Source: Xestospongia bergquistia (Eukaryota > Porifera > Demospongiae > Haplosclerida > Petrosiidae). Taken from it: DNA of 64,000 nt. The DNA is taken from positions 2,180,001 through 2,244,000 of the forward strand of contig OZ014413.1 of the NCBI GenBank assembly GCA_963965975.1, in the 5' to 3' direction. The position numbers were made by a program, and so were the translations under genes. The notes beneath the pieces are model-generated. The model had not been told where the DNA came from and did no database searches. It saw only the letters and a list, made by a program, of their open reading frames with translations. Of the stretch, positions 1 through 64,000 are shown piece after piece. Positions within the stretch are counted from its first letter, which is position 1. Each line of letters starts with the position of its first letter.

Positions 1-787
1 GATGAGTAATAGATATAATCATATTGAAAGGTATCCATTCATCAACATATTGCTCATATTGTCCCTCTTGAACTCCAGGACCTGGTACTCGTCTCAAGGC
101 AAGGGTAGCTGAACTATCTCTATGTTCTACAGCAGCAACAACATAACCATGTGAAGCAAGATCACTACAAAAACCACTGCTGTGTAAAAAGTGGCAAGCT
201 AGTCCATGACTATATACAACAACAGGGAATCCTTTTGGATGGTCATGAATGATATTTTGTATAAGTGGAGCATCAAGCAGTGCAGGAATCTTCTGAGCTA
301 TGAGATACAATCATTGTCAGATAACAAATTAAAATGAGTATAGCTATTATGATTCTTATACACAAACACACACACACACACCCTGAGCTTATATTCAAGT
401 CATCAGTACATGCTAATAAGTGCTGATTATTACTGACTTTGTTTAGTTTTTAACTCTCAATAGAAAGTTTTGGTTAATGGTGACTGTTGACGGTCCATCT
501 TTTCTCTCTGTGGCATTTTATGCTAACCAATTTAACTTACATTCAAACAATGATAGTTCACCAGGCTTTAAACTAGACAGTGAGACAGAAAAAATTTCCA
601 ACCACGCCTTCAAATAGTTAGGATGAGGGTAATAGGTAGCACGTTGAAGAGTTGTAGCTAGATCACTCTCAGTAGGATAGTAAAGACGTATTTGAAGATT
701 TTGATGCATTAAATGAGTACATCCTACTTCATACCTACCAGATGGAGCTGGTATACCTTCAAGTTCATTGCTCAACGCTTCAGCCAT
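1..787 (-). CDS. PAF-acetylhydrolase-like lipase, copy A (partial, runs off left edge)
   Basis: First two exons of a minus-strand PAF-acetylhydrolase (serine lipase removing the sn-2 acyl group of PAF or oxidised phospholipids). Exon 1 is 541-787, starts [17 protein letters not shown] and carries the family block GCTHLMHQ...IRLYYPTE. The donor GTAAGT is read from 535-540. Exon 2 starts at 297 after an AG and contains [10 protein letters not shown] and [13 protein letters not shown], the strand and oxyanion-hole region; it is still open at base 1. The catalytic Ser, Asp and His exons lie outside the window. There is no signal peptide at this start, as in cytosolic PAFAH2-type enzymes. Only about 205 bp separate this start from the stop of copy B upstream. 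Intron phase 1 after exon 1 matches all other copies. Exon 2 has substitutions not shared by its neighbours (for example HRDSSA for HRDGSA), so activity cannot be judged. Confidence 0.85.
361..382. repeat. (CA)n microsatellite
   Basis: Short CA-repeat run inside the first intron of PAF-AH copy A. No other feature is seen in that intron. Confidence 0.9.
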
Positions 788-991
788 CTTTGCAAAATAA
801 TAATTAATAATTTTTGTTTATGAACTTAATTTAATAGTGCAAAGACGCGCTTCAAGTTTGACCATCCAAATCCACCAAGTAAAATAACACAATATAATAA
901 CTTAATATAAAATGTTTGGACAATTATGACAACTTTATCAGATAAAGGATCCATATTGAGTTTATACACATTAATTTGATCAAAGTGATTT

Positions 992-3356
992 TCATGTTCT
1001 TGAATCAAGAGTTTCTGAAGATGTTATTATGTCATCAGAGACTATTTCTCTTCTTGTGTTTTTCTCTTTCTCCCAGTCAACATTAGTTCCATAAAGAATG
1101 TAATCAGAGGTACCTTCTCTTCCGTCTAAAATAACAATGTCTTTATGATATTCATCTATTCATAGATAAAGATAAAAGTCAAAAATGTCAAACATTTGAC
1201 AAACTAATTAAATGTGCATGCACTAAGCTATTTCTTGTTATGAACAAAGATTGCTGGATATCTAACCTCGTATCAGAAATCTATTCAGAAAAGCATGACA
1301 GATTTTCATGTTTACTTCATGAGCCACATACTTATCCAAAGGAGAATTTTTTAATGCTTTTAAAGTTCGAGGAACAGCAATAGTAAAAGGAACAGTTGAA
1401 GGAACAGTAAAAGGAGCATCAGTTTGATTTAAATGTGTTGTTCCTCTAAATATTTCAACACAATTATACAAATGAGTTTACAGGGTATTTTACTTACTTT
1501 AATGTATACAATGTACAAGGACTTGTTTCTGTATGGAAGAAAACAAGGTTACATAATGAGCATTTATATGGGGAAATTTATTAAATGCTATTCAACGACT
1601 ATTGTAGTACTTTTTTCATGAAAGTAAAGATGTTACTGAATATCTTCAATTTTTCTACTTTGCTATTAGCACTGTTTACATGTAATCACATGTTCATAAT
1701 TGGAGTTTCTGTTTTAATAAGTCTACTAACCTGATTCAGAAGCTGGTCTTATCAGTTTCATTATGCATGCAATGTTATTTGCCCATTGAAAGCCAAATGA
1801 GTTAATAAAAATGAGTGGTTGATGTATACCATGTGTATAGATATCCTCATCTAGTGGAAACATCCAGGCATCCAATGCAATACCACACCTAAGGTAACAC
1901 AGACGAATGTTAACATTATATATACAAATCGGATAGATCACTATATAGGAAAGGTTCTAAGCTAAGTTATAGATACCTTGTAATTTGCGAAACTTCCTAC
2001 AAATCTAGTAACTGATAATGCACATGACAATTATGTCATTAGTACATAAGTATGACATCAATTGGTATTCATTATAGATAGGACATTGCATAGCAATTAA
2101 TTTTTAAAGTTTACTTGAATTTTGGATCTTCACTCAGTGTTTGTACAACAGTACTACCACCAAAAGAGTGACCACAGACAGCAGTTAACTCCATGTTTAA
2201 ACGACCTTTGAACTGAGTGAAGTCAAACTGTCTTCCTAACATATTATTTACATCACCACCTTTATTAAGGAGATGTAGTATATCTAAGGCTTGTCCCACC
2301 TCTTTAGCACGCTGCCTGACCTAAAATGGTATAATTTTGTCATTAAAAGTATTTAAAAACTATATTAAAAATTACCTGCAAATTTCTTAATGAAAAATTA
2401 GCATGTGGCATTTGCTTATCATTAAGTGGCATAATTTTATTGTATGGTAACCATTTGTCAACATATTGGTTGTATTGTCCCTCTTTGACTCTGGGACCTT
2501 GTACTCTTTTCAGGGCAAGGGATGCCGAGCCATCTCTATGTTCAACAGCAGCAACAACATAACCATGAGAAGCAAGATCACTACAAATACCACTATAATG
2601 GTGAAAGTGACTACCTAGTCCATGACTAAATACAACAACTGGGAATTCTTTTGGGGGGTACCAGTCTTGAGTATCAACATTGTCACTGTTATTCTGTAAA
2701 CTTTGCATTGAGCTACTCTGCATTAGAGGTGCATTCAATAGTGCTGGAATCCTGGGAACTACAGTAATAGAAAGACAATGTCCAATATCTTTAATAATTC
2801 TCACTGACTGAAATTTATATTACATTTCCTTTTGCACTTGTTGTATATAACAGGTGGCTACACCACCCTACTTTTTGATGTCATATAATCTTATGACTAA
2901 ACACTAAATTGACAATTACTATTCCTTTTTTTTGAGAAAAGTATTTACTGCCTTTCTTATAAATTATAATGGTGTACAACTCTAGCATGTTCCTTTATTT
3001 GATACTAAAGTTATCAATGTGTCTTTTCGGCTAAACTTACTACAAAATATTCTCACTATTCCAGATGCTAGACCTGATAGTGGAATATCAATTACATCCA
3101 TTAATGCTTTGATATATTTAGGATGAGGGAAGTACTTCGCATATTCATATGTGGTAGCTTGATCTCTCTCAGTAGGGTAGTAGAGACGTATCTGAAGATC
3201 TTGATGCATCAAATGAGTACAGCCTACTTCATAGCTACCAGATGGAGCTGGTATTCCTTCTACCTTTACAATTCCACTCTTTTTCCACTTTACTGACATC
3301 ACACTCATGAGAGCTGTAATTGATTTATAAGAACTACGCCCGATTTTTGTCGCCAT
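992..3356 (-). CDS. PAF-acetylhydrolase-like lipase, copy B (complete, 6 exons)
   Basis: Exons by splice-site reading: 3041-3356, 2376-2758, 2115-2320, 1731-1888, 1267-1443, 992-1155. They sum to 1404 nt, or 467 residues plus stop. The catalytic triad of the PLA2G7/PAFAH2 alpha/beta hydrolase family is visible: Ser in GHSFGG (exon 3), Asp in CGIALDAWMFPL (exon 4), His in GTTHLNQTD (exon 5). Exon 5 uses the second AG of an AGAG pair; the first would put a stop in frame. Exon 6 codes [20 protein letters not shown], a C-terminal block shared by the array. The open frame runs upstream to a GTG at 3386, but the first ATG is at 3356; a third candidate, MSVKWKKSG at 3299, lines up best with the MAExWKxSG start of the other copies. 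No convincing signal peptide is seen, so it is probably cytosolic. Head to tail with copies A and C. Confidence 0.88.
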
Positions 3357-3626
3357 TATATCGATACGTCTCGTAATTGAAACCACACCTTAAACTTAAA
3401 ACCACACCCAATGTACTGAACAATAAACTACGCATGTTAATAAAACATAGATAATATTACAAAATGTGAAGTTATTTAAAGCAGATTGTCATTGGACTTC
3501 ATGTATAACTATAGTCTTAGGAATGTTTGTCACTGGTCTGTGTCTAAAAGGAATATTCATTTTATATATTTCATTGTTATAAATTAAATGACAATAGCAT
3601 TAAAAAAGAGCAATCAATTGTTACGG

Positions 3627-6082
3627 CTATAACTGGCTTTTTAGAATATGGGCATCTTTAGGTCTTGTTGGTTCACTGTGCATCTCATCTGTGTTATTCT
3701 CTTCCTTCCAGTTAATATTAGTCCCATATAAAATGTGTTCAGAGGCACCTTCTCCTCCATCTAAGATAGGTACATATCCACAATAACTAGGATCTATAGA
3801 ATTAAGAATTGCACATAACTTACATACTTAATAGTTATTATGAAGCTATTAGTATTTGCTGTGATATCTAACCTTGTATTAGAAATCTTTTTAGAAAAGC
3901 ATGACAAAGTTCCATATTCACTTTGTGTGCCATATACTTATCCAAGGGAGAATTTGTCAATTTCTTTAGTGCTCCAAGAATGGGAATAAAAGGAACATCA
4001 GTTTGACTAAAGTGTGTGCTGCCTCTATGTTTAAAACAGAGTTATCAAAAAGAGTTTGTAGAATATATTTGCTTTAATTGCTTACATTATAGTATATATT
4101 GTACAATCACTCAATCCTATATAATAAGAATAGGTAAGAAATCACATTAAGTTATTAGATATAGTACAGAGCTATTGAGTCATACTTTCAGTACATGATA
4201 TAGGTACACTTTAATACAATGTTTATATTTTTCCCTTAGAGACACGATGTACTTTTTAATGACAGACTATGTAAGTATATTAACCTGATTTAGAAGTAGG
4301 TTTTACCAGTTTCATCATGCAAGTAATATTTTCATCCCAATGAAAGTCAAAAGAGTTAATAAATGTTAATGGTTGATGTATACCATGTTTATAGATATCT
4401 CTATGGAGTGGATACATCCAGGTATCCAATGCAATACCACACCTAAGAAAATATGAATGAATATTAGATATTACAAATGTCTAATGACTGATCTATGTGA
4501 AAAACCTCTATAATCAAAGTATGATTGAATGTAATCAATTTGTTTTTACTCGTTAAAATAAAAATAAGGTGAAATGCATATCTACAAACTGCATATTAAA
4601 GGTTACCTAAATCTTGGATCTTCACTTAGTACTTGTACAACAGTACCTCCACCAAATGAGTGACCGGCGACAGCAGCTAACTCCATGTTTAAACAACCTT
4701 TGAACTGAGTGAAGTCAAAGTGTCCTCCTAACATGTCATGTACATCACCACCTTCATTAAGGAGGTGTAGTATATCTAAGGCTTGTCGCACCTCTTTAGC
4801 ACGCTGTCTAATCTAAAAAATAAATGATAATTTTAACATTTTATGTGTTAATAACTGATTATAGAGGTAGTCTAGTAGTAACAATAATCAATTATCATTG
4901 CAATTTATCTGTGGTTCTTAATTTGTTGAAGTATTAAAGTAGAGACTCATGTGAATTTGTATAATCATGCACATAGTGTACATTTGCATTGATTTTCCTT
5001 TTTAAGGCTTAATGCATCCAAAACAACTAGAAGGTCTTAGGTTTAAATCTCAGCTTAAGGATTTCTTTTAGACTGTTTATTTCTCGTAAAGTAATGCATT
5101 TTGTGCAGAACATCTTTAATAGTCACTAATTTATCTACATCCTATCTTTGACGACTTTATTATTTATATATTTGTTTTACCTGCTTATTTCTTAAAGGGA
5201 AACCAGCATTTCCCATTTGATTATCAGAAATAGGCATAACTTCATTGTTTGGGATCCATTCATCAACATATTGGTCATATTGTCCCACTTGAACTCCAGG
5301 ACCTGGTACTCGTTTCAGAGCAAGTAGAGCCGAGCCATCTTTATGTTCAACAGCAGCAACAACATAACCATGAGAAGCAAGATCACTACAAATACCACTA
5401 TAGGCAAAGAAGTGACCAGATAGCCCATGACTGAATACGACAACTGGGAATCCTTTTGTAATGTATTTATTGGCGCTAAAAAAATGTTTTGAGGAACATT
5501 GTATAAGAGGTGAATTCAACAGTGCAGGAGTTCTGGGCACTATAAATAAAGGAAATGTTTATTGAAATAGCTATAAAATAACTAAGTCATTTACCAACTA
5601 TACGTTTTATTTTTCAAGTAATAAAGTCTGCATCCTCCAATGCAATATCTTGCTGATTACTATGCAAGCATAGATATTGCAGTGGATACATCAAGCACTA
5701 TTACCTGAAATGGGAGGAGTTTGACCTTTTTGTATTACATTTAGATATAACATCATGCTGATAGTAGAAAGTTATGACATAACTTACATGAGTACATTTG
5801 CTGTACTTCAGGCAATATACTTGATAAAGGGACATCAACAATATCCAAGAATGCCTTCAAATAGTTAGGATGAGGAAGATACTTAGCATATTCAATTTTT
5901 GTAGCCAGATCTTTCTCAGTAGGGTAGTACAGTCGTAAATGAAGATCTTGATGCATCAAATGAGTACATCCTACTTCATAGTTACCAGAGGGACCTGGTA
6001 TACCTTCAAGTCTCCACCTTTCTGCCATTACTGAATAATTAGCAATATAAATCATTGCTATGAATATAATTATAGATATCAT
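3627..6082 (-). CDS. PAF-acetylhydrolase-like lipase, copy C (complete, 6 exons)
   Basis: Exons 5788-6082, 5181-5539, 4607-4812, 4285-4442, 3873-4022 and 3627-3793 join to 1335 nt (444 residues). The triad is intact: GHSFGG, LDTWMYPL, GSTHFSQTD. Unlike most copies it has a hydrophobic N-terminus, MISIIIFIAMIYIANYSVMAERW, that looks like a signal peptide or signal anchor placed ahead of the usual MAExW start. This copy may therefore be secreted or membrane-tethered, more like plasma PLA2G7 than PAFAH2. The next in-frame ATG, at MAERW, would give a cytosolic form. Exon 1 and its upstream flank are duplicated almost exactly at 9890-10650. The intron between exons 3 and 2 (4813-5180) holds nothing recognisable. 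Confidence 0.88.
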
Positions 6083-6396
6083 GTATTAATGATCGTTGAT
6101 TTAACCAATATATGGTTATACATGAACATAGCAAAGTTATTGAAGGAAAAGTTAAACATTATACTGTTTAGATAACTAACGTACTGGATATGGAATTGAC
6201 CTTTATTTTCTTAGAGCTTGACATAATAAGTGCTGGGCCAAGGCTATTATTATGGAAATCATGTTAGTGTATTTTGTAGGAATGTATGTAGCCTGATGTT
6301 CATGAATTAGTGGGATTAATCAATTTATTTTAACAACGTGACTTGATTTAATGGTGGAGTAGCAATATGTCAAAACTTTTTACACAAGGCTACTTC

Positions 6397-6822
6397 TTAC
6401 GGAAGCCGAAGGAATTCTACTTCGTAATTTCGTATTCTACTTTGAAGTTTTCCAAAAATCTTCCAATTCTACTTTCCAGTTTTACCTATTCCAATTCTAT
6501 TTTCAATTCTTCGATGGAATATTTAACAACTAAAATCCTATACCCCACCATAACTAGAAATATGTCGCTTCGCTCCATTCGAGACAGCTCGCGGTGCTCG
6601 CGCTTCACTGTATTGACCTGAATAAACTGAAGCGAGCACCGCGAGCCGTCTCTGGTTAGGGTAGGGATATAGGATTTTAGTTGTTAAATATTCCATCGAA
6701 GGACAGAAAATAGAATTGGAATTGGGAAAACTCCAAAGTAGAATTGGAATTTTTAAATAAAACTTCGAAGTAGAACACGAAATTATGATGTAGAAATGGA
6801 TGGCCGCCTTCGGCTTCCGTAA
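6397..6822. mobile_element. Foldback/MITE-like element with TTACGGAAGCCGAAGG inverted ends
   Basis: The left end at 6397 reads TTACGGAAGCCGAAGG and the right end finishing at 6822 is its exact reverse complement. Inside, a second inverted pair (TAACAACTAAAATCCTATA near 6527 and its complement near 6670) and a third (GCTCGCGGTGCTCGC-type) nest around a centre near 6620, so most of the 426 bp can fold back. The open frames across it lack coding character and are fold artefacts. It starts about 40 bp beyond the end of the 5598-6355 duplicated segment. A second, truncated family member lies at 9521-9884. Confidence 0.8.
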
Positions 6823-7009
6823 TTTAACTATAAAATGTAGCGTCAATTTGACTTCCAACCATATCAACCGTATGTAAAGATCTTGGATGAGGTTCCTTTG
6901 AATGTAACTTTTAATGTGTACATCATGCATAATACATATTAAAAATGAAATTGAGCTGTAGATATAAAAAATTTTGAGTGTAATTAAAAATTAAATTTAA
7001 AAGCAAAAG

Positions 7010-7480
7010 GACCTTTAGCTATTCAGTAGTAACCTCAAAACATGTAGTTGATGGGATCAAGGTAATATCAGCTCCTGTATCTATTTTAAATTTAATCATT
7101 CGTCAATTCAGTTTCAGTTTAGTTTATTTTTGTTTGGTTATGTTTATTCCAGTAACAACTCTCAAAAACTTCCAGTCACTGTCACTATTAGAGTTCTCTG
7201 AGTCACTTCTTGTCCTAGTTTCAACATTATTAACAGTACTCCTACACAAACTATGAAAGTGTCGTGTCTTACCACATTTGAAGCATTTGTTTAGCTGGGC
7301 ATGATTCTCTTCCAATGGGATGGTTCTTTCCACACCTTGTACATCTTTGTTGTGGCTGTTGGGCTGGTTTACTCCTGTTAACCAACCCAAGGGAGGCAGA
7401 TCTATTTCTTGTAGAGATTCTCTTTGATCTGTTTTGAATACTGTCTCTGCTGGGATTTCTATAAGATTTCTAGGAGCTCA
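7010..7480 (-). mobile_element. Retroelement relic: gag zinc knuckle and aspartic protease start (LTR/gypsy type)
   Basis: On the minus strand a CCHC zinc knuckle (CFKCGKTRHFHSLCRS, near 7240-7290) is followed downstream by a retropepsin active-site block FKIDTGADITLIPST at about 7030-7085. That is the gag-then-protease order of LTR retroelements. The frames are short and interrupted, no reverse transcriptase or LTR is visible, and the piece is a dead fragment. It lies just downstream of the NHL-repeat gene. Confidence 0.7.
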
Positions 7481-7774
7481 TTATGCAACTCAATAACAAC
7501 TCTTTTTTAAATCAAAATGTACCAATATATATACTAACCAACTTATTAATATTATAATTCAAGTCCAAAGTGCAAAGTCACTACACATTAATACCTTCAT
7601 TATCATCCAGACCCCTGTCCATACATCTATCTATCTGTGACTTTGTCCATATGCCATAATCATATATGACAAAAAGTAATCTTCAATATCAATATTACAT
7701 CTATGTATTATCACTACAAAACTACAAAAAGAGTGTAACTTTACAAGGAAAAATTAAAAAAAAACCATCAGACT

Positions 7775-8698
7775 TTAATAAAGGTAGACTTTATTAGCAC
7801 CAATATCTGCAATCCACATAGTTCCATCTGGAGCAATATTTACATCTATAGCTTCAGTAAAGCCCCTGATAATTTTCATTGGTATGCCATTTTTACTACA
7901 AAGATAGACTTCACTTGGACTGGAGCGATCAACTGCATACATGTTATCATAACAATCTATATAGAACCCATCACCATAAGTTATACCATTGATTTTTAAC
8001 TGACTGATATGATGTCCAGACTTAGTAATGATATAGACTCCTTTGAAATGAGTACTCACATGTAAGTTGTCATCAGAATCAAATTGGATTTTACAAGGGT
8101 ATGTTCCTATACCAGTGATGACATGGGATTTGTTACCATTTGAGTTATACACATGTATTTTTCCAGATTTCCATTCTGAGACATAGAGTTTATCATCACT
8201 GTCCACAGCAAGTGCAATTGGATTGTTTTGTCCTATTTTTTCACCATTCAAGACTCCATCAATTGAATACTCATAAATTTTGTTAGCATTAAAAGCTGCA
8301 ACATACACTCGATTACCTTTTACACATACTCCAGCTGGTCTACCCTCAGGAATAGCAAATTTCTTTTGGAAGTTGCCATACTTATCAAATTTATGGACAT
8401 AACCATCTCCCCATCCTGAGATAAATACTTCACCATTATCAGTGATATAAATGTGATGTGGATGAATGATTCCAGTAATTATTTTCCATGGACTTTCAAT
8501 AGTAGATGGACTTCGAGTACGATTGCATTCACATCCAGATTGCATACTCTGTATTTCTTTGATAAGTTCATCCATCATCTGAGTTACTTTAGATCGTATC
8601 CCTGGTAATTGCTGACAACAATGTTTGCAAGTCTCACTAGACACGATTTCACTGCCAAAAACTAGTGCAATTATCAAAACTGTGATATATCTTAACAT
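7775..8698 (-). CDS. Secreted NHL-repeat beta-propeller protein
   Basis: Single-exon gene of 307 residues. The N-terminus MLRYITVLIIALVFGSEIVSS is a clear signal peptide with likely cleavage near residue 20-22. A short Cys-rich stretch follows (CKHCCQQ, CECNRT; about residues 24-60) with a helical segment between. From about residue 70 there are six propeller-type repeats of the NHL/SMP-30-like kind, for example HPHHIYITDNGEVFISGWG, NPIALAVDSDDKLYVSEW and EAIDVNIAPDGTMWIADIG, ending at the C-terminus. It is an extracellular propeller of unknown ligand; no catalytic residues can be assigned. A TATA motif and an inverted CCAAT box sit upstream. It has no introns, unlike the surrounding lipase genes, and sits between two gag relics, so it may have arrived in the array by a transposition-linked event. 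Confidence 0.85.
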   Translation of the reverse strand: MLRYITVLIIALVFGSEIVSSETCKHCCQQLPGIRSKVTQMMDELIKEIQSMQSGCECNRTRSPSTIESPWKIITGIIHPHHIYITDNGEVFISGWGDGYVHKFDKYGNFQKKFAIPEGRPAGVCVKGNRVYVAAFNANKIYEYSIDGVLNGEKIGQNNPIALAVDSDDKLYVSEWKSGKIHVYNSNGNKSHVITGIGTYPCKIQFDSDDNLHVSTHFKGVYIITKSGHHISQLKINGITYGDGFYIDCYDNMYAVDRSSPSEVYLCSKNGIPMKIIRGFTEAIDVNIAPDGTMWIADIGANKVYLY

Positions 8699-8778
8699 CT
8701 TTAGTCAATGTAGAATATAAGATTGAAGACACCAACTACTACAGAGTACTTATTGAGTTGCTTCAGAGAATCACTTAG

Positions 8779-8785
8779 TTTTATA
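8779..8785 (-). promoter_or_regulatory. TATA box of the NHL-repeat gene
   Basis: TATAAAA on the minus strand, within GGGTATAAAACT, about 80 bp upstream of the ATG at 8698. The spacing allows a 5' UTR of about 50 nt. Confidence 0.55.
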
Positions 8786-8825
8786 CCCTAATACAATATT
8801 GCTATATATACATGTATATAGGATT

Positions 8826-8835
8826 GACCAATCAG
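8826..8835 (-). promoter_or_regulatory. Inverted CCAAT box of the NHL-repeat gene
   Basis: The minus strand reads CTGATTGGTC, a classic inverted CCAAT (NF-Y type) motif about 45 bp upstream of the TATA motif. The spacing supports a real core promoter. Confidence 0.45.
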
Positions 8836-9059
8836 ATTGTTCCATGAATGAACTGTCTTTCCTTTGTTAAAAACTTGGGGAATTACCTGGTCTTCATCAG
8901 TTTACATAGAATGTCACTATAACAACAGAATATAGGGAAAGGTTCACATAAGAATAACTATAGGTCATACTATCATTTATTGTTGCTGTTAGATGCAATG
9001 TACTCATGAATGTATCTAAGACTACAATGAATAGTAACAATAGACAGAAAACCAGAAGA

Positions 9060-9520
9060 AGTACACGATAGCAAGAATAAGTCGAGAATTATTTTCTGAA
9101 GCAGCGCAACACTATTAATCAACGAGCTAAATTTAATAGCAGAAAGCAAGAAGACGGAGAGTCAGTCGACGCATTTATTACAGCGCTCTATAGTTTAGCA
9201 GAGAAATGCGACTTCGGTAACCTATACGAAGACATGATTTGAGACAGAATCGCAGTAGGAATAAAAGACGTAAAACTGTCAGAGAGAATGCAACTACATA
9301 GACGAAAGTCTTATGTTAAACAAACCATGCAGCTGCAATGATATGACAGATAGCACAATTAAAACAGAAGCAGAAAGAGCTCCATTGAAGCCATTCAAAA
9401 GACATCTTCAAAGATCTAAAGAGACTGTTTGCACAAAATGCAGAAGGTCCTCCTCATGGGAGGTTCACTGTCCTTTGTCAGAAGCCAAATGTCATAAGTG
9501 TGGTAAAAGGGAGAGAATGT
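9060..9520 (+). mobile_element. Ty3/gypsy-type gag relic
   Basis: Plus-strand translation gives a recognisable gypsy-type gag region: FNSRKQEDGESVDAFITALY, then SLAEKCDFGNLYEDMI, a TGA stop where the family has Arg (MIRDRI), then DRIAVGIKDVKLSERMQL. Farther on, after another stop, comes a zinc-knuckle region CTKCRRSS...CHKCGK. The stops show it is dead. Its 3' end runs directly into a foldback element at 9521, which truncates it. It is on the opposite strand to the 7010-7480 relic, so the two need not be one element. Confidence 0.75.
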
Positions 9521-9884
9521 ATGGAAGCTGAAGGCGGCCATACATTCTACTTTGTAATTTCATATACAACTTTGAAGTTTTCCAAGAATATTCCAATTCC
9601 AATTCTATTTTCTATTCTTCAACGGAATATTTAACAGCTAAAATCCTATACTCCCCACCCTAACTGGAAAAATATGTCATTTTGCTCCATTCTAAGAGAC
9701 AGCTTGTGGTGCTCGCGCTTCATTGTATTGAGCTCAATGAAGCAAAGCGAGCCGTCAAGAATGGAGTGAAGTGACATGTTTCCGGTTAGGGCGGGGCTAT
9801 AGGATTTTGAGTTGTTAAATATTCCATCAAAGGATAGAAAATAGAATTGGAATATTTTTGAAAAACTGCAAAGTAGAATTGGAT
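9521..9884. mobile_element. Truncated second copy of the TTACGGAAGC foldback element
   Basis: The left end (GGAAGCTGAAGGCGGCCAT) matches the reverse complement of the right end of the 6397-6822 element. Internal blocks (TAGGATTTTGAGTTGTTAAA, GAAAATAGAATTGGAAT) also match. The right terminal repeat is missing: similarity stops near 9884, where the duplicated lipase segment starts, so the element was broken at the duplication junction. Confidence 0.7.
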
Positions 9885-9889
9885 ATTTT

Positions 9890-10650
9890 ATATTATACGT
9901 TTTATGTTTCAAGTAATAAAGTCTGCATCCTCCAATGCAATATCTTGCTGATTACTATGCAAGCATAGATATTGCAGTGGATACATCAAGCACTATTACC
10001 TGAAATGGGAGGAGTTTGACCTTTTTGTATTACATTTAGATATAACATCATGCTGATAGTAGAAAGTTGTGACATAACTTACATGAATGTATTTGCTGTA
10101 CTTCAGGCAATATACTTGATAAAGGGACATCAACAATATCCAAGAATGCCTTCAAATAGTTAGGATGAGGAAGATACTTAGCATATTCAATTTTTGTAGC
10201 CAGATCTTTCTCAGTAGGGTAGTACAGTCGTAAATGAAGATCTTGATGCATCAAATGAGTACATCCTACTTCATAGTTACCAGAGGGACCTGGTATACCT
10301 TCAAGTCTCCACCTTTCTGCCATTACTGAATAATTAGCAATATAAATCATTGCTATGAATATAATTATAGATATCATGTATATATTGATCGTTGATTTAA
10401 CCAATATATGGTTATAAATGAACATAGCAAAGTTATTGAAGGAAAAGTTAAACATTATACTGTTTAGATAACTAGTGTACTGGATATGGAATTGACCTTT
10501 ATTTTCTTAGAGCTTGACATAATAAGTGCTGGGCCAAGGCTATTGTTATGGAAATCATGTTAGTGTATTTTGTAGGAATGTATGTAGCCTGATGTTCATG
10601 AATTAGTGGGATTAATCAATTTATTTTAACAATGTGACTTGATTTAATGG
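9890..10650. repeat. Segmental duplication of 5598-6355 (orphan PAF-AH first exon plus flanks)
   Basis: The two segments match almost base for base from TATACGTTTTAT to TTGATTTAATGG, covering the intron-1 start, exon 1 and upstream flank of copy C, with only scattered differences. Similarity ends abruptly on both sides. Foldback elements lie at or near the breakpoints of each copy. Confidence 0.85.
10083..10377 (-). pseudogene. Orphan PAF-acetylhydrolase exon 1 (copy D)
   Basis: Near-identical to exon 1 of copy C (MISIIIFIAM...MAERWRLEG...LYYPTEKD), with an intact donor GTAAGT at its 3' end. Going downstream on the minus strand there is no exon 2 or any later lipase exon before the foldback element, the gag relic and the NHL gene. 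It cannot make a lipase on its own. It could still act as a spliceable leader exon if transcribed, for example into copy C several kb downstream. Confidence 0.85.
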
Positions 10651-10930
10651 TATTAGAAATTAGAATCAGCCTTTAAGCTTGGACACCTTCTAAAGTCATC
10701 AAGACGCCTATTTCTCATTGGTCATAACTAGTAAAATTCGAAACAAGTTATGATTGGATGTTACTTGTTAGTTTAATCAATGTTCGCCAAACATATGTTA
10801 TTATTAAAAACCAGCATTATTATATATTTTATTAATTTCAAAATGTTACCCACAATTAAAGTCAACATTCCATTTGCATTTTAGCTAGAGCCTTAGATAT
10901 TTTGAACTGGATCCAGCTCCTTAGGATGTC

Positions 10931-13550
10931 TTAAAAATCTTGCCTTTCTGGTGAGCTTTCATTTAGTGAGTTTTTAGCTTCCACAGGTGCTGTTGGTTCA
11001 CTAGACACCTCATCTATGTTTTTCTTTTTTTCCCAGTCAACGTTAGTCCCATATAGAATATGTTCAGAGGCACCTTCTCCTCCATCCAAAATAGGCACCT
11101 TTCCAATGAAATTAGGATCTAGTATAAAAACAGATAGAAATTCTTGCAGATTGGTTGAGGCAATTAAAGTATATCTTTTTAAATATTGCATTTCTAACCT
11201 TGTATGAGATATCTTTTTAGAGAAGCATGAAATATTTCCATATTTACTTCATGTGCAATATACTTATCCAAAGGAGGATTTGTAAATTTTGTTAGTGTCC
11301 AGGGAATGGCAGTGAAAGGAGCATCAGTCTGAGTCAAATGTGTTGTTCCTCTACGTTTAAACACAGTTATAATAAAGAACTTGTAAAGTATATACTTACT
11401 TTATAGTATACATTGTACAATTGCTGAATCCTACACGGAGAGCAATAATTTTTGAACTTACTCTATTAGTATAAACATTACTAACCTGTTTCTGAAGCTG
11501 GTTTTACTAATTTCATCATACTTGCAACATTTCTAGCCCACTGAAAGTTAAAGGAGTTAATAAAAGTTACTGGTTGATCTATACCATGTGTATAGATATC
11601 TTCAGCTAGTGGAAACATCCAAGTATCCATTCCAATACCACATCTAAGAAAATATAGAATGAATGATATAGTTTAAAGTGCTTCGTCCTGCTTACCTAAC
11701 AATACAAACTATATACACTTCTAAAATAGTGTTTGTAAGGTCAGATCTATGTGGTCAGGAGTACATAAGCGTCACTTCGGAACACTCATGCACTCCTGAT
11801 GTAAGCTTGAGCAGTATTGAAAATTTTGCTTCACGGTATACCCTTGCATGCAATTTCACAATATTACTAAAAACTTTAGCAATTAATAACATGTTCTAAG
11901 TGATAAACTGATAAATATAGTGATACATGTAATACATTGTTACTCCAGATTCTTAGCTAAGAAAATAAGTTTGTTCACCTTTTTGGGCTTTAAAAGAGAT
12001 CTGTTACTAGTAATGATGTTACCAGCACTACTGAATGTTCTTTCAGAAGCTACACTGGTAGTGCATGAGCATAGATAGCTAGATGAACAGATGGAGCATT
12101 TTCGTCATCCAAAGGTGCTTCTTGACCCTGTTCCATCTCAACAGCCATCTTAACAATCCACGTGGTTATTAATGGTTAATTAGGTAATGTGGTATATAAA
12201 AAATTGACGGTATATTGTTTCCGTTCTACTAATTATCGTAACCTTGTGGTTATTCTACACTGCTTATACAAGCTACAACAATTAACAACATTCCATAGCA
12301 CACTATTAACCTTTTTCAAGTTTAATTTACCTAAAACGTGAATCTTCACTAAGTGTTTGTACAACAGTACCTCCACCAAATGAGTGACCAGTGACAGCAG
12401 CTAATTCTATGTTTAAACGACCTTTGAACTGAGTGAAGTCAAACTGTCCTCCTAACATGTCACATACATCACCACCTTCATTAAGGAGGTATAGTATATC
12501 TAAGGCTTGTCCCACCTCTTTAGCACGCTGCCTGACCTAAAATAGTACAATTTTGAAATAGTGACTCATGAAATAAGTATACAAAATATGTACTTGCTCA
12601 TTTCTTAAAGAAAAATCGGTATATGCTATTCGTTTGTCAGTAATGGGCATAATTTCATTATATGGTATCCATTCATCTACATATTGGTCATATTCTTTAT
12701 CTTGAACTCCAGGACCTGGTACTCGTCTTAAGGCAACGTGAGCTGAACCATCTCTATGTTCAACAGCAGCAACAACATAACCATGAGAAGCAATATCACT
12801 ACAAATACCACTATAGACATGGAAATGAGCCATTAGTCCATGACTAAACACTACAACTGGGAATCCTTTTATGATATCTTGGGTGATAGTGCCAGCACTA
12901 TCATTTTCTAAAAGCTGTGTTAAGTTACTCTGTATGAGTGGTGCATTCAAGAGTGCTGGAATTCTGGGAGCTGTAGTGATGGAAAAACAATATTGATTTG
13001 TAGTTTACTTACATAATTTAGTTCAAGTTTATTTTTCTATGCTTAACTATTTGGATGCTAAGTTGCTAGCATGTACATGTGCAGTTATTATTTTTAGAAA
13101 ATTTAGGTATTCTGCGTGTTTATTAATCCAATCTTATAACTATAGATGCCGAAGCTGCTTTTTTTAAAAACAATACTCATTTAGCTTGAAAGGGAGGAGT
13201 TTGACCTTATAATATTTTGATATTCATAAGTGTATGTATACATACAAGTCTAGCACCTATATAAAAGTTGGCTTAACACATTAAAACTTACTATATAGAA
13301 ACCTCAGTACTCCAGATACTAGACCTGATAGTGGAACACCAAATGTATCTAATGACACCGTCAAATAGTTGGAATGAGGGTAGTACATGGCATATTCAAA
13401 TGTGGTAGCTAGATCTTTCTCCGTAGGATAGTAGAGACGTATCTGAAGATCTTGATGCATTAAATGAGTACATCCTACTTCATAGTTACCAGATGGCGCT
13501 GGTATCCCTTCTACCTTGAGAAGTCCACTGCTTTTCCACATTTCTGCCAT
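10931..13550 (-). CDS. PAF-acetylhydrolase-like lipase, copy E (complete, 6 exons)
   Basis: Exons 13292-13550, 12594-12970, 12331-12536, 11486-11643, 11199-11348 and 10931-11118 join to 1338 nt (445 residues). Triad: [23 protein letters not shown]. The start chosen is the ATG of MAEMWKSSG at 13550; the frame extends to a GTG at 13562 that is unlikely to be used. There is no signal peptide, so it is probably cytosolic. The donor of exon 2 is an unusual GTACAT where other copies have GTAA or GTATA. The intron between exons 4 and 3 is enlarged to about 690 bp by a dead hAT transposon end (11940-12148). Exon 6 is longer than in other copies and ends in a hydrophilic tail. Confidence 0.88.
11940..12148 (-). 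mobile_element. hAT transposase C-terminal relic
   Basis: The minus strand encodes the hAT-family C-terminal dimerisation signature, [19 protein letters not shown] then [17 protein letters not shown] followed by TAA at 11940-11942. The sequence just upstream ([16 protein letters not shown]...) is one frame off, so there is a frameshift. Only the last part of the transposase remains, inside an intron of PAF-AH copy E. Confidence 0.8.
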
Positions 13551-13689
13551 ATCATAGGGCACCTAATTATAAACTATTTATATGAGACAATACTTCCGGT
13601 GTATTATTCAGCTGTAATGAATACAATTATAGATATACATAGGATTTTCGGCCATTCTTTAATTATAAAGTGGTATATTTTAACTGGAT

Positions 13690-14926
13690 CAGATCCAAGT
13701 TCATCACCCATTTCTTCTTGTCTTTTGTCTTTTCTTTTCTGTTAGTGAACATTATAAATTAAATCTATTCAGAAAAACACGACAGATTTCCATATTTACT
13801 GTGTTAGCCACACACTTAATCAAAGCAGAATTTGTAAAATTCTTTAAAGTTCCTAGGAACAACAGCAATAAAATGAAAATTTTGAAGAAATGATAAAAAG
13901 AACATCACTTTGACTTAAGAATAATTTGTTCCTCGAAGCTTTTTCAACAAAGTTATGTAAATAAGTTTACAGTGAGTAAACTTAAGAATTTAGACCGGGA
14001 GATAAGATGATGGTATAATACAATGAACAAACATTTTCCTATAGCTGTAGAAAGTATAGATGATTTATGCACTACAAATGATTTCCTTCATGCTCTTTAT
14101 ACTGGCTGATGAAACAGGAGGTGATAATTAACATACCATTGCTGCCATGTTTTATGTCATAGTATGGTATCCACTCATCTACATATTGTCCTTCCTGAAC
14201 ACCAGGACCTGGTACTTGTCTTAAGGCAAGTTTAGCTAAAACCTTCTCTATGTTCAACAGCAGCAACAACATAACCATGAGAAGCAAGATCACTACAAAT
14301 ACCATCCACTATAGGCAAAGAAGTGACCAACTAGTCCATGACTGAACACGATAACTGGGAATCCTTATGTATCGTCTTGGGTGATAGCACTGGCACAATC
14401 GTATTCTAAAGGTAGTGTTAAGTTACTCTTTTTGAGTGATGCATTCAAGAGTGCTGAAATTCTTGGAACTATAGTGATGGAAAATATATTCATTTGTAGT
14501 TTACGTAATGTATAAGTTTATTCTTCTATGCTTAATTTGTATTAACATTCAGATGCTAAGTTGCTTGCACATTTGTGGTTACTACTTTTAGAAAAACTAC
14601 ATTTTCTGTGTGTTTATTGATTTAATCTCATGCAGAAGCTGCCGTTTTAAATAACAATATTTATGTTGTTTGAAGGAGGATTTTGACCTTATAATATCGT
14701 AGAAGTTTACGTACACCTATATAAATGTTGACTTAACACATTAAAAATTACTTAATAAGAATCTGGTATATTCATATTTTGTAGCTTGATCTCTCTCAGT
14801 AGGATAGTAAAGATGTATCTGAAGATCTTGATGCATCAAATGAGTACATCCTACTTCAAAACTACCAGATGGAGCTGGTATGCCTTCTACCTTAATAAGT
14901 CCACTGTTTTTCCACACTTCTGCCAT
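13690..14926 (-). pseudogene. PAF-acetylhydrolase pseudogene (copy F)
   Basis: Exon 1 (from ATG 14926, [20 protein letters not shown]) matches the family but jumps from YEYT straight to the donor, losing about 25 residues that contain the HPNYLKA block. The exon 2 region (about 14150-14470) keeps FPVIVFSHGL and [19 protein letters not shown] but in different frames with stops between. Exons 3 and 4, carrying the catalytic Ser and Asp, are absent. Decayed exon 5 (about 13770-13940) and exon 6 (about 13690-13745) remnants follow. It cannot encode a lipase. Confidence 0.85.
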
Positions 14927-15223
14927 AATGGTTCAGATGCAGTAGCTATTGCAATAAAAATTATTGCCATGAATGCAAGTACAGAATAGTAAAAACATAA
15001 GCTTGTGCACAGCACATCATGAGAGTCTCAATCTCCAAGTATAACTGTTAGTTAATCAAATCATCATTTTTTGATTTTTTCATTGGTAATATTGAGAATC
15101 CCTTTTTATATGATCCACCAAATGTGGATTTTTGGTAATTTTAAATGTCCAAATATTTGTGTTGTCAATCTTTATGTATAAAGTAAACTATTTTTTACTC
15201 GATCAGATACATGAGGTTCACAC

Positions 15224-18200
15224 CTATTTTGTTTTGTCTTGAGTCTTTTCTTTCTTCCAGTCAACATTAGTCCCATAAAGAATGTATTCAGAGGTACCTT
15301 CTCCTCCGTCTAAGATAACAATGTTTTCACTGTTATCTTCTATATATGATAAATTAGAAATAATAACAAATAAAATCATGTCAAAAATTGCAAACTTTTA
15401 AAAGTGCACATGCTAAGTTATTTTTGCTATAAAAATATATTACGTGATCTCTAACCTCTTATCAGAAATCGATTCAAAAAAGCATGACAGATTTCCATAT
15501 TTACTTTATGAGCCACATGTTTATCCAAAGGAGAATTCATAAATTCTTTTATGGCTCCAGGAACAGCAACAGTAAAAGGGACAGTTGAAGGAATGGTAAA
15601 AGGACCATCAGTTTGATTTAAATGTGTTGTTCCTCTAAATATTTCAACACAATTATACAAATGAGCTTACAGGGTTATTTTGCTTACCTTAATGTATACA
15701 ATGTACAAGTATTCAATCCTATGTAGTACAAAACAGTTTGGTATTAACAACACACATTTTATAAAGAGAAATCATTTTTTTATCAGTGAATGTTAGAACA
15801 TTCCTGGGTGTACTTTACTTTTACTAAAGGCAAAATAATCAAAGTATCTACATGCAATGTTTCAATGATTATAACTCTACTGTTAATACAATTCAATACT
15901 TTAACATGTTTGCTTAATGAACAACTCTACAAAAATTTATTAACCTGATTCTGAAGCTGGTTTTACCAGTTTCATCATACATGCAATGTTATCAGCCCAA
16001 TGATAGTCAAATGAGTTAATAAAAGTCAGTGGTTGATGTATACCATGTGTATAGATATCCTCATCTAGTGGAAACATCCAGGCGTCCAATGCAATACCAC
16101 ACCTAAGGTAACATAGATGAATCAATGTTAACATTATAAATACAAATCTAATAGACCACTACTATCTGGGAAAATTTCTAAGTTAAAGATGCCTTGTAAT
16201 TTGTGAAACTTCCTACAAATCTAGTAACTGATAATGCATATGACAATCATGTTATCAGTACATAAGTATGACATCAATTGGTATTCATAAATTTATAGAT
16301 AGGACATTGCATAGCTATTAATTTTTAAAATTTACTTGAATCGTGAATCTTCACTCAGTGTTTGTACAACAGTACTACCACCAAAAGAGTGACCACAGAC
16401 AGCAGCTAACTCCATGTTTAAATGACCTTTGAACTGAGTGAAGTCAAACTGTCCTCCTAAAATGTCACATACATCACCACCTTCATTAAGGAGGTGTAGT
16501 ATATCTAAGGTTTGTCTTATCTCTTTAGCACGCTGCTTGACCTAAAATAGTATAATATTGTAATAGAAATGTAATTCTATACATTATACCTGTTGATTTC
16601 TCAAAGGAAAATTAGTATATCTTAATTGATAGTCAGTAATGGGCATAACTTCATTGTATGGTATCCATTCATGGACATAATGATCATATTGTCCTTTCTG
16701 AAATCCAGGACCTTGTATGCGCTTCAGGGCTAGGGTAGCTGAACCATCTCTATGTTCAACTGCAGCAACAACATAGCCATGAGAAGCAAGATCACTACAA
16801 ATACCACTAAAAAAGTGGAAGTGACAACCTAGTCCATGACTAAATACAAGAACTGGGAGCCCTATCATCTCATCTTGATTGTCAGCATTTGCACCATTAT
16901 TCCATATATACTGTGTTGAGATACTATGTATGAGAGGTGCATTCAACAGAGCTGGAATCCTTGGAGCTAAAGAAATGGAAAGACAATTTAATTTCACTCA
17001 AAATAGCTGCATATACCAAATCACTAATTGATTTATGTGCATACTTCATATTTTATAAATGATTCACAGCAACAACATTAATGCTTAAGGTCAATGCTTC
17101 TTCAAGTAATGTTAAGCAATTGTCACATAACAACCAAGTCATACAGTTGTACTTCCTTAATAAGACCATCTCAGATCAGGAGATCTCTCATTTTTGAGGT
17201 AAATAATTACAAGTGGTGGTCATGTTACCAGGTAGGGTCATGATTTTCTTAATATATACTGAGATACATTTAATTTGCGAGTTTAAGAGCTGCACGATAT
17301 AGTTGAAACACGAAGGTGTTTTTCTGTTGAGCTGGTTGGATAATATCATTATACTATATGCAGTAATACTGATGTAAGTAATGTGAGAATAATTACATTT
17401 AAACCTTTGGAAAATGCAAAGCATGCAGACAGGTATGTTAACCTATGAGGACTTGATTTAGTTTGCAATTCATATATTCAATTAAGTTCATACCTTTGTA
17501 AGTACATGCAATACTAGTACATAATATAAATTCTTCCTAATAACTTTAAAACTTCAGTTTATTGGTTAACATATTCCAAAATATAATATAATTATTCCAT
17601 ATTATTTCTATGGACTTGTAAGAAAACTATCTAAAGATATTATGCATAAAGTATAATAATAATGAACAGAAATTTTCTGCTATGATCATGATCTAACAAT
17701 TAATTCTTTAGGCAGACAATAGAACTTTAATTACACTATATATAGAAAAAGAGATTAGAAGAGTGAAATGCAATGTGTGATATCAACCATGTATAATTGG
17801 TTACAGACTCATATTAAATGCACTGCAATTAAAAGACAATAAAAGTATTTTTAAGGTTGTCAGGTATTTTGGGTAAAGGTGTTTGTGTTATCAATGGTTG
17901 CATCATAATACTTATAGTGATACCATTGCATTGAATGGTTTTTAGCAACACCAAGCCAGGTGGCAGCTGGCTTAAAGAGATAAAGACTTTCCTAGTAAAA
18001 TGGCCTTTAATTAAACAGGTATAATATGAGGTAATTCAATGTATAACGAAACTTTAAAACCTAAAGTTAAAGTTATTTTGTGAATATCACAATATATTAT
18101 GCTTAATTTTAAACAACACATTTATATCCATTTTTTTATCGAAAAACAGCCTAAAGCCTTCATTACAATTAAAACATTTAACAAAAACCTTTCACTAGTT

Positions 18201-18617
18201 GTAGCCTCAGTACTTAAACTAATATAAATGGAAATGAAAGGGAAATAATTTCATACACACTTCTAAATCAGTAATTAACTGGGCATTTTTTTGCTACACA
18301 CTCTTGCCACTTAAAACATTGTGACTCATTACATACGAAAAAACACAACACAATATACCTGATAACAGTCTTAGCACTCCAGACACCAGACTTGGTAGAG
18401 GGACCCCAATAACATCTAAGGATGCCTTCAAATAGTTAGGATGAGGGTAGTACTTGGCATATGCAAATGTGGCAGCTAGATCTTTCTCAGTAGGATAGTA
18501 GAGACGCATCTGAAGATCTTGATGCATCAAATGAGTACATCCTACTTCATATTTACCAGAAGGAGCTGGTATGCCTTCGAGTTTAACAAGTCCACTGTCT
18601 TTCCACTTCTCTGCCAT
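15224..18617 (-). CDS. PAF-acetylhydrolase-like lipase, copy G (complete, 6 exons, first of the array)
   Basis: Exons 18359-18617, 16590-16966, 16336-16541, 15945-16102, 15456-15632 and 15224-15339 join to 1293 nt (430 residues). The nucleophile is Ser264 in CGHSFGGST; Asp is in CGIALDAWMFPL and His in GTTHLNQTD. It starts [20 protein letters not shown], with no signal peptide. Intron 1 is about 1.4 kb, far longer than in the other copies, with no visible gene in it. Exons 3-6 and the introns between are closest to copy B (many identical intron stretches, e.g. around 2050 and 16270), so B and G share a recent duplication or conversion. It is the most upstream member of the array. Confidence 0.88.
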
Positions 18618-18759
18618 GACATAGCAACCACAAATTGAACGGTTAATCTTAGGAATGCGATAATTGCTTTAAAGGAACCGGAACCAGCATTAATTTTAAT
18701 TTGGAGAAATTGAGCATCATTCTTGTTGTAAAGATTCAAAATCTGTAACAACAGTTAAA

Positions 18760-20640
18760 TGGACGAGTCTATAGACAAAGTTAGAAGCTTTGTATGCATA
18801 CAGAGCTATTTTATTAATGGTAGCATTTGTTTTTCTTCTGGATCAAGACAGACATACGGACTAAGAGATCTAACAAAGCTCCACTCTACAGATAAACATA
18901 CATATCTGACGTTTTTAACTAGTGTACAGACAAATAAATTTATGATCACATTACTAATATTAGTCTTAAATTTAACTAATTCTCTGATAATATACTCAGG
19001 GGAAGTAGTAATACTTACCCAGAAACAACAGTTCTTCATCTAACATATAGGAGAGAGGTAGAATTCATTAGACAAAAATAAAGACCAAACAGGGCTGTCA
19101 TTGGAATAATAGTCTAGAGCAGTTTTATAAGTGAATCTACAACATTAATGTGAGCTCCAAGAGAAAGCATAAAAATTATATTCTTTAAAATTTAATTGAC
19201 AAGTTGATTTAACCAATATATGTTTATATACAGGTTGTATAATTATGTAACAAATTATTTAATGCAAACTGAAAGTAAACATCATAACTGTTATCATTAC
19301 TAATGTATTTTCAGATTGACTGTCAAACAGTCAATTGGATGGTACGTTAGAAATGAAAGCAGCATTCAGTTTGCATCAAATAACAATAGTAATGGCTGAC
19401 AGGATATGATCATATTATAATATAACTAAACATATAATAACATCAATATGTCAAATAACCATTTCCTAAAGAAAACTACTTACTTTTTAGTAAGTACAAA
19501 CTGAACTCCATTTTTAATGCACTAAACAATATAAGATAATGTATTGTGGAATAATAAAATTAATAGTAGATAGTGGTCATATGAATCAATGTAATTCATT
19601 CCTAATATGCACATATATACTCTTAACCCCAATCTAAAAATCTTTCAATAAAACTTGGAATATAAATATATGTGTATAGCAACAGCAACATGCACACAAT
19701 CAATATAATCTCTCTAAAAATTAATAACCTGATTTTCGTGATGATTCACGAAAAATTATAAATTACCTTGGGCGTGGCAATATAATAAAAGTCGCGGTCA
19801 AAGGATTAATAACTATTAACCATAGTATCACGAATTATTTTTTAAAATAAATCTATAATCGCGGAAATTTTAGATCAAGTTAATATGGAGCTATACGGTA
19901 TATTACTTTAACAACTATTTTGTATCTAACGTTATGCATTTCAACATTCATACAAATTACTCAATCAATAAATAGTTTTCCTATTTTGTAGCAGCATAGC
20001 ATATCATCAAATCATATAGTATACATTTTACACGAACTCTAGATTCCATAATAACCCCCACATACAAGCTACAAATCAATAATTATTAAAGTATTTGAAT
20101 AATTTTTACAGTGATTGACAAGAGTATTGATTCCTATCTCCTTCTAATTATCTCTATTATAAAGAATTCATTAATTTATAGTAGAATCTTTTTACATGAA
20201 CCACTCCCATATAATGTACATTCATTAAACAAACAAAACAGTATCTACCCCAATTTCAATATAACACTAATTTTATTAGTTGTTTTGGCTCTACAAAACG
20301 ATTGATCAATCAAGAACAATCAAAATGCAGTAAGCACAGCTTCAAAATCATATTAAAAAATTAACACCAAACCTATTGTTCCTAGCTATACCCACAGAAT
20401 GTCATTCAGTGACTTAGTTTTCTGGCTATCTCTTTTTCATAGGAAAAACAAAGACCAATACTACTATATACATAATATATCTATATATGTATACTTAATT
20501 TGTCATAAATTATTTTGTCATTAGTCATCCACTAACAATTAGCAAAGCAGTGATTAAAATAACAGTGACAGGATATAGTCACCATAACATAACTAAATAC
20601 AAATAACATTAGTTAGTACTACTTCTTCTAATGAAAACAA
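18760..20640. other. Intergenic, no gene seen
   Basis: AT-rich, with only short open frames lacking coding character. It contains a stretch near 19200 (GTTGATTTAACCAATATATG) resembling the end of the MITE at 25149-25390, and a small perfect hairpin at about 19734-19755 (TTTTCGTGA / TCACGAAAA). Confidence 0.5.
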
Positions 20641-20665
20641 ATTTTACAGTTTATTTAGCTCTTTG

Positions 20666-21544
20666 CTAAGTGTTCAAGACATCTGGATCAACAATGATTA
20701 ATTCACGATCATCTTTTGCAAGTAGAGTTTGTGCTTCTAAGTTACTTGATGATTGTTGTCTTTTCCTGTTTATGTAGCACTGAACACATAACTGCAATAA
20801 CACATATATCAAAAAGTAAGCAACAATAATGGACATCAAATGCCAAACAAAACATGCTACAAGAAACATCTTCTCATTCATAGTACCACTCCATTTAAGA
20901 ACAGCACCTGTCTGTACAAACCAAGTACCTTGAAGCGTTAGACCAACAGCAAGTCCCATATTAATGAGTATTTTTTTAGCCAGCCATATTCGTAGCAGTG
21001 CAAACACCACACAAGCAACAATGCTAAACAAAAGAAAGGTGTGCGCTAAAACATCAACTGACTCACGGCTCTCATCAATTGAGATGTGAAAATAAAACAC
21101 CACAAATTGTACAAAGAATGCAAGTACAAAAAATATCTGTTGGGTGTGTTTGGGAAAACGAATACACAAGGAGAGAATATCAGCTATACCCGAGACAATA
21201 AAACAGCAATACATTGTTATATGATGTAGTTTTACCAGTCTATTAAATTGATGTTGTTCATTATACATGTACCAGACATGAGCTTTGACATGTCCATTTC
21301 CATCATCAGTGAAGAAAACCTCCACCAATATCCCCAATATGGGAAAGAATATTTTCAGCACAGGCTCAATTGGCCAGGTTGGTGCACCTAAAAAAGGAAT
21401 GTACGATTTGTATTTCAAACTCTCATCTTCACTCTTCAGGTTGTATTTTCCTCTGATATGGTGGCAGACAGAGAGGAAAAGCCACCACACTCCATAAGTG
21501 AAAAGTAATATTCCATCAACGAGATGACCTGGTAAACTTCCCAT
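20666..21544 (-). CDS. TMEM45 family (DUF716) multi-pass membrane protein
   Basis: Single-exon gene of 292 residues, the usual TMEM45 length. It starts MGSLPGHLVDGILLFTYGVW, matching the family N-terminus (G-x-H-x-x-x-G-x-x-F). About seven hydrophobic segments follow. Family features visible are the conserved loop HHITMYCCFIVSGIADIL and a later H-x-S/I...VDVLAHTFLL block with LQGTWFVQTG. The C-terminal tail (from about residue 255) is hydrophilic and acidic, with an LL near TLLAKDD that could act as a sorting signal. Molecular function is unknown for the family. It has no clear link to its neighbours. Confidence 0.85.
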   Translation of the reverse strand: MGSLPGHLVDGILLFTYGVWWLFLSVCHHIRGKYNLKSEDESLKYKSYIPFLGAPTWPIEPVLKIFFPILGILVEVFFTDDGNGHVKAHVWYMYNEQHQFNRLVKLHHITMYCCFIVSGIADILSLCIRFPKHTQQIFFVLAFFVQFVVFYFHISIDESRESVDVLAHTFLLFSIVACVVFALLRIWLAKKILINMGLAVGLTLQGTWFVQTGAVLKWSGTMNEKMFLVACFVWHLMSIIVAYFLIYVLLQLCVQCYINRKRQQSSSNLEAQTLLAKDDRELIIVDPDVLNT

Positions 21545-21559
21545 ACTGAAATGCTAGAC

Positions 21560-22820
21560 AATTTTTGGGCCTAGCAATTATATACGTCAATGACAACGCC
21601 CACTGAGTAAAGTTGAATGCAAGCAGTTATTTCCTGATCAGACTTACATGTGCAATAACGTTTTATAACATTATTTCTCTTTCTAACGTTATCAATCTTC
21701 TTTGTACACTATAATATACTTCTTACCTTTAGGCGTCAGTCCAGGAAACTTTGTTGGGGAGGGGTATGGCCATTTGTTTGGCACTGTAGGTTTAGTATAT
21801 ACATGCCAGACATTCTACAGGCTAACTAGCAATCACTATATATGTTCTATTTATATCTACTTAAACTTGCAGCATAACTTAATGTTTCCAGGCTCAAAAA
21901 GTCTTTCTTTTAATATAATCATTGATAATGAGTAACTACATAATAAGAGAGAGTATGTATGTACGTATATAATGCCACCGTTCAATTTTGCAATGTGCAA
22001 CACACTACTTCTGACATAACAATTTGTTACTAACAATCAACACCATGTATGCTTGTCTGTCCTTGTCACTTCATTACTTTATAATATATTGTGGTATAAA
22101 CCTATATGTCACCTTATTACTTGTAAAATTTGTGTATTACAATGAGTTAAACACTTCAATACATATCAGTTACTCACTAACAATATATAGTACACTATAA
22201 ATGCAAGTTGTTGTTAATATTAATATTTGTTTGTTTGCTACAAATTGCTTTGACCACACTGCATTTTTGGGCAGATAACAATCAAAGTCATATTTGTCAG
22301 TTATTAATACTTTGGAAACTACCATCCTATTATCTAATTTTATTTTAATAAAAACAGCCAACCCATAATCACTAACTATATAACAACTATGATTGTTATA
22401 TGGTTAGTAATTGTAGGTTGGCTTTGAAGCCATGCATGTTTCGTAGAAGATGATGATTATTTGACAATAAGGTTTTATCATAAGTGCCAAGTAATTATTG
22501 TGAGCTATTGTATAATTTAGTAACAATTTTGATACATGCTCAGATAAAATGTATACAAGTACAATGATGTAAAATAATATGTTTGCAATTGTTAATATCT
22601 TATTGTTCTTGTTCAGTGTGATGTAATTAAAGCTACAAGTCTGTATATATACATATGTTCATAGCATATTTGATAAAGTTGATGATTTTGAGTTACAATA
22701 ATTACAAGATGTCTTTTTTAGATTTAAAAATTTCTGTAGAAAATCAATAATATGCCTTTATAACACTCACCACATTTAAATTAGCACATAACTCTATCAC
22801 TCTTTATATAATGACTTAAT
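21560..22820. other. Intergenic with one long hairpin, no gene seen
   Basis: No supported gene. The notable feature is an imperfect palindrome at 22356-22423, annotated separately. The rest is AT-rich sequence with short spurious frames. Confidence 0.5.
22356..22423. repeat. Imperfect 68-bp hairpin (30-bp arms)
   Basis: The left arm starts AGCCAACCCATAATCACTAA and the right arm ends TTAGTAATTGTAGGTTGGCT. The arms pair over about 30 bp with roughly four mismatches around a loop of about eight bases. Several mismatches are G-U compatible in RNA. Confidence 0.7.
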
Positions 22821-22829
22821 GTTATAACG

Positions 22830-24476
22830 TCACAGTATGATGTATGTTCCACCATAATTTGTATTTTCATATACTTCATACTGAATAAAACTCCTCCTTT
22901 CATTTGTTTCACTCTCCTTTATATGACGCTCACAGTACTCTTCAATAATTGCATGATTATTAACATCAGTAGCTTCTTCTCTGGTACGACGTTTATATCT
23001 AAATGCTACTACAATATAAAACACAAGCATTGTGATCATAATAACTGCTTTAATACTAAGAATATATCCCCAGCAGTTTACTTCTGGAATTGATTCCACT
23101 GCAGATATAAGCAATGTGATGCATTCGATTGAGTACCAGATACCTATTAAAAAGCCTTGCATATCTCGAGGTGCTTGTGCCAGAATGAATTCCATTACTG
23201 TTAAAAAGACAAGTAAGAAACTAAATCCATTGAAAACTTGAGGAATAATCAAATAATTGTAGTTAAGAAGACTTATAGTTAAAGAAGCATTTTTATGAAA
23301 TAGATTGTTAGTGAAAAAGGGACATTTGACATGAGGATGAATTTCCGCTATTAGGACTTCTATTACTTGTAAAAATAGTACGGCCATTAGTACACAAATC
23401 AGACCAATAAACATTTTCTTTAACATACTAATTGTATATCTTTTAGCCACTCTTCGTAGTATTAGTTGATAGAATGGTATTCCTAGTAATATGATCAGAT
23501 TGCTCACTCCAAAGATATCCTGTGTGATGAAAGTAAACCAAGATGAACTAGAAGTGGTTACATTAGTTGTTACCCCTTTGATGTGGTTAGAAGTTGTAAC
23601 AGTCTCATCTGTTAGCCAGAAGCCTGACAAAGATACAAGAACTAAACAAATTCTAAAAAATGATTTCACATTTTCTACTTCTTCTGTGGAGAAAGGACCT
23701 CCATATCGACTTTTAGCATAGTCCAAACGACTGGTCTGTTCATCTCCATATGTAAAAGCACTTCTATTCTGTGGAGTACTGTGACGAATTGCATAGCCTG
23801 TGACATTAAGAATAACTTTTGCTGGATTCTTTCCAGCAGGTTCAATTTCGAAGTGTTTAACACTTAATTTAATTGTGGTAATTAACAGCAATGAACCCAT
23901 TAGCTGTAGTAGAATTGCAATGAGTAAAGAAAGGTATAACCTATATTTTTCAAACACATTTAACAAACAAAGAAGGCTATATCCAATGAATATAGACCAA
24001 AAATACCAATGTACAAAAGCACTTAGCTGACTAGAAGAAGCTTCAAGCATTTGATCAGTACCAAATTGAATTGCGTTTGACTCAAACAGAGCTAACCCTA
24101 ACTGTATGATGGCATATGAAGCAACAATGATCAACCACAAGTACCATCGATGAACAAAATCTTCTTTTATCATAAGGATCACAGTCACCACAAGTAGAAA
24201 CATTACTCCTACAACTTGTAAGTATGTACCATAAAACATAGCCTTTATTCTCGTCCAGTATATGTCAGCTAATAGACCAGCTAATGGATACATCAAGTAA
24301 CACAAACCTTGAACAATACTAAGTGCAAAAGTGATATAAGTTACATCAGTACCAGTAGATGATATAGTACCTAAAACAACGAAACCTGAACTGTGTAATG
24401 TTAGAATATGAATAAATAGACTCCATAACACAACTCTAGAGGCTCCTGGCCAATTTTTAAACGGATTAGAGAACAT
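22830..24476 (-). CDS. POT/SLC15-like transporter, subfamily I, copy 1
   Basis: Single-exon gene of 548 residues with about 12 hydrophobic segments, a proton-dependent oligopeptide transporter (SLC15)-like major facilitator. Landmarks: PLAGLLADIYWTRIKAMFYG (loop 2-3), SNAIQFGTDQMLEASSSQLS then HWYFW (the POT FGADQ...WFYW block in helix 5), and MEFILAQAPRDMQGFLIGIW (the helix-10 Glu and AQAP block). The helix 1 motif ExxER, used for proton coupling in POTs, is missing: the first segment reads SRVVLWSLFIHILTLHSSGF. The C-tail holds RRTREEA and a Tyr/Asn-rich end with YGGTYIIL. The substrate cannot be told. The start ATG is at 24476. It is head to head with a POT-II pseudogene starting at 25517. 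Confidence 0.8.
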   Translation of the reverse strand: MFSNPFKNWPGASRVVLWSLFIHILTLHSSGFVVLGTISSTGTDVTYITFALSIVQGLCYLMYPLAGLLADIYWTRIKAMFYGTYLQVVGVMFLLVVTVILMIKEDFVHRWYLWLIIVASYAIIQLGLALFESNAIQFGTDQMLEASSSQLSAFVHWYFWSIFIGYSLLCLLNVFEKYRLYLSLLIAILLQLMGSLLLITTIKLSVKHFEIEPAGKNPAKVILNVTGYAIRHSTPQNRSAFTYGDEQTSRLDYAKSRYGGPFSTEEVENVKSFFRICLVLVSLSGFWLTDETVTTSNHIKGVTTNVTTSSSSWFTFITQDIFGVSNLIILLGIPFYQLILRRVAKRYTISMLKKMFIGLICVLMAVLFLQVIEVLIAEIHPHVKCPFFTNNLFHKNASLTISLLNYNYLIIPQVFNGFSFLLVFLTVMEFILAQAPRDMQGFLIGIWYSIECITLLISAVESIPEVNCWGYILSIKAVIMITMLVFYIVVAFRYKRRTREEATDVNNHAIIEEYCERHIKESETNERRSFIQYEVYENTNYGGTYIIL

Positions 24477-25148
24477 ATTATCTTGTAATTTGTTTGACAG
24501 GAAATTACTCTGTAGACCCCACCCTATAAGGTCATGGAGTGTTAAGTGAGATCATAGTATCAGAATATAATAACAGCTGTATTATATATTATCATATAAA
24601 TGCATTGTGCTTGTTTTGAATAAAGTGTAATACTTCAGTGAATATCACAGTTCTGATAAAATATGTTAATTTGCAATAAAAAAATTATAACAATAATTAA
24701 AGAAATTCTTGTAATTCATACAAACATATTTGATAGTGTTTTAAAGAACATTCAAAGCCAGAGACATATCATGGTCAAAATATAAATAGGAGCAGAACTT
24801 CTTAGAACAGAGCCAATGTCTAACCGATCTACAGAATCAATGTGATCTAGTAAGTATATTAGACAAAGCAATAGATTGATCCCAATTACAACTTGACATA
24901 ATAGTTAAGCCCAAATATATCACACAGTATTTATGACTTCATGTAAACAGTAAATAATATATTTAGTTATTTACTATGTTTTATCAAAGTTTAGTCTAAT
25001 ACCCTATAATCCCACATATTCAACAATCTTTTGATTATATTGACTTAAATATAGATACATGACATTATAATACAATTTCAAGTATGTATGAGTTTCCTAA
25101 CTTCATTATACTGAAAGAATAACTTCATGAATTATAACATGACATGTA

Positions 25149-25390
25149 CACTGTAAATATTGATTAGTTAATTTAACCAATACATGGTTATGTGGGTTGA
25201 ATATGTAAAAAGTAACCTTAATACTACTTTGATTTAATGTATTATGTAATTATTGGTTATGTAGCTACATAAACAGTAGGACATTAGTAATGGAAACAGT
25301 ATTATGCTTACTTTTCTAACAAAAATAAGTTTGTAATTGCAACCTGTATAACCAAATAATGGTTAAATCAACCAATCATTTTTTACAGTG
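25149..25390. mobile_element. Tc1/mariner-type MITE with TA target site
   Basis: Terminal inverted repeats of about 50 bp: the left end CACTGTAAATATTGATTAGT and the reverse complement of the right end, CACTGTAAAAAATGATTGGT, continue alike through the TTTAACCA...GGTTAT block. A TA dinucleotide flanks each side. No transposase is encoded. It lies in the upstream region of a POT-II pseudogene whose paralogous flank near 29940 (GACATGTA) lacks it. Confidence 0.75.
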
Positions 25391-25501
25391 TAGAAAGAAA
25401 AACATTATATAATGCAGTGTGACAAACAAACATGTTTGTAACTACATAAACACATGTTAAGTATGTTAAACAAATAAATACTTTAGTAATTTAAGACTTA
25501 C

Positions 25502-26845
25502 TTGAAGATAGTTACAATGAAGATATTTTGTTTGAAGAGAGAAGCTCAATATGTAAGTTATCGTTCAGTACTACTTATTATCTTCTGGGATGCTTTGATG
25601 TATCTTCATCTAAATTCAATACGATATTTTCTTGTAGCAAGTTACTATCATAGTCAAGTTAAAACTTATAGTGTTGTAGCTGTCATTATGTATTGTCTGA
25701 GTTTGTTATCTTTTCCTTTATTTGGTCTACTTGCTGATATAAGACAGGTAGATATAATACTATCATTACTGGAGTGTATTTGTCATTCGTGTCTTGGATA
25801 TTTTGTGATGTGGTAGCTATTGTCAAGACATTTATGAACATTGACATATTAGACTTGATAGTTTTGGTTGTTGGATACATTTTAGATGTAATTGGCTATT
25901 GTTGCTTTCGCTCCAATATCATCCAATTTAATTTTGATCAGTTAATTGGTGCCTCTGCTGATAAACTAAGTGCTGTTATTTATTGGCACTCTCTAAACAT
26001 ATCAATTGTTTATGTCATTGATGAAGTTGGAAAGTGCTTAATCAAGCAGTTTGTTATAGTATCTTATGTACTACCACTCGTATTTTGAAAAGGAAAGTTA
26101 TTTATAATAAACACAAATAAAAAATATATATAAATACTACAAACCAGTAAATTTTGAAGGTAAGCCTAGGAAAAGGAAAATAACAAAATACACCTAAAGA
26201 TGTATGCGGTCACAAATGATTTATTTATTCCTTTATAACTTATGATTCTTTATTTTATTCTGTTGCAATTCATTTATTTTTCTGTTACTATCTCAAACGT
26301 TCCATAAGTGCATTCCAAGTCTGCTTAAAAGAATTGGTTTAGGACTTGTTTTTGCTTTAACTGTTGAAGTTTATTATGTCATTATGTTTGTCTGCAAAGA
26401 TTATTTTCAACTGAACACATTATCATATAAAGCAATTATTCTTCCTGAAATTTTGTATGGAGTCTCCATTGCTTTGATTCTTCCAACATCTTTGGAGTTC
26501 ACAATAGTTCAGTCCCCACATGAAATGAGAGGATTAATAGTTGGCGTGTGGTTTGCATCATATGGTATTGGTCATGATTCCCATACTATTGGGAAATATC
26601 TCTTCAAATGTGAAGATGATATAGCTTGTCAAAATCTTTTTTATTACATCTACATTAGTGATTGTTCTTATTATACTAATAGTGTTTTTGGTACTAGCTA
26701 AATGCTACAAGTTATGTGTGAGAGAAAATGAAGTTAACATACATGTGATAGCAGAGGAATATTATGAGAGATATATTGAACAAGAAGTAGAGTACAGAGA
26801 AATGGGACTATATATGATCCACAGATTGATTTTTATATTTTAGTT
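25502..26845 (+). pseudogene. POT/SLC15-like transporter pseudogene, subfamily II
   Basis: The ATG at 25517 opens MKIFCLKREAQYVSYRSVLL, colinear with the intact POT-II genes at 30059, 46140 and 51596. A frameshift falls after FPLFGLLADIRQ (about 25745). The frame is recovered from about 25825 (ILDLIVLVVGYIL...RSNIIQFNFDQLIGASADKL) and ends at a stop near 26087. The middle of the protein, including the HWLD...YGGPFSEEEVENV loop, is deleted or replaced by unrelated AT-rich sequence to about 26290. The C-terminal half follows with further frameshifts near 26390 and 26660. Not functional. Confidence 0.85.
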
Positions 26846-27179
26846 ACAAACACAACATTTAGTAACTAATTACTATATAAAAGTGTTTTTGACAGATAAT
26901 GTTCAGCAATTAGTGCATTTTAATTTGTCTCTTAATCATAACCATTTTGCCTAATAAAAATGACATCATAATATGTATAGCCTATGTTCCTAGCAGTGAG
27001 GATTCTGAAGGAAATATTTAAATTTAAATTTACTTTTTTGATTAGCTATATGGAATAAATATGTTTTCAGTCATTTGGTTGTTCTTTAGTCAAATTATAA
27101 TATTTTGTACCATCATAGCTATCATTTTCACAGACTTTATATAAAATGAAATGATGGTTATGTTTTAATCTCCATCACT

Positions 27180-27450
27180 TGTAGTTTAAGTATTCTTCAA
27201 TAATTTTCTATGCATTGACATATACAATACAATGTTTACATCTAAAAGCTATTACAATATAGAATGCTAACATTGCATTGTGATCGTAATAACTGTGTTA
27301 ACACTAAGAATATATCCCCAACAGCTTACTTGACTCAACAGCTGACATCAACAAGTATACACAGTAGTATCAAATACCATTTTAGAGGCTTTGTAAATCT
27401 CAAGGTGCTTGAGCTAACATGAGTTCCTAAACTTTCAAAAGGGACAATCA
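27180..27450 (-). pseudogene. POT-I C-terminal relic
   Basis: On the minus strand this aligns with the last 90 or so codons of the POT-I genes: blocks matching AQAPRDMQG, ESIPEVNCWGYILSIKAVI and FRYKRRTREEA are recognisable but scrambled by indels. It is just downstream of the copy at 27824-29368, so it is an older tandem remnant. Confidence 0.6.
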
Positions 27451-27823
27451 ATAATTAAAAATCATTGCAGTCATTGCATCATCAATAGAACAAAAAGTAT
27501 AATGTATTGGAATGAAAGTGCCCATTACATTGCACTATCTTTTTTTTCTGCTACATTACGTCATCACAAGATATGTATCAAAAGAGACCATTTAATTTTC
27601 TAGAGAAAATCTTAGTATTATCTTTGATAAGATAGGATAGAACAGTTGATGTCGCTTTTAGTTCTACTAATATCCAGTAAATTAAAAAATTTTATATAAA
27701 ATTTGAAATCACAATATCCTGTCAGGAAATATAGATAATGCTTTATTTCTTTTCAATTAGTAGACAACACAATCTTATCAACTATTACAAGAACACACAA
27801 AATTATATTGAGTCATTAATTGT

Positions 27824-29368
27824 TCACATTATAATATATGTACCACCATAATTTGCATTTTCATACACTTCATACTTGATAAGATGTTCTCTTTCATCCA
27901 CTTCATCCTCCATTATATGTCGTTCACAATACTCCTCAATAATTTGCTGAATATTGACATCGGATGCTTCTTCTCTAGTACGACGTTTATATCTAACTGC
28001 TATAACAATATAGAATACTAACATTGTCATCATAATAAATGCCTTAATAGTAAGAATGTATCCCCAACAGTTGATTTTTGAGAACGACTCAATTGCTAGT
28101 ATAAAGAAGTTAACACTCTGTAATGAGTACCAGATACCAATTAAAAAGCCTTGCATATTTCGAGGTGCTTGTGCTAATATAAATTCCATTATTGTCAAAA
28201 AGACAAGTAAGTAACTAAGACCATTAAATGCTTGAGGAATTATTAAGTAATTGTAACTGAAAAAGTTAGTTATTAAAGATATATTTTTGTACGACAGATT
28301 GTTAGTAAAGTATGGGCATTTAGTATAAGGATTAGATAAAGTTATTAAGACTTCCAACACTTGAAGAAATAGTAGAGCCATTAATCCACAGAGCAATCCT
28401 AAAAATATTTTTTTCAACATGCTCAGAGCACATCTTGTAGCTAATTTTTTTAGGATTAACTGATAGAAGGGGATTCCAATTAAAATGATAAGAACACTCA
28501 TTCCAAACGTGTCCATGGTGATAAGTGTATACCAAAGTGAAGCAGAGGAGGTAACATTAGCAGTTAGAGCTTTGATGTGGTTAGTAGTTATAACAGTGTC
28601 ATCTGTGAATTGAAAAGCTATCAGTGATAAAAAAATTAAAGTTATTCTTAGAAATGTCTTAATATTTTCAACTTCCTCTGTAGAAAAGGGTCCTCCATAA
28701 CGATATTTTGCAAAGTCTAATCTACATGTACGCTCATTTCCATATGTAAATGCACTTCGGTGCTCTGGATTTTAATGATAAATTGCATATTGTATTACTT
28801 TAACAATAATTTTAGCTGGATTTTTTCCTGCAGGTTCTATTTCAAAGTATTTAATTCCACATTTCATCATAACAATTGCCAACACTAATGCCAGTATCTG
28901 AATTACACTTGCCAGAAGTAAACAAAAATAGGGATTCGATGTTCTAATCAGATTTAGTAAGATAAGAAATCCTTGTCCAATGAATAAAGACCAGAAATAC
29001 CAATGTACAAAAGCACTTAGCTGACTAGAAGAAGCTTCGGGCATTTGATCAGTACCAAATTGAATTGCATTTGCCTCAGATAGAGCTAAACCTAATTGAA
29101 TCAGAGCATATGCTACAACAACGACCAATGATAAGTACCATTGACTATCCAGATTTTCATTTATCATAAAAACAATAGTTATTATAAGTACTAACACTGT
29201 TCCAATTAGTTGTATATATATACCATATACCATAGCTTTAAGTCTTGTCAAGTACATATCAGCTAATATACCAGCTAATGGTACAATAAGAAATATAAGC
29301 CCTGTACAAGTTCCTAGGAGCAGCATTGTAATAAGGTTATGAATTAAATTCTTCTTTGATATACACAC
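27824..29368 (-). pseudogene. POT/SLC15-like transporter, subfamily I, disabled copy
   Basis: Colinear with the 33325-35022 gene, with two lesions. First, a single in-frame TAA at 28772-28774 replaces the Lys of YHKNPEHRSAFTYG; on both sides the frame is open and well conserved, including RYGGPFSTEEVENIKTFLRI and EFILAQAPRNMQGFLIGIWY. Second, the N-terminus (helix 1 and the start of helix 2) is missing: similarity begins at PLAGILADMYLTRLKAM, preceded by unrelated sequence. Because the rest is so well kept, the inactivation is probably recent, unless the stop is read through. Head to head with the POT-II gene at 30059. Confidence 0.8.
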
Positions 29369-30058
29369 TATTATGTATCAATATTGTTCAGTATGCACAT
29401 ATAACATGGACCAAAAACCAAAATGAAAATAACAGTGTTAAGTTGTAATTGGGATCAGTCTGTTGTTTTATCTAGTATAGTCATCTTACTAGATTATACA
29501 GCTAATGTTAACTTGATGTTGTAAATCAGTTAATTACTGGATCTGATCTAAAAATTCCTGGTCACATCAACATCCTTGTGCTTGATATGCTCCTGCCTTT
29601 GTCCTGCTTTGCTGCCTAGCATATTTCATGCATAAAACCTAATTATCAATACTACACGTTATAACATATAGTTCTTTAATATATAAAAGTGATAATGTCG
29701 TTTAAATCACCATACCCATTATTAAAGTGACATGTTTGTATGAATTATGAAAATTTCTCTAAATTAGAAAGCTTTGTTTGTCAAGTACATCTTTGTATCC
29801 TTAAGTTTATGTCTAACTAACAACTATGTGAACTTAAGTCTTAAGATACCTTGTAAAGTCTCTCTAAATATGTATGATATTTTAATCAAATTTCATCCAT
29901 GTATGGAGTTTTCTAAACTTCAGTATACAGAAAGAAAAAAGACATGTAATATGATAAACAAGTTAAGTAACAATAATAAATACACATTACAGTATTAGTG
30001 ATAAACAAGACAAGTGAACACTGTAGCAACTTTAGTCTTCATACTTCAGAAAATCACA

Positions 30059-31561
30059 ATGAAATTTTTTCTTGGGAGAAAGGATCAATGTGGAAGTTCT
30101 CGGTCAGTAATACTTATTATCTTCTGGGATGCCTTAATGTTTCTTCAGATAAATTCAATGAAACATTTTGTGGTAGGAAGCTACTATCACAGCCAATGTA
30201 AAACTTGTAATGCTGTAGATGACATTGCATATTGTCTGGCTTTTGTGTTTTTTCCATTTATTGGTCTACTTGCTGATGTAAAGACAGGTAGATATAATAC
30301 TATCATTACTGGTATATATCTGTCATTTGTATCTTGGATAATTTGTGGTGTGGTAACTATTGTCAAGACATTTATGAACATTGACATATTACACTTGGTA
30401 GTTTTGGTTGTTGTATACACTTTCGAAGTAATTGGCTATTGTTGCTTTCGCTCCAATATTATCCAATTCAACATTGACCAGTTAATTGGTGCCTCTGCTG
30501 ATAGACTAAGTGCTGTTATTTATTGGCACTCTCTGAGCATACCAATTGTTTATGTCATTGTTGGAGCTGGAAGGTGCTTGATTAAGCAGTTTGTGATAGT
30601 GTCCTATGTAATATCAGGAGTGGCTTTGTGTATTGTCATTGTTAGTAAATTTATGTTTAAGCACTGGCTGGATAATACACCTAACATTATTAATCCAGTC
30701 AAATTAATTTGTAAAGTACTAAACTATGCAAGGAAAAACAAGTATCCTAAAAATCGTAGTGCTTTAACTTACTGGGAACAGGACTACCCTTCACGACTAG
30801 ACTTGGGTAAAGAAAAATATGGTGGACCTTTCTCTGAAGAAGAGGTAGAAAATGTTAAGACAGTACTACGATTAATACCTCTGTTTATTTCCATGGTAGG
30901 TCTTATGTGTGCACATGAATTAAAGAATTATCATATGTCATATGATATATCACAATTTATTTCATGTTTTATACTTTATGATTCATTATACTTCTCTGTT
31001 GCAATTCTTATCATTCTTCTGTTACTATCTAAAAGATTTTGTAAGCCCATTCCAAGTTTGCTTAAGAGAATTGGTTTAGGACTTGTTTTTGCTTTAACTG
31101 TTGAACTTTATTATGTCATTATGTTTGCTTGCAAAGATTATTTTCAACTGAACACAATGTCATACAGAGCAATCATTATTCCTGAAATTTTGTATGGAGT
31201 CTCATTTGCTTTGATTCTTCCAACATCTTTGGAGTTCACAATAGCTCAGTCCCCACACGAAATGAGGGGATTAATGGTTGGCGTGTGGTTTGCAGTATTT
31301 GCTATTGGCTATGCTTTAAGTATTACTGGCAAGTATCTTTTTTTAAAATGTGAAGGTGATATAATTTGTCAAAGTCTTTATTATTACGTGTACATCAGTG
31401 TTATTGTTCTTATTATACTGATAGTGTTTTTGGTACTAGCTAAACATTACAAGTTACGTGTGAGAGAAAATGAAGTCAATGTACATTTAATAGCTGAGGA
31501 ACATTATGAGAGATATATTGAACAAGAAGTAGAGTACAGGAGAGAATGGGACTATCAATGA
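30059..31561 (+). CDS. POT/SLC15-like transporter, subfamily II, copy 1
   Basis: Single-exon gene of 500 residues. The open frame extends back to a GTG at 30014, but the ATG at 30059 (MKFFLGRKDQCGSSRS) aligns with the starts of the two other intact POT-II genes. About 12 hydrophobic segments. Landmarks: GLLADVKTGRYNTIITGIYL, FRSNIIQFNIDQLIGASADR then YWHS (diverged helix 5 block, Gly-Ala-Asp-Gln reduced to N-I-D-Q), RSALTYWEQDYPSRLDLGKE, KYGGPFSEEEVENVKTVLRL, and LEFTIAQSPHEMRGLMVGVW (helix 10). ExxER is absent from helix 1 (IIFWDALMFLQINSMKHFVV). Substrate unknown. Confidence 0.8.
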   Translation: MKFFLGRKDQCGSSRSVILIIFWDALMFLQINSMKHFVVGSYYHSQCKTCNAVDDIAYCLAFVFFPFIGLLADVKTGRYNTIITGIYLSFVSWIICGVVTIVKTFMNIDILHLVVLVVVYTFEVIGYCCFRSNIIQFNIDQLIGASADRLSAVIYWHSLSIPIVYVIVGAGRCLIKQFVIVSYVISGVALCIVIVSKFMFKHWLDNTPNIINPVKLICKVLNYARKNKYPKNRSALTYWEQDYPSRLDLGKEKYGGPFSEEEVENVKTVLRLIPLFISMVGLMCAHELKNYHMSYDISQFISCFILYDSLYFSVAILIILLLLSKRFCKPIPSLLKRIGLGLVFALTVELYYVIMFACKDYFQLNTMSYRAIIIPEILYGVSFALILPTSLEFTIAQSPHEMRGLMVGVWFAVFAIGYALSITGKYLFLKCEGDIICQSLYYYVYISVIVLIILIVFLVLAKHYKLRVRENEVNVHLIAEEHYERYIEQEVEYRREWDYQ

Positions 31562-31704
31562 CATTTGAATCCACAGATTGATTTTCATATGCCTAATTAT
31601 TAATTTAATAAAATGTTTTTTGGTATAATTATTTTAGTTGTTGGTGCATATTAACTGGTTTTTCAATCGTAAATAATATTTTACTCAACATACCTTAACA
31701 AGCA

Positions 31705-31960
31705 ATGTTCTTAGAAGTCAGACAGGAGAGTGGGAGGGGTCTGAAAGACATGCAAAAAAACATTCTACTCTTGATAGAAATAAGTGCATTAAAGAAACCA
31801 GTAGTTTTACCTAGTACATCTACAGTATCAAACGTTTACTTTATGTGAAGTATCATCAACTCATTGGAGTCTTTAGAAAGTGAAGCCAATCAGTCCTAAT
31901 CGAAGTTTGTTGCTTGCCCAGTATTATAGAGATAACATCCTTCTCTTGTGTATAAAATAC
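31705..31960 (-). pseudogene. FEM1-like C-terminal relic
   Basis: The minus strand retains PLPLSCL (the BC-box core of the FEM1-like proteins nearby) at about 31718-31738, then the region matching VDAxGKTPLD (about 31800-31835) and a decayed ankyrin stretch. Frames are broken. It shows that a FEM1-like gene once stood between the two POT genes here. Confidence 0.55.
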
Positions 31961-32049
31961 AGTTAGTAATGAGGTATTAGGACATCTAGACTGGAAACCA
32001 ACATGATTTATAAAAGCTAATAAAATTTATAGTACTTGTAATAACAGTA

Positions 32050-33110
32050 GAACTACCAATGCCAAAAGTAAACAAGAATATATCTTATCTTGTATATCTT
32101 TTTAAACGTGCTCAGTGTATCTTTTGAATATATTTCTTAATAGTGACTGATACAAAGGAATTCCAAATAAACAACAAGAATACTAATTCCAAGGTGTCAA
32201 ATGTAAAATAAATAACCATGAAAAAATAGCATTGACAGTAAGGTTGTTAATAAGTTGTGACAATATCATCTGTGAGTTGAAAGCCTGTTAAAGATATGAG
32301 CAATAAAACAATTTGTAGAAATGTTTTAGCATTTTCTACTTTCTCTGTCAAATATAAATCCCCATTTAACAATGTTTAGGTAAGTCTAATTGACTTATTT
32401 GCTTATCTCCATATGTAACTACACCTAGTCACTGTAGAGTTATGATGAATTGTGAAATGCAGCACTTATAAATGACTCTTTGTGGGTTCTTTCCTGCAGA
32501 TTCACTTTCAAAAGATTTAAATGTTTCTATTGTGACAACTTCCACCATTAAGGGTATTAGATCACTTGCCACAAGAAATGAAAGATATAAGTTCTTTCAC
32601 ACACATTTGAAAGAATGAGAATGACATTGACAGTCAATCAAGCCAGTAATACCAATGTTCAAAAGCACTGAGCTGACCTATTACTGCTTCAGGTATTTGA
32701 TCAGTTCTAAACTGAATTGTATTTCCTTTAAAATTGCTAATCCTAATTGAATTAGAGCATACATAACAGCTAGTAACAACAAAATCTACTGTGACTACTA
32801 AGATCTTTAAAAAAACAATTGTGATTAAAAACAGAAAAATGCCTGTACTATTTTAATGTATGTACCATAAAACAAGGATATAAGTATTCCCACTACATAT
32901 CTACTAGAAGACAAGCTAATAGGTCCATTTAAGACCTGAAGAACATTTAATGCAAACTGGAGATAAATCACATCAAATCTAGTTGATGATAAAGTTTCTT
33001 TTAGTACAAACCAGTAGTGTACAATGTTAAAATATAAGTAAATAAAGTCCATTACACAACTCTTAAGGATCCTGGCCACTTATTTAAAGGGTCACAAAAC
33101 TCATGAATAC
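32050..33110 (-). pseudogene. POT/SLC15-like subfamily I relic
   Basis: An old copy with many frameshifts. The recognisable pieces, in order on the minus strand, are NKWPGSLRVV (about 33060-33095), DVIYLQFALNVLQVL and FYGTYIKIV (32825-33010), a helix-5 block FRTDQIP...QLSAFEHWYYW (about 32640-32720), and loop and helix 7 parts down to about 32050. It lies directly downstream of the intact POT-I gene. Confidence 0.75.
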
Positions 33111-33324
33111 AAATTAAATAGTGAATCATATTTTTGCTATAAGAGTTAATAATTTCCATCGACTTTGCAGCTGTGCTTATCACCATGTTTGGACGTGTGT
33201 GTTTTGTATCACAAATGGTTAGCATAATTATATATGTTCTTGAATTAATTATTAAGATAAAAGTTACAGTCAATTTATTATGGGTCGATAACATTAAAGG
33301 TCTGCACTTAAATAAATCATTGAG

Positions 33325-35022
33325 TCATTGATTGTTCACATTATAATGTGTACCACCATAACTTGAATATTCATACACTTCATAAGAGATAAGATGTTCT
33401 CTTTCATCTGCTTCATCCTCCATTATATGTCGTTCACAATACTCCTCAATAATTTGCTGAGTATTGACATCAGATGCTTCTTCTCTAGTACGACGTTTAT
33501 ATCTAACTGCTACAACAATATAAAATACTAACATTGTCATCATAATAACTGCCTTAATAGTAAGAATGTATCCCCAACAGTTGATTTTTGAGAACGACTC
33601 AATTGCTGATACAAACAAGTTAACACTCTGTAGTGAGTACCAGATACCTATTAAGAAGCCTTGCATATCTCGAGGTGCTTGTGCTAATATAAATTCCATT
33701 ATTGTCAAAAAGACAAGTAAGTAAGTAAGTCCATTAAGTGTTTGAGGAATTATCAAATAATTGTAGATGATAATATCAGTTGTTAAAGACATATTGTTGT
33801 ATAACAGATTGTTAGTAAAGTATGGGCATTTAGTATAAGGATTAGATAAAGCTATTAAGACTTCCACAACTTGTAGAAATAGTACAGCCATTAATGCACA
33901 AAGCAATCCTAAAAACATTCTTTTTAACATGCTCAGAACACATCTTGTAGCTACATTTTGTAGAATTAGCTGAAAAAAAGGGATTCCAATTAAAATGACA
34001 AGAGTACTCACTCCAAAGTTATCCACACTGATATAATTATACCAAATTAAAGCTGGGGAGGTAATGTTAGTTCTTATACTTAAACTTTTGATATGGTTAG
34101 AAGTTATGGTAGTCTCATCCATGAATCGAAAACCTATCATTGATACAAAAATTAAAATTATTCTTAAAAATGTCTTGACATTTTCAACTTCCTCTGTAGA
34201 AAAGGGTCCTCCATAACGACATTTTGCAAAATCTAATCGACATGTTTGCTCATCTCCATATGTAAATGCACTTCGATGCTCTGGATTTTTATGATAAACT
34301 GCATATTGTAATACTTTAACAATAACTCTAGCTGGATTTTTGCCTGCAGGTTCAATTTCAAAGTATTTAATTCCATGTTTCATCATAACAATTGCCAACA
34401 CTAAAGCCATTACCTGGATTATACTTGCCAGAAGCAAGGGAAGATAGACTTCAATATTGCTTACTACTACATTTAATAAACTAAGAAGTCCATGTCCAAT
34501 GAATGCAGACCAAAAATACCAATGTACAAAAGCACTTAGCTGACTGGAAGAGGCTCCGGGCATTTGATCAGTACCAAATTGAATTGCATTTGCTTCAGAT
34601 AGAGCTAAACCTAATTGAATCAGAGCATATGCTACAACAATGATCAACAATAAGTACCATTGACTAGCCAAAGATTCATTTATCACAAAGACAATAGTTA
34701 TTGCAAGTACTAACACTGTTCCAATTAGTTGTATATATGTACCATATATCATAGCTTTAAGTCTTGTCCAGTACATATCAGCTAATATACCAGCTAATGG
34801 GTACAATAAGAAACATAAGCCCTGTACAATACTGAGAACAAAACTAAGATAACTCACATCAATACCAGAAGATGACATAGCACCAAAAAGGATGAAGCCA
34901 GAACTGTATAATGTTAGAATATGAGAAAAAAAACTCCATAAAACAACTCTTAGAGCAGCTCCTGGACATTTTTTCAGTGGATTACAAGATATATTATTAC
35001 AGAAACATCGATTGTGATTCAT
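33325..35022 (-). CDS. POT/SLC15-like transporter, subfamily I, copy 2
   Basis: Single-exon gene of 565 residues from the ATG at 35022 (MNHNRCFCNNISCNPLKKCP). The frame runs up to a GTG at 35076, which is unlikely to be the start. About 12 hydrophobic segments. POT landmarks: PLAGILADMYWTRLKAMIYG, ANAIQFGTDQMPGASSSQLS then HWYFW, RYGGPFSTEEVENVKTFLRI, and MEFILAQAPRDMQGFLIGIW. ExxER is not present in helix 1 (LRVVLWSFFSHILTLYSSGF). The N-terminal cytosolic piece is Cys-rich (CFCNNISC). The C-tail ends YEVYEYSSYGGTHYNVNNQ, a Tyr-rich variant of the family tail. The gene faces a FEM1-like gene at 35572, and the region between them carries a tandem copy of both gene starts. Confidence 0.82.
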   Translation of the reverse strand: MNHNRCFCNNISCNPLKKCPGAALRVVLWSFFSHILTLYSSGFILFGAMSSSGIDVSYLSFVLSIVQGLCFLLYPLAGILADMYWTRLKAMIYGTYIQLIGTVLVLAITIVFVINESLASQWYLLLIIVVAYALIQLGLALSEANAIQFGTDQMPGASSSQLSAFVHWYFWSAFIGHGLLSLLNVVVSNIEVYLPLLLASIIQVMALVLAIVMMKHGIKYFEIEPAGKNPARVIVKVLQYAVYHKNPEHRSAFTYGDEQTCRLDFAKCRYGGPFSTEEVENVKTFLRIILIFVSMIGFRFMDETTITSNHIKSLSIRTNITSPALIWYNYISVDNFGVSTLVILIGIPFFQLILQNVATRCVLSMLKRMFLGLLCALMAVLFLQVVEVLIALSNPYTKCPYFTNNLLYNNMSLTTDIIIYNYLIIPQTLNGLTYLLVFLTIMEFILAQAPRDMQGFLIGIWYSLQSVNLFVSAIESFSKINCWGYILTIKAVIMMTMLVFYIVVAVRYKRRTREEASDVNTQQIIEEYCERHIMEDEADEREHLISYEVYEYSSYGGTHYNVNNQ

Positions 35023-35138
35023 CTTTCTAGTGCTTACTCCCAACAGGAAATCTTTTATATATAAATTTATCCCCACCCTTAAACCCTAAGTAAATTCATT
35101 GTATTGACGTTGCTGCCCACAACCACAGAGCGAATGTG

Positions 35139-35390
35139 TTTGAGACACACCCTCATTCAATATGGATGATTCATGGATATTGAACAGCATACTTAATATG
35201 AGCAAACAAACTCCATAATACAACTCTTAGAGCAGTTCCAGGACATTTTTCTATTGGATGAAAAGATACATCATTACATAAACACCGATTGCCATTCATC
35301 TTGCAAGTGCTTATGTCCAACAGGAAGTCTATGTATATATAAACTGATTTCCACCTCTAAACCCTAAGTAAATTCATTGTAGCATATGGC
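35139..35390. repeat. Tandem duplication of the POT-I/FEM1 divergent promoter unit
   Basis: 35139-35190 repeats the upstream flank and first codons of the FEM1-like gene at 35548-35600 (TTTGAGACAC...ATGGATGATTCATGGATATT). 35200-35390 (minus strand) repeats the first 30 or so codons and upstream flank of the POT-I gene (start codon copy at 35299, MNGNRCLCND). The order is POT-I start, FEM1 start fragment, POT-I start fragment, FEM1 start, so one head-to-head unit was duplicated in tandem and the two inner gene starts were left as stubs. Confidence 0.8.
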
Positions 35391-35571
35391 TTCTATTACC
35401 AAGAGTTTATGGGAAACGTTATTATAACCTTTTTGAATGCATAAATTAGCTACTCACGTTTCAATATACGCTACATAATTTAATAGTGTATTAGAATCTA
35501 GGTCAAAGTTTATAGTCCTGCACTATAATTAATGTTCATAATATCTTATTTGAGACACGCCCTCTTTCAAA

Positions 35572-37695
35572 ATGGATGGTTCATGGATATTGAGCAACCC
35601 AGACTACTACTACTTAGTGGATATATTACATGCTAATGAAGAAGAATGGTGTGTTACATATGAGAGATTCATATCGATGAAAAACCTCACTGTTGCTTCA
35701 GTTAGCTTCTCCTCAGGACTTGATGTCTTTTTAGCTATGGTATGTCTACACAACAGGGCTGATATACTCCAGTACTTTTTAGAAACATATTCGAACGCAT
35801 GGAATATTGACAGTCTTATACCAATTAATAACAAAGACCTCACTTCAAGCAAAGGTAGCGTGGAAGCATACCTTTTCAATAACTTACACCAACACACCAC
35901 TATGTATCAACCACCCTGTCAAAGTAAACAAGTTAGAACATTGTTATGTTATGCTGCATTAAGTGGTCATATAAATGTAGTCATGCATTTGCTGGAACTT
36001 AATGCATCAGTTGATATTTCTGATTGTTGCGAGCTTACTCCATTGATGGCATGCTGTGAGTACAATTGCCAGCCATTGGTAGAATGCAGCTGTGAATATA
36101 AGAGTAAATCTATTGAGACGAGGCCTAAAATACTATCATTGCTTGCCTCTAAAAGAGCTAACCTTAATCACAGAGCTCAACGTGGCATGACTCCTTTAAT
36201 GTATGCCTCATTAAGAGCACCATTATTGGTTCATCGTCTTTTTAAAGAAGGGGCTTCTATTCATCTCACTGATGATTTTGGTTTCACTGCTCTTCACTAT
36301 GCTATATTAGGAGGTAGCAATGATGCTTTGTTGTACCTTTTACAACATCAGGCAGACATTTTGTTTCAAAACACTTCCATAATTCCATGGCCAATTCAGG
36401 AATCAACTGAACCATTAGAACTATACTATTTAAGTGACAAATATTCAAAGTCGAAGCAAGGCCATTCTATAATCACACTTCTTATTAATCACCCGCAATG
36501 TCCTAATATTGTAAGAGCAGAAGTAGTTGCTTTGATAACACTGTTTCATACAATTAAAAAGCTGAAATCATCAAGTGATAGAGCAATGTGCAACCTACAA
36601 CTGGAAAGAAATATTCTGCAAGAACTGCTAAATTTTAGACAACAAAACTTACAGAATTTTAAAGAATCTTTTGATATTATTTTGTTGTTACAAACAGAAC
36701 TCAATGGCATTGAAGCAGTCAATTTACCTCAGTTGATCCAGTTAACAGAATTAATGGTTGAAAAAGGATACTTATCATTCTTAAACTATGTTTTGGGTTA
36801 CATTGGAGTTGGGCTCCATCCTGATAATAATACTAGTGACAGAAAGGGTACTGTTAGTCTGCTAGTAAAGATGTCTGACCTTTTCTTGTCTATTTGTCAC
36901 AGACACAAAGCTAAGTTAATGTATGATCCTCACTTTATTCTTCCATTAATGGAGCAGTGCCTACTTTTAACACAATCACTAGTGAGTTTTGTAGATATAT
37001 TAGGAAAATCATGGACGACATTAGGAGAACAAGTAGTTTCTAATGTTATAGAAACAATAATATTAATAAACAAACTAATCCAAGAGCTTCGTCCTCATTC
37101 ACATGATACTCCAATACTCCTTCGCCCATTCTATTCATTTATTTTTACCATACTTAACAGTTGGATTGAAGCTGGTTCCTTAAGTTCATTAGCAAAGGAC
37201 ATTGTACATCAATACATCTGCCATTGTCCTCCTACTCTAACATTAGCAAAACTTTCTAATGACAGTTACAACTTATGCTCAGCAATAAGTTTTGCTTTTA
37301 CATCAAACTGTACTGATCCTGTCAAATTTATTAAGTGCATACTTCAGTGTGGTGGTAAGGAACTTGTTAATAGTCCAAGCTTGTATGGAGGTTGTCGACC
37401 TCTTTCATTAGCTATTATATTAAGTTCTAGTTGGGATCAATCTATTGCTTTGTCTTGTATAGACATTTTTCTAAATTTTGGAGCTCATGTCGATGCTGTA
37501 GATCAGTTAGATGTTGGCTCTGTTCTAAAAAGTCCCTCTCTTATTAATATTTTTGAGCTTCATACGCCTCTTGCTTTGTCTTGCCTTGTTGCAAAAACTA
37601 TTATTCAATTTGATATTCCATATAAAAATTGTTTACCTACACATATTGTAAAATTTATAGAACTTCATGATATAAGAGTGTTTAATTTTGTTTAA
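35572..37695 (+). CDS. FEM1-like ankyrin-repeat protein with BC/Cul2-box-like tail (divergent member)
   Basis: Single-exon gene of 707 residues. The N-terminal third has ankyrin repeats (VRTLLCYAALSGHINVVMHL, then RGMTPLMYASLRA and FGFTALHYAILGGSNDALLY; about residues 120-265). The middle (about 290-560) is helical and replaces the TPR-type region of FEM1. A final degenerate ankyrin unit (about 590-650) contains FGAHVDAVDQ. The C-terminal PLALSCLVAKTIIQFDIPYK and LPTHIVKFIELHD line up with the FEM1 VHL-box (BC-box Cys and Cul2-box LPxxI). By analogy it is a substrate receptor of a CUL2-elongin BC ubiquitin ligase; this is inferred. It is the most divergent FEM1-like gene here and the only intact one on the plus strand. 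It is transcribed away from the POT-I gene at 35022. Confidence 0.7.
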   Translation: MDGSWILSNPDYYYLVDILHANEEEWCVTYERFISMKNLTVASVSFSSGLDVFLAMVCLHNRADILQYFLETYSNAWNIDSLIPINNKDLTSSKGSVEAYLFNNLHQHTTMYQPPCQSKQVRTLLCYAALSGHINVVMHLLELNASVDISDCCELTPLMACCEYNCQPLVECSCEYKSKSIETRPKILSLLASKRANLNHRAQRGMTPLMYASLRAPLLVHRLFKEGASIHLTDDFGFTALHYAILGGSNDALLYLLQHQADILFQNTSIIPWPIQESTEPLELYYLSDKYSKSKQGHSIITLLINHPQCPNIVRAEVVALITLFHTIKKLKSSSDRAMCNLQLERNILQELLNFRQQNLQNFKESFDIILLLQTELNGIEAVNLPQLIQLTELMVEKGYLSFLNYVLGYIGVGLHPDNNTSDRKGTVSLLVKMSDLFLSICHRHKAKLMYDPHFILPLMEQCLLLTQSLVSFVDILGKSWTTLGEQVVSNVIETIILINKLIQELRPHSHDTPILLRPFYSFIFTILNSWIEAGSLSSLAKDIVHQYICHCPPTLTLAKLSNDSYNLCSAISFAFTSNCTDPVKFIKCILQCGGKELVNSPSLYGGCRPLSLAIILSSSWDQSIALSCIDIFLNFGAHVDAVDQLDVGSVLKSPSLINIFELHTPLALSCLVAKTIIQFDIPYKNCLPTHIVKFIELHDIRVFNFV

Positions 37696-37965
37696 ACAAT
37701 ACAATTATTTGTGTTTTTTTAACTTTCAAATATTTTTCTTGTCTATTTAAGAACAGAATGAATGCCTTCTAACATCCTTCTATATATCTTTGTATAGCCT
37801 TATGCCTCAAATATTAAAAGTATGATCTTGTTATCAGCAATGTGTTGTGAACAATAATTGTTATGAGTGTATTATAATTAACTAAATTCATTGTTCAATA
37901 ATACACAACTTAGTACTAATGAATATTCTGTCAATTCCGTATATGGCGACATTTAGGAATAAACA

Positions 37966-39857
37966 ATGACACCTTTGCTAAAGTCTGTCTTCTTGGTTGT
38001 TCTACTTAGTTTATTACTTGGAGAACATGATGCTATGAGGAATGGCTACTTGTCATATTCCATATCAATTAACTTAACTACTGTCCATTGTTTAGTTGAT
38101 GAGGATTTCTTGTCGGTAACTATCGATACTGGCTCCATCAAAAGTAATTGGTCAGACATAAATTTCACATCGACCAAAATTATCAACATGGCTAAAGCTC
38201 TCAATCCAATTATGTTACGAGTTGGTGGAAGCAGTGAAGATTTTCTTACCTTTGATCTAAATGGATCAGACAAGAGAGACATTGATGATACTGTAGAGGA
38301 CTCTAATTTCAAGATGTCACCGTCACAGTGGGACGCTGTCAATATGTTTGTACAAAATGTAAGTTGGAAGTTAATATTTGGATTGAACCAATTACTACGT
38401 AATACTGATGGATCATGGGACTCTAGTAATGCAGAAAAACTCATAGACTATACTATGAAGAAAGGATATCGTGTAGCTTGGGAACTAGGAAATGGTATAA
38501 CAAGAAATGTCCTATAATGATAACTTAATTTTAATTCATTATGATGTTTATAGAACCTGATATATATTTAAAATACAACAAGGTTATAACAGGTAAACAA
38601 GGTGCTGATGGATTTCGTAAACTTCACTCAATCTTAAAATCAAAAGAATATCCCGTTAACCTGGTTGTTGGTCCTGATGTTGCAACACTTTCTCTTCTCA
38701 ATTACTTGAAGGAGTAAGATTTTAGAAATAGTAGTGAACACTACTTCTCTTTATAGTTTTCTAGAAGACATTAAGGATGAACATGATTTGATTAATGCTA
38801 CAACATGGCATAGGTATTTGTGGTACATGATATCTATCAAGTTATAAAATACCTTTTTAGTTACTATGAAAATAGTGCAACAGCCAAACTATCTGACTTT
38901 TATAGTGTCACTGTGTTGGATAAACTGATCGATTGGACTACTCAGTTACAATCTATTGTTGAACAAACATCATTTACCAGAGATAGATGGCTTGGAGAGA
39001 CATCCAGTACTTATGGAGGTGGAACACCTCTATACTCAGGATGTTTCATCTCAGGATTCATGTAACATGACTTTAGTTACTTTAATTAAAATTATTCCTT
39101 TATATTTAGGTGGCTTGATAAATTAGGAATAACAGCTTACTCACAAAAAAAAGTATTCCGGCAAACGTTTGTGGGAGGTCATTATTCATTGCTTGATACC
39201 AATCAGAACCCTTTGCCAGTAAGAACTTGTTATATAATATTCTGATAACATTGAACACACTTTTGTCAATGTATTAGGACTTTTGGTTATCAGTATTGTA
39301 TAAAAAATTGGTAGGCACACAAGTACTGGAAGTGAAAGGAGCTCTTAATAAAGGACGTCAAGTTAGGGTCTATGCTCACTGTGCTAAACTGCCGTAAGAT
39401 TACACTACAACATTGAAGTTTCCTTTCTAAATTGTAGTCTACACATTTATTATGGAGGATATAGCAACTATTTGCTTCATAAACTATTTAATTATTCAGG
39501 TATCCTAAAGGTAGTGTGGTTCTTATGTTATTAAATACCAATGACAATAAATCAACAATCGTTTTTAATGATAGCGAATTAATGAACAGTGAACGAGACA
39601 TATACTGGTTACTACCTTCAGCAAACAATATTACTTCTCAGTAAGTAAATGGTAATATACTATATAATAATTATTAATATTTATTCTCTTATTTAAGAGT
39701 TGTATTGCTAAATGGTCAGGCATTACAACTAGTCAACGGAGACAGCATTCCTAGTCTATCTCCACAGAGTCAACCAAATGGTGCTGCTTTTGAGCTATCC
39801 CCAATATCCTTTGGATTTATAGTGTTTAAAACTGCCAATGTTAAAGCATGTATGTAG
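37966..39857 (+). CDS. Heparanase-like glycoside hydrolase (GH79)
   Basis: Eight exons: 37966-38494, 38554-38713, 38757-38813, 38861-39061, 39110-39218, 39278-39393, 39500-39640, 39698-39857. They total 1473 nt, 490 residues, with introns of 43-106 bp. A signal peptide (MTPLLKSVFLVVLLSLLLGE) is followed by DEDFLSVTIDTG and LNPIMLRVGGSSEDFLTFD, matching heparanase. The catalytic acid is Glu177 in WELGNEPDIY, whose codon is split by intron 1. The nucleophile is about Glu295 in WLGETSSTYGGGTPL. C-terminal blocks WLDKLG, LPDFWLSVLYKKLVGT and LSPISFGFIVFKTANVKAC match the family. It is expected to be a secreted or lysosomal endo-beta-glucuronidase acting on heparan sulfate-like chains. It is shorter than human HPSE, lacking much of the N-terminal and linker sequence. 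Confidence 0.88.
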
Positions 39858-40009
39858 TTATTGTTGTCACATGGCTAGTTTAAAGATATAGAAACTGATA
39901 CAAAATGTTTCATTGTAATTTTCATATTTTTAAAGATAATTCATTGATTTATTAATGCTAATGTACACTTCCAACTTTTGAATTATATACTTTTGCTTAC
40001 ATATATTCT

Positions 40010-40290
40010 ATTACTACTAGAGGGAAAAAGTAAGCAATGACTGTTTACAAAGATCTGTCTTCTGTCTTGTCCTCCTTCAGGACAAGATCGTAAGAGGAAC
40101 ACACATCTCTGGCTTCGTATCAACTAACTTTGACAAAAATAATTATCTAGTTGAAGACTTCCTGCCAGTCAGTACTGATACTGTCTGTTCATAAAATTGG
40201 TTGGGTATTAATTTCATAATCAATCAAGGTCATCAATTTCATGAAACTCTTAATCCAGTTATGTTAAGTGTGGATGGAGTAATTTTTACC
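40010..40290 (+). pseudogene. Possible heparanase exon 1 relic
   Basis: Just downstream of the heparanase gene. At about 40215-40280 the sequence resembles the exon 1 block coding ALNPIMLRVGG (ETLNPVMLSVDG here). The rest is too decayed to assign. Weak evidence. Confidence 0.3.
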
Positions 40291-40411
40291 ATTGTATATA
40301 TAATATATACAAGATATATTATATCAGCCAAGTTTGAAAACGTAACATGTTTGTATAGACAGAAAAATAGTACATAATGCTCAATATTAAGACAGTAATA
40401 AAAGTATTTAA

Positions 40412-42430
40412 CTAATAATGAATTGAGACATGGGAAGCAAAAGTGCATACATGTGATGAATATGGAACAATTTTGGTTACAATGGTCTTAGGGTCATGAA
40501 GTTCAATATGTTTAACAATATGCTTAGGAATGTCTATAAATTTGTATGGTATACCCTCAGAGACAATGGTTCTTGCAGCATAACAAGAGAGTGGGAGGGG
40601 TCTACTACACAAAAAGGCCTTAACAGGACTTTTGCTAGAACAGAAATCTAAAGGAGTTTTACCACGTGCATCTACAGCATCAATGTGTGCTCCATACGAT
40701 AGCAGAAGGGACATGTCATGAACAGAACATGTCTTTTGTTGTGCTAAACAATGAAGAGGTCTTCTCCCTCTTTCATACACACAAGGACTATCAATTACTT
40801 GATGTGCACCCCATAATAATAGCAGTTCTAAAAAATATGTTCTCAGTTGCACTGTAGTATTATCATATGATAAAACATGAAAAACTGTGTACCCTGATGT
40901 AACCAGAGAGATTGTTAAAGATACCATTCTGCGTCCTAATGTATGAAACTCAGTTGGTAGCGTAGACAATGACAGAAAGGAGTCTTTTTTTGTCAATATC
41001 TTTAGCCAAGTTTGAAAACACAAGACAAGTGTTAGTATATTATGATTTGTTTTAGAAGTCTCACCAACTTTCTCAAAAACTAACAAGGCAATTTTAGCTA
41101 AACATGAAATACTGTCACTAGGATTACAACTAAACGAAGAAGTCAAACATAGAATTGAATTAAAAACAGAACCAACAAAATCTTCATTTATTATCTTTTT
41201 ATCAATATTCAAAAGACACACTGCAAGAGCTCGATGACAAAGACCATCAATATTCCTATCTTTAATCTCTGCTCGAATATTTGCAGCACTTTTTAGAATT
41301 GATGACACTAAAGATAATTCATACAAACCTAAACAACGTTCACGAACCAGTAAATATTGATATTGACGACCAATAATCAGAAAATCACTGCTTTGTGAAA
41401 CAGTATTTAATTCACTATTTGTTTTAATTTCTTGAACATATTCATATTCTTTTAATGGTGGAAGATATGTTGGTTTGTCTGTAGTTGTTTCAAAAATTGC
41501 TAGCCCTGCCTTCCAAAAAGGCTCTTCATATGTATATGCTACATTACGTACATCATGCATTGAAGAACTGGCAAGTAAAATGTAAGCATTACCTTTACAA
41601 ATATCTGGGCAGCTTTTTAAGTCACAAAGATACTCGACACTTGCTTTAAAGCCATAGGCAGCAGCTAGATACAAAGGACAAGGCACAAAATCCTCACTAG
41701 TTGAATCTTTAATGGAGAAAAGAGGAGATACAAGATGAGCTAGCAATGCTTTTATGATATCAAGTTGCCCATAGCGAGCAGCTTCATGAACAACAGTGTA
41801 ACCTTCGATTGATTTGTGGAATGCATTGGCTCCTCTTAATAACAAAAATTCAACTACTCCATCAATAACCATCTTTTGTTCTTCATTTATAACATTTACA
41901 CATTTCTCTTCACAGAAACCTAGACCACATATCATCATTAATGGAGTACATCCTCTGTAATTAGTTGTATTAACATCCATACCACTATCTAGAAGATACT
42001 TCATCACAGACAGACACCCATACTGTGCTGCCACATGTAATGCACCACCCCAATATGGTGCCTGCTTGTTAAGATCAGCTCCTTTAGACACTAGATACTT
42101 TACCATTTCCACATTATCATTGGTACAAGCTGCTACTAATGGAGGCACTGAATCAATTAATCTTGGTTGTTTATTGCACTTTGCCATATGTTGTGATGGT
42201 TGGAGATAGAGACGTACTCCTTTGTTGATGTCTATATTAAATTCAAATTCATCTAAAAGATACTGTATAATCTCATAGTAACCATCACGAGCCGCTTGAA
42301 CTAAGGTAATATTGTAAGGAGAAGACCTCTGGTTAAGAGTATGCTTCTTTTCTAACTTTAAGAAAACAGCTTTTAATTTCGTAAGTTTTCGAGCATGAAA
42401 AAGGTTTACAATTTTCTGGTAACTAGACAT
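40412..42430 (-). CDS. FEM1-like ankyrin-repeat protein, CUL2-receptor type, copy 1
   Basis: Single-exon gene of 672 residues from the ATG at 42430 (MSSYQKIVNLFHARKLTKLK). The GTG at 42445 upstream is not needed. Ankyrin repeats cover about residues 40-270, with VPPLVAACTNDNVEMVKYLV, GGALHVAAQYGCLSVMKYLL and GYTVVHEAARYGQLDIIKAL. The region around 345-450 matches the FEM1 TPR part (YQYLLVRERCLGLYELSLVS; human FEM1 has LLIRERILG). A further ankyrin pair follows (YERGRRPLHCLAQQ, LLSYGAHIDAVDARGKTPLD). The tail PLPLSCYAARTIVSEGIPYK and IPKHIVKHIELHD is the BC-box/Cul2-box. Unlike its paralogues, which stop 3-8 residues after LHD, it runs on for about 20 residues, probably from a lost stop codon. 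Tandem with the copy at 42861. Confidence 0.8.
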   Translation of the reverse strand: MSSYQKIVNLFHARKLTKLKAVFLKLEKKHTLNQRSSPYNITLVQAARDGYYEIIQYLLDEFEFNIDINKGVRLYLQPSQHMAKCNKQPRLIDSVPPLVAACTNDNVEMVKYLVSKGADLNKQAPYWGGALHVAAQYGCLSVMKYLLDSGMDVNTTNYRGCTPLMMICGLGFCEEKCVNVINEEQKMVIDGVVEFLLLRGANAFHKSIEGYTVVHEAARYGQLDIIKALLAHLVSPLFSIKDSTSEDFVPCPLYLAAAYGFKASVEYLCDLKSCPDICKGNAYILLASSSMHDVRNVAYTYEEPFWKAGLAIFETTTDKPTYLPPLKEYEYVQEIKTNSELNTVSQSSDFLIIGRQYQYLLVRERCLGLYELSLVSSILKSAANIRAEIKDRNIDGLCHRALAVCLLNIDKKIINEDFVGSVFNSILCLTSSFSCNPSDSISCLAKIALLVFEKVGETSKTNHNILTLVLCFQTWLKILTKKDSFLSLSTLPTEFHTLGRRMVSLTISLVTSGYTVFHVLSYDNTTVQLRTYFLELLLLWGAHQVIDSPCVYERGRRPLHCLAQQKTCSVHDMSLLLSYGAHIDAVDARGKTPLDFCSSKSPVKAFLCSRPLPLSCYAARTIVSEGIPYKFIDIPKHIVKHIELHDPKTIVTKIVPYSSHVCTFASHVSIHY

Positions 42431-42860
42431 ATTACTAACTGTCACGCCCTTCTAGGAGACAGGAAGTACTATAACCTGATTATAAAAATTGTAAATTATT
42501 TGTAGTGGCATGGCTGTATGATCAACAGATTAGAAAATCTTGAAGTCTGTATCCTAAATTCAAGTAAATAGTAAAAACAGAGGTAAAGACCAAGAACTTT
42601 ATAAGTGAATCTCCACAACTCCACCTTGATTTTCATGAATATAATAGTTGTATAATATAACGTGACTCTTTCAGAATATTTGAAGTCTTTAAACATTAAA
42701 GGCCATACTTAAATACGCAAAAATAAATTCAACTCATACAAAAGAGGAAACATCAAGATAATTATGTAATAAGTAGATGTTATACATGAGAAGATTGTCT
42801 AAAAAGATAAAAAGATACACATAAGTCATATTTTTCAATAGTGTAGACATGTTCAAAAGA

Positions 42861-44852
42861 TCACATGTCAAAATCGTGAAGTTGAATTAGTTTAACAATA
42901 TGTTTTGGTAGATTTAGAGACTTGTACGATATACGCTCAGATACAATAGTCCTAGCTGCATAACAAGAGAGTGGTAGAGGTCTAATAGCTAAGAGAAGAG
43001 CATGAATAGGATTATCACTAGAACAATAGTCTAAAGGAGTTTTACCAAGTGCATCTACTGCATCAACATGGGCCCCATGTGAGAGAAGAAGAGATATCTC
43101 ATCAACAGAACTTTCTTTCCGTTCCACAAAGCAATGAAGTGGCCTTTTACCCATTTTGCTGATATATGGACTATCAATTACTTGATAGGCTCCCCACGAC
43201 AAAAGCAATTCCACATAGTATGCTCTAAGCTGAGGTAGAGAATCATTACAACATCGATAGTTTAGAAAATGAAAGACAGTCAATCCTGATGTTAAATGAG
43301 AAAGTGTTGAAGATACCAATCTATGTCCAAGTGTGTGAAATTTTTTTGGTAGTGTAGCCAACTCATAGAAAGATTTCTTTTTTGTCAGCACATTGAGCCA
43401 TATTTCAAAACATTGCACAAGAGTTTGGATCTCATAATTCATCTTAGAAATTTGGCCAATTTTTTCATATACTAACAATCCAACTTCAGCAACATATGAA
43501 ACACATTCACTAGGTATTCGAGTAAAAGAGGAAACCAAACGCAGTGTTGAATTAAAAAGTGATTCAGCAAATTCTTTACTGATAACACATTTATCAATAT
43601 TTAAAAGGCACACTGACAATGCTCGTTGACAAAGACCATTAATGTTTTTTGTTTCAATTTCTGCTCGAATATTTGCAGCACTTTGCAGAATAGATGCCAC
43701 TAAAGATATTTGATGTAAACCTAAACAACGTTCACGTATTAGTAGATATTGATACCGGTGGCCTATGACACGGAAGTCACCATTATACCATGCTGCTTTT
43801 AGCTCACTCTTATCTTTTATTTCTTGAGAGTATTCATACTCTGGTATTAGTGATGGATATGTTGGCTTATCATTAGATGTTTCTAAGATTGTAAGACCCA
43901 TTTCCCAAAAACGTTCTTCATATGCTGACCTAAACATATTGTCCATTGTAGAACTGGCAAGTAAAAGGTATGCATTGCCTTTACATATCAGAGGACAGTT
44001 TTTCAATGCACAAAAAAACTTAACCGTTTCATCATGGCCATTTGTTGCAGCAAGATATAGAGGACAAGGTACATAGCCCTCACTACATGAATCATTTGTA
44101 GAAAAGAGAGGAGAGATACCATGAGCTAACAAAAGTTTAATGATGTCAACTCTTCCACAACGAGCTGCTTCATGCATCACAGAGTATCCTTCAAAAGTTT
44201 TGACATAAAAATTTGCTTGTCTCGATATAAAAAATTTAAAGACATCATTCACATTTGGATTTTCTTCTACTTTACCACTATAAGCAACATACTTCTTCTC
44301 ATAAGAAATACCAAGACCCCACATCATCATTAATGGAGTACATCCTCTGTAATTAGTTGCATTAACATCCACACCACTATCTAGAAGATACTTCATCACA
44401 GATATACATCCATACTGTGCTGCTACATGAAGAGGACCACCCCAATATGGTGCCTGCTTGTTAAGGTCAGCTCCTTTTGATACTAAATACCGTATCATTT
44501 CCACATTATCCTGAGTACAAGCAGCTACCAATGGTGGTACAGAGTCCATTCTTTTTGGTTTAAAGTAAAAGTATTCTTTCAACTTAATTGGATATGGTGG
44601 TCGAATATCAACATTCACTTCTTCATTTACGACTAAATTTGCCTCAAATTCATTAAAAAGGAATTGGACAAAGTTGGAGTGATCATCATGAGCTGCACTG
44701 ACTAAAAGGTTGTTTAAGGAACTTCCTTGACCTTCCTTCTCAAGATGAGTGTGCAAAATGCCTTTTAACTCGCTCAGTTTTCCAGCATGAAAAAGATCAA
44801 TGACACTCTTGTAATCTGCCATTATGCATAGGTAATAGCTAGGTGTGGTCAT
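42861..44852 (-). CDS. FEM1-like ankyrin-repeat protein, CUL2-receptor type, copy 2
   Basis: Single-exon gene of 663 residues from the ATG at 44852. The second ATG at 44822 (MADYKSVIDLFHAGKLSELK) aligns with the starts of the other copies and is the more likely one (653 residues). Ankyrin blocks: VPPLVAACTQDNVEMIRYLV, GGPLHVAAQYGCISVMKYLL, GYSVMHEAARCGRVDIIKLL. TPR-type region with YQYLLIRERCLGLHQISLVA, then KRPLHCFVERK and LLSHGAHVDAVDALGKTPLD. The tail PLPLSCYAARTIVSERISYK and LPKHIVKLIQLHD is VHL-box-like. Predicted soluble E3 substrate receptor; substrates are unknown. It forms a head-to-head pair with the POT-II gene at 46140, about 1.3 kb apart. Confidence 0.82.
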   Translation of the reverse strand: MTTPSYYLCIMADYKSVIDLFHAGKLSELKGILHTHLEKEGQGSSLNNLLVSAAHDDHSNFVQFLFNEFEANLVVNEEVNVDIRPPYPIKLKEYFYFKPKRMDSVPPLVAACTQDNVEMIRYLVSKGADLNKQAPYWGGPLHVAAQYGCISVMKYLLDSGVDVNATNYRGCTPLMMMWGLGISYEKKYVAYSGKVEENPNVNDVFKFFISRQANFYVKTFEGYSVMHEAARCGRVDIIKLLLAHGISPLFSTNDSCSEGYVPCPLYLAATNGHDETVKFFCALKNCPLICKGNAYLLLASSTMDNMFRSAYEERFWEMGLTILETSNDKPTYPSLIPEYEYSQEIKDKSELKAAWYNGDFRVIGHRYQYLLIRERCLGLHQISLVASILQSAANIRAEIETKNINGLCQRALSVCLLNIDKCVISKEFAESLFNSTLRLVSSFTRIPSECVSYVAEVGLLVYEKIGQISKMNYEIQTLVQCFEIWLNVLTKKKSFYELATLPKKFHTLGHRLVSSTLSHLTSGLTVFHFLNYRCCNDSLPQLRAYYVELLLSWGAYQVIDSPYISKMGKRPLHCFVERKESSVDEISLLLSHGAHVDAVDALGKTPLDYCSSDNPIHALLLAIRPLPLSCYAARTIVSERISYKSLNLPKHIVKLIQLHDFDM

Positions 44853-45137
44853 AATATCATATGCACGTGTTGTCTTGAAGATAATTAAAAAATCAATGAC
44901 TGATACGGTATATCACATTGTTAAATATTATTTATATATTATGTATAGCTGTTATGGCATAACAAAAGTAATATTATGTAATGTATTATGTTATAGCATT
45001 ATAGTTTATGCATTTCATGTTGCATTATAAAACTAAATGCATGTACTATAACATGTACACTATATTGCTATAGTGTATACATTATATGATATTATAAATG
45101 GTGTGGCATAGTCCTTAGGGTGATGATAACTTTTACA

Positions 45138-45500
45138 AAATTCCCAGTTGGCAGGTTTATATAACGCATATAGATCAATGATCCATGATATATCTGATAA
45201 AACTTATCATGAGATTCTTGTTAACCTGCCACTACTGCTCCATGGTGTGTTGTGCAATAGTCTTTTAAATTCCCAGTTGGCAGGTTTATATAACGCATAT
45301 AGATCAATGATCCATGATATATCTGATAAAACTTATCATGATATTCTTGTTAACCTGCCACTACTGCTTCATAATATAGCACAGGCGTGTTGAGCAATAG
45401 TCTTTTAAATTCCTAGTTGGCAGGTTTATAATGTTTATAGACCTGTCAATAATGACAGAATTGATAAAGTTTGTCATCAGGTCCATATAAATTTGCCATT
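45138..45500. repeat. Three-copy tandem repeat of a palindromic unit (period about 129-140 bp)
   Basis: Units start near 45138, 45267 and 45407. The first two are nearly identical and the third is degenerate. Each begins TTCC(C/T)AGTTGGCAGGTTTA and the first two end TTAACCTGCCACTACTGCT, so GGCAGGTT and AACCTGCC invert within each unit. It sits between the FEM1-like gene and the POT-II gene at 46140. The apparent open frame across it comes from the repeat and is not a gene. Confidence 0.85.
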
Positions 45501-45648
45501 TTACTAATTATGAAAAATAAACTAGCTATATATTGAAGCTGTAAGGTACAGTATTTCAAAAATTAACCTGCTTGGAGGTCTCTATGCATTAAATTGAACA
45601 AATATTCCCATTCAAATTGTATGGGCTATTAATCTCATCATAGCATAC

Positions 45649-45669
45649 ATATATATATATATATATATC
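45649..45669. repeat. (AT)n microsatellite
   Basis: Uninterrupted AT run in the FEM1/POT-II intergenic region. Confidence 0.9.
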
Positions 45670-46139
45670 ATATGTTTATTGTATGCATGTTTGATATAGA
45701 AACACCAAATTTGCTCAAATTTGTTTGAGATGATGAGTTAATGATGCATTTCATAGAAAATACCAACTTATGGAAAATACCAACCAACTTAATGGTGTTC
45801 GTGTAATTTATAAATTTCAGTATATTGGATGGCTGCAATCATATTTTAAGAAAAAAATAGCACATTGCGGCATGTTATGCACAAAGAGCAATTGCCTGTT
45901 TTTAATGTCATAGTTTCTATAGCAAAATTATAACTTAGTTGAATATCACTTTCCTTTCCTTCATAATCTGCTTTTATCAAATTTTAATAACCTTCTATTT
46001 ACTTTCAACATTTTGCATTTTCACTGTCCTGGGTCTGTTGGGATTACAGTGTCCTTAAAAAAAGTGTTTTTATGATAAAAGATCAACACATTAGGTATTC
46101 AATAGTTATTATTGTTGAAGTTGCTGGAAATAACTTGCA

Positions 46140-47672
46140 ATGAAGATATACTGCTCAGAAAGAAGGGACCAATGCAAAAGGTCTCGTTCTATAATACTTA
46201 TTTTAATTTGGGATGCTTTGATGTATCTTCATGTCAACTTAATTAGATATTTTGTTACAACCAGCTATTACCACAACCGTGTTAAAGGATATAACATTGT
46301 CATTGATATTGGCTATTGTCTGGTGTTTCTGTGCTTCCCATTGTTTGGTCTACTTGCTGATATAAAGACAGGTAGATATAATACTATCATTACTGGAGTG
46401 TATTTGTCATTTTTGTCATGGATATTAACTGGCTTAGCATTTATTTGTAAGATATATGGAAATGTTGATGTGCCTTATTGGGGGTTCTTAGGTCTTGGAT
46501 ACATTCTACAAGTAATTGGTTACAGTAGTTTTCGCTCAAATATTGTTCAATTTAACATTGAACAGTTGGTGGGAGCATCTGCTGATAAATTAAGTGCAGT
46601 CATCTACTGGCATTCTGTGAACATACCAATTGTGATTGCCATTGCTGAAGTTGGAAAATGCTTCAATAAACAGTTTGTCTTAGTGTCATATGTAGTATCA
46701 GGTTTAGCTGTGACTACAGTCATTGTCAGTAACTATCTCTTTAAACACTGGTTGGATACTACTCCTCACATTATTAATCCTGTCAAAGTAATTGCTAAAG
46801 TACTTAACTATGCCAGAAAGAACAAGTACCCAAGTAATCGTAGTGCTTTGACCTACTGGGAGGAAGATTATCCTTCACGACTTGACTTGGGTAAGCAGAA
46901 GTATGGTGGTCCTTTCTCAGAGGAACAAGTAGAGGATGTCAAAACAGTGCTACGGTTAATACCACTAGTTGTGTCTATAGTAGGTCTTTCATGTGCAGAA
47001 GGCATTAGATTAAATAATTATCATGCCATGGATGAAAATTCACAATTTCTTTCATGCTATGTATTAAATAATGCTTTGTACTTTGTTGTTGTATTATGTC
47101 TTATTCTCCTTCATCTCTTAGTATCATATTCATATCTGTATAAGTGGATTCCAAGTATTCTTCGAAGAATTGGTTTGGGACTTGTTTTTGCTCTATTAGT
47201 TCAACTTTATTATGTAATTATATTTGCTTGCAAAGACTACTTTCAATTGGACACAACCTCATACAAAGCAATTATTCTTCCTGAAAGTTTATTTGGAGTC
47301 TCCTTTGCTTTGACTGTTCCAACATCTTTAGAGTTTACAATAGCTCAGTCTCCACATGAAATGAGAGGATTTATGGTTGGTATGTGGTTTGCAGCATTTG
47401 GTATTGGTTATGCTATTAACATTAATGGCAAATATCCATTTAAATGTGAAGGTGATATAATTTGCCAAAATCTTTATTACTTTATCTTTAAAAGTGTGAT
47501 TGTTCTTATCATATTGATAGTATTTTCAGTATTAGCTAAATGTTATAAGTTACGTGTAAGAGAAAATGAAGTTAATATACACTGGATAGCTACAGAACAT
47601 TACGAGAGGTATATGGAACAGGAATTTGAATACCGAAAAGAAATGGGATTGTCATTGGAGTCTACGTATTGA
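46140..47672 (+). CDS. POT/SLC15-like transporter, subfamily II, copy 2
   Basis: Single-exon gene of 510 residues starting at ATG 46140 (MKIYCSERRDQCKRSRSIIL). About 12 hydrophobic segments, with GLLADIKTGRYNTIITGVYL, FRSNIVQFNIEQLVGASADK, RSALTYWEEDYPSRLDLGKQ, YGGPFSEEQVEDVKTVLRLI and LEFTIAQSPHEMRGFMVGMW. The ExxER motif is absent. From codon about 75 to the end it is almost identical to the gene at 51596, whereas the first 75 codons differ at about 20 positions; this points to gene conversion. The C-tail is short, acidic and Glu/Tyr-rich (HYERYMEQEFEYRKEM). Upstream sequence from about 45720 is also shared with the flank of the 51596 gene. Confidence 0.82.
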   Translation: MKIYCSERRDQCKRSRSIILILIWDALMYLHVNLIRYFVTTSYYHNRVKGYNIVIDIGYCLVFLCFPLFGLLADIKTGRYNTIITGVYLSFLSWILTGLAFICKIYGNVDVPYWGFLGLGYILQVIGYSSFRSNIVQFNIEQLVGASADKLSAVIYWHSVNIPIVIAIAEVGKCFNKQFVLVSYVVSGLAVTTVIVSNYLFKHWLDTTPHIINPVKVIAKVLNYARKNKYPSNRSALTYWEEDYPSRLDLGKQKYGGPFSEEQVEDVKTVLRLIPLVVSIVGLSCAEGIRLNNYHAMDENSQFLSCYVLNNALYFVVVLCLILLHLLVSYSYLYKWIPSILRRIGLGLVFALLVQLYYVIIFACKDYFQLDTTSYKAIILPESLFGVSFALTVPTSLEFTIAQSPHEMRGFMVGMWFAAFGIGYAININGKYPFKCEGDIICQNLYYFIFKSVIVLIILIVFSVLAKCYKLRVRENEVNIHWIATEHYERYMEQEFEYRKEMGLSLESTY

Positions 47673-48156
47673 GCTGTTACCACTTTGGGATATTTGATAT
47701 TATATGCCTGAGTGTGTGTGACATCATGCATGCAAGCACACTAGTTAATATTATATGATAAAATTCTCTTATAAATTATCTTTCACTCAACTTATTAATA
47801 GTCAGATTTCAACATATAAATATGAATTTTCAACTAAGAATGTCAACAAAAGAAGCCCAAAAAATACATGTTTAAAGTTAAAATGAATGGAATACCACAT
47901 ATACCAACTCTTTGTATAGAATCTGAAAGGTCATCAAATTCACAAGGTATTATTTGATGTATTATAATATTAATAGGACAAAAAAGTGAGATTTAAAAAG
48001 AAGATAGCAAATTATCAGGACAATGACTATGGAAATACTGTAGAGTTCAAAGTGGATTAACTTAACACAATAATAACACATTGGTAACACTTAACACTTA
48101 GAATTCCAATCTATTTGCCTCTATCTATTAGTTAATAAAATCCAACCACAAATTAT

Positions 48157-50148
48157 TTATGTAACACTTTTATGATCATGAAGTTCTATAAGTTTAACAA
48201 TGTGTTTTGGTAAGTCTATAGACTTGTATGGTATATCTTCAGATACAATAGTCCTAGCAGCTTGACAGGAGAGTGGAAAGGGACAAGTAGACAAGAGGAG
48301 TGAGAGAATAGGACTATCACTAGAGCAATAGTCAATAGGAGTTTTACCATGTGCATCTACTGCATCAATGTGCGCTCCATATGAAAGTAAAACTGATACT
48401 ACTTCCAGTGGTGCTTTAACTAAGGTATAAAGTGGTCTTTTACCACAGTCAGTAACATCAGGGCTATTAATAACTTCATGTGCACCCCACAAAATAAGCG
48501 CTTCCACAAAGAGTGCCTTCACATGTGCTGAAGCATCAACAATTGTTAACTTAAGGAAATGGAAGACACTTAGTCCCAATGTTAGTTGAGAAAGTGTTGA
48601 TGTTACCATTCGATGTCCTAATGTATGAAATTCAGAAGGCAAAGAACTCAAAGACTGACAAGAACCACTTTTAGTTAACATATGGAGCCATGTTTCAAAG
48701 CAGTATACCAATACATAAGTGGCAAAAATCTTTTTGGAAATTTCTCCTAATCTCTCATGTCCTATTATAGCTATCTCTGATATATATTGACATGAAATGC
48801 ATTCACCAGGTATAATATCGAAAGACACTTTTAACTTCAAAATGGTCCTGAAAAGAAACTCTGTATATTCATTATTTAGAACTCTATTGGTATTCAAAGA
48901 GCATATTCTTAAAGCTCGTTTACACAGGCCTTCAATGCTTCTACCACCATGTATTCTGATATTTGATGCAAATTCTAAAATGTTATTTAACAAGAAAATG
49001 TAGTGTGTGCCCAAACAACGTTCCAGTATAAGAAGATGTTGATAATAAAGACCACACTTACGAAAATCCTCTTTATCCCAAGCTTCATTTAGTTCATCCC
49101 TTGTCAAAATTTCCTTAGTGTATTCATACTCTTGTAAAGGTGGAGGATAAATAGGTTTATGATTGGTAGTTTCATAAGTTGTAAGACCAATTAGCCAAAA
49201 TGTCTTCTCCTTTGTCAGATTACGGTAAGCAGAAAGTGCAAGTAAGAGATAAGCATTTCCTTCACAGATAGCTGGACAAGTTTCCAAGTTACAAAGATAT
49301 TTGACAGTGCTTTCAAGTCCATTAATTGCAGCAAGGTATAAAGGACATGGCACATAGTCCTCAGTAGTTGAATCTTCAATTGAGAAAAGAGGAGAGATAC
49401 TGTGAGTTAATAATACTTTAATTATATCGACTCGTCCACATCGAGCAGCTTCATGCATCAGGCTGTAACCTTCCTTTGTCTTCTGATGAAGATTAGCTCC
49501 TCTACATGTGAGAAATTTAAAAACATCCTCTGCGATGTCATTGAATTCATCACTACTTTCTTTTTGTCCCCTGTACATGTCTTGAGTTACTGGTAATATC
49601 CCTATACCACACATCATCATTAATGCAGTAGATCCTCTGTAATTGGGTGTATTAATATCGACACCACTGTCTAGAAGATACGTCATCACAGCTATGCACC
49701 CATACACTGCTGCCGCATGTAATGGACTACCCAAATATAATGATTGCTTCTTGAGATCAGCTCCTTTTGATACTAGATACTGAACCATCTCTACATTATC
49801 ATTGGTGCAAGCAGCCACTAATAGAGGGATGGAAATTTGCCTTTCATATATAGTTTTCGTTTCAGGAAGGTTTTTAATTGGAGGTGACCTAATTTTTATG
49901 TCTGCCTCTTCATTGATATCAATACTTTCTCCAAATTCATCGAGAAGAAATCTTACATAGTCATAATAACCATGGTGAGCAGCTTCAATTAATGGAGTAG
50001 AGAGAGGAGACGAGACAGAATTTGGTTTTGCTTGTTCCCTTTCTTGTTCAAGGGTAGACTTTATAGTAGCTTTAAGTTGATCTAACTTTCCTGCTTTAAA
50101 TAGGTCTCTGAACGTTCTACAATTCCTATGCTTATTACGACTGGCCAT
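48157..50148 (-). CDS. FEM1-like ankyrin-repeat protein, CUL2-receptor type, copy 3
   Basis: Single-exon gene of 663 residues from the ATG at 50148 (MASRNKHRNCRTFRDLFKAG). The open frame extends to a GTG at 50181 that is unlikely to be used. Ankyrin blocks: IPLLVAACTNDNVEMVQYLV, SPLHAAAVYGCIAVMTYLLD, GYSLMHEAARCGRVDIIKVL. TPR-type region: YYQHLLILERCLGTHYIFLL, where the usual RERCLG is LERCLG. Then KRPLYTLV and LLSYGAHIDAVDAHGKTPID. The tail PFPLSCQAARTIVSEDIPYK and LPKHIVKLIELHD is the BC/Cul2-box. In the second repeat, NKQAPYWG has changed to KKQSLYLG, at a position conserved in the other copies. Head to head with the POT-II gene at 51596. Confidence 0.82.
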   Translation of the reverse strand: MASRNKHRNCRTFRDLFKAGKLDQLKATIKSTLEQEREQAKPNSVSSPLSTPLIEAAHHGYYDYVRFLLDEFGESIDINEEADIKIRSPPIKNLPETKTIYERQISIPLLVAACTNDNVEMVQYLVSKGADLKKQSLYLGSPLHAAAVYGCIAVMTYLLDSGVDINTPNYRGSTALMMMCGIGILPVTQDMYRGQKESSDEFNDIAEDVFKFLTCRGANLHQKTKEGYSLMHEAARCGRVDIIKVLLTHSISPLFSIEDSTTEDYVPCPLYLAAINGLESTVKYLCNLETCPAICEGNAYLLLALSAYRNLTKEKTFWLIGLTTYETTNHKPIYPPPLQEYEYTKEILTRDELNEAWDKEDFRKCGLYYQHLLILERCLGTHYIFLLNNILEFASNIRIHGGRSIEGLCKRALRICSLNTNRVLNNEYTEFLFRTILKLKVSFDIIPGECISCQYISEIAIIGHERLGEISKKIFATYVLVYCFETWLHMLTKSGSCQSLSSLPSEFHTLGHRMVTSTLSQLTLGLSVFHFLKLTIVDASAHVKALFVEALILWGAHEVINSPDVTDCGKRPLYTLVKAPLEVVSVLLSYGAHIDAVDAHGKTPIDYCSSDSPILSLLLSTCPFPLSCQAARTIVSEDIPYKSIDLPKHIVKLIELHDHKSVT

Positions 50149-51595
50149 GACGTAGAGAAGAATGCCACTCCCCGATATCACCCGCCCCTCATCTAGGAAT
50201 CAAAAAGCTTAAATTCTATCACTGATGATTGTTTTCATTTGTGGGAGAAGACAACTTTAACTTGTTAGGCATGATTAAAATGCTTTAATTCACTGTAAGG
50301 AGGATCCTTAAATACACTGTAAGACTCTTGACATCACCATTGTAGTGTAATATAAACCTTTTATATTTTCAGTCAGAGTGCACTTCTATTACATATTCCA
50401 ACCACCTCTTCTTAATATCATACTCTATTTATGAAGCCATGGTAGTCACAAAAGTATTTTATATTCCTTGAGTCTGCACCTGACAAACAAATCCAATTTG
50501 CCGTCTTGCCTTCAAAACTTTTGTGCTGTGATTGCCAACATATCTTGTTTCTGGTAAAATTATTTCTCTGCCAAAATTCCACTGACTATTGATAGCTATA
50601 ATTTATTGTGCAGAGATAAAACAAAATGTATAAACTTATTTTAATCATTATGATTAAGTCTCTCTCTGTTTAAATACAAAAAGCTCAAACTTTAATTCAT
50701 CTGTAAAGTTAACTTTGCATGAGATGATGAGTCATTGTTGCATTGCCTAGAAGATACCAACTTAATGTTGTTCATCCAATTGAAAAAAATATTTATAATG
50801 GTTTATTATATAATCATATTTTATTAAAATAGTAGCAAGCCAGTGCATGTTGCTGTAATAATACAGGATTTAGAACAGTTTAAATTATAGGATAAAGGGA
50901 TGAATCAATAATAGAATTTCATGAAAATGGTTTGCAAAATGCAATTGTCTGCTTTTAATGTTATAGTTAGTCATTTTAAATCAGCCCCAACAAACTTTTA
51001 ATCAAGCAAGGTCTTCCTATATTTCATTATGTAAGTTTATCTAACTATTTTCTGTTTACTTTCAACATTTTAAAATTTTCACTATCATAAGTTTGTTTAG
51101 ATTACAGTGTCCTTATAGAAAACATAATTATTGTTAATATTGGCAGATTTAATGTATCCATGATCAATTAAGTTCCATATAATAATAAGAGAAGATACGA
51201 TGAAAATATTATACATCACACTGCTTTATTTCTAAAAAATACATTCTCAACTGATAGTCATGTAGTTAATTGTTGGAGCAATATTAACAAAGATTCTGTT
51301 TAATATCTTACAGTTAAACAAATGTATGCTAATTTTTATGTGAGTGCTGTTACTACAAGCACATCCTTTTTGATAAGTCATTTATTGAGCTACATAAACT
51401 AAACAAATACAATCAAAGCAGTTTACTGTTTGCAATACAACCTAAACATGCATACAACCTGTATATAACCATAATATTATTGGTTCCATCAACTAGTCAA
51501 TTTTACGGTGATATATATACATGAAGTGTTTTGTGATTGAAGGTTTGTCACATTAATGAAAGATATTGTTTTGGAGTTGTTGGAATTAACATATA
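50149..51595. other. Divergent FEM1/POT-II intergenic region with an insertion
   Basis: No gene. From about 50700 to 51120 it parallels the upstream region of the 46140 gene (shared blocks such as TTTACTTTCAACATTTT and GATTACAGTGTCCTTA). About 400 bp (roughly 51150-51535) have no counterpart there. The right end of that insert, ATAACCATAATATTATTGGT...TTTTAC, resembles the end of the MITE at 25149-25390. Confidence 0.5.
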
Positions 51596-53128
51596 ATGAA
51601 GACAATTTGTTCTGAAAGAAGGGGCCAATGTGTAAGCTCTCGTTCTATGGTTCTTATTATCATTTGGGATGCTTTGATGTATCTTCATCTAAACCTCATT
51701 AGATATTTTGTTACAATGGGATATTACCACCACCATATCAAAGGATATAACATTGTTGTTGATCTTGGGATTTGTCTTTTGTATCTTTGTTTCACATTCT
51801 TTGGTCTACTTGCTGATATAAAGACAGGTAGATATAATACTATCATTACTGGAGTGTATTTGTCATTTTTGTCATGGATATTAACTGGCTTAGCATTTAT
51901 TTGTAAGATATATGGAAATGTTGATGTGCCTTATTGGGGGTTCTTGGGTCTTGGATACATTCTACAAGTAATTGGTTACAGTAGTTTTCGCTCAAATATT
52001 GTTCAATTTAACATTGAACAGTTGGTGGGAGCATCTGCTGATAAATTAAGTGCAGTCATCTACTGGCATTCTGTGAACATACCAATTGTGACTGCCATTG
52101 CTGAAGTTGGAAAATGCTTCAATAAACAGTTTGCCTTAGTGTCATATGTAGTATCAGGTGTAGCTGTGACTACAGTCATTATTAGTAACTATCTCTTTAA
52201 ACACTGGTTGGATACTACTCATCACATTATTAATCCTGTCAAACTAATTGCTAAAGTACTCAACTATGCAAGAAAGAACAAATACCCAAGGAATCGTAGT
52301 GCTTTGACCTACTGGGAGGAAGATTATCCTTCACGACTTGACTTGGGTAAGCAGAAGTATGGTGGCCCTTTCTCAGAGGAACAAGTAGAGGATGTCAAAA
52401 CAGTGCTACGGTTAATACCACTAGTTGTGTCTATAGTAGGTCTTTCATGTGCAGAAGGTTTTAGATTAAATAATTATCATGCCATGGATGACAATTCACA
52501 ATTTCTTTCATGCTATGTATTAAATAATGCTTTGTACTTTGTTGTTGTATTATGTCTTATTCTCCTTCATCTCTTAGTATCATATTCATATCTGTATAAG
52601 TGGATTCCAAGTATTCTTCGAAGAATTGGTTTAGGACTTGTTTTTGCTCTATTAGTTCAACTTTATTATGTAATTATATTTGCTTGCAAAAACTACTTTC
52701 AATTGGACACAACTTCATACAAAGCAATTATTCTTCCTGAAAGTTTATTTGGAGTCTCCTTTGCTTTGATTGTTCCAACATCTTTAGAGTTTACAATAGC
52801 TCAGTCTCCACATGAAATGAGAGGATTTATGGTTGGTATGTGGTTTGCAGCATTTGGTATTGGTTATGCTATTAACATTAATGGCAAATATCCATTTAAA
52901 TGTGAAGGTGATATAATTTGCCAAAATCTTTATTACTTTATCTTTAAAAGTGTGATTGTTCTTATTATATTGATAGTATTTTCAGTACTAGCTAAATGTT
53001 ACAAGTTACGTGTAAGAGAAAATGAAGTCAATATACATTGGATAACTGAGGAACATTACGAGAGGTATATGGAACAGGAAGTGGAGTACAGGAAAGAAAA
53101 AGCATTGTCATATCAGTCTACAGATTGA
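51596..53128 (+). CDS. POT/SLC15-like transporter, subfamily II, copy 3
   Basis: Single-exon gene of 510 residues from ATG 51596 (MKTICSERRGQCVSSRSMVL). Same landmarks as the 46140 gene, with few changes after codon 75: YKDYFQL-type loop with KNYFQL, LEFTIAQSPHEMRGFMVGMW, and tail HYERYMEQEVEYRKEKALSY. Helix 1 (MVLIIIWDALMYLHLNLIRY) lacks ExxER. Multi-pass plasma or organelle membrane transporter of unknown substrate. The last codons differ from copy 2, so the converted tract ends before the C-terminus. Confidence 0.82.
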   Translation: MKTICSERRGQCVSSRSMVLIIIWDALMYLHLNLIRYFVTMGYYHHHIKGYNIVVDLGICLLYLCFTFFGLLADIKTGRYNTIITGVYLSFLSWILTGLAFICKIYGNVDVPYWGFLGLGYILQVIGYSSFRSNIVQFNIEQLVGASADKLSAVIYWHSVNIPIVTAIAEVGKCFNKQFALVSYVVSGVAVTTVIISNYLFKHWLDTTHHIINPVKLIAKVLNYARKNKYPRNRSALTYWEEDYPSRLDLGKQKYGGPFSEEQVEDVKTVLRLIPLVVSIVGLSCAEGFRLNNYHAMDDNSQFLSCYVLNNALYFVVVLCLILLHLLVSYSYLYKWIPSILRRIGLGLVFALLVQLYYVIIFACKNYFQLDTTSYKAIILPESLFGVSFALIVPTSLEFTIAQSPHEMRGFMVGMWFAAFGIGYAININGKYPFKCEGDIICQNLYYFIFKSVIVLIILIVFSVLAKCYKLRVRENEVNIHWITEEHYERYMEQEVEYRKEKALSYQSTD

Positions 53129-53385
53129 GCTGTTACTGCTTTGGGATCCGGATATCTGATATTAATTAAAATAATTAAATACAGTTAGAGCATGCATGCA
53201 GTTTCATTAGTTAATGTTATATTATAAGGAATATCTTCACAAAAGCTGACGTTTCATGACAAATACTAACAAGTTTCATTTTAATTTTTTCCCACAAAAT
53301 TACTTGTGTTATAATCTGCACTAATTTTTCTAATTATGTTATTTAAAAAAAGAATAACACTAAAAATTACTTAATGCAAGTAATA

Positions 53386-55377
53386 TTATTGTTTAAGGTC
53401 ATGAAGTTCAATAAGTTTAACTACATGCTTTGGTAGATCTATAGACTTGTAGGGTATTTTCTCAGACACAATAGTCCTAGCAGCATAACAAGAAAGAGGA
53501 GAAGGTCCAGTAGACAAAAGAAGAGAACGAACGTCACTAGAACAATAGTCAAGAGCAGTTTTGCCAAATGCATCAACAGCATCTACGTGTGCTCCATGAA
53601 AAAGCAAAAGAGGTATAATTCTCTCTGTTATAAAATGCCAAGTTTGAATTGCAGCCACATGAAGGGGTCTCCTACCACCATGTTCAAAATCAGGACAATC
53701 TATAGCTTTATCAAAACCCCAGAACAATACACATTTAAATAACTCATACCAGAAATGTTCATATATGAACAATCTCATAGTTGTGTTGGGTTGATAAAGC
53801 AGAATTTGAGATACCAGTTGTTTACCAATTCTATGAAACTCGGGAGGCAGTTTTTCAACTTGAACTTCTTCCTCATTGGTATACTTACTAATCCAAATTG
53901 AGAAAATAGAAAGAATTTTTTGAAGTCTATACTTGTCAATGATTGACAATACATTTTTAAATAAGACAATTGAAAATTCAGCAAATTCTTGAAAAACAGT
54001 ACTATTGTTATCAAGAGAACTTAATTTAGATAATAAGTCTCCTGTATATAATTCGACTAGCTTCTTTGATAAGTCGTACTGAATTGTCATATGATAATGA
54101 CACACTTTGTCAATGTAAATGTTTGAAACAAGCTTTAAAAGGTGTTCTGCCACTTTGTCATCACTTTTTTCTGCAGTTTGCAATATAAATTGGCACAGAT
54201 TACTACAACGCCAGCCTAAATAATGTGCTTGTATTGATATGAGTTGAAATATATACCCAGTATTATGAAATTCTTCAGTATCCCATACGGAAAACAGCTC
54301 TTCCTTACTGGATATCTCTGCTACTAAATCTATGCCAGTTAAACATATAGGCTGTGGTTCAACTCTCAATTGTTCTCTTAAAGTCAATGCTTTGTTCCAT
54401 AGCCCAAAATAATGAGCTGAACTCGCCAATAACAAATAAGCTTCTGCTTTACATTCATTTGGACAATTCTCAAAATCACAGAAAAAATCGACAACTTTTT
54501 TATGCTTGTTAGCTGCAGCAAGATAGAGAGGACAAGGTACATAGTCTTCATTAGTAGGATCAGCAATCAAGAATAAGACAGTCATATTATGTACTAATAG
54601 TAAAGTAATAATATCAAGTCGTCCACAGCGTGCAGCCTCATGCATAACTGTAAAACCATCAATGGTTTTGCTATAGATATCTGCTCCTTTTGACAATAGC
54701 AACTTCACAATATTTGGCTTGTAATCCAGATCACGCCGACCATCACTGTTTACAGCTGCTAGTCGCCGACATATCCTTCGCTGGCGTTTTGTAGTGTGCT
54801 CAGGCTGTTGTGATGGAACATCAAAACCACACACTATTAGTAATGGAGTGTATCCTCTATAATTAGTTACATTCACATCCACTCCACAATCTAAAAGATA
54901 GTTTATTATACTCACACACCCATACTGTGCTGCTACATGAAGAGGACTGCCCCAAAATGGTGCCTGCTTGTTAAGATCAGCTCCCTTAGACACAAGATAC
55001 TGGACTATTTCTAAGACGTTTGTTATACAGGCTACAACTAGAGGTGGTACATTTTTGTGCATTGTTTTTAGTCCATAGTTAGATTTAGTAAGAGTGTCAG
55101 GAAGAGGTACAGTGACAGCACTGCCTTTGTTAATATCAATGATGTGACTGAATTTCTCTAAAAGATACTCGACAACATGAAGTCTCCCACAGATTATTGC
55201 TTCATTGAGAGGAGAAGAGACCTCTGAATTGTTAGGACATAACGCCTGTGGACCAAAACGCTTTACTTCACCGTCAGTAACATCTTCAAAAAAAGTGTGA
55301 AGACCTTCTACATCACCATTGCGACACAAAGTGAGTAAATCTTCATACTGTCTCTGAGGAAAACTATACTCCTCCAT
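53386..55377 (-). CDS. FEM1-like ankyrin-repeat protein, CUL2-receptor type, copy 4
   Basis: Single-exon gene of 663 residues from ATG 55377 (MEEYSFPQRQYEDLLTLCRN). Ankyrin blocks: VPPLVVACITNVLEIVQYLV, SPLHVAAQYGCVSIINYLLD, a repeat interrupted by a basic insert (KRQRRICRRLAA, about residues 190-205) that could be a nuclear localisation signal, and GFTVMHEAARCGRLDIITLL. The TPR-type middle is more diverged (IFQLISIQAHYLGWRCSNLC). Then RRPLHVAAIQT and LLFHGAHVDAVDAFGKTALD. The tail PSPLSCYAARTIVSEKIPYK and LPKHVVKLIELHD is kept. It converges tail to tail on the 51596 transporter. Confidence 0.8.
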   Translation of the reverse strand: MEEYSFPQRQYEDLLTLCRNGDVEGLHTFFEDVTDGEVKRFGPQALCPNNSEVSSPLNEAIICGRLHVVEYLLEKFSHIIDINKGSAVTVPLPDTLTKSNYGLKTMHKNVPPLVVACITNVLEIVQYLVSKGADLNKQAPFWGSPLHVAAQYGCVSIINYLLDCGVDVNVTNYRGYTPLLIVCGFDVPSQQPEHTTKRQRRICRRLAAVNSDGRRDLDYKPNIVKLLLSKGADIYSKTIDGFTVMHEAARCGRLDIITLLLVHNMTVLFLIADPTNEDYVPCPLYLAAANKHKKVVDFFCDFENCPNECKAEAYLLLASSAHYFGLWNKALTLREQLRVEPQPICLTGIDLVAEISSKEELFSVWDTEEFHNTGYIFQLISIQAHYLGWRCSNLCQFILQTAEKSDDKVAEHLLKLVSNIYIDKVCHYHMTIQYDLSKKLVELYTGDLLSKLSSLDNNSTVFQEFAEFSIVLFKNVLSIIDKYRLQKILSIFSIWISKYTNEEEVQVEKLPPEFHRIGKQLVSQILLYQPNTTMRLFIYEHFWYELFKCVLFWGFDKAIDCPDFEHGGRRPLHVAAIQTWHFITERIIPLLLFHGAHVDAVDAFGKTALDYCSSDVRSLLLSTGPSPLSCYAARTIVSEKIPYKSIDLPKHVVKLIELHDLKQ

Positions 55378-55814
55378 CTCTTCTAATTATAGGCTGGCAG
55401 AGCAGGCAGACTATATACCACACCCTCCTGGAAGTCTCAGAAGGGCGTTATAGTCTTGCAACAGCAGACATGTACTGCTATGAATTTGTGACAATTTTTA
55501 AGCTCAATTGTTTTATAATATTTTTGGTAGTAATATAGGCTTGTAAGGTATAGAGTTACTCACAGACAAGCATTATCGTTGAACTGTTCAAGGTAGCATT
55601 ACTTAATTTATTCAATATTTGAACCATCGTGCTGTTAAAAAGGTCCAAAGAGAATTTAAGTATACAGTTTGTTATTGAAATGCAGTATACAACATATACA
55701 TCAAAACCTGTTGCATATAAACTGTATGTGTGATGCTCATTTTTCAATACATTCAAGGAATGTAATTTGCCCAAATGAGAACTCAAAATTAATCCAACCA
55801 CAAACTAATTAAAG

Positions 55815-56345
55815 AACACATTCATGATTGTCAAGTTCTATAATGTAATTTGGTAAGTCTATAGACTTGTATGATATAGCCTCAGGCACAATTTGTTCTA
55901 GTGGCTTAACAGGAGTTGAAACGGACCATCTGTAGATAAGAGAAGTGAGCAAATATGACTATCATTAGAGCAATAGTCTACAGGAGTTTTACCATGTGCA
56001 TCTACAGCTAGCATCAATGTGTGCTCTATATGAAAGCAAATTGATACTTCTTCAGGTGTTTGCTTTTCTTTAAATGAATATATGAAGTGGTCTTTTGCCA
56101 CTAATAGCAACATATGCATCCCACAAAATAAGTCCTTCCACAAACAGTACCTTCACATGTGCTGAAGCAAAAGTATCACTAATTTAAGAAAATGTAAGAA
56201 ATTTAGCCCACAATTTCAACTGAGAAAATGTTGATACTACCATTGGATGCCTTAATGTGTGAAATTCAGAAAGCAAAGAGCTCAAAGACTGATAAGAACC
56301 ACTTTCAGTTAGCATATGGAGATATGTTTCAAAGGAGTCTGAATA
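55815..56345 (-). pseudogene. FEM1-like pseudogene (C-terminal third)
   Basis: Minus-strand blocks of the FEM1-like C-terminal region are present in order but in shifting frames: FHTLRHPMV-type (about 56240-56280), an ankyrin block VDAHGKTPVDYCSND (about 55960-56020), a damaged BC-box and a Cul2-box region near 55820-55870. No N-terminal ankyrin part is found upstream. Confidence 0.8.
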
Positions 56346-56430
56346 TCTCACTTTGTTTAAATACGAAAAGCTCAACTTTTAATTCTTCTTACTGTATTAT
56401 GTGTGTATAGTATCCATATTACATCAGCTA

Positions 56431-56868
56431 CAATATCTATGTTAAATGCTTTGGCAATTAGCTAAAGCCAAATGGTGCATGCTTTAATTAAGAAAGGAAA
56501 AGTTATTTGCTTTATGCTATGAGTCATTAACCTCATTATTTGTATAAACAACCATATAATGTTTTTAAAGGAACAAGGAACATCTGTTTGATGCCTGCAT
56601 AAACAGACAGATGGATGTTCTATTCACATTAAAACAATGATCAGAGAAGGGGATTATATTATTATAGTTATTATTACTAAGTAAATGTTATTCTTGAGTT
56701 TGCACCTGACGTACAATTTTAGTTTGTCATCATACCTTAATATTATGATCAACTAAAATAACCTATATTAAATCCTTTTGACAATTAGCTTAAGGCAAAT
56801 GGCATATCCCTTTAATAAGAATGGAGGATCTGCTTGTTTATGGCATGAGTCATTAACCTCATTGTTTG
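56431..56868. repeat. Direct repeat pair (about 112 bp) upstream of the DNRLRE gene
   Basis: About 56431-56542 and 56757-56868 are similar (shared GGCAAATGG-type core and GAGTCATTAACCTCATT end). No coding sequence lies in the 56346-57040 interval. Confidence 0.6.
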
Positions 56869-57042
56869 CTAAATGTAAGCAATACTGTTTAGAAAGCCTT
56901 GAACCACATTTGTGTGAAATCTGTTTATGTTTTGACTTTTACTATTGATGTTTACATAATTAATAAAACAAGCGAAAACATCCTCTTGTTAAAAGGAGAT
57001 AAATTAAACTAAAATTATCATTTATAAGTTTCAGTTGCTCAG

Positions 57043-57050
57043 TATATAAA
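57043..57050 (+). promoter_or_regulatory. TATA box of the DNRLRE gene
   Basis: TATATAAA about 88 bp upstream of the ATG at 57138, in an otherwise untranscribed-looking spacer. Confidence 0.5.
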
Positions 57051-57137
57051 TAAGCAGATACAAGAGTATGATTCCATTAAGAAAAATTTTTCTTTGGATA
57101 TCATATTATTGGTCGAACAGAAAATTAGTTGTTAGTA

Positions 57138-57899
57138 ATGAATGCAGTTTTATTTGCATTACCTCTACTCTTCATTCATGTTGAGATTTCTGATGCATTT
57201 TCAATAAATCCTGGACCAGTTGAACCATGGCCAGCATATTATCCGCCATCTACATGCTACTGGCCATGGTGTCGATGGTGGTGTCGTCCTCTTTGCCCAG
57301 TTTGTCAAAAGTGTTGGGGTATAATATTTCGTCTCAATGCCACAGCAGATGTCTGGTTAGAAGGGAGTAAAAATAGAAATAGCCACAATTTTTTGATTGT
57401 GGGAAAACATCCACAAAATGCAAAAAAGCGAAGTCTTATAAAGTTTGAAAACATTCCCTCAAGCTGTAATACCGTAAAGTCTGCAAAAATGTACTTACAA
57501 TATTGGTATTCTCATAAACCCATTGGGCAGACAGTTACTAACATCAACCGAACACTTCAAGTCCATCAAGTCAAAAAACAATGGAAGGAAAAAGAAGCTA
57601 CTAGTATCTATCGGTGCAATGGTGTTAAATGGAATGAACCCTATGTTGCTCTTGATAATAAAGATGCTAATGCTACTAAATTAGATTTTGTTTATTTCAT
57701 GACATCCACACCAGGGTTATCGTATGTGGAGTTTGATATCACTGAAGCAGCAAAGAACTGGAAATCTGGACAACCTAATTATGGGGTGTTAATCTGGGCA
57801 ACTAATGAGGATACCGATGCTCAAGATATTCGTTTCTTCAGCCGAGAGCACAGCACTGGTACACCATATGTTCACCTTCATTGCTCATACATAAACTGA
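57138..57899 (+). CDS. Secreted DNRLRE/CBM96-type domain protein with Cys/Trp-rich linker
   Basis: Single-exon gene of 253 residues from ATG 57138 (MNAVLFALPLLFIHVEISDA, a signal peptide). The frame continues back to a TTG at 57129, not used. After the signal comes a Pro-rich piece and an unusual Cys/Trp cluster, CYWPWCRWWCRPLCPVCQKC (about residues 39-58). From about residue 65 to the end is one DNRLRE-type beta-sandwich: TADVWLEG, NFLIVGKHP, RSLIKFENIP, SAKMYLQYWY, VKKQWKEKEAT, VEFDITEAAKNWKSGQPNYG, and a final IRFFSREHSTGTPYVHLHC. This domain is common in bacterial and archaeal cell-surface proteins and is proposed to bind glycans. Expected to be an extracellular or matrix protein. The lack of introns and the prokaryote-rich domain leave horizontal origin open. 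Confidence 0.75.
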   Translation: MNAVLFALPLLFIHVEISDAFSINPGPVEPWPAYYPPSTCYWPWCRWWCRPLCPVCQKCWGIIFRLNATADVWLEGSKNRNSHNFLIVGKHPQNAKKRSLIKFENIPSSCNTVKSAKMYLQYWYSHKPIGQTVTNINRTLQVHQVKKQWKEKEATSIYRCNGVKWNEPYVALDNKDANATKLDFVYFMTSTPGLSYVEFDITEAAKNWKSGQPNYGVLIWATNEDTDAQDIRFFSREHSTGTPYVHLHCSYIN

Positions 57900-59036
57900 A
57901 CGTTGAAAAAAATGTAGAAAATGAGTAGATTGTTGTTTTGTCTTATCATAGATATATATATATATATACATTATATATTTTGTTTACACTTCATTATAAA
58001 TATTATTATAATGAATGTGTGTACAATATGTTTTTAGTTAGTAGTTTGATATTTCAAAATTTACATTAACAGTCTTGACATGAAAACTACTATGGTATGC
58101 AAAATGCAAGCATGCATTCATAAATTGGTTTGCATATTCTAACCTTTAACATGGGAATCACTAATTGAAATAAATTGTTAATTAATACTAATATAGTTAT
58201 TATTAGTATATAATGTGTGAAATAAATTTAAGGTCTAATGTTCAGATTCAAGTATATACCCAGTCACAAAACTTGCCTTTTCTTTTGGATTATTAGAAGG
58301 CTTGAGATGACTAGGCCCAAATTGTATGTTCTTTATCTCTTATGAATAATAAAATGGCGTCTCTCAGAAGAGCTACTTCCATTGTGAAAAACACTACTTT
58401 CATTGTGAAAGTGCTAAAGAGACATTCAAAACGGATACCTCGTGTACAAATATAAATTTCCATATCAAATTGCTTCGAAATACCTTCTAGTTTTATAATT
58501 ATAATCAGCATACGCAAACTAATATACGAACCTCTATAACCATGTATTTGCATGGCTGTCATTATACCAGCCTAATTAATTAAGTAAGTGATAACACATG
58601 GTGGCACAATGTTCTTTTGTCTTTTTTTCAGTTTAAACTGTATAAATATTAACTTTATATTCTTTATACCTTAATACTCTATATTAAATGCATGCACTGA
58701 TATAGTAATAAAAGTAGAAATAAGTCTGTAGTCATTATAATAGTGTGCATGAGTATTAAAAAAAAAACACTTTAGTGTAATTAATATCTATAGAACTTTT
58801 TTGTCTTCTATTTCAAGTCTTAAATTATTAAATAATATCTATGAGTAAATTATGTTAATTCTAAACTTTACTTGTCCGTTTGCATAAACACTTAATTGCT
58901 TTGCCAAATAATATATAATTTTCCAGTATTTTTGAATAAAATGATGATGAAACTGAGCGATGTTCAATATACAAATACTGTGAATGATTGAATAAATAAG
59001 GTGAAATTTTTGTGTACAAACTGAAGCGGCATATGA
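57900..59036. other. Intergenic, no gene seen
   Basis: AT-rich spacer with a short TA microsatellite at 57952-57968. The short frames have no recognisable product. Confidence 0.5.
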
Positions 59037-59357
59037 TTAAAAAGTGATTTTCGCAATTTTGATATTCAAGCAATCATCAACTGTCATTTGAACATAATTT
59101 TCATCCATTGTTTGCTCCTCTAAACAAATTGTAAAAGATTTTACATGTACAAGTTGTTGCTGTTCTGTTTTGGAATTATTTGTTTCTTGGGTGATAACTA
59201 ACTGAAGATGACTCCGTGCCTCAGGTTGTACTGGATTACTGACCAAATCAACTAATTCTTCAGTGTCAATAAGCATAAAATCGTTTTCATTTGTTTCTGA
59301 CCTGGATTGTACCTTAACAAATAAAATGTTATCTGTTTCTGATTTCAATAAGTTCTT
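59037..59357 (-). pseudogene. Open frame continuing the caspase-repeat gene past its stop
   Basis: Directly in frame after the TAA at 59358-59360, the minus strand stays open for about 105 codons. It encodes the same kind of acidic sequence (ETDNILFVKVQSRSETNEND, then EARSHLQLVITQETNNSK, echoing the SQLVVTQD block of the repeats) and ends at a TGA or TAA near 59037. It is either a former C-terminus cut off by a nonsense change or a readthrough extension. Confidence 0.55.
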
Positions 59358-62300
59358 TTAATCCTGTGTAATTACCACTAGTTCAGACATGTCCCCATCA
59401 TATGAATTTTCAATATGTACAAACTCTTCATGTTCTAAACATCTTTCGTTTGTACTCTGTTGTTGCTCGTCAATTCTCATTGGGTCAGTGTGAGTTTCAG
59501 TTGTTTCTTGCATGGATTGTACTTCAGTAGACTCAATCCATACAAAGTCATCTTCTGTTTCTGCCTCCAGTGGCTTATTTCTGTCCTGTGTTACCACTAG
59601 CTGAGACATATTCCCATCATATGAATTTTCGATATGTACAAACTCTTCATATTCTAAACATCTTTCATTTGTACTCTGTTGTTTCTCGTCAATTCTCATT
59701 GGGTCAGTGTGAGTTTCAGTTGTTTCTTGCATGGATTGTACTTCAGTAGACTCAATGCATACAAAGTCATCTTCTGTTTCTGTCTCCAATGGCTTATTTT
59801 TGTCCTGTGTTACCACTAGCTGAGACATGTCCCCATTATATAAATTTTCGATATGTACAAACTCTTCATATTCTAAACATCTTTCATTTGTACTCTGTTG
59901 TTTCTCGTCAATTCTCATTGGGTCAGTGTGAGTTTCAGTTGTTTCTTGCATGGATTGTACTTCAGTAGACTCAATGCATACAAAGTCATCTTCTGTCTCT
60001 GTCTCCAATGGCTTATTTTTGTCCTGTGTTACCACTAGCTGAGACATATTCCCATCATATGAATTTTCGATATGTACAAACTCTTCATATTCTAAACATC
60101 TTTCATTTGTACTCTGTTGTTGCTCGTTAATTCTCACTGGGTCAATGTGAACCAAGGTCTCCATTTCATTTTCTAAAGATGGAACTGATATCTTTTGAGA
60201 TAGACTAACAAATTGAGATTCGGTTGTAGTATGGACAAGACCTAACTCAAGAGGTTGTTCTTCCATGGACTGCTTTTCTGGTGATATATGTTCACTAGAT
60301 AAAAAAATATATTTCTATATTTTTTACTGTTTGTGCAATGCATAATTACAATCATACTGGAGCAACTATGTTTGCATATATCTATGAATGGCAGCAAAAT
60401 AAATGCTAAACATACCTCTCCATAGAGTTGAGTATAAAATCATATCCATTAGGTTGTATATACACATGACCTGATAATAACTGTGAGAGAATGTTCAGTA
60501 TGGAACAATTTGGAGATGATTTGAGGATGTTTATAAATTTTGGAATTATTGAAAAATTTGTAATGATGTGAAAATATATGTACTTTTCTGGAATGCATAA
60601 CCGAATATCAGGTTTTGGAATGTCATTGCAAATAGTTTGCACAAATACTAATTTGTCAGTTTTATGAGCATTGGACATATGACTCATAATATCTACTAGT
60701 ATTGCTTCAATTGGCTTCCCTTCAAAGTCATTTATGACATCATGATCTCTTTCAGAAAATATGAAGACAGCTAACATAGTCAATTCTTGTATTCTGCTGA
60801 TAACATTAAACAGCTGATGAATATCTGAGTGAGTAAAGTTATTGTATAAACGAGTTTGAAAATTAAGTTCTTCAAAAGCACTCTTTAAAATTTCTTGTTC
60901 AACAAGAATAGTACAGTTGTTAATGATAATGCATAGCTTGCTATTAATATGCCTAGTCAGCAAAGTAGGCTGTGTGTTATAAACAGGGCTTCCTGTTACT
61001 TCATCAGAAGCTAAACGATTAGAAAATAAAAATTATCAGTAGACATACATTGGATTGGTATGTGTGCATTTATTTATATTGCCTATAACAGCACAATGTC
61101 ATGCTTTGCCATGCAGACATTTCAATCTAGGCTAGCATTCTTTGTTTTGATACTAGCACTGACTATGCTTTATGGATGATGAATTGTTACATTATAATGA
61201 AGTGTCTACATGCAGCACTTTTCTATGTTGTTAGAATAATTACTGCATCTTACATTCTTGAGATGACATCTTGAAAAAAAATTATATTAATTTAGTAAGT
61301 AATGTTTACCTAAAAATGTTTTTCTTTTTGACACAGTGAAGGATGTGCCCCTTGAATTATTGATCTGTAAACAACAAATAACTGCTACATAAATAATAAT
61401 GAAAAAGAACAGGTATAAATGTAGATACTGTTATTATGAAATATGAAAGATCATTAATGCCATTTCTGTAGTCAATTGTTTTATTTTGAGACTGTGTATC
61501 ACTGACAATACTTTAATGCTTTTCTTTTTCAAATCTATTATTATGTATGTAAATAAACTTATAATATACAACAAGATCATGCATCCTACCTTCATATTAG
61601 TATCCTCTGTTTGATGAATTGATTGTTTGCCTTCACAGATAGCTAATTGTGTATTAGTCCTATACATGTAAATAATAATGTCTTCATAATCACATTAATG
61701 TGAAAATCATACATTTCTGGCTTTTCATTCTATGTGTTGACAACTAGTCCATTCTTGGTTGTGTATCATGTGTTGATTTATTCACACTCTCCAAAAATAT
61801 ACACATGCAAAGTATGGACATTATGCCAGATATATAGATACTTTCAAAATTATTAGTCTGTGCATACAATGAGGAGAAATTCAGTGAAAATGGCACAATA
61901 ATCAAGTATATTTAAAAACATATCACATGTTTACCTCATTAAAAACAGTTTATACAGTAAACTATGTCGTATATCAGGTCTTTGATTAAACTTTGAATGG
62001 TGTTTGACTGTGTCTTTTGACACCATTGTCAGAATACTGAGAACGTCTTCATGTCTTGACCATTTTTGAATCTGTTCCATCATACTTTGAATAAATGGAG
62101 AGCCACTTTGTGGATAGCGATGAGCCTCACAATGAGGTTGACAAGGATAAGCCAATAGCATGTCTTCTTCAATAACAATTGCCTCACAACTTTCAGGATT
62201 TACTGGAAGTCTGCAGCACTGAATTACAAACACCTTTGGTTTATCTTTAAGACTTGGACAATTAGCAGTAGAAAACATTCTCTGTATATTTTCTATCGAA

Positions 62301-62746
62301 ACGTTCTGACCATCAGTGCCATACACACCTTCTAAATGTCCATGGCTGAGTATGAAGATAAAGAGGCAGTAGTTGTTGGTGTAATCATGATTTTGTAATA
62401 ATTGAAATTGTCTATGCATTTGATCACTTGTCAAATTATTATGGCATTCCATTTGGAAGTCAAGACTTCTAAACACTTGTTCGATATACCTGGCATCAAC
62501 CTCTGTTCCAGACCTTGTTTTGAATGATGGATGAGTGAAAATTTCATTGTTAAAAATAACACAAACACCATGACCTAATAATGAATAATACTCTGGGTCT
62601 GTATGGATTGATAAGATTCAAAATGAGTAATAACACCACATATAAAATTAATTTTAAGAACAGTTCATTCATGTGTGTGTATATATATATATATACATGA
62701 GTCATAGTAAAGGAAATAATAACTGACCTTGAGGAATACAACTCAT
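59358..62746 (-). CDS. Caspase with a second degenerate caspase-like domain and acidic 73-residue repeats
   Basis: Six exons by splice reading: 62728-62746, 61935-62598, 61590-61659, 61310-61364, 60416-61010, 59358-60294. They total 2340 nt, 779 residues, with all phases consistent. There is no prodomain: MSCIPQ is followed at once by the caspase fold (GVCVIFNNEIF; Arg35 in TRSGTEVD). The catalytic pair is His92 (LSHGHLEG) and Cys135 (VIQCCRLP, where most caspases have QACRG). The p10-like part has Arg167 and GSPFIQSM. The p20/p10 linker is very short. Residues about 285-465 form a second caspase-like module (KLCIIINNCTILVEQEILKS, FIFSERDHD, FVQTICND) without the His-Gly dyad context and with a displaced Cys. 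Residues about 470-779 carry four acidic repeats. Inferred role: a regulated or scaffolded caspase. Confidence 0.8.
59361..60180 (-). repeat. Four tandem 219-bp coding repeats (73 residues each)
   Basis: Exact period of 219 bp (for example GTACTCTGTTGTTTCTCGTC at 59671 and 59890). Each unit encodes INEQQQSTNERCLEYEEFVH-like, then SQLVVTQDKNKPLE, DDFVCIESTEVQ and ETTETHTDPMR. The units are close to identical, suggesting recent expansion or homogenisation. They are rich in Glu, Thr and Gln. Confidence 0.9.
62671..62695. repeat. (GT)n(AT)n microsatellite
   Basis: Short mixed GT/AT run inside intron 1 of the caspase gene. Confidence 0.85.
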
Positions 62747-63414
62747 AATAGTGATCACTATTATCTTACTGAAGTAGTAAAATTTAATTGAAGAACCTAA
62801 TTTACATAACAAAAGAATTGAGGTCCAATCATATGCCTTTATAATCAAAGGTCATACACGATATCATTAATGTCTTACTTTGCATTTATCATGCATGAAT
62901 CTCATTTTATGATGGCATGTGATTTAGCAGTTTTTAATAACTAGCTCAGTCATTGTGTCAGTTCAAGTTAGTTCATTGTGCTAGTTCAAGTAACTGCTCT
63001 CTATACTTTGACCCAGATGGTCAGTAAATACGGCAAATTGCTATCATTTCGTATGTGAATACTATTTCATTAATTGTTACTATGAAATGATTCACTGTCA
63101 ATAAACTTAGATCTGAAGACAATTATCTATTTGGTGTTTGTGTTTTTGTTATTTTTTAGTCAACATCTTAAATTGTTAGCATCGATTACATTATTATTAA
63201 CCCTCACTGCTCACTGCGTGGGTGAGGGCCTGAATACAATAATTATGGCAATGATTATAGTGAAATGAATAAATATATAACTATTAAAAAAGAAAATAAT
63301 AAAAGCTAGTAATGTTAACATCTTTTTATTGGTTTTACCAATATTTTTCTTATGCATGAAGATTTCTGTTAACATTGAGAGCATGACAATAATTTAGTTG
63401 GTCATCCGTTATAG
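62747..63414. other. Spacer upstream of the caspase gene
   Basis: No coding exon recognised. It must hold the caspase promoter and the 3' flank of the gene at the right edge. Confidence 0.45.
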
Positions 63415-63955
63415 TTAAAGTTGAGATTCTTGCTGTGGTGTAGGCAAACAATCGAGGGCAGCTCTCTCAAGATCAAATATTGCTGCAATGGAATTCTGAT
63501 GTAGTTGGTCCACGTACTTTGTAACTCTGTCTGTAATATCAGAGTTATCTTCGGTCAAGAGTATGTGATTAATAATGCTAGTTACAGTAGTAAGTAATGT
63601 GGCTCGGCACTTGAATATTTGTTCTGTCAAGCTCTCATTTACAACCACGTTTGACAAAATCAATTCGACAATACTTTGAAGTTGGCTTTCTATTGATATA
63701 TAGTCTGACAAGATTGTTTTTGAGTGGACAGTTTCATTACTAGCAGGTAAAAGACTGGCTACAGGCAATCCAATAGCATACGATAGGACAGAAGCCTGAT
63801 AAATTCCTTTTAAGACAATGTTTGATCCATCTTGACATGGAGAGTGCTGTAACTCATCTCTTTGGTCAGTAATGTGTTCACATAAGCTTCTCCCTATGTT
63901 GGTTTTTATTTGAGCAATCAGCTCAAGTGTCAATGAGTTATTGGATATTTCAGAA
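63415..63955 (-). CDS. Last exon of an unrecognised gene (partial)
   Basis: Minus-strand open frame from a plausible acceptor (TTTTAG, exon start at 63955) to a stop at 63415, about 180 residues. The product is helical and rich in Leu, Ile and Ser (for example SQLQSIVELILSNVVVNESL and ITDRVTKYVDQLHQNSIAAI), with no transmembrane segment or known motif I can name. The upstream exons lie beyond the window. It is on the same strand as the caspase gene, about 670 bp before it. Confidence 0.5.
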
Positions 63956-64000
63956 CTAAAATGTAAGAATAAAATGAACAATAAAAAGGTCTATTAATAC

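Follow-up and report, generated by a model that had tools for sequence, protein, structure and literature searches.

An active-looking caspase, a diverged pseudo-caspase and an acidic repeat tail in one predicted sponge gene with ApoL-tailed relatives

As a rule, a caspase and the pore-forming effector that it cleaves are two different proteins. In pyroptosis, for example, the caspase controls a membrane-permeabilising partner, gasdermin, which is a second protein with a fold different from that of apolipoprotein L (ApoL). Pore formation by ApoL is known from mammals. An active caspase may also work beside a pseudo-caspase, as caspase-8 does with c-FLIP(L), these being separate proteins joined via death effector domains. 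Active and inactive caspase domains have been reported in one chain as well. Coral (Acropora) caspase-X, a multi-gene type, carries an inactive domain, described in the accessible text as lacking both His and Cys, N-terminal to the active one, and truncation of the inactive domain raised HeLa cell killing (PMC4715348). In mammalian caspase-16 the caspase domain is duplicated within one gene and one copy is without the dyad; according to the accessible part of that source, the inactive copy is an N-terminal prodomain, the gene is confined to mammals and no ApoL is described (PMC12198278). In Mytilus coruscus, the CASc domain is duplicated in four caspases, the activity of the copies not being described in the text available (PMC10967218). 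As for ApoL, ion-channel formation is reported for mammalian APOL1 and APOL3, with a hairpin that has been compared with colicins and BCL2 proteins; the accessible text does not describe vertebrate APOLs as caspase fusions (PMC7891394). For Porifera, the available part of one source reports only NLR and caspase-1, and no gasdermin (PMC11508797). Our gasdermin search of the sponge genome considered here gave no match, but as control genomes were equally silent this does not demonstrate absence.

The gene described here lies in a 64,000-nucleotide stretch of the genome of the sponge Xestospongia bergquistia (contig OZ014413.1, positions 2,180,001 to 2,244,000; hereafter the window). The sequence-only reading of this stretch had claimed a closed frame of 779 codons, spliced from six exons, with His92 and Cys135 in a first caspase domain. 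This model is borne out by its GT-AG borders and by the motifs ILSHGH and VIQCCR. On the minus strand, from 62746 to 59358, the six predicted exons join into 779 codons followed by TAA, and all five introns are GT-AG, with phases 1, 2, 0, 1 and 2. Exon 1 (62728..62746), set by a GT donor and the frame, holds the ATG, six codons in all and one extra base, and is predicted to be without a prodomain. Exon 2 (61935..62598), identified by its match to PF00656, encodes the first caspase domain (domain 1). Exons 3 (61590..61659, 70 bp) and 4 (61310..61364, 55 bp), placed by frame and splice sites, form a linker. Exon 5 (60416..61010, 595 bp), assigned by profile, hhalign and tree, encodes the pseudo-caspase (domain 2), with KLCIIINN at residue 294, IFSERD at 353 and VFVQTICND at 391. 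The last exon (59358..60294) holds the acidic tail and the TAA.

Like caspase-X, this model has an inactive and an active caspase domain in one chain, and it shares the duplicated domain with the Mytilus proteins. In contrast to caspase-X, whose inactive domain comes first and for which the accessible text describes neither an ApoL nor an acidic repeat tail (PMC4715348), the active domain is N-terminal. The pseudo-caspase beside an active caspase also recalls c-FLIP(L) and caspase-8, and the way of working is likely the same; however, only seven codons precede domain 1, with no death effector domain among them, so that the link used by that pair is missing from the model. It had been claimed that active/inactive pairing is known only from separate proteins, and caspase-X and caspase-16 show otherwise. 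Consequently, the idea of a protein carrying its own pseudo-caspase in cis stands as far as one predicted chain combines a caspase that looks active with a genuine pseudo-caspase relative, a combination kept across a family, but pairing in cis is already published. The claim of an undescribed domain order has held up: neither the active-then-inactive order, with or without a repeat tail, nor a caspase-ApoL fusion was found in the literature searched, in which subscription papers were mostly out of reach. What appears to be new is the domain order, an exchangeable tail slot and the ApoL-tailed sister genes, whereas the partner in cis, although well grounded in sequence, is not new in kind.

Domain 1 is, judging by the catalytic and pocket residues that it keeps, an active-looking caspase. 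Pfam Peptidase_C14 (PF00656) matches it with an E-value of 1.6e-46 over positions 17-223 of 228, and caspase-8 chains in the PDB match at 3e-27. The catalytic dyad consists of His92 within ILSHGH and Cys135 within VIQCCR. Arg35, Gln133 and Arg167, which we take to be the usual residues of the caspase Asp pocket, sit at the aligned pocket positions. Leu replaces the final Gly of the QACRG motif. Between Cys135 and the small-subunit strand there is only a short stretch, with one Asp (position 152), which makes ordinary inter-subunit cleavage doubtful.

Domain 2 is far more diverged. Searched alone, it gave no Peptidase_C14 match in Pfam, and its best PDB match (caspase-3, E 0.16) was not significant. 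Therefore, its homology is not proven by the single sequence. An HMM built from nine other second domains of the same genome, however, assigns it 35.2 bits (E 1.1e-9), and none of 2,372 decoys exceeds 11.2 bits. With an HMM of 15 other caspase exons, a set that contained the window gene's own first domain, the score is only 12.4 bits (best decoy 7.1). Using hhalign, domain 2 aligns with the nine second domains at a probability of 96.5 (E 7.4e-10, 151 columns) and with ten first-domain-type caspases at 77.2 (E 2e-5), and within the chain BLASTP relates domain 2 to domain 1 at 4e-5. With the window copy left out, the nine other second domains find caspases in the PDB with E-values reaching 5e-26, and Peptidase_C14 matches nine of the ten second domains, the exception being the window copy. 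AlphaFold gave a mean pLDDT of 35.1 for domain 2 alone and 44.1 when it was aligned with the window's domain 1, values too low to justify a fold search; the strand and helix order of the second model has a caspase-like look, to which we give no weight. Taken by its profile and alignment matches, domain 2 is truly related to caspases, although it has diverged strongly, in agreement with the degenerate caspase-like domain proposed earlier. That it had also shed its active-site contexts holds fully for the His and with a reservation for the Cys. None of the ten second domains has a His at the catalytic position of the profile alignment, and in the window copy SER stands where SHG is expected; by this alignment, the catalytic His is lost. 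The Cys of QTIC lies one residue off the catalytic position in the profile alignment, but a two-sequence alignment places it on Cys135. Loss of the catalytic Cys is thus very probable on sequence grounds and hinges on one alignment residue.

Whether the two domains belong to one gene was examined across the family. A candidate acceptor of the same phase precedes the first domain in all eight unbroken cases scanned, and both the second domain and the tail in each of ten, in a scan that gave other candidate acceptors as well. An all-phase scan of donors at the 3' boundary of the second domain ranks a phase-2 donor best in nine of ten cases, with a tie in the tenth. The intron leading into the tail measures 57 to 178 nt in nine loci; here the joins were limited to phase-2 donors and are open partly by construction. 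Between the acceptor and the domain, a Met is absent from nine of the ten second-domain exons. The missing Met and the shared intron phases lead to the one-gene reading, and the evidence favours both caspase domains being encoded by one gene, the agreement being strong without amounting to proof. The alternative is that there are two separate genes and that the joined frame is an artefact of splicing by hand. The shortness of the two predicted linker exons speaks for it, as does the fact that in AT-rich DNA chance can yield such intron matches. Against the lack of a start codon before the second domain and the sameness of candidate phases throughout the family, we regard it as very improbable.

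The window gene is a member of a larger set. The genome (146.5 Mb in 21 contigs) has at least 99 PF00656 matches, and in 25 genome stretches of about 10 kb we found 11 pairs of caspase-fold exons in tandem. In eight of these pairs the first domain is unbroken and retains both His and Cys, in two it is split over two frames and in one, L010, it has lost both residues. There (L010:2751-3503), the His (SYG) and the QxCR motif are gone, which leaves two dead caspase domains and an ApoL. In a tree of 31 domains, which excludes split and duplicate loci as well as five others that were weak or divergent, ten second domains form one clade with a support of 97/97. The pair of an active-looking caspase and a pseudo-caspase is, on this evidence from sequence comparison, an old architecture shared within the genome. 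For three close sister pairs of second domains dN/dS is 0.30, 0.45 and 0.48, and for close pairs of first domains it ranges from 0.37 to 0.44; the values apply to pairs with at least 38% identity, a range in which the window second domain has no close relative. The ratios point to purifying selection on the dead domain in these three sister pairs. Some members show signs of recent rearrangement. Two segments, L015:1-2930 and L016:3032-5951, are 99.5% identical and represent a recent duplication of one caspase-pseudocaspase-ApoL gene. The first domains of L011 and L012 are 90% identical (dS 0.10) and their second domains less than 38%, which looks like gene conversion or exon exchange; L011 also has broken second-domain fragments at 4041-4230. 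No relatives were confirmed in viral contigs. Death effector domains have 12 matches in the genome, on contigs C11, C9, C7 and C8 and none on C3; those at C11:6691414-6708281 lie beside PF00656 matches and likely belong to caspase-8-type genes.

The same tree bears on the possibility that in the window gene domain 2 is a relic in decay and the protein a plain caspase with an acidic tail. The window first domain groups with the first domain of the neighbouring pair and with two single-domain caspases, L022 and L023 (100/99), which show no second domain in the stretches examined. The window second domain is the most diverged row, with an end branch of 2.64; it and the neighbour's second domain are long branches that join each other, so their exact placement is unsure. 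Together with the absent Pfam match and an in-frame stop within the fourth repeat copy of the tail, these observations would fit a relic. However, the 595-bp exon has remained open with good splice sites, the profile is kept over 151 columns, and sister second domains are under purifying selection. We therefore think it unlikely that domain 2 is a relic, and continue with the reading in which it is a retained partner of domain 1.

The exon that follows the second domain is ApoL-like in nine of the 11 pairs. Seven of the seven sister tails tested exceed the Pfam cut-off for the apolipoprotein L family (PF05461), with E-values from 6.2e-12 to 8.3e-17, and an HMM of those seven detects two further ones, in L016 and in L014b (split over two frames); all ApoL-tailed pairs, L010-L016, are on C1, outside the window, where the sequence-only reading could not see them. 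The sister ApoL tails have two or more strongly hydrophobic stretches, and a PDB search with them returned no significant chain match. The association extends beyond the pairs. The genome contains 25 PF05461 matches, and 16 of them have a PF00656 match no more than 3 kb away on their 5' side and on the same strand, about 0.025 such cases being expected by chance; a PF00656 match on the 3' side of ApoL occurs in 1 of 25. When the second-domain protein query is included, at least 20 of the 25 ApoL matches have a caspase-fold exon in the 3 kb before them. Among those 20, at least nine have a first-domain match within 6 kb, and at least seven of the nine have QxCR, the counts of 20, nine and seven being minima drawn from 24 of 70 and 11 of 81 rows of matches. 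Many of the caspase-ApoL loci are tandem copies and so do not represent independent events. Since only nine of the 20 have a first domain, many ApoL partners would lack a protease in cis. In particular, about 11 loci, in which a caspase-fold exon and ApoL occur with no first-domain match nearby, look like a pseudo-caspase with ApoL and without an active partner and are possible stand-alone genes (C1:8512482, 1268403 and 1275356; C2:4222282, 4235580, 4266034, 10393489 and 10750816; C6:1072956; C7:256741 and 357218).

In the window gene, acidic repeats occupy the exon slot that is ApoL in the sisters; PF05461, found in the tails of nine sister pairs, is not among the 16 Pfam families found, and the tail has no match to it. 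A third kind of tail belongs to the neighbouring pair, whose two caspase-fold domains fall outside the window, past its end, and whose predicted last exon lies within an open frame at 63415..63990 on the minus strand. Its tail slot is a 191-residue frame with a very weak ApoL likeness at its start (6.7 bits, equalled or exceeded by 3 of 5,000 shuffles), which hhalign does not find significant (probability 1.3, P 0.041), so that the likeness, as a matter of sequence, is suggestive only. A second copy of this frame, 92% identical and with a TAG, is found at C3:2260809-2261303. Judging from the predicted exons, the slot behind domain 2 is thus one that holds exchangeable tails: ApoL, acidic repeats or the 191-residue frame.

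The acidic tail has 78 D/E against 18 K/R in 314 residues. Its tandem repeat of 219 bp (73 residues) extends over 59372..60150 on the minus strand and has 3.6 copies; where four 73-residue repeats had been counted from the letters, there are three complete units and a fourth of which 40 residues are present. Copy 4 is cut by the in-frame TAA, after which the frame is open for another 106 codons (59037..59357, minus strand) with a make-up like that of the repeats, probably a former part of a longer tail. Each full unit carries two [DE][DE]Fxx[IV] motifs. The tail as a whole has seven matches to [DE][DE]Fxx[LIV], as many being seen in 0 of 1,000 shuffles, a control that overstates the enrichment because the seven are copies of two sites. 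The literature on the motif idea yielded only general autophagy papers. No relatives of the acidic tail were found elsewhere in the genome; the sequence-only reading had given the repeats a putative role as a docking platform. Obc1_cap, Peptidase_S7 and Hs1pro-1_N exceeded Pfam cut-offs in the tail; these are unrelated families matched over short stretches, and we attribute them to repeat-driven chance.

We consider it fairly probable that the product of the window gene is a caspase that carries its pseudo-caspase partner in the same chain, the two domains pairing in cis and the acidic tail providing another output than in the sisters. On this model, domains 1 and 2 would form an intramolecular dimer comparable to that of caspase-8 and c-FLIP(L), and domain 2 would hold or set the activity of domain 1 until a signal arrives. 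In the ApoL sisters, the protease might control or release a membrane-permeabilising domain of its own chain, as if caspase and gasdermin were one molecule; if this reading is right, these proteins would share with the caspase-gasdermin system a caspase that controls a membrane-permeabilising component. Their composition suggests, at the level of predicted domains, that the ApoL sisters may be self-contained cell-death proteins. In the window protein, the control unit would be the same but joined to a different output, the acidic tail recruiting a partner instead of attacking a membrane.

Domain 2 could instead act in trans, the window protein pairing with other caspases, such as the ApoL sisters, as a soluble decoy or regulator devoid of a pore domain. 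The same exon slot indeed has ApoL replaced, sister genes are numerous, and c-FLIP acts in trans (PMC11121540). However, the first domain keeps its catalytic residues, which is unexpected for a pure decoy, and it shares little sequence with the sisters (29-31% identity with the first domains of five ApoL-type ones and 24% with that of L010). Action in trans seems to us decidedly unlikely, and pairing in cis remains our preferred reading.

Going further, one may speculate that this genome encodes one-protein death machines, made of an active caspase, a pseudo-caspase regulator and an ApoL effector, as a cis equivalent of caspase-gasdermin in a lineage reported to be without gasdermin. The window version would have swapped the pore-former for acidic repeats whose EEFVHI and DDFVCI resemble Atg8/LC3-binding motifs, which might make it an autophagy-linked or regulatory caspase. 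We put this forward tentatively and regard it as rather doubtful. A gene family that did combine a protease, a dead regulator and a pore-type domain would hint that lytic cell death arose early or by a parallel route. It would also make the part played by a pseudo-caspase testable in a fixed 1:1 complex, and would mean that active/inactive pairing in one chain evolved with either domain order. Should the death reading prove wrong, an ancient functional connection between ApoL and caspases is still indicated by at least 20 of 25 ApoL matches being placed after a caspase-fold exon.

The neighbouring genes of the window (ankyrin, transporter, NHL and CBM96) offer nothing that would explain the caspase gene. 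The next gene beyond the acidic tail, on the plus strand at 57129-57899, is a frame with CBM96 and disaggregatase-repeat matches. Four large ankyrin-repeat frames are located at 35554-37695, 40412-42451, 42861-44912 and 53386-55386, and a 129-bp tandem repeat at 45138-45372 has 1.8 copies with 98% matches.
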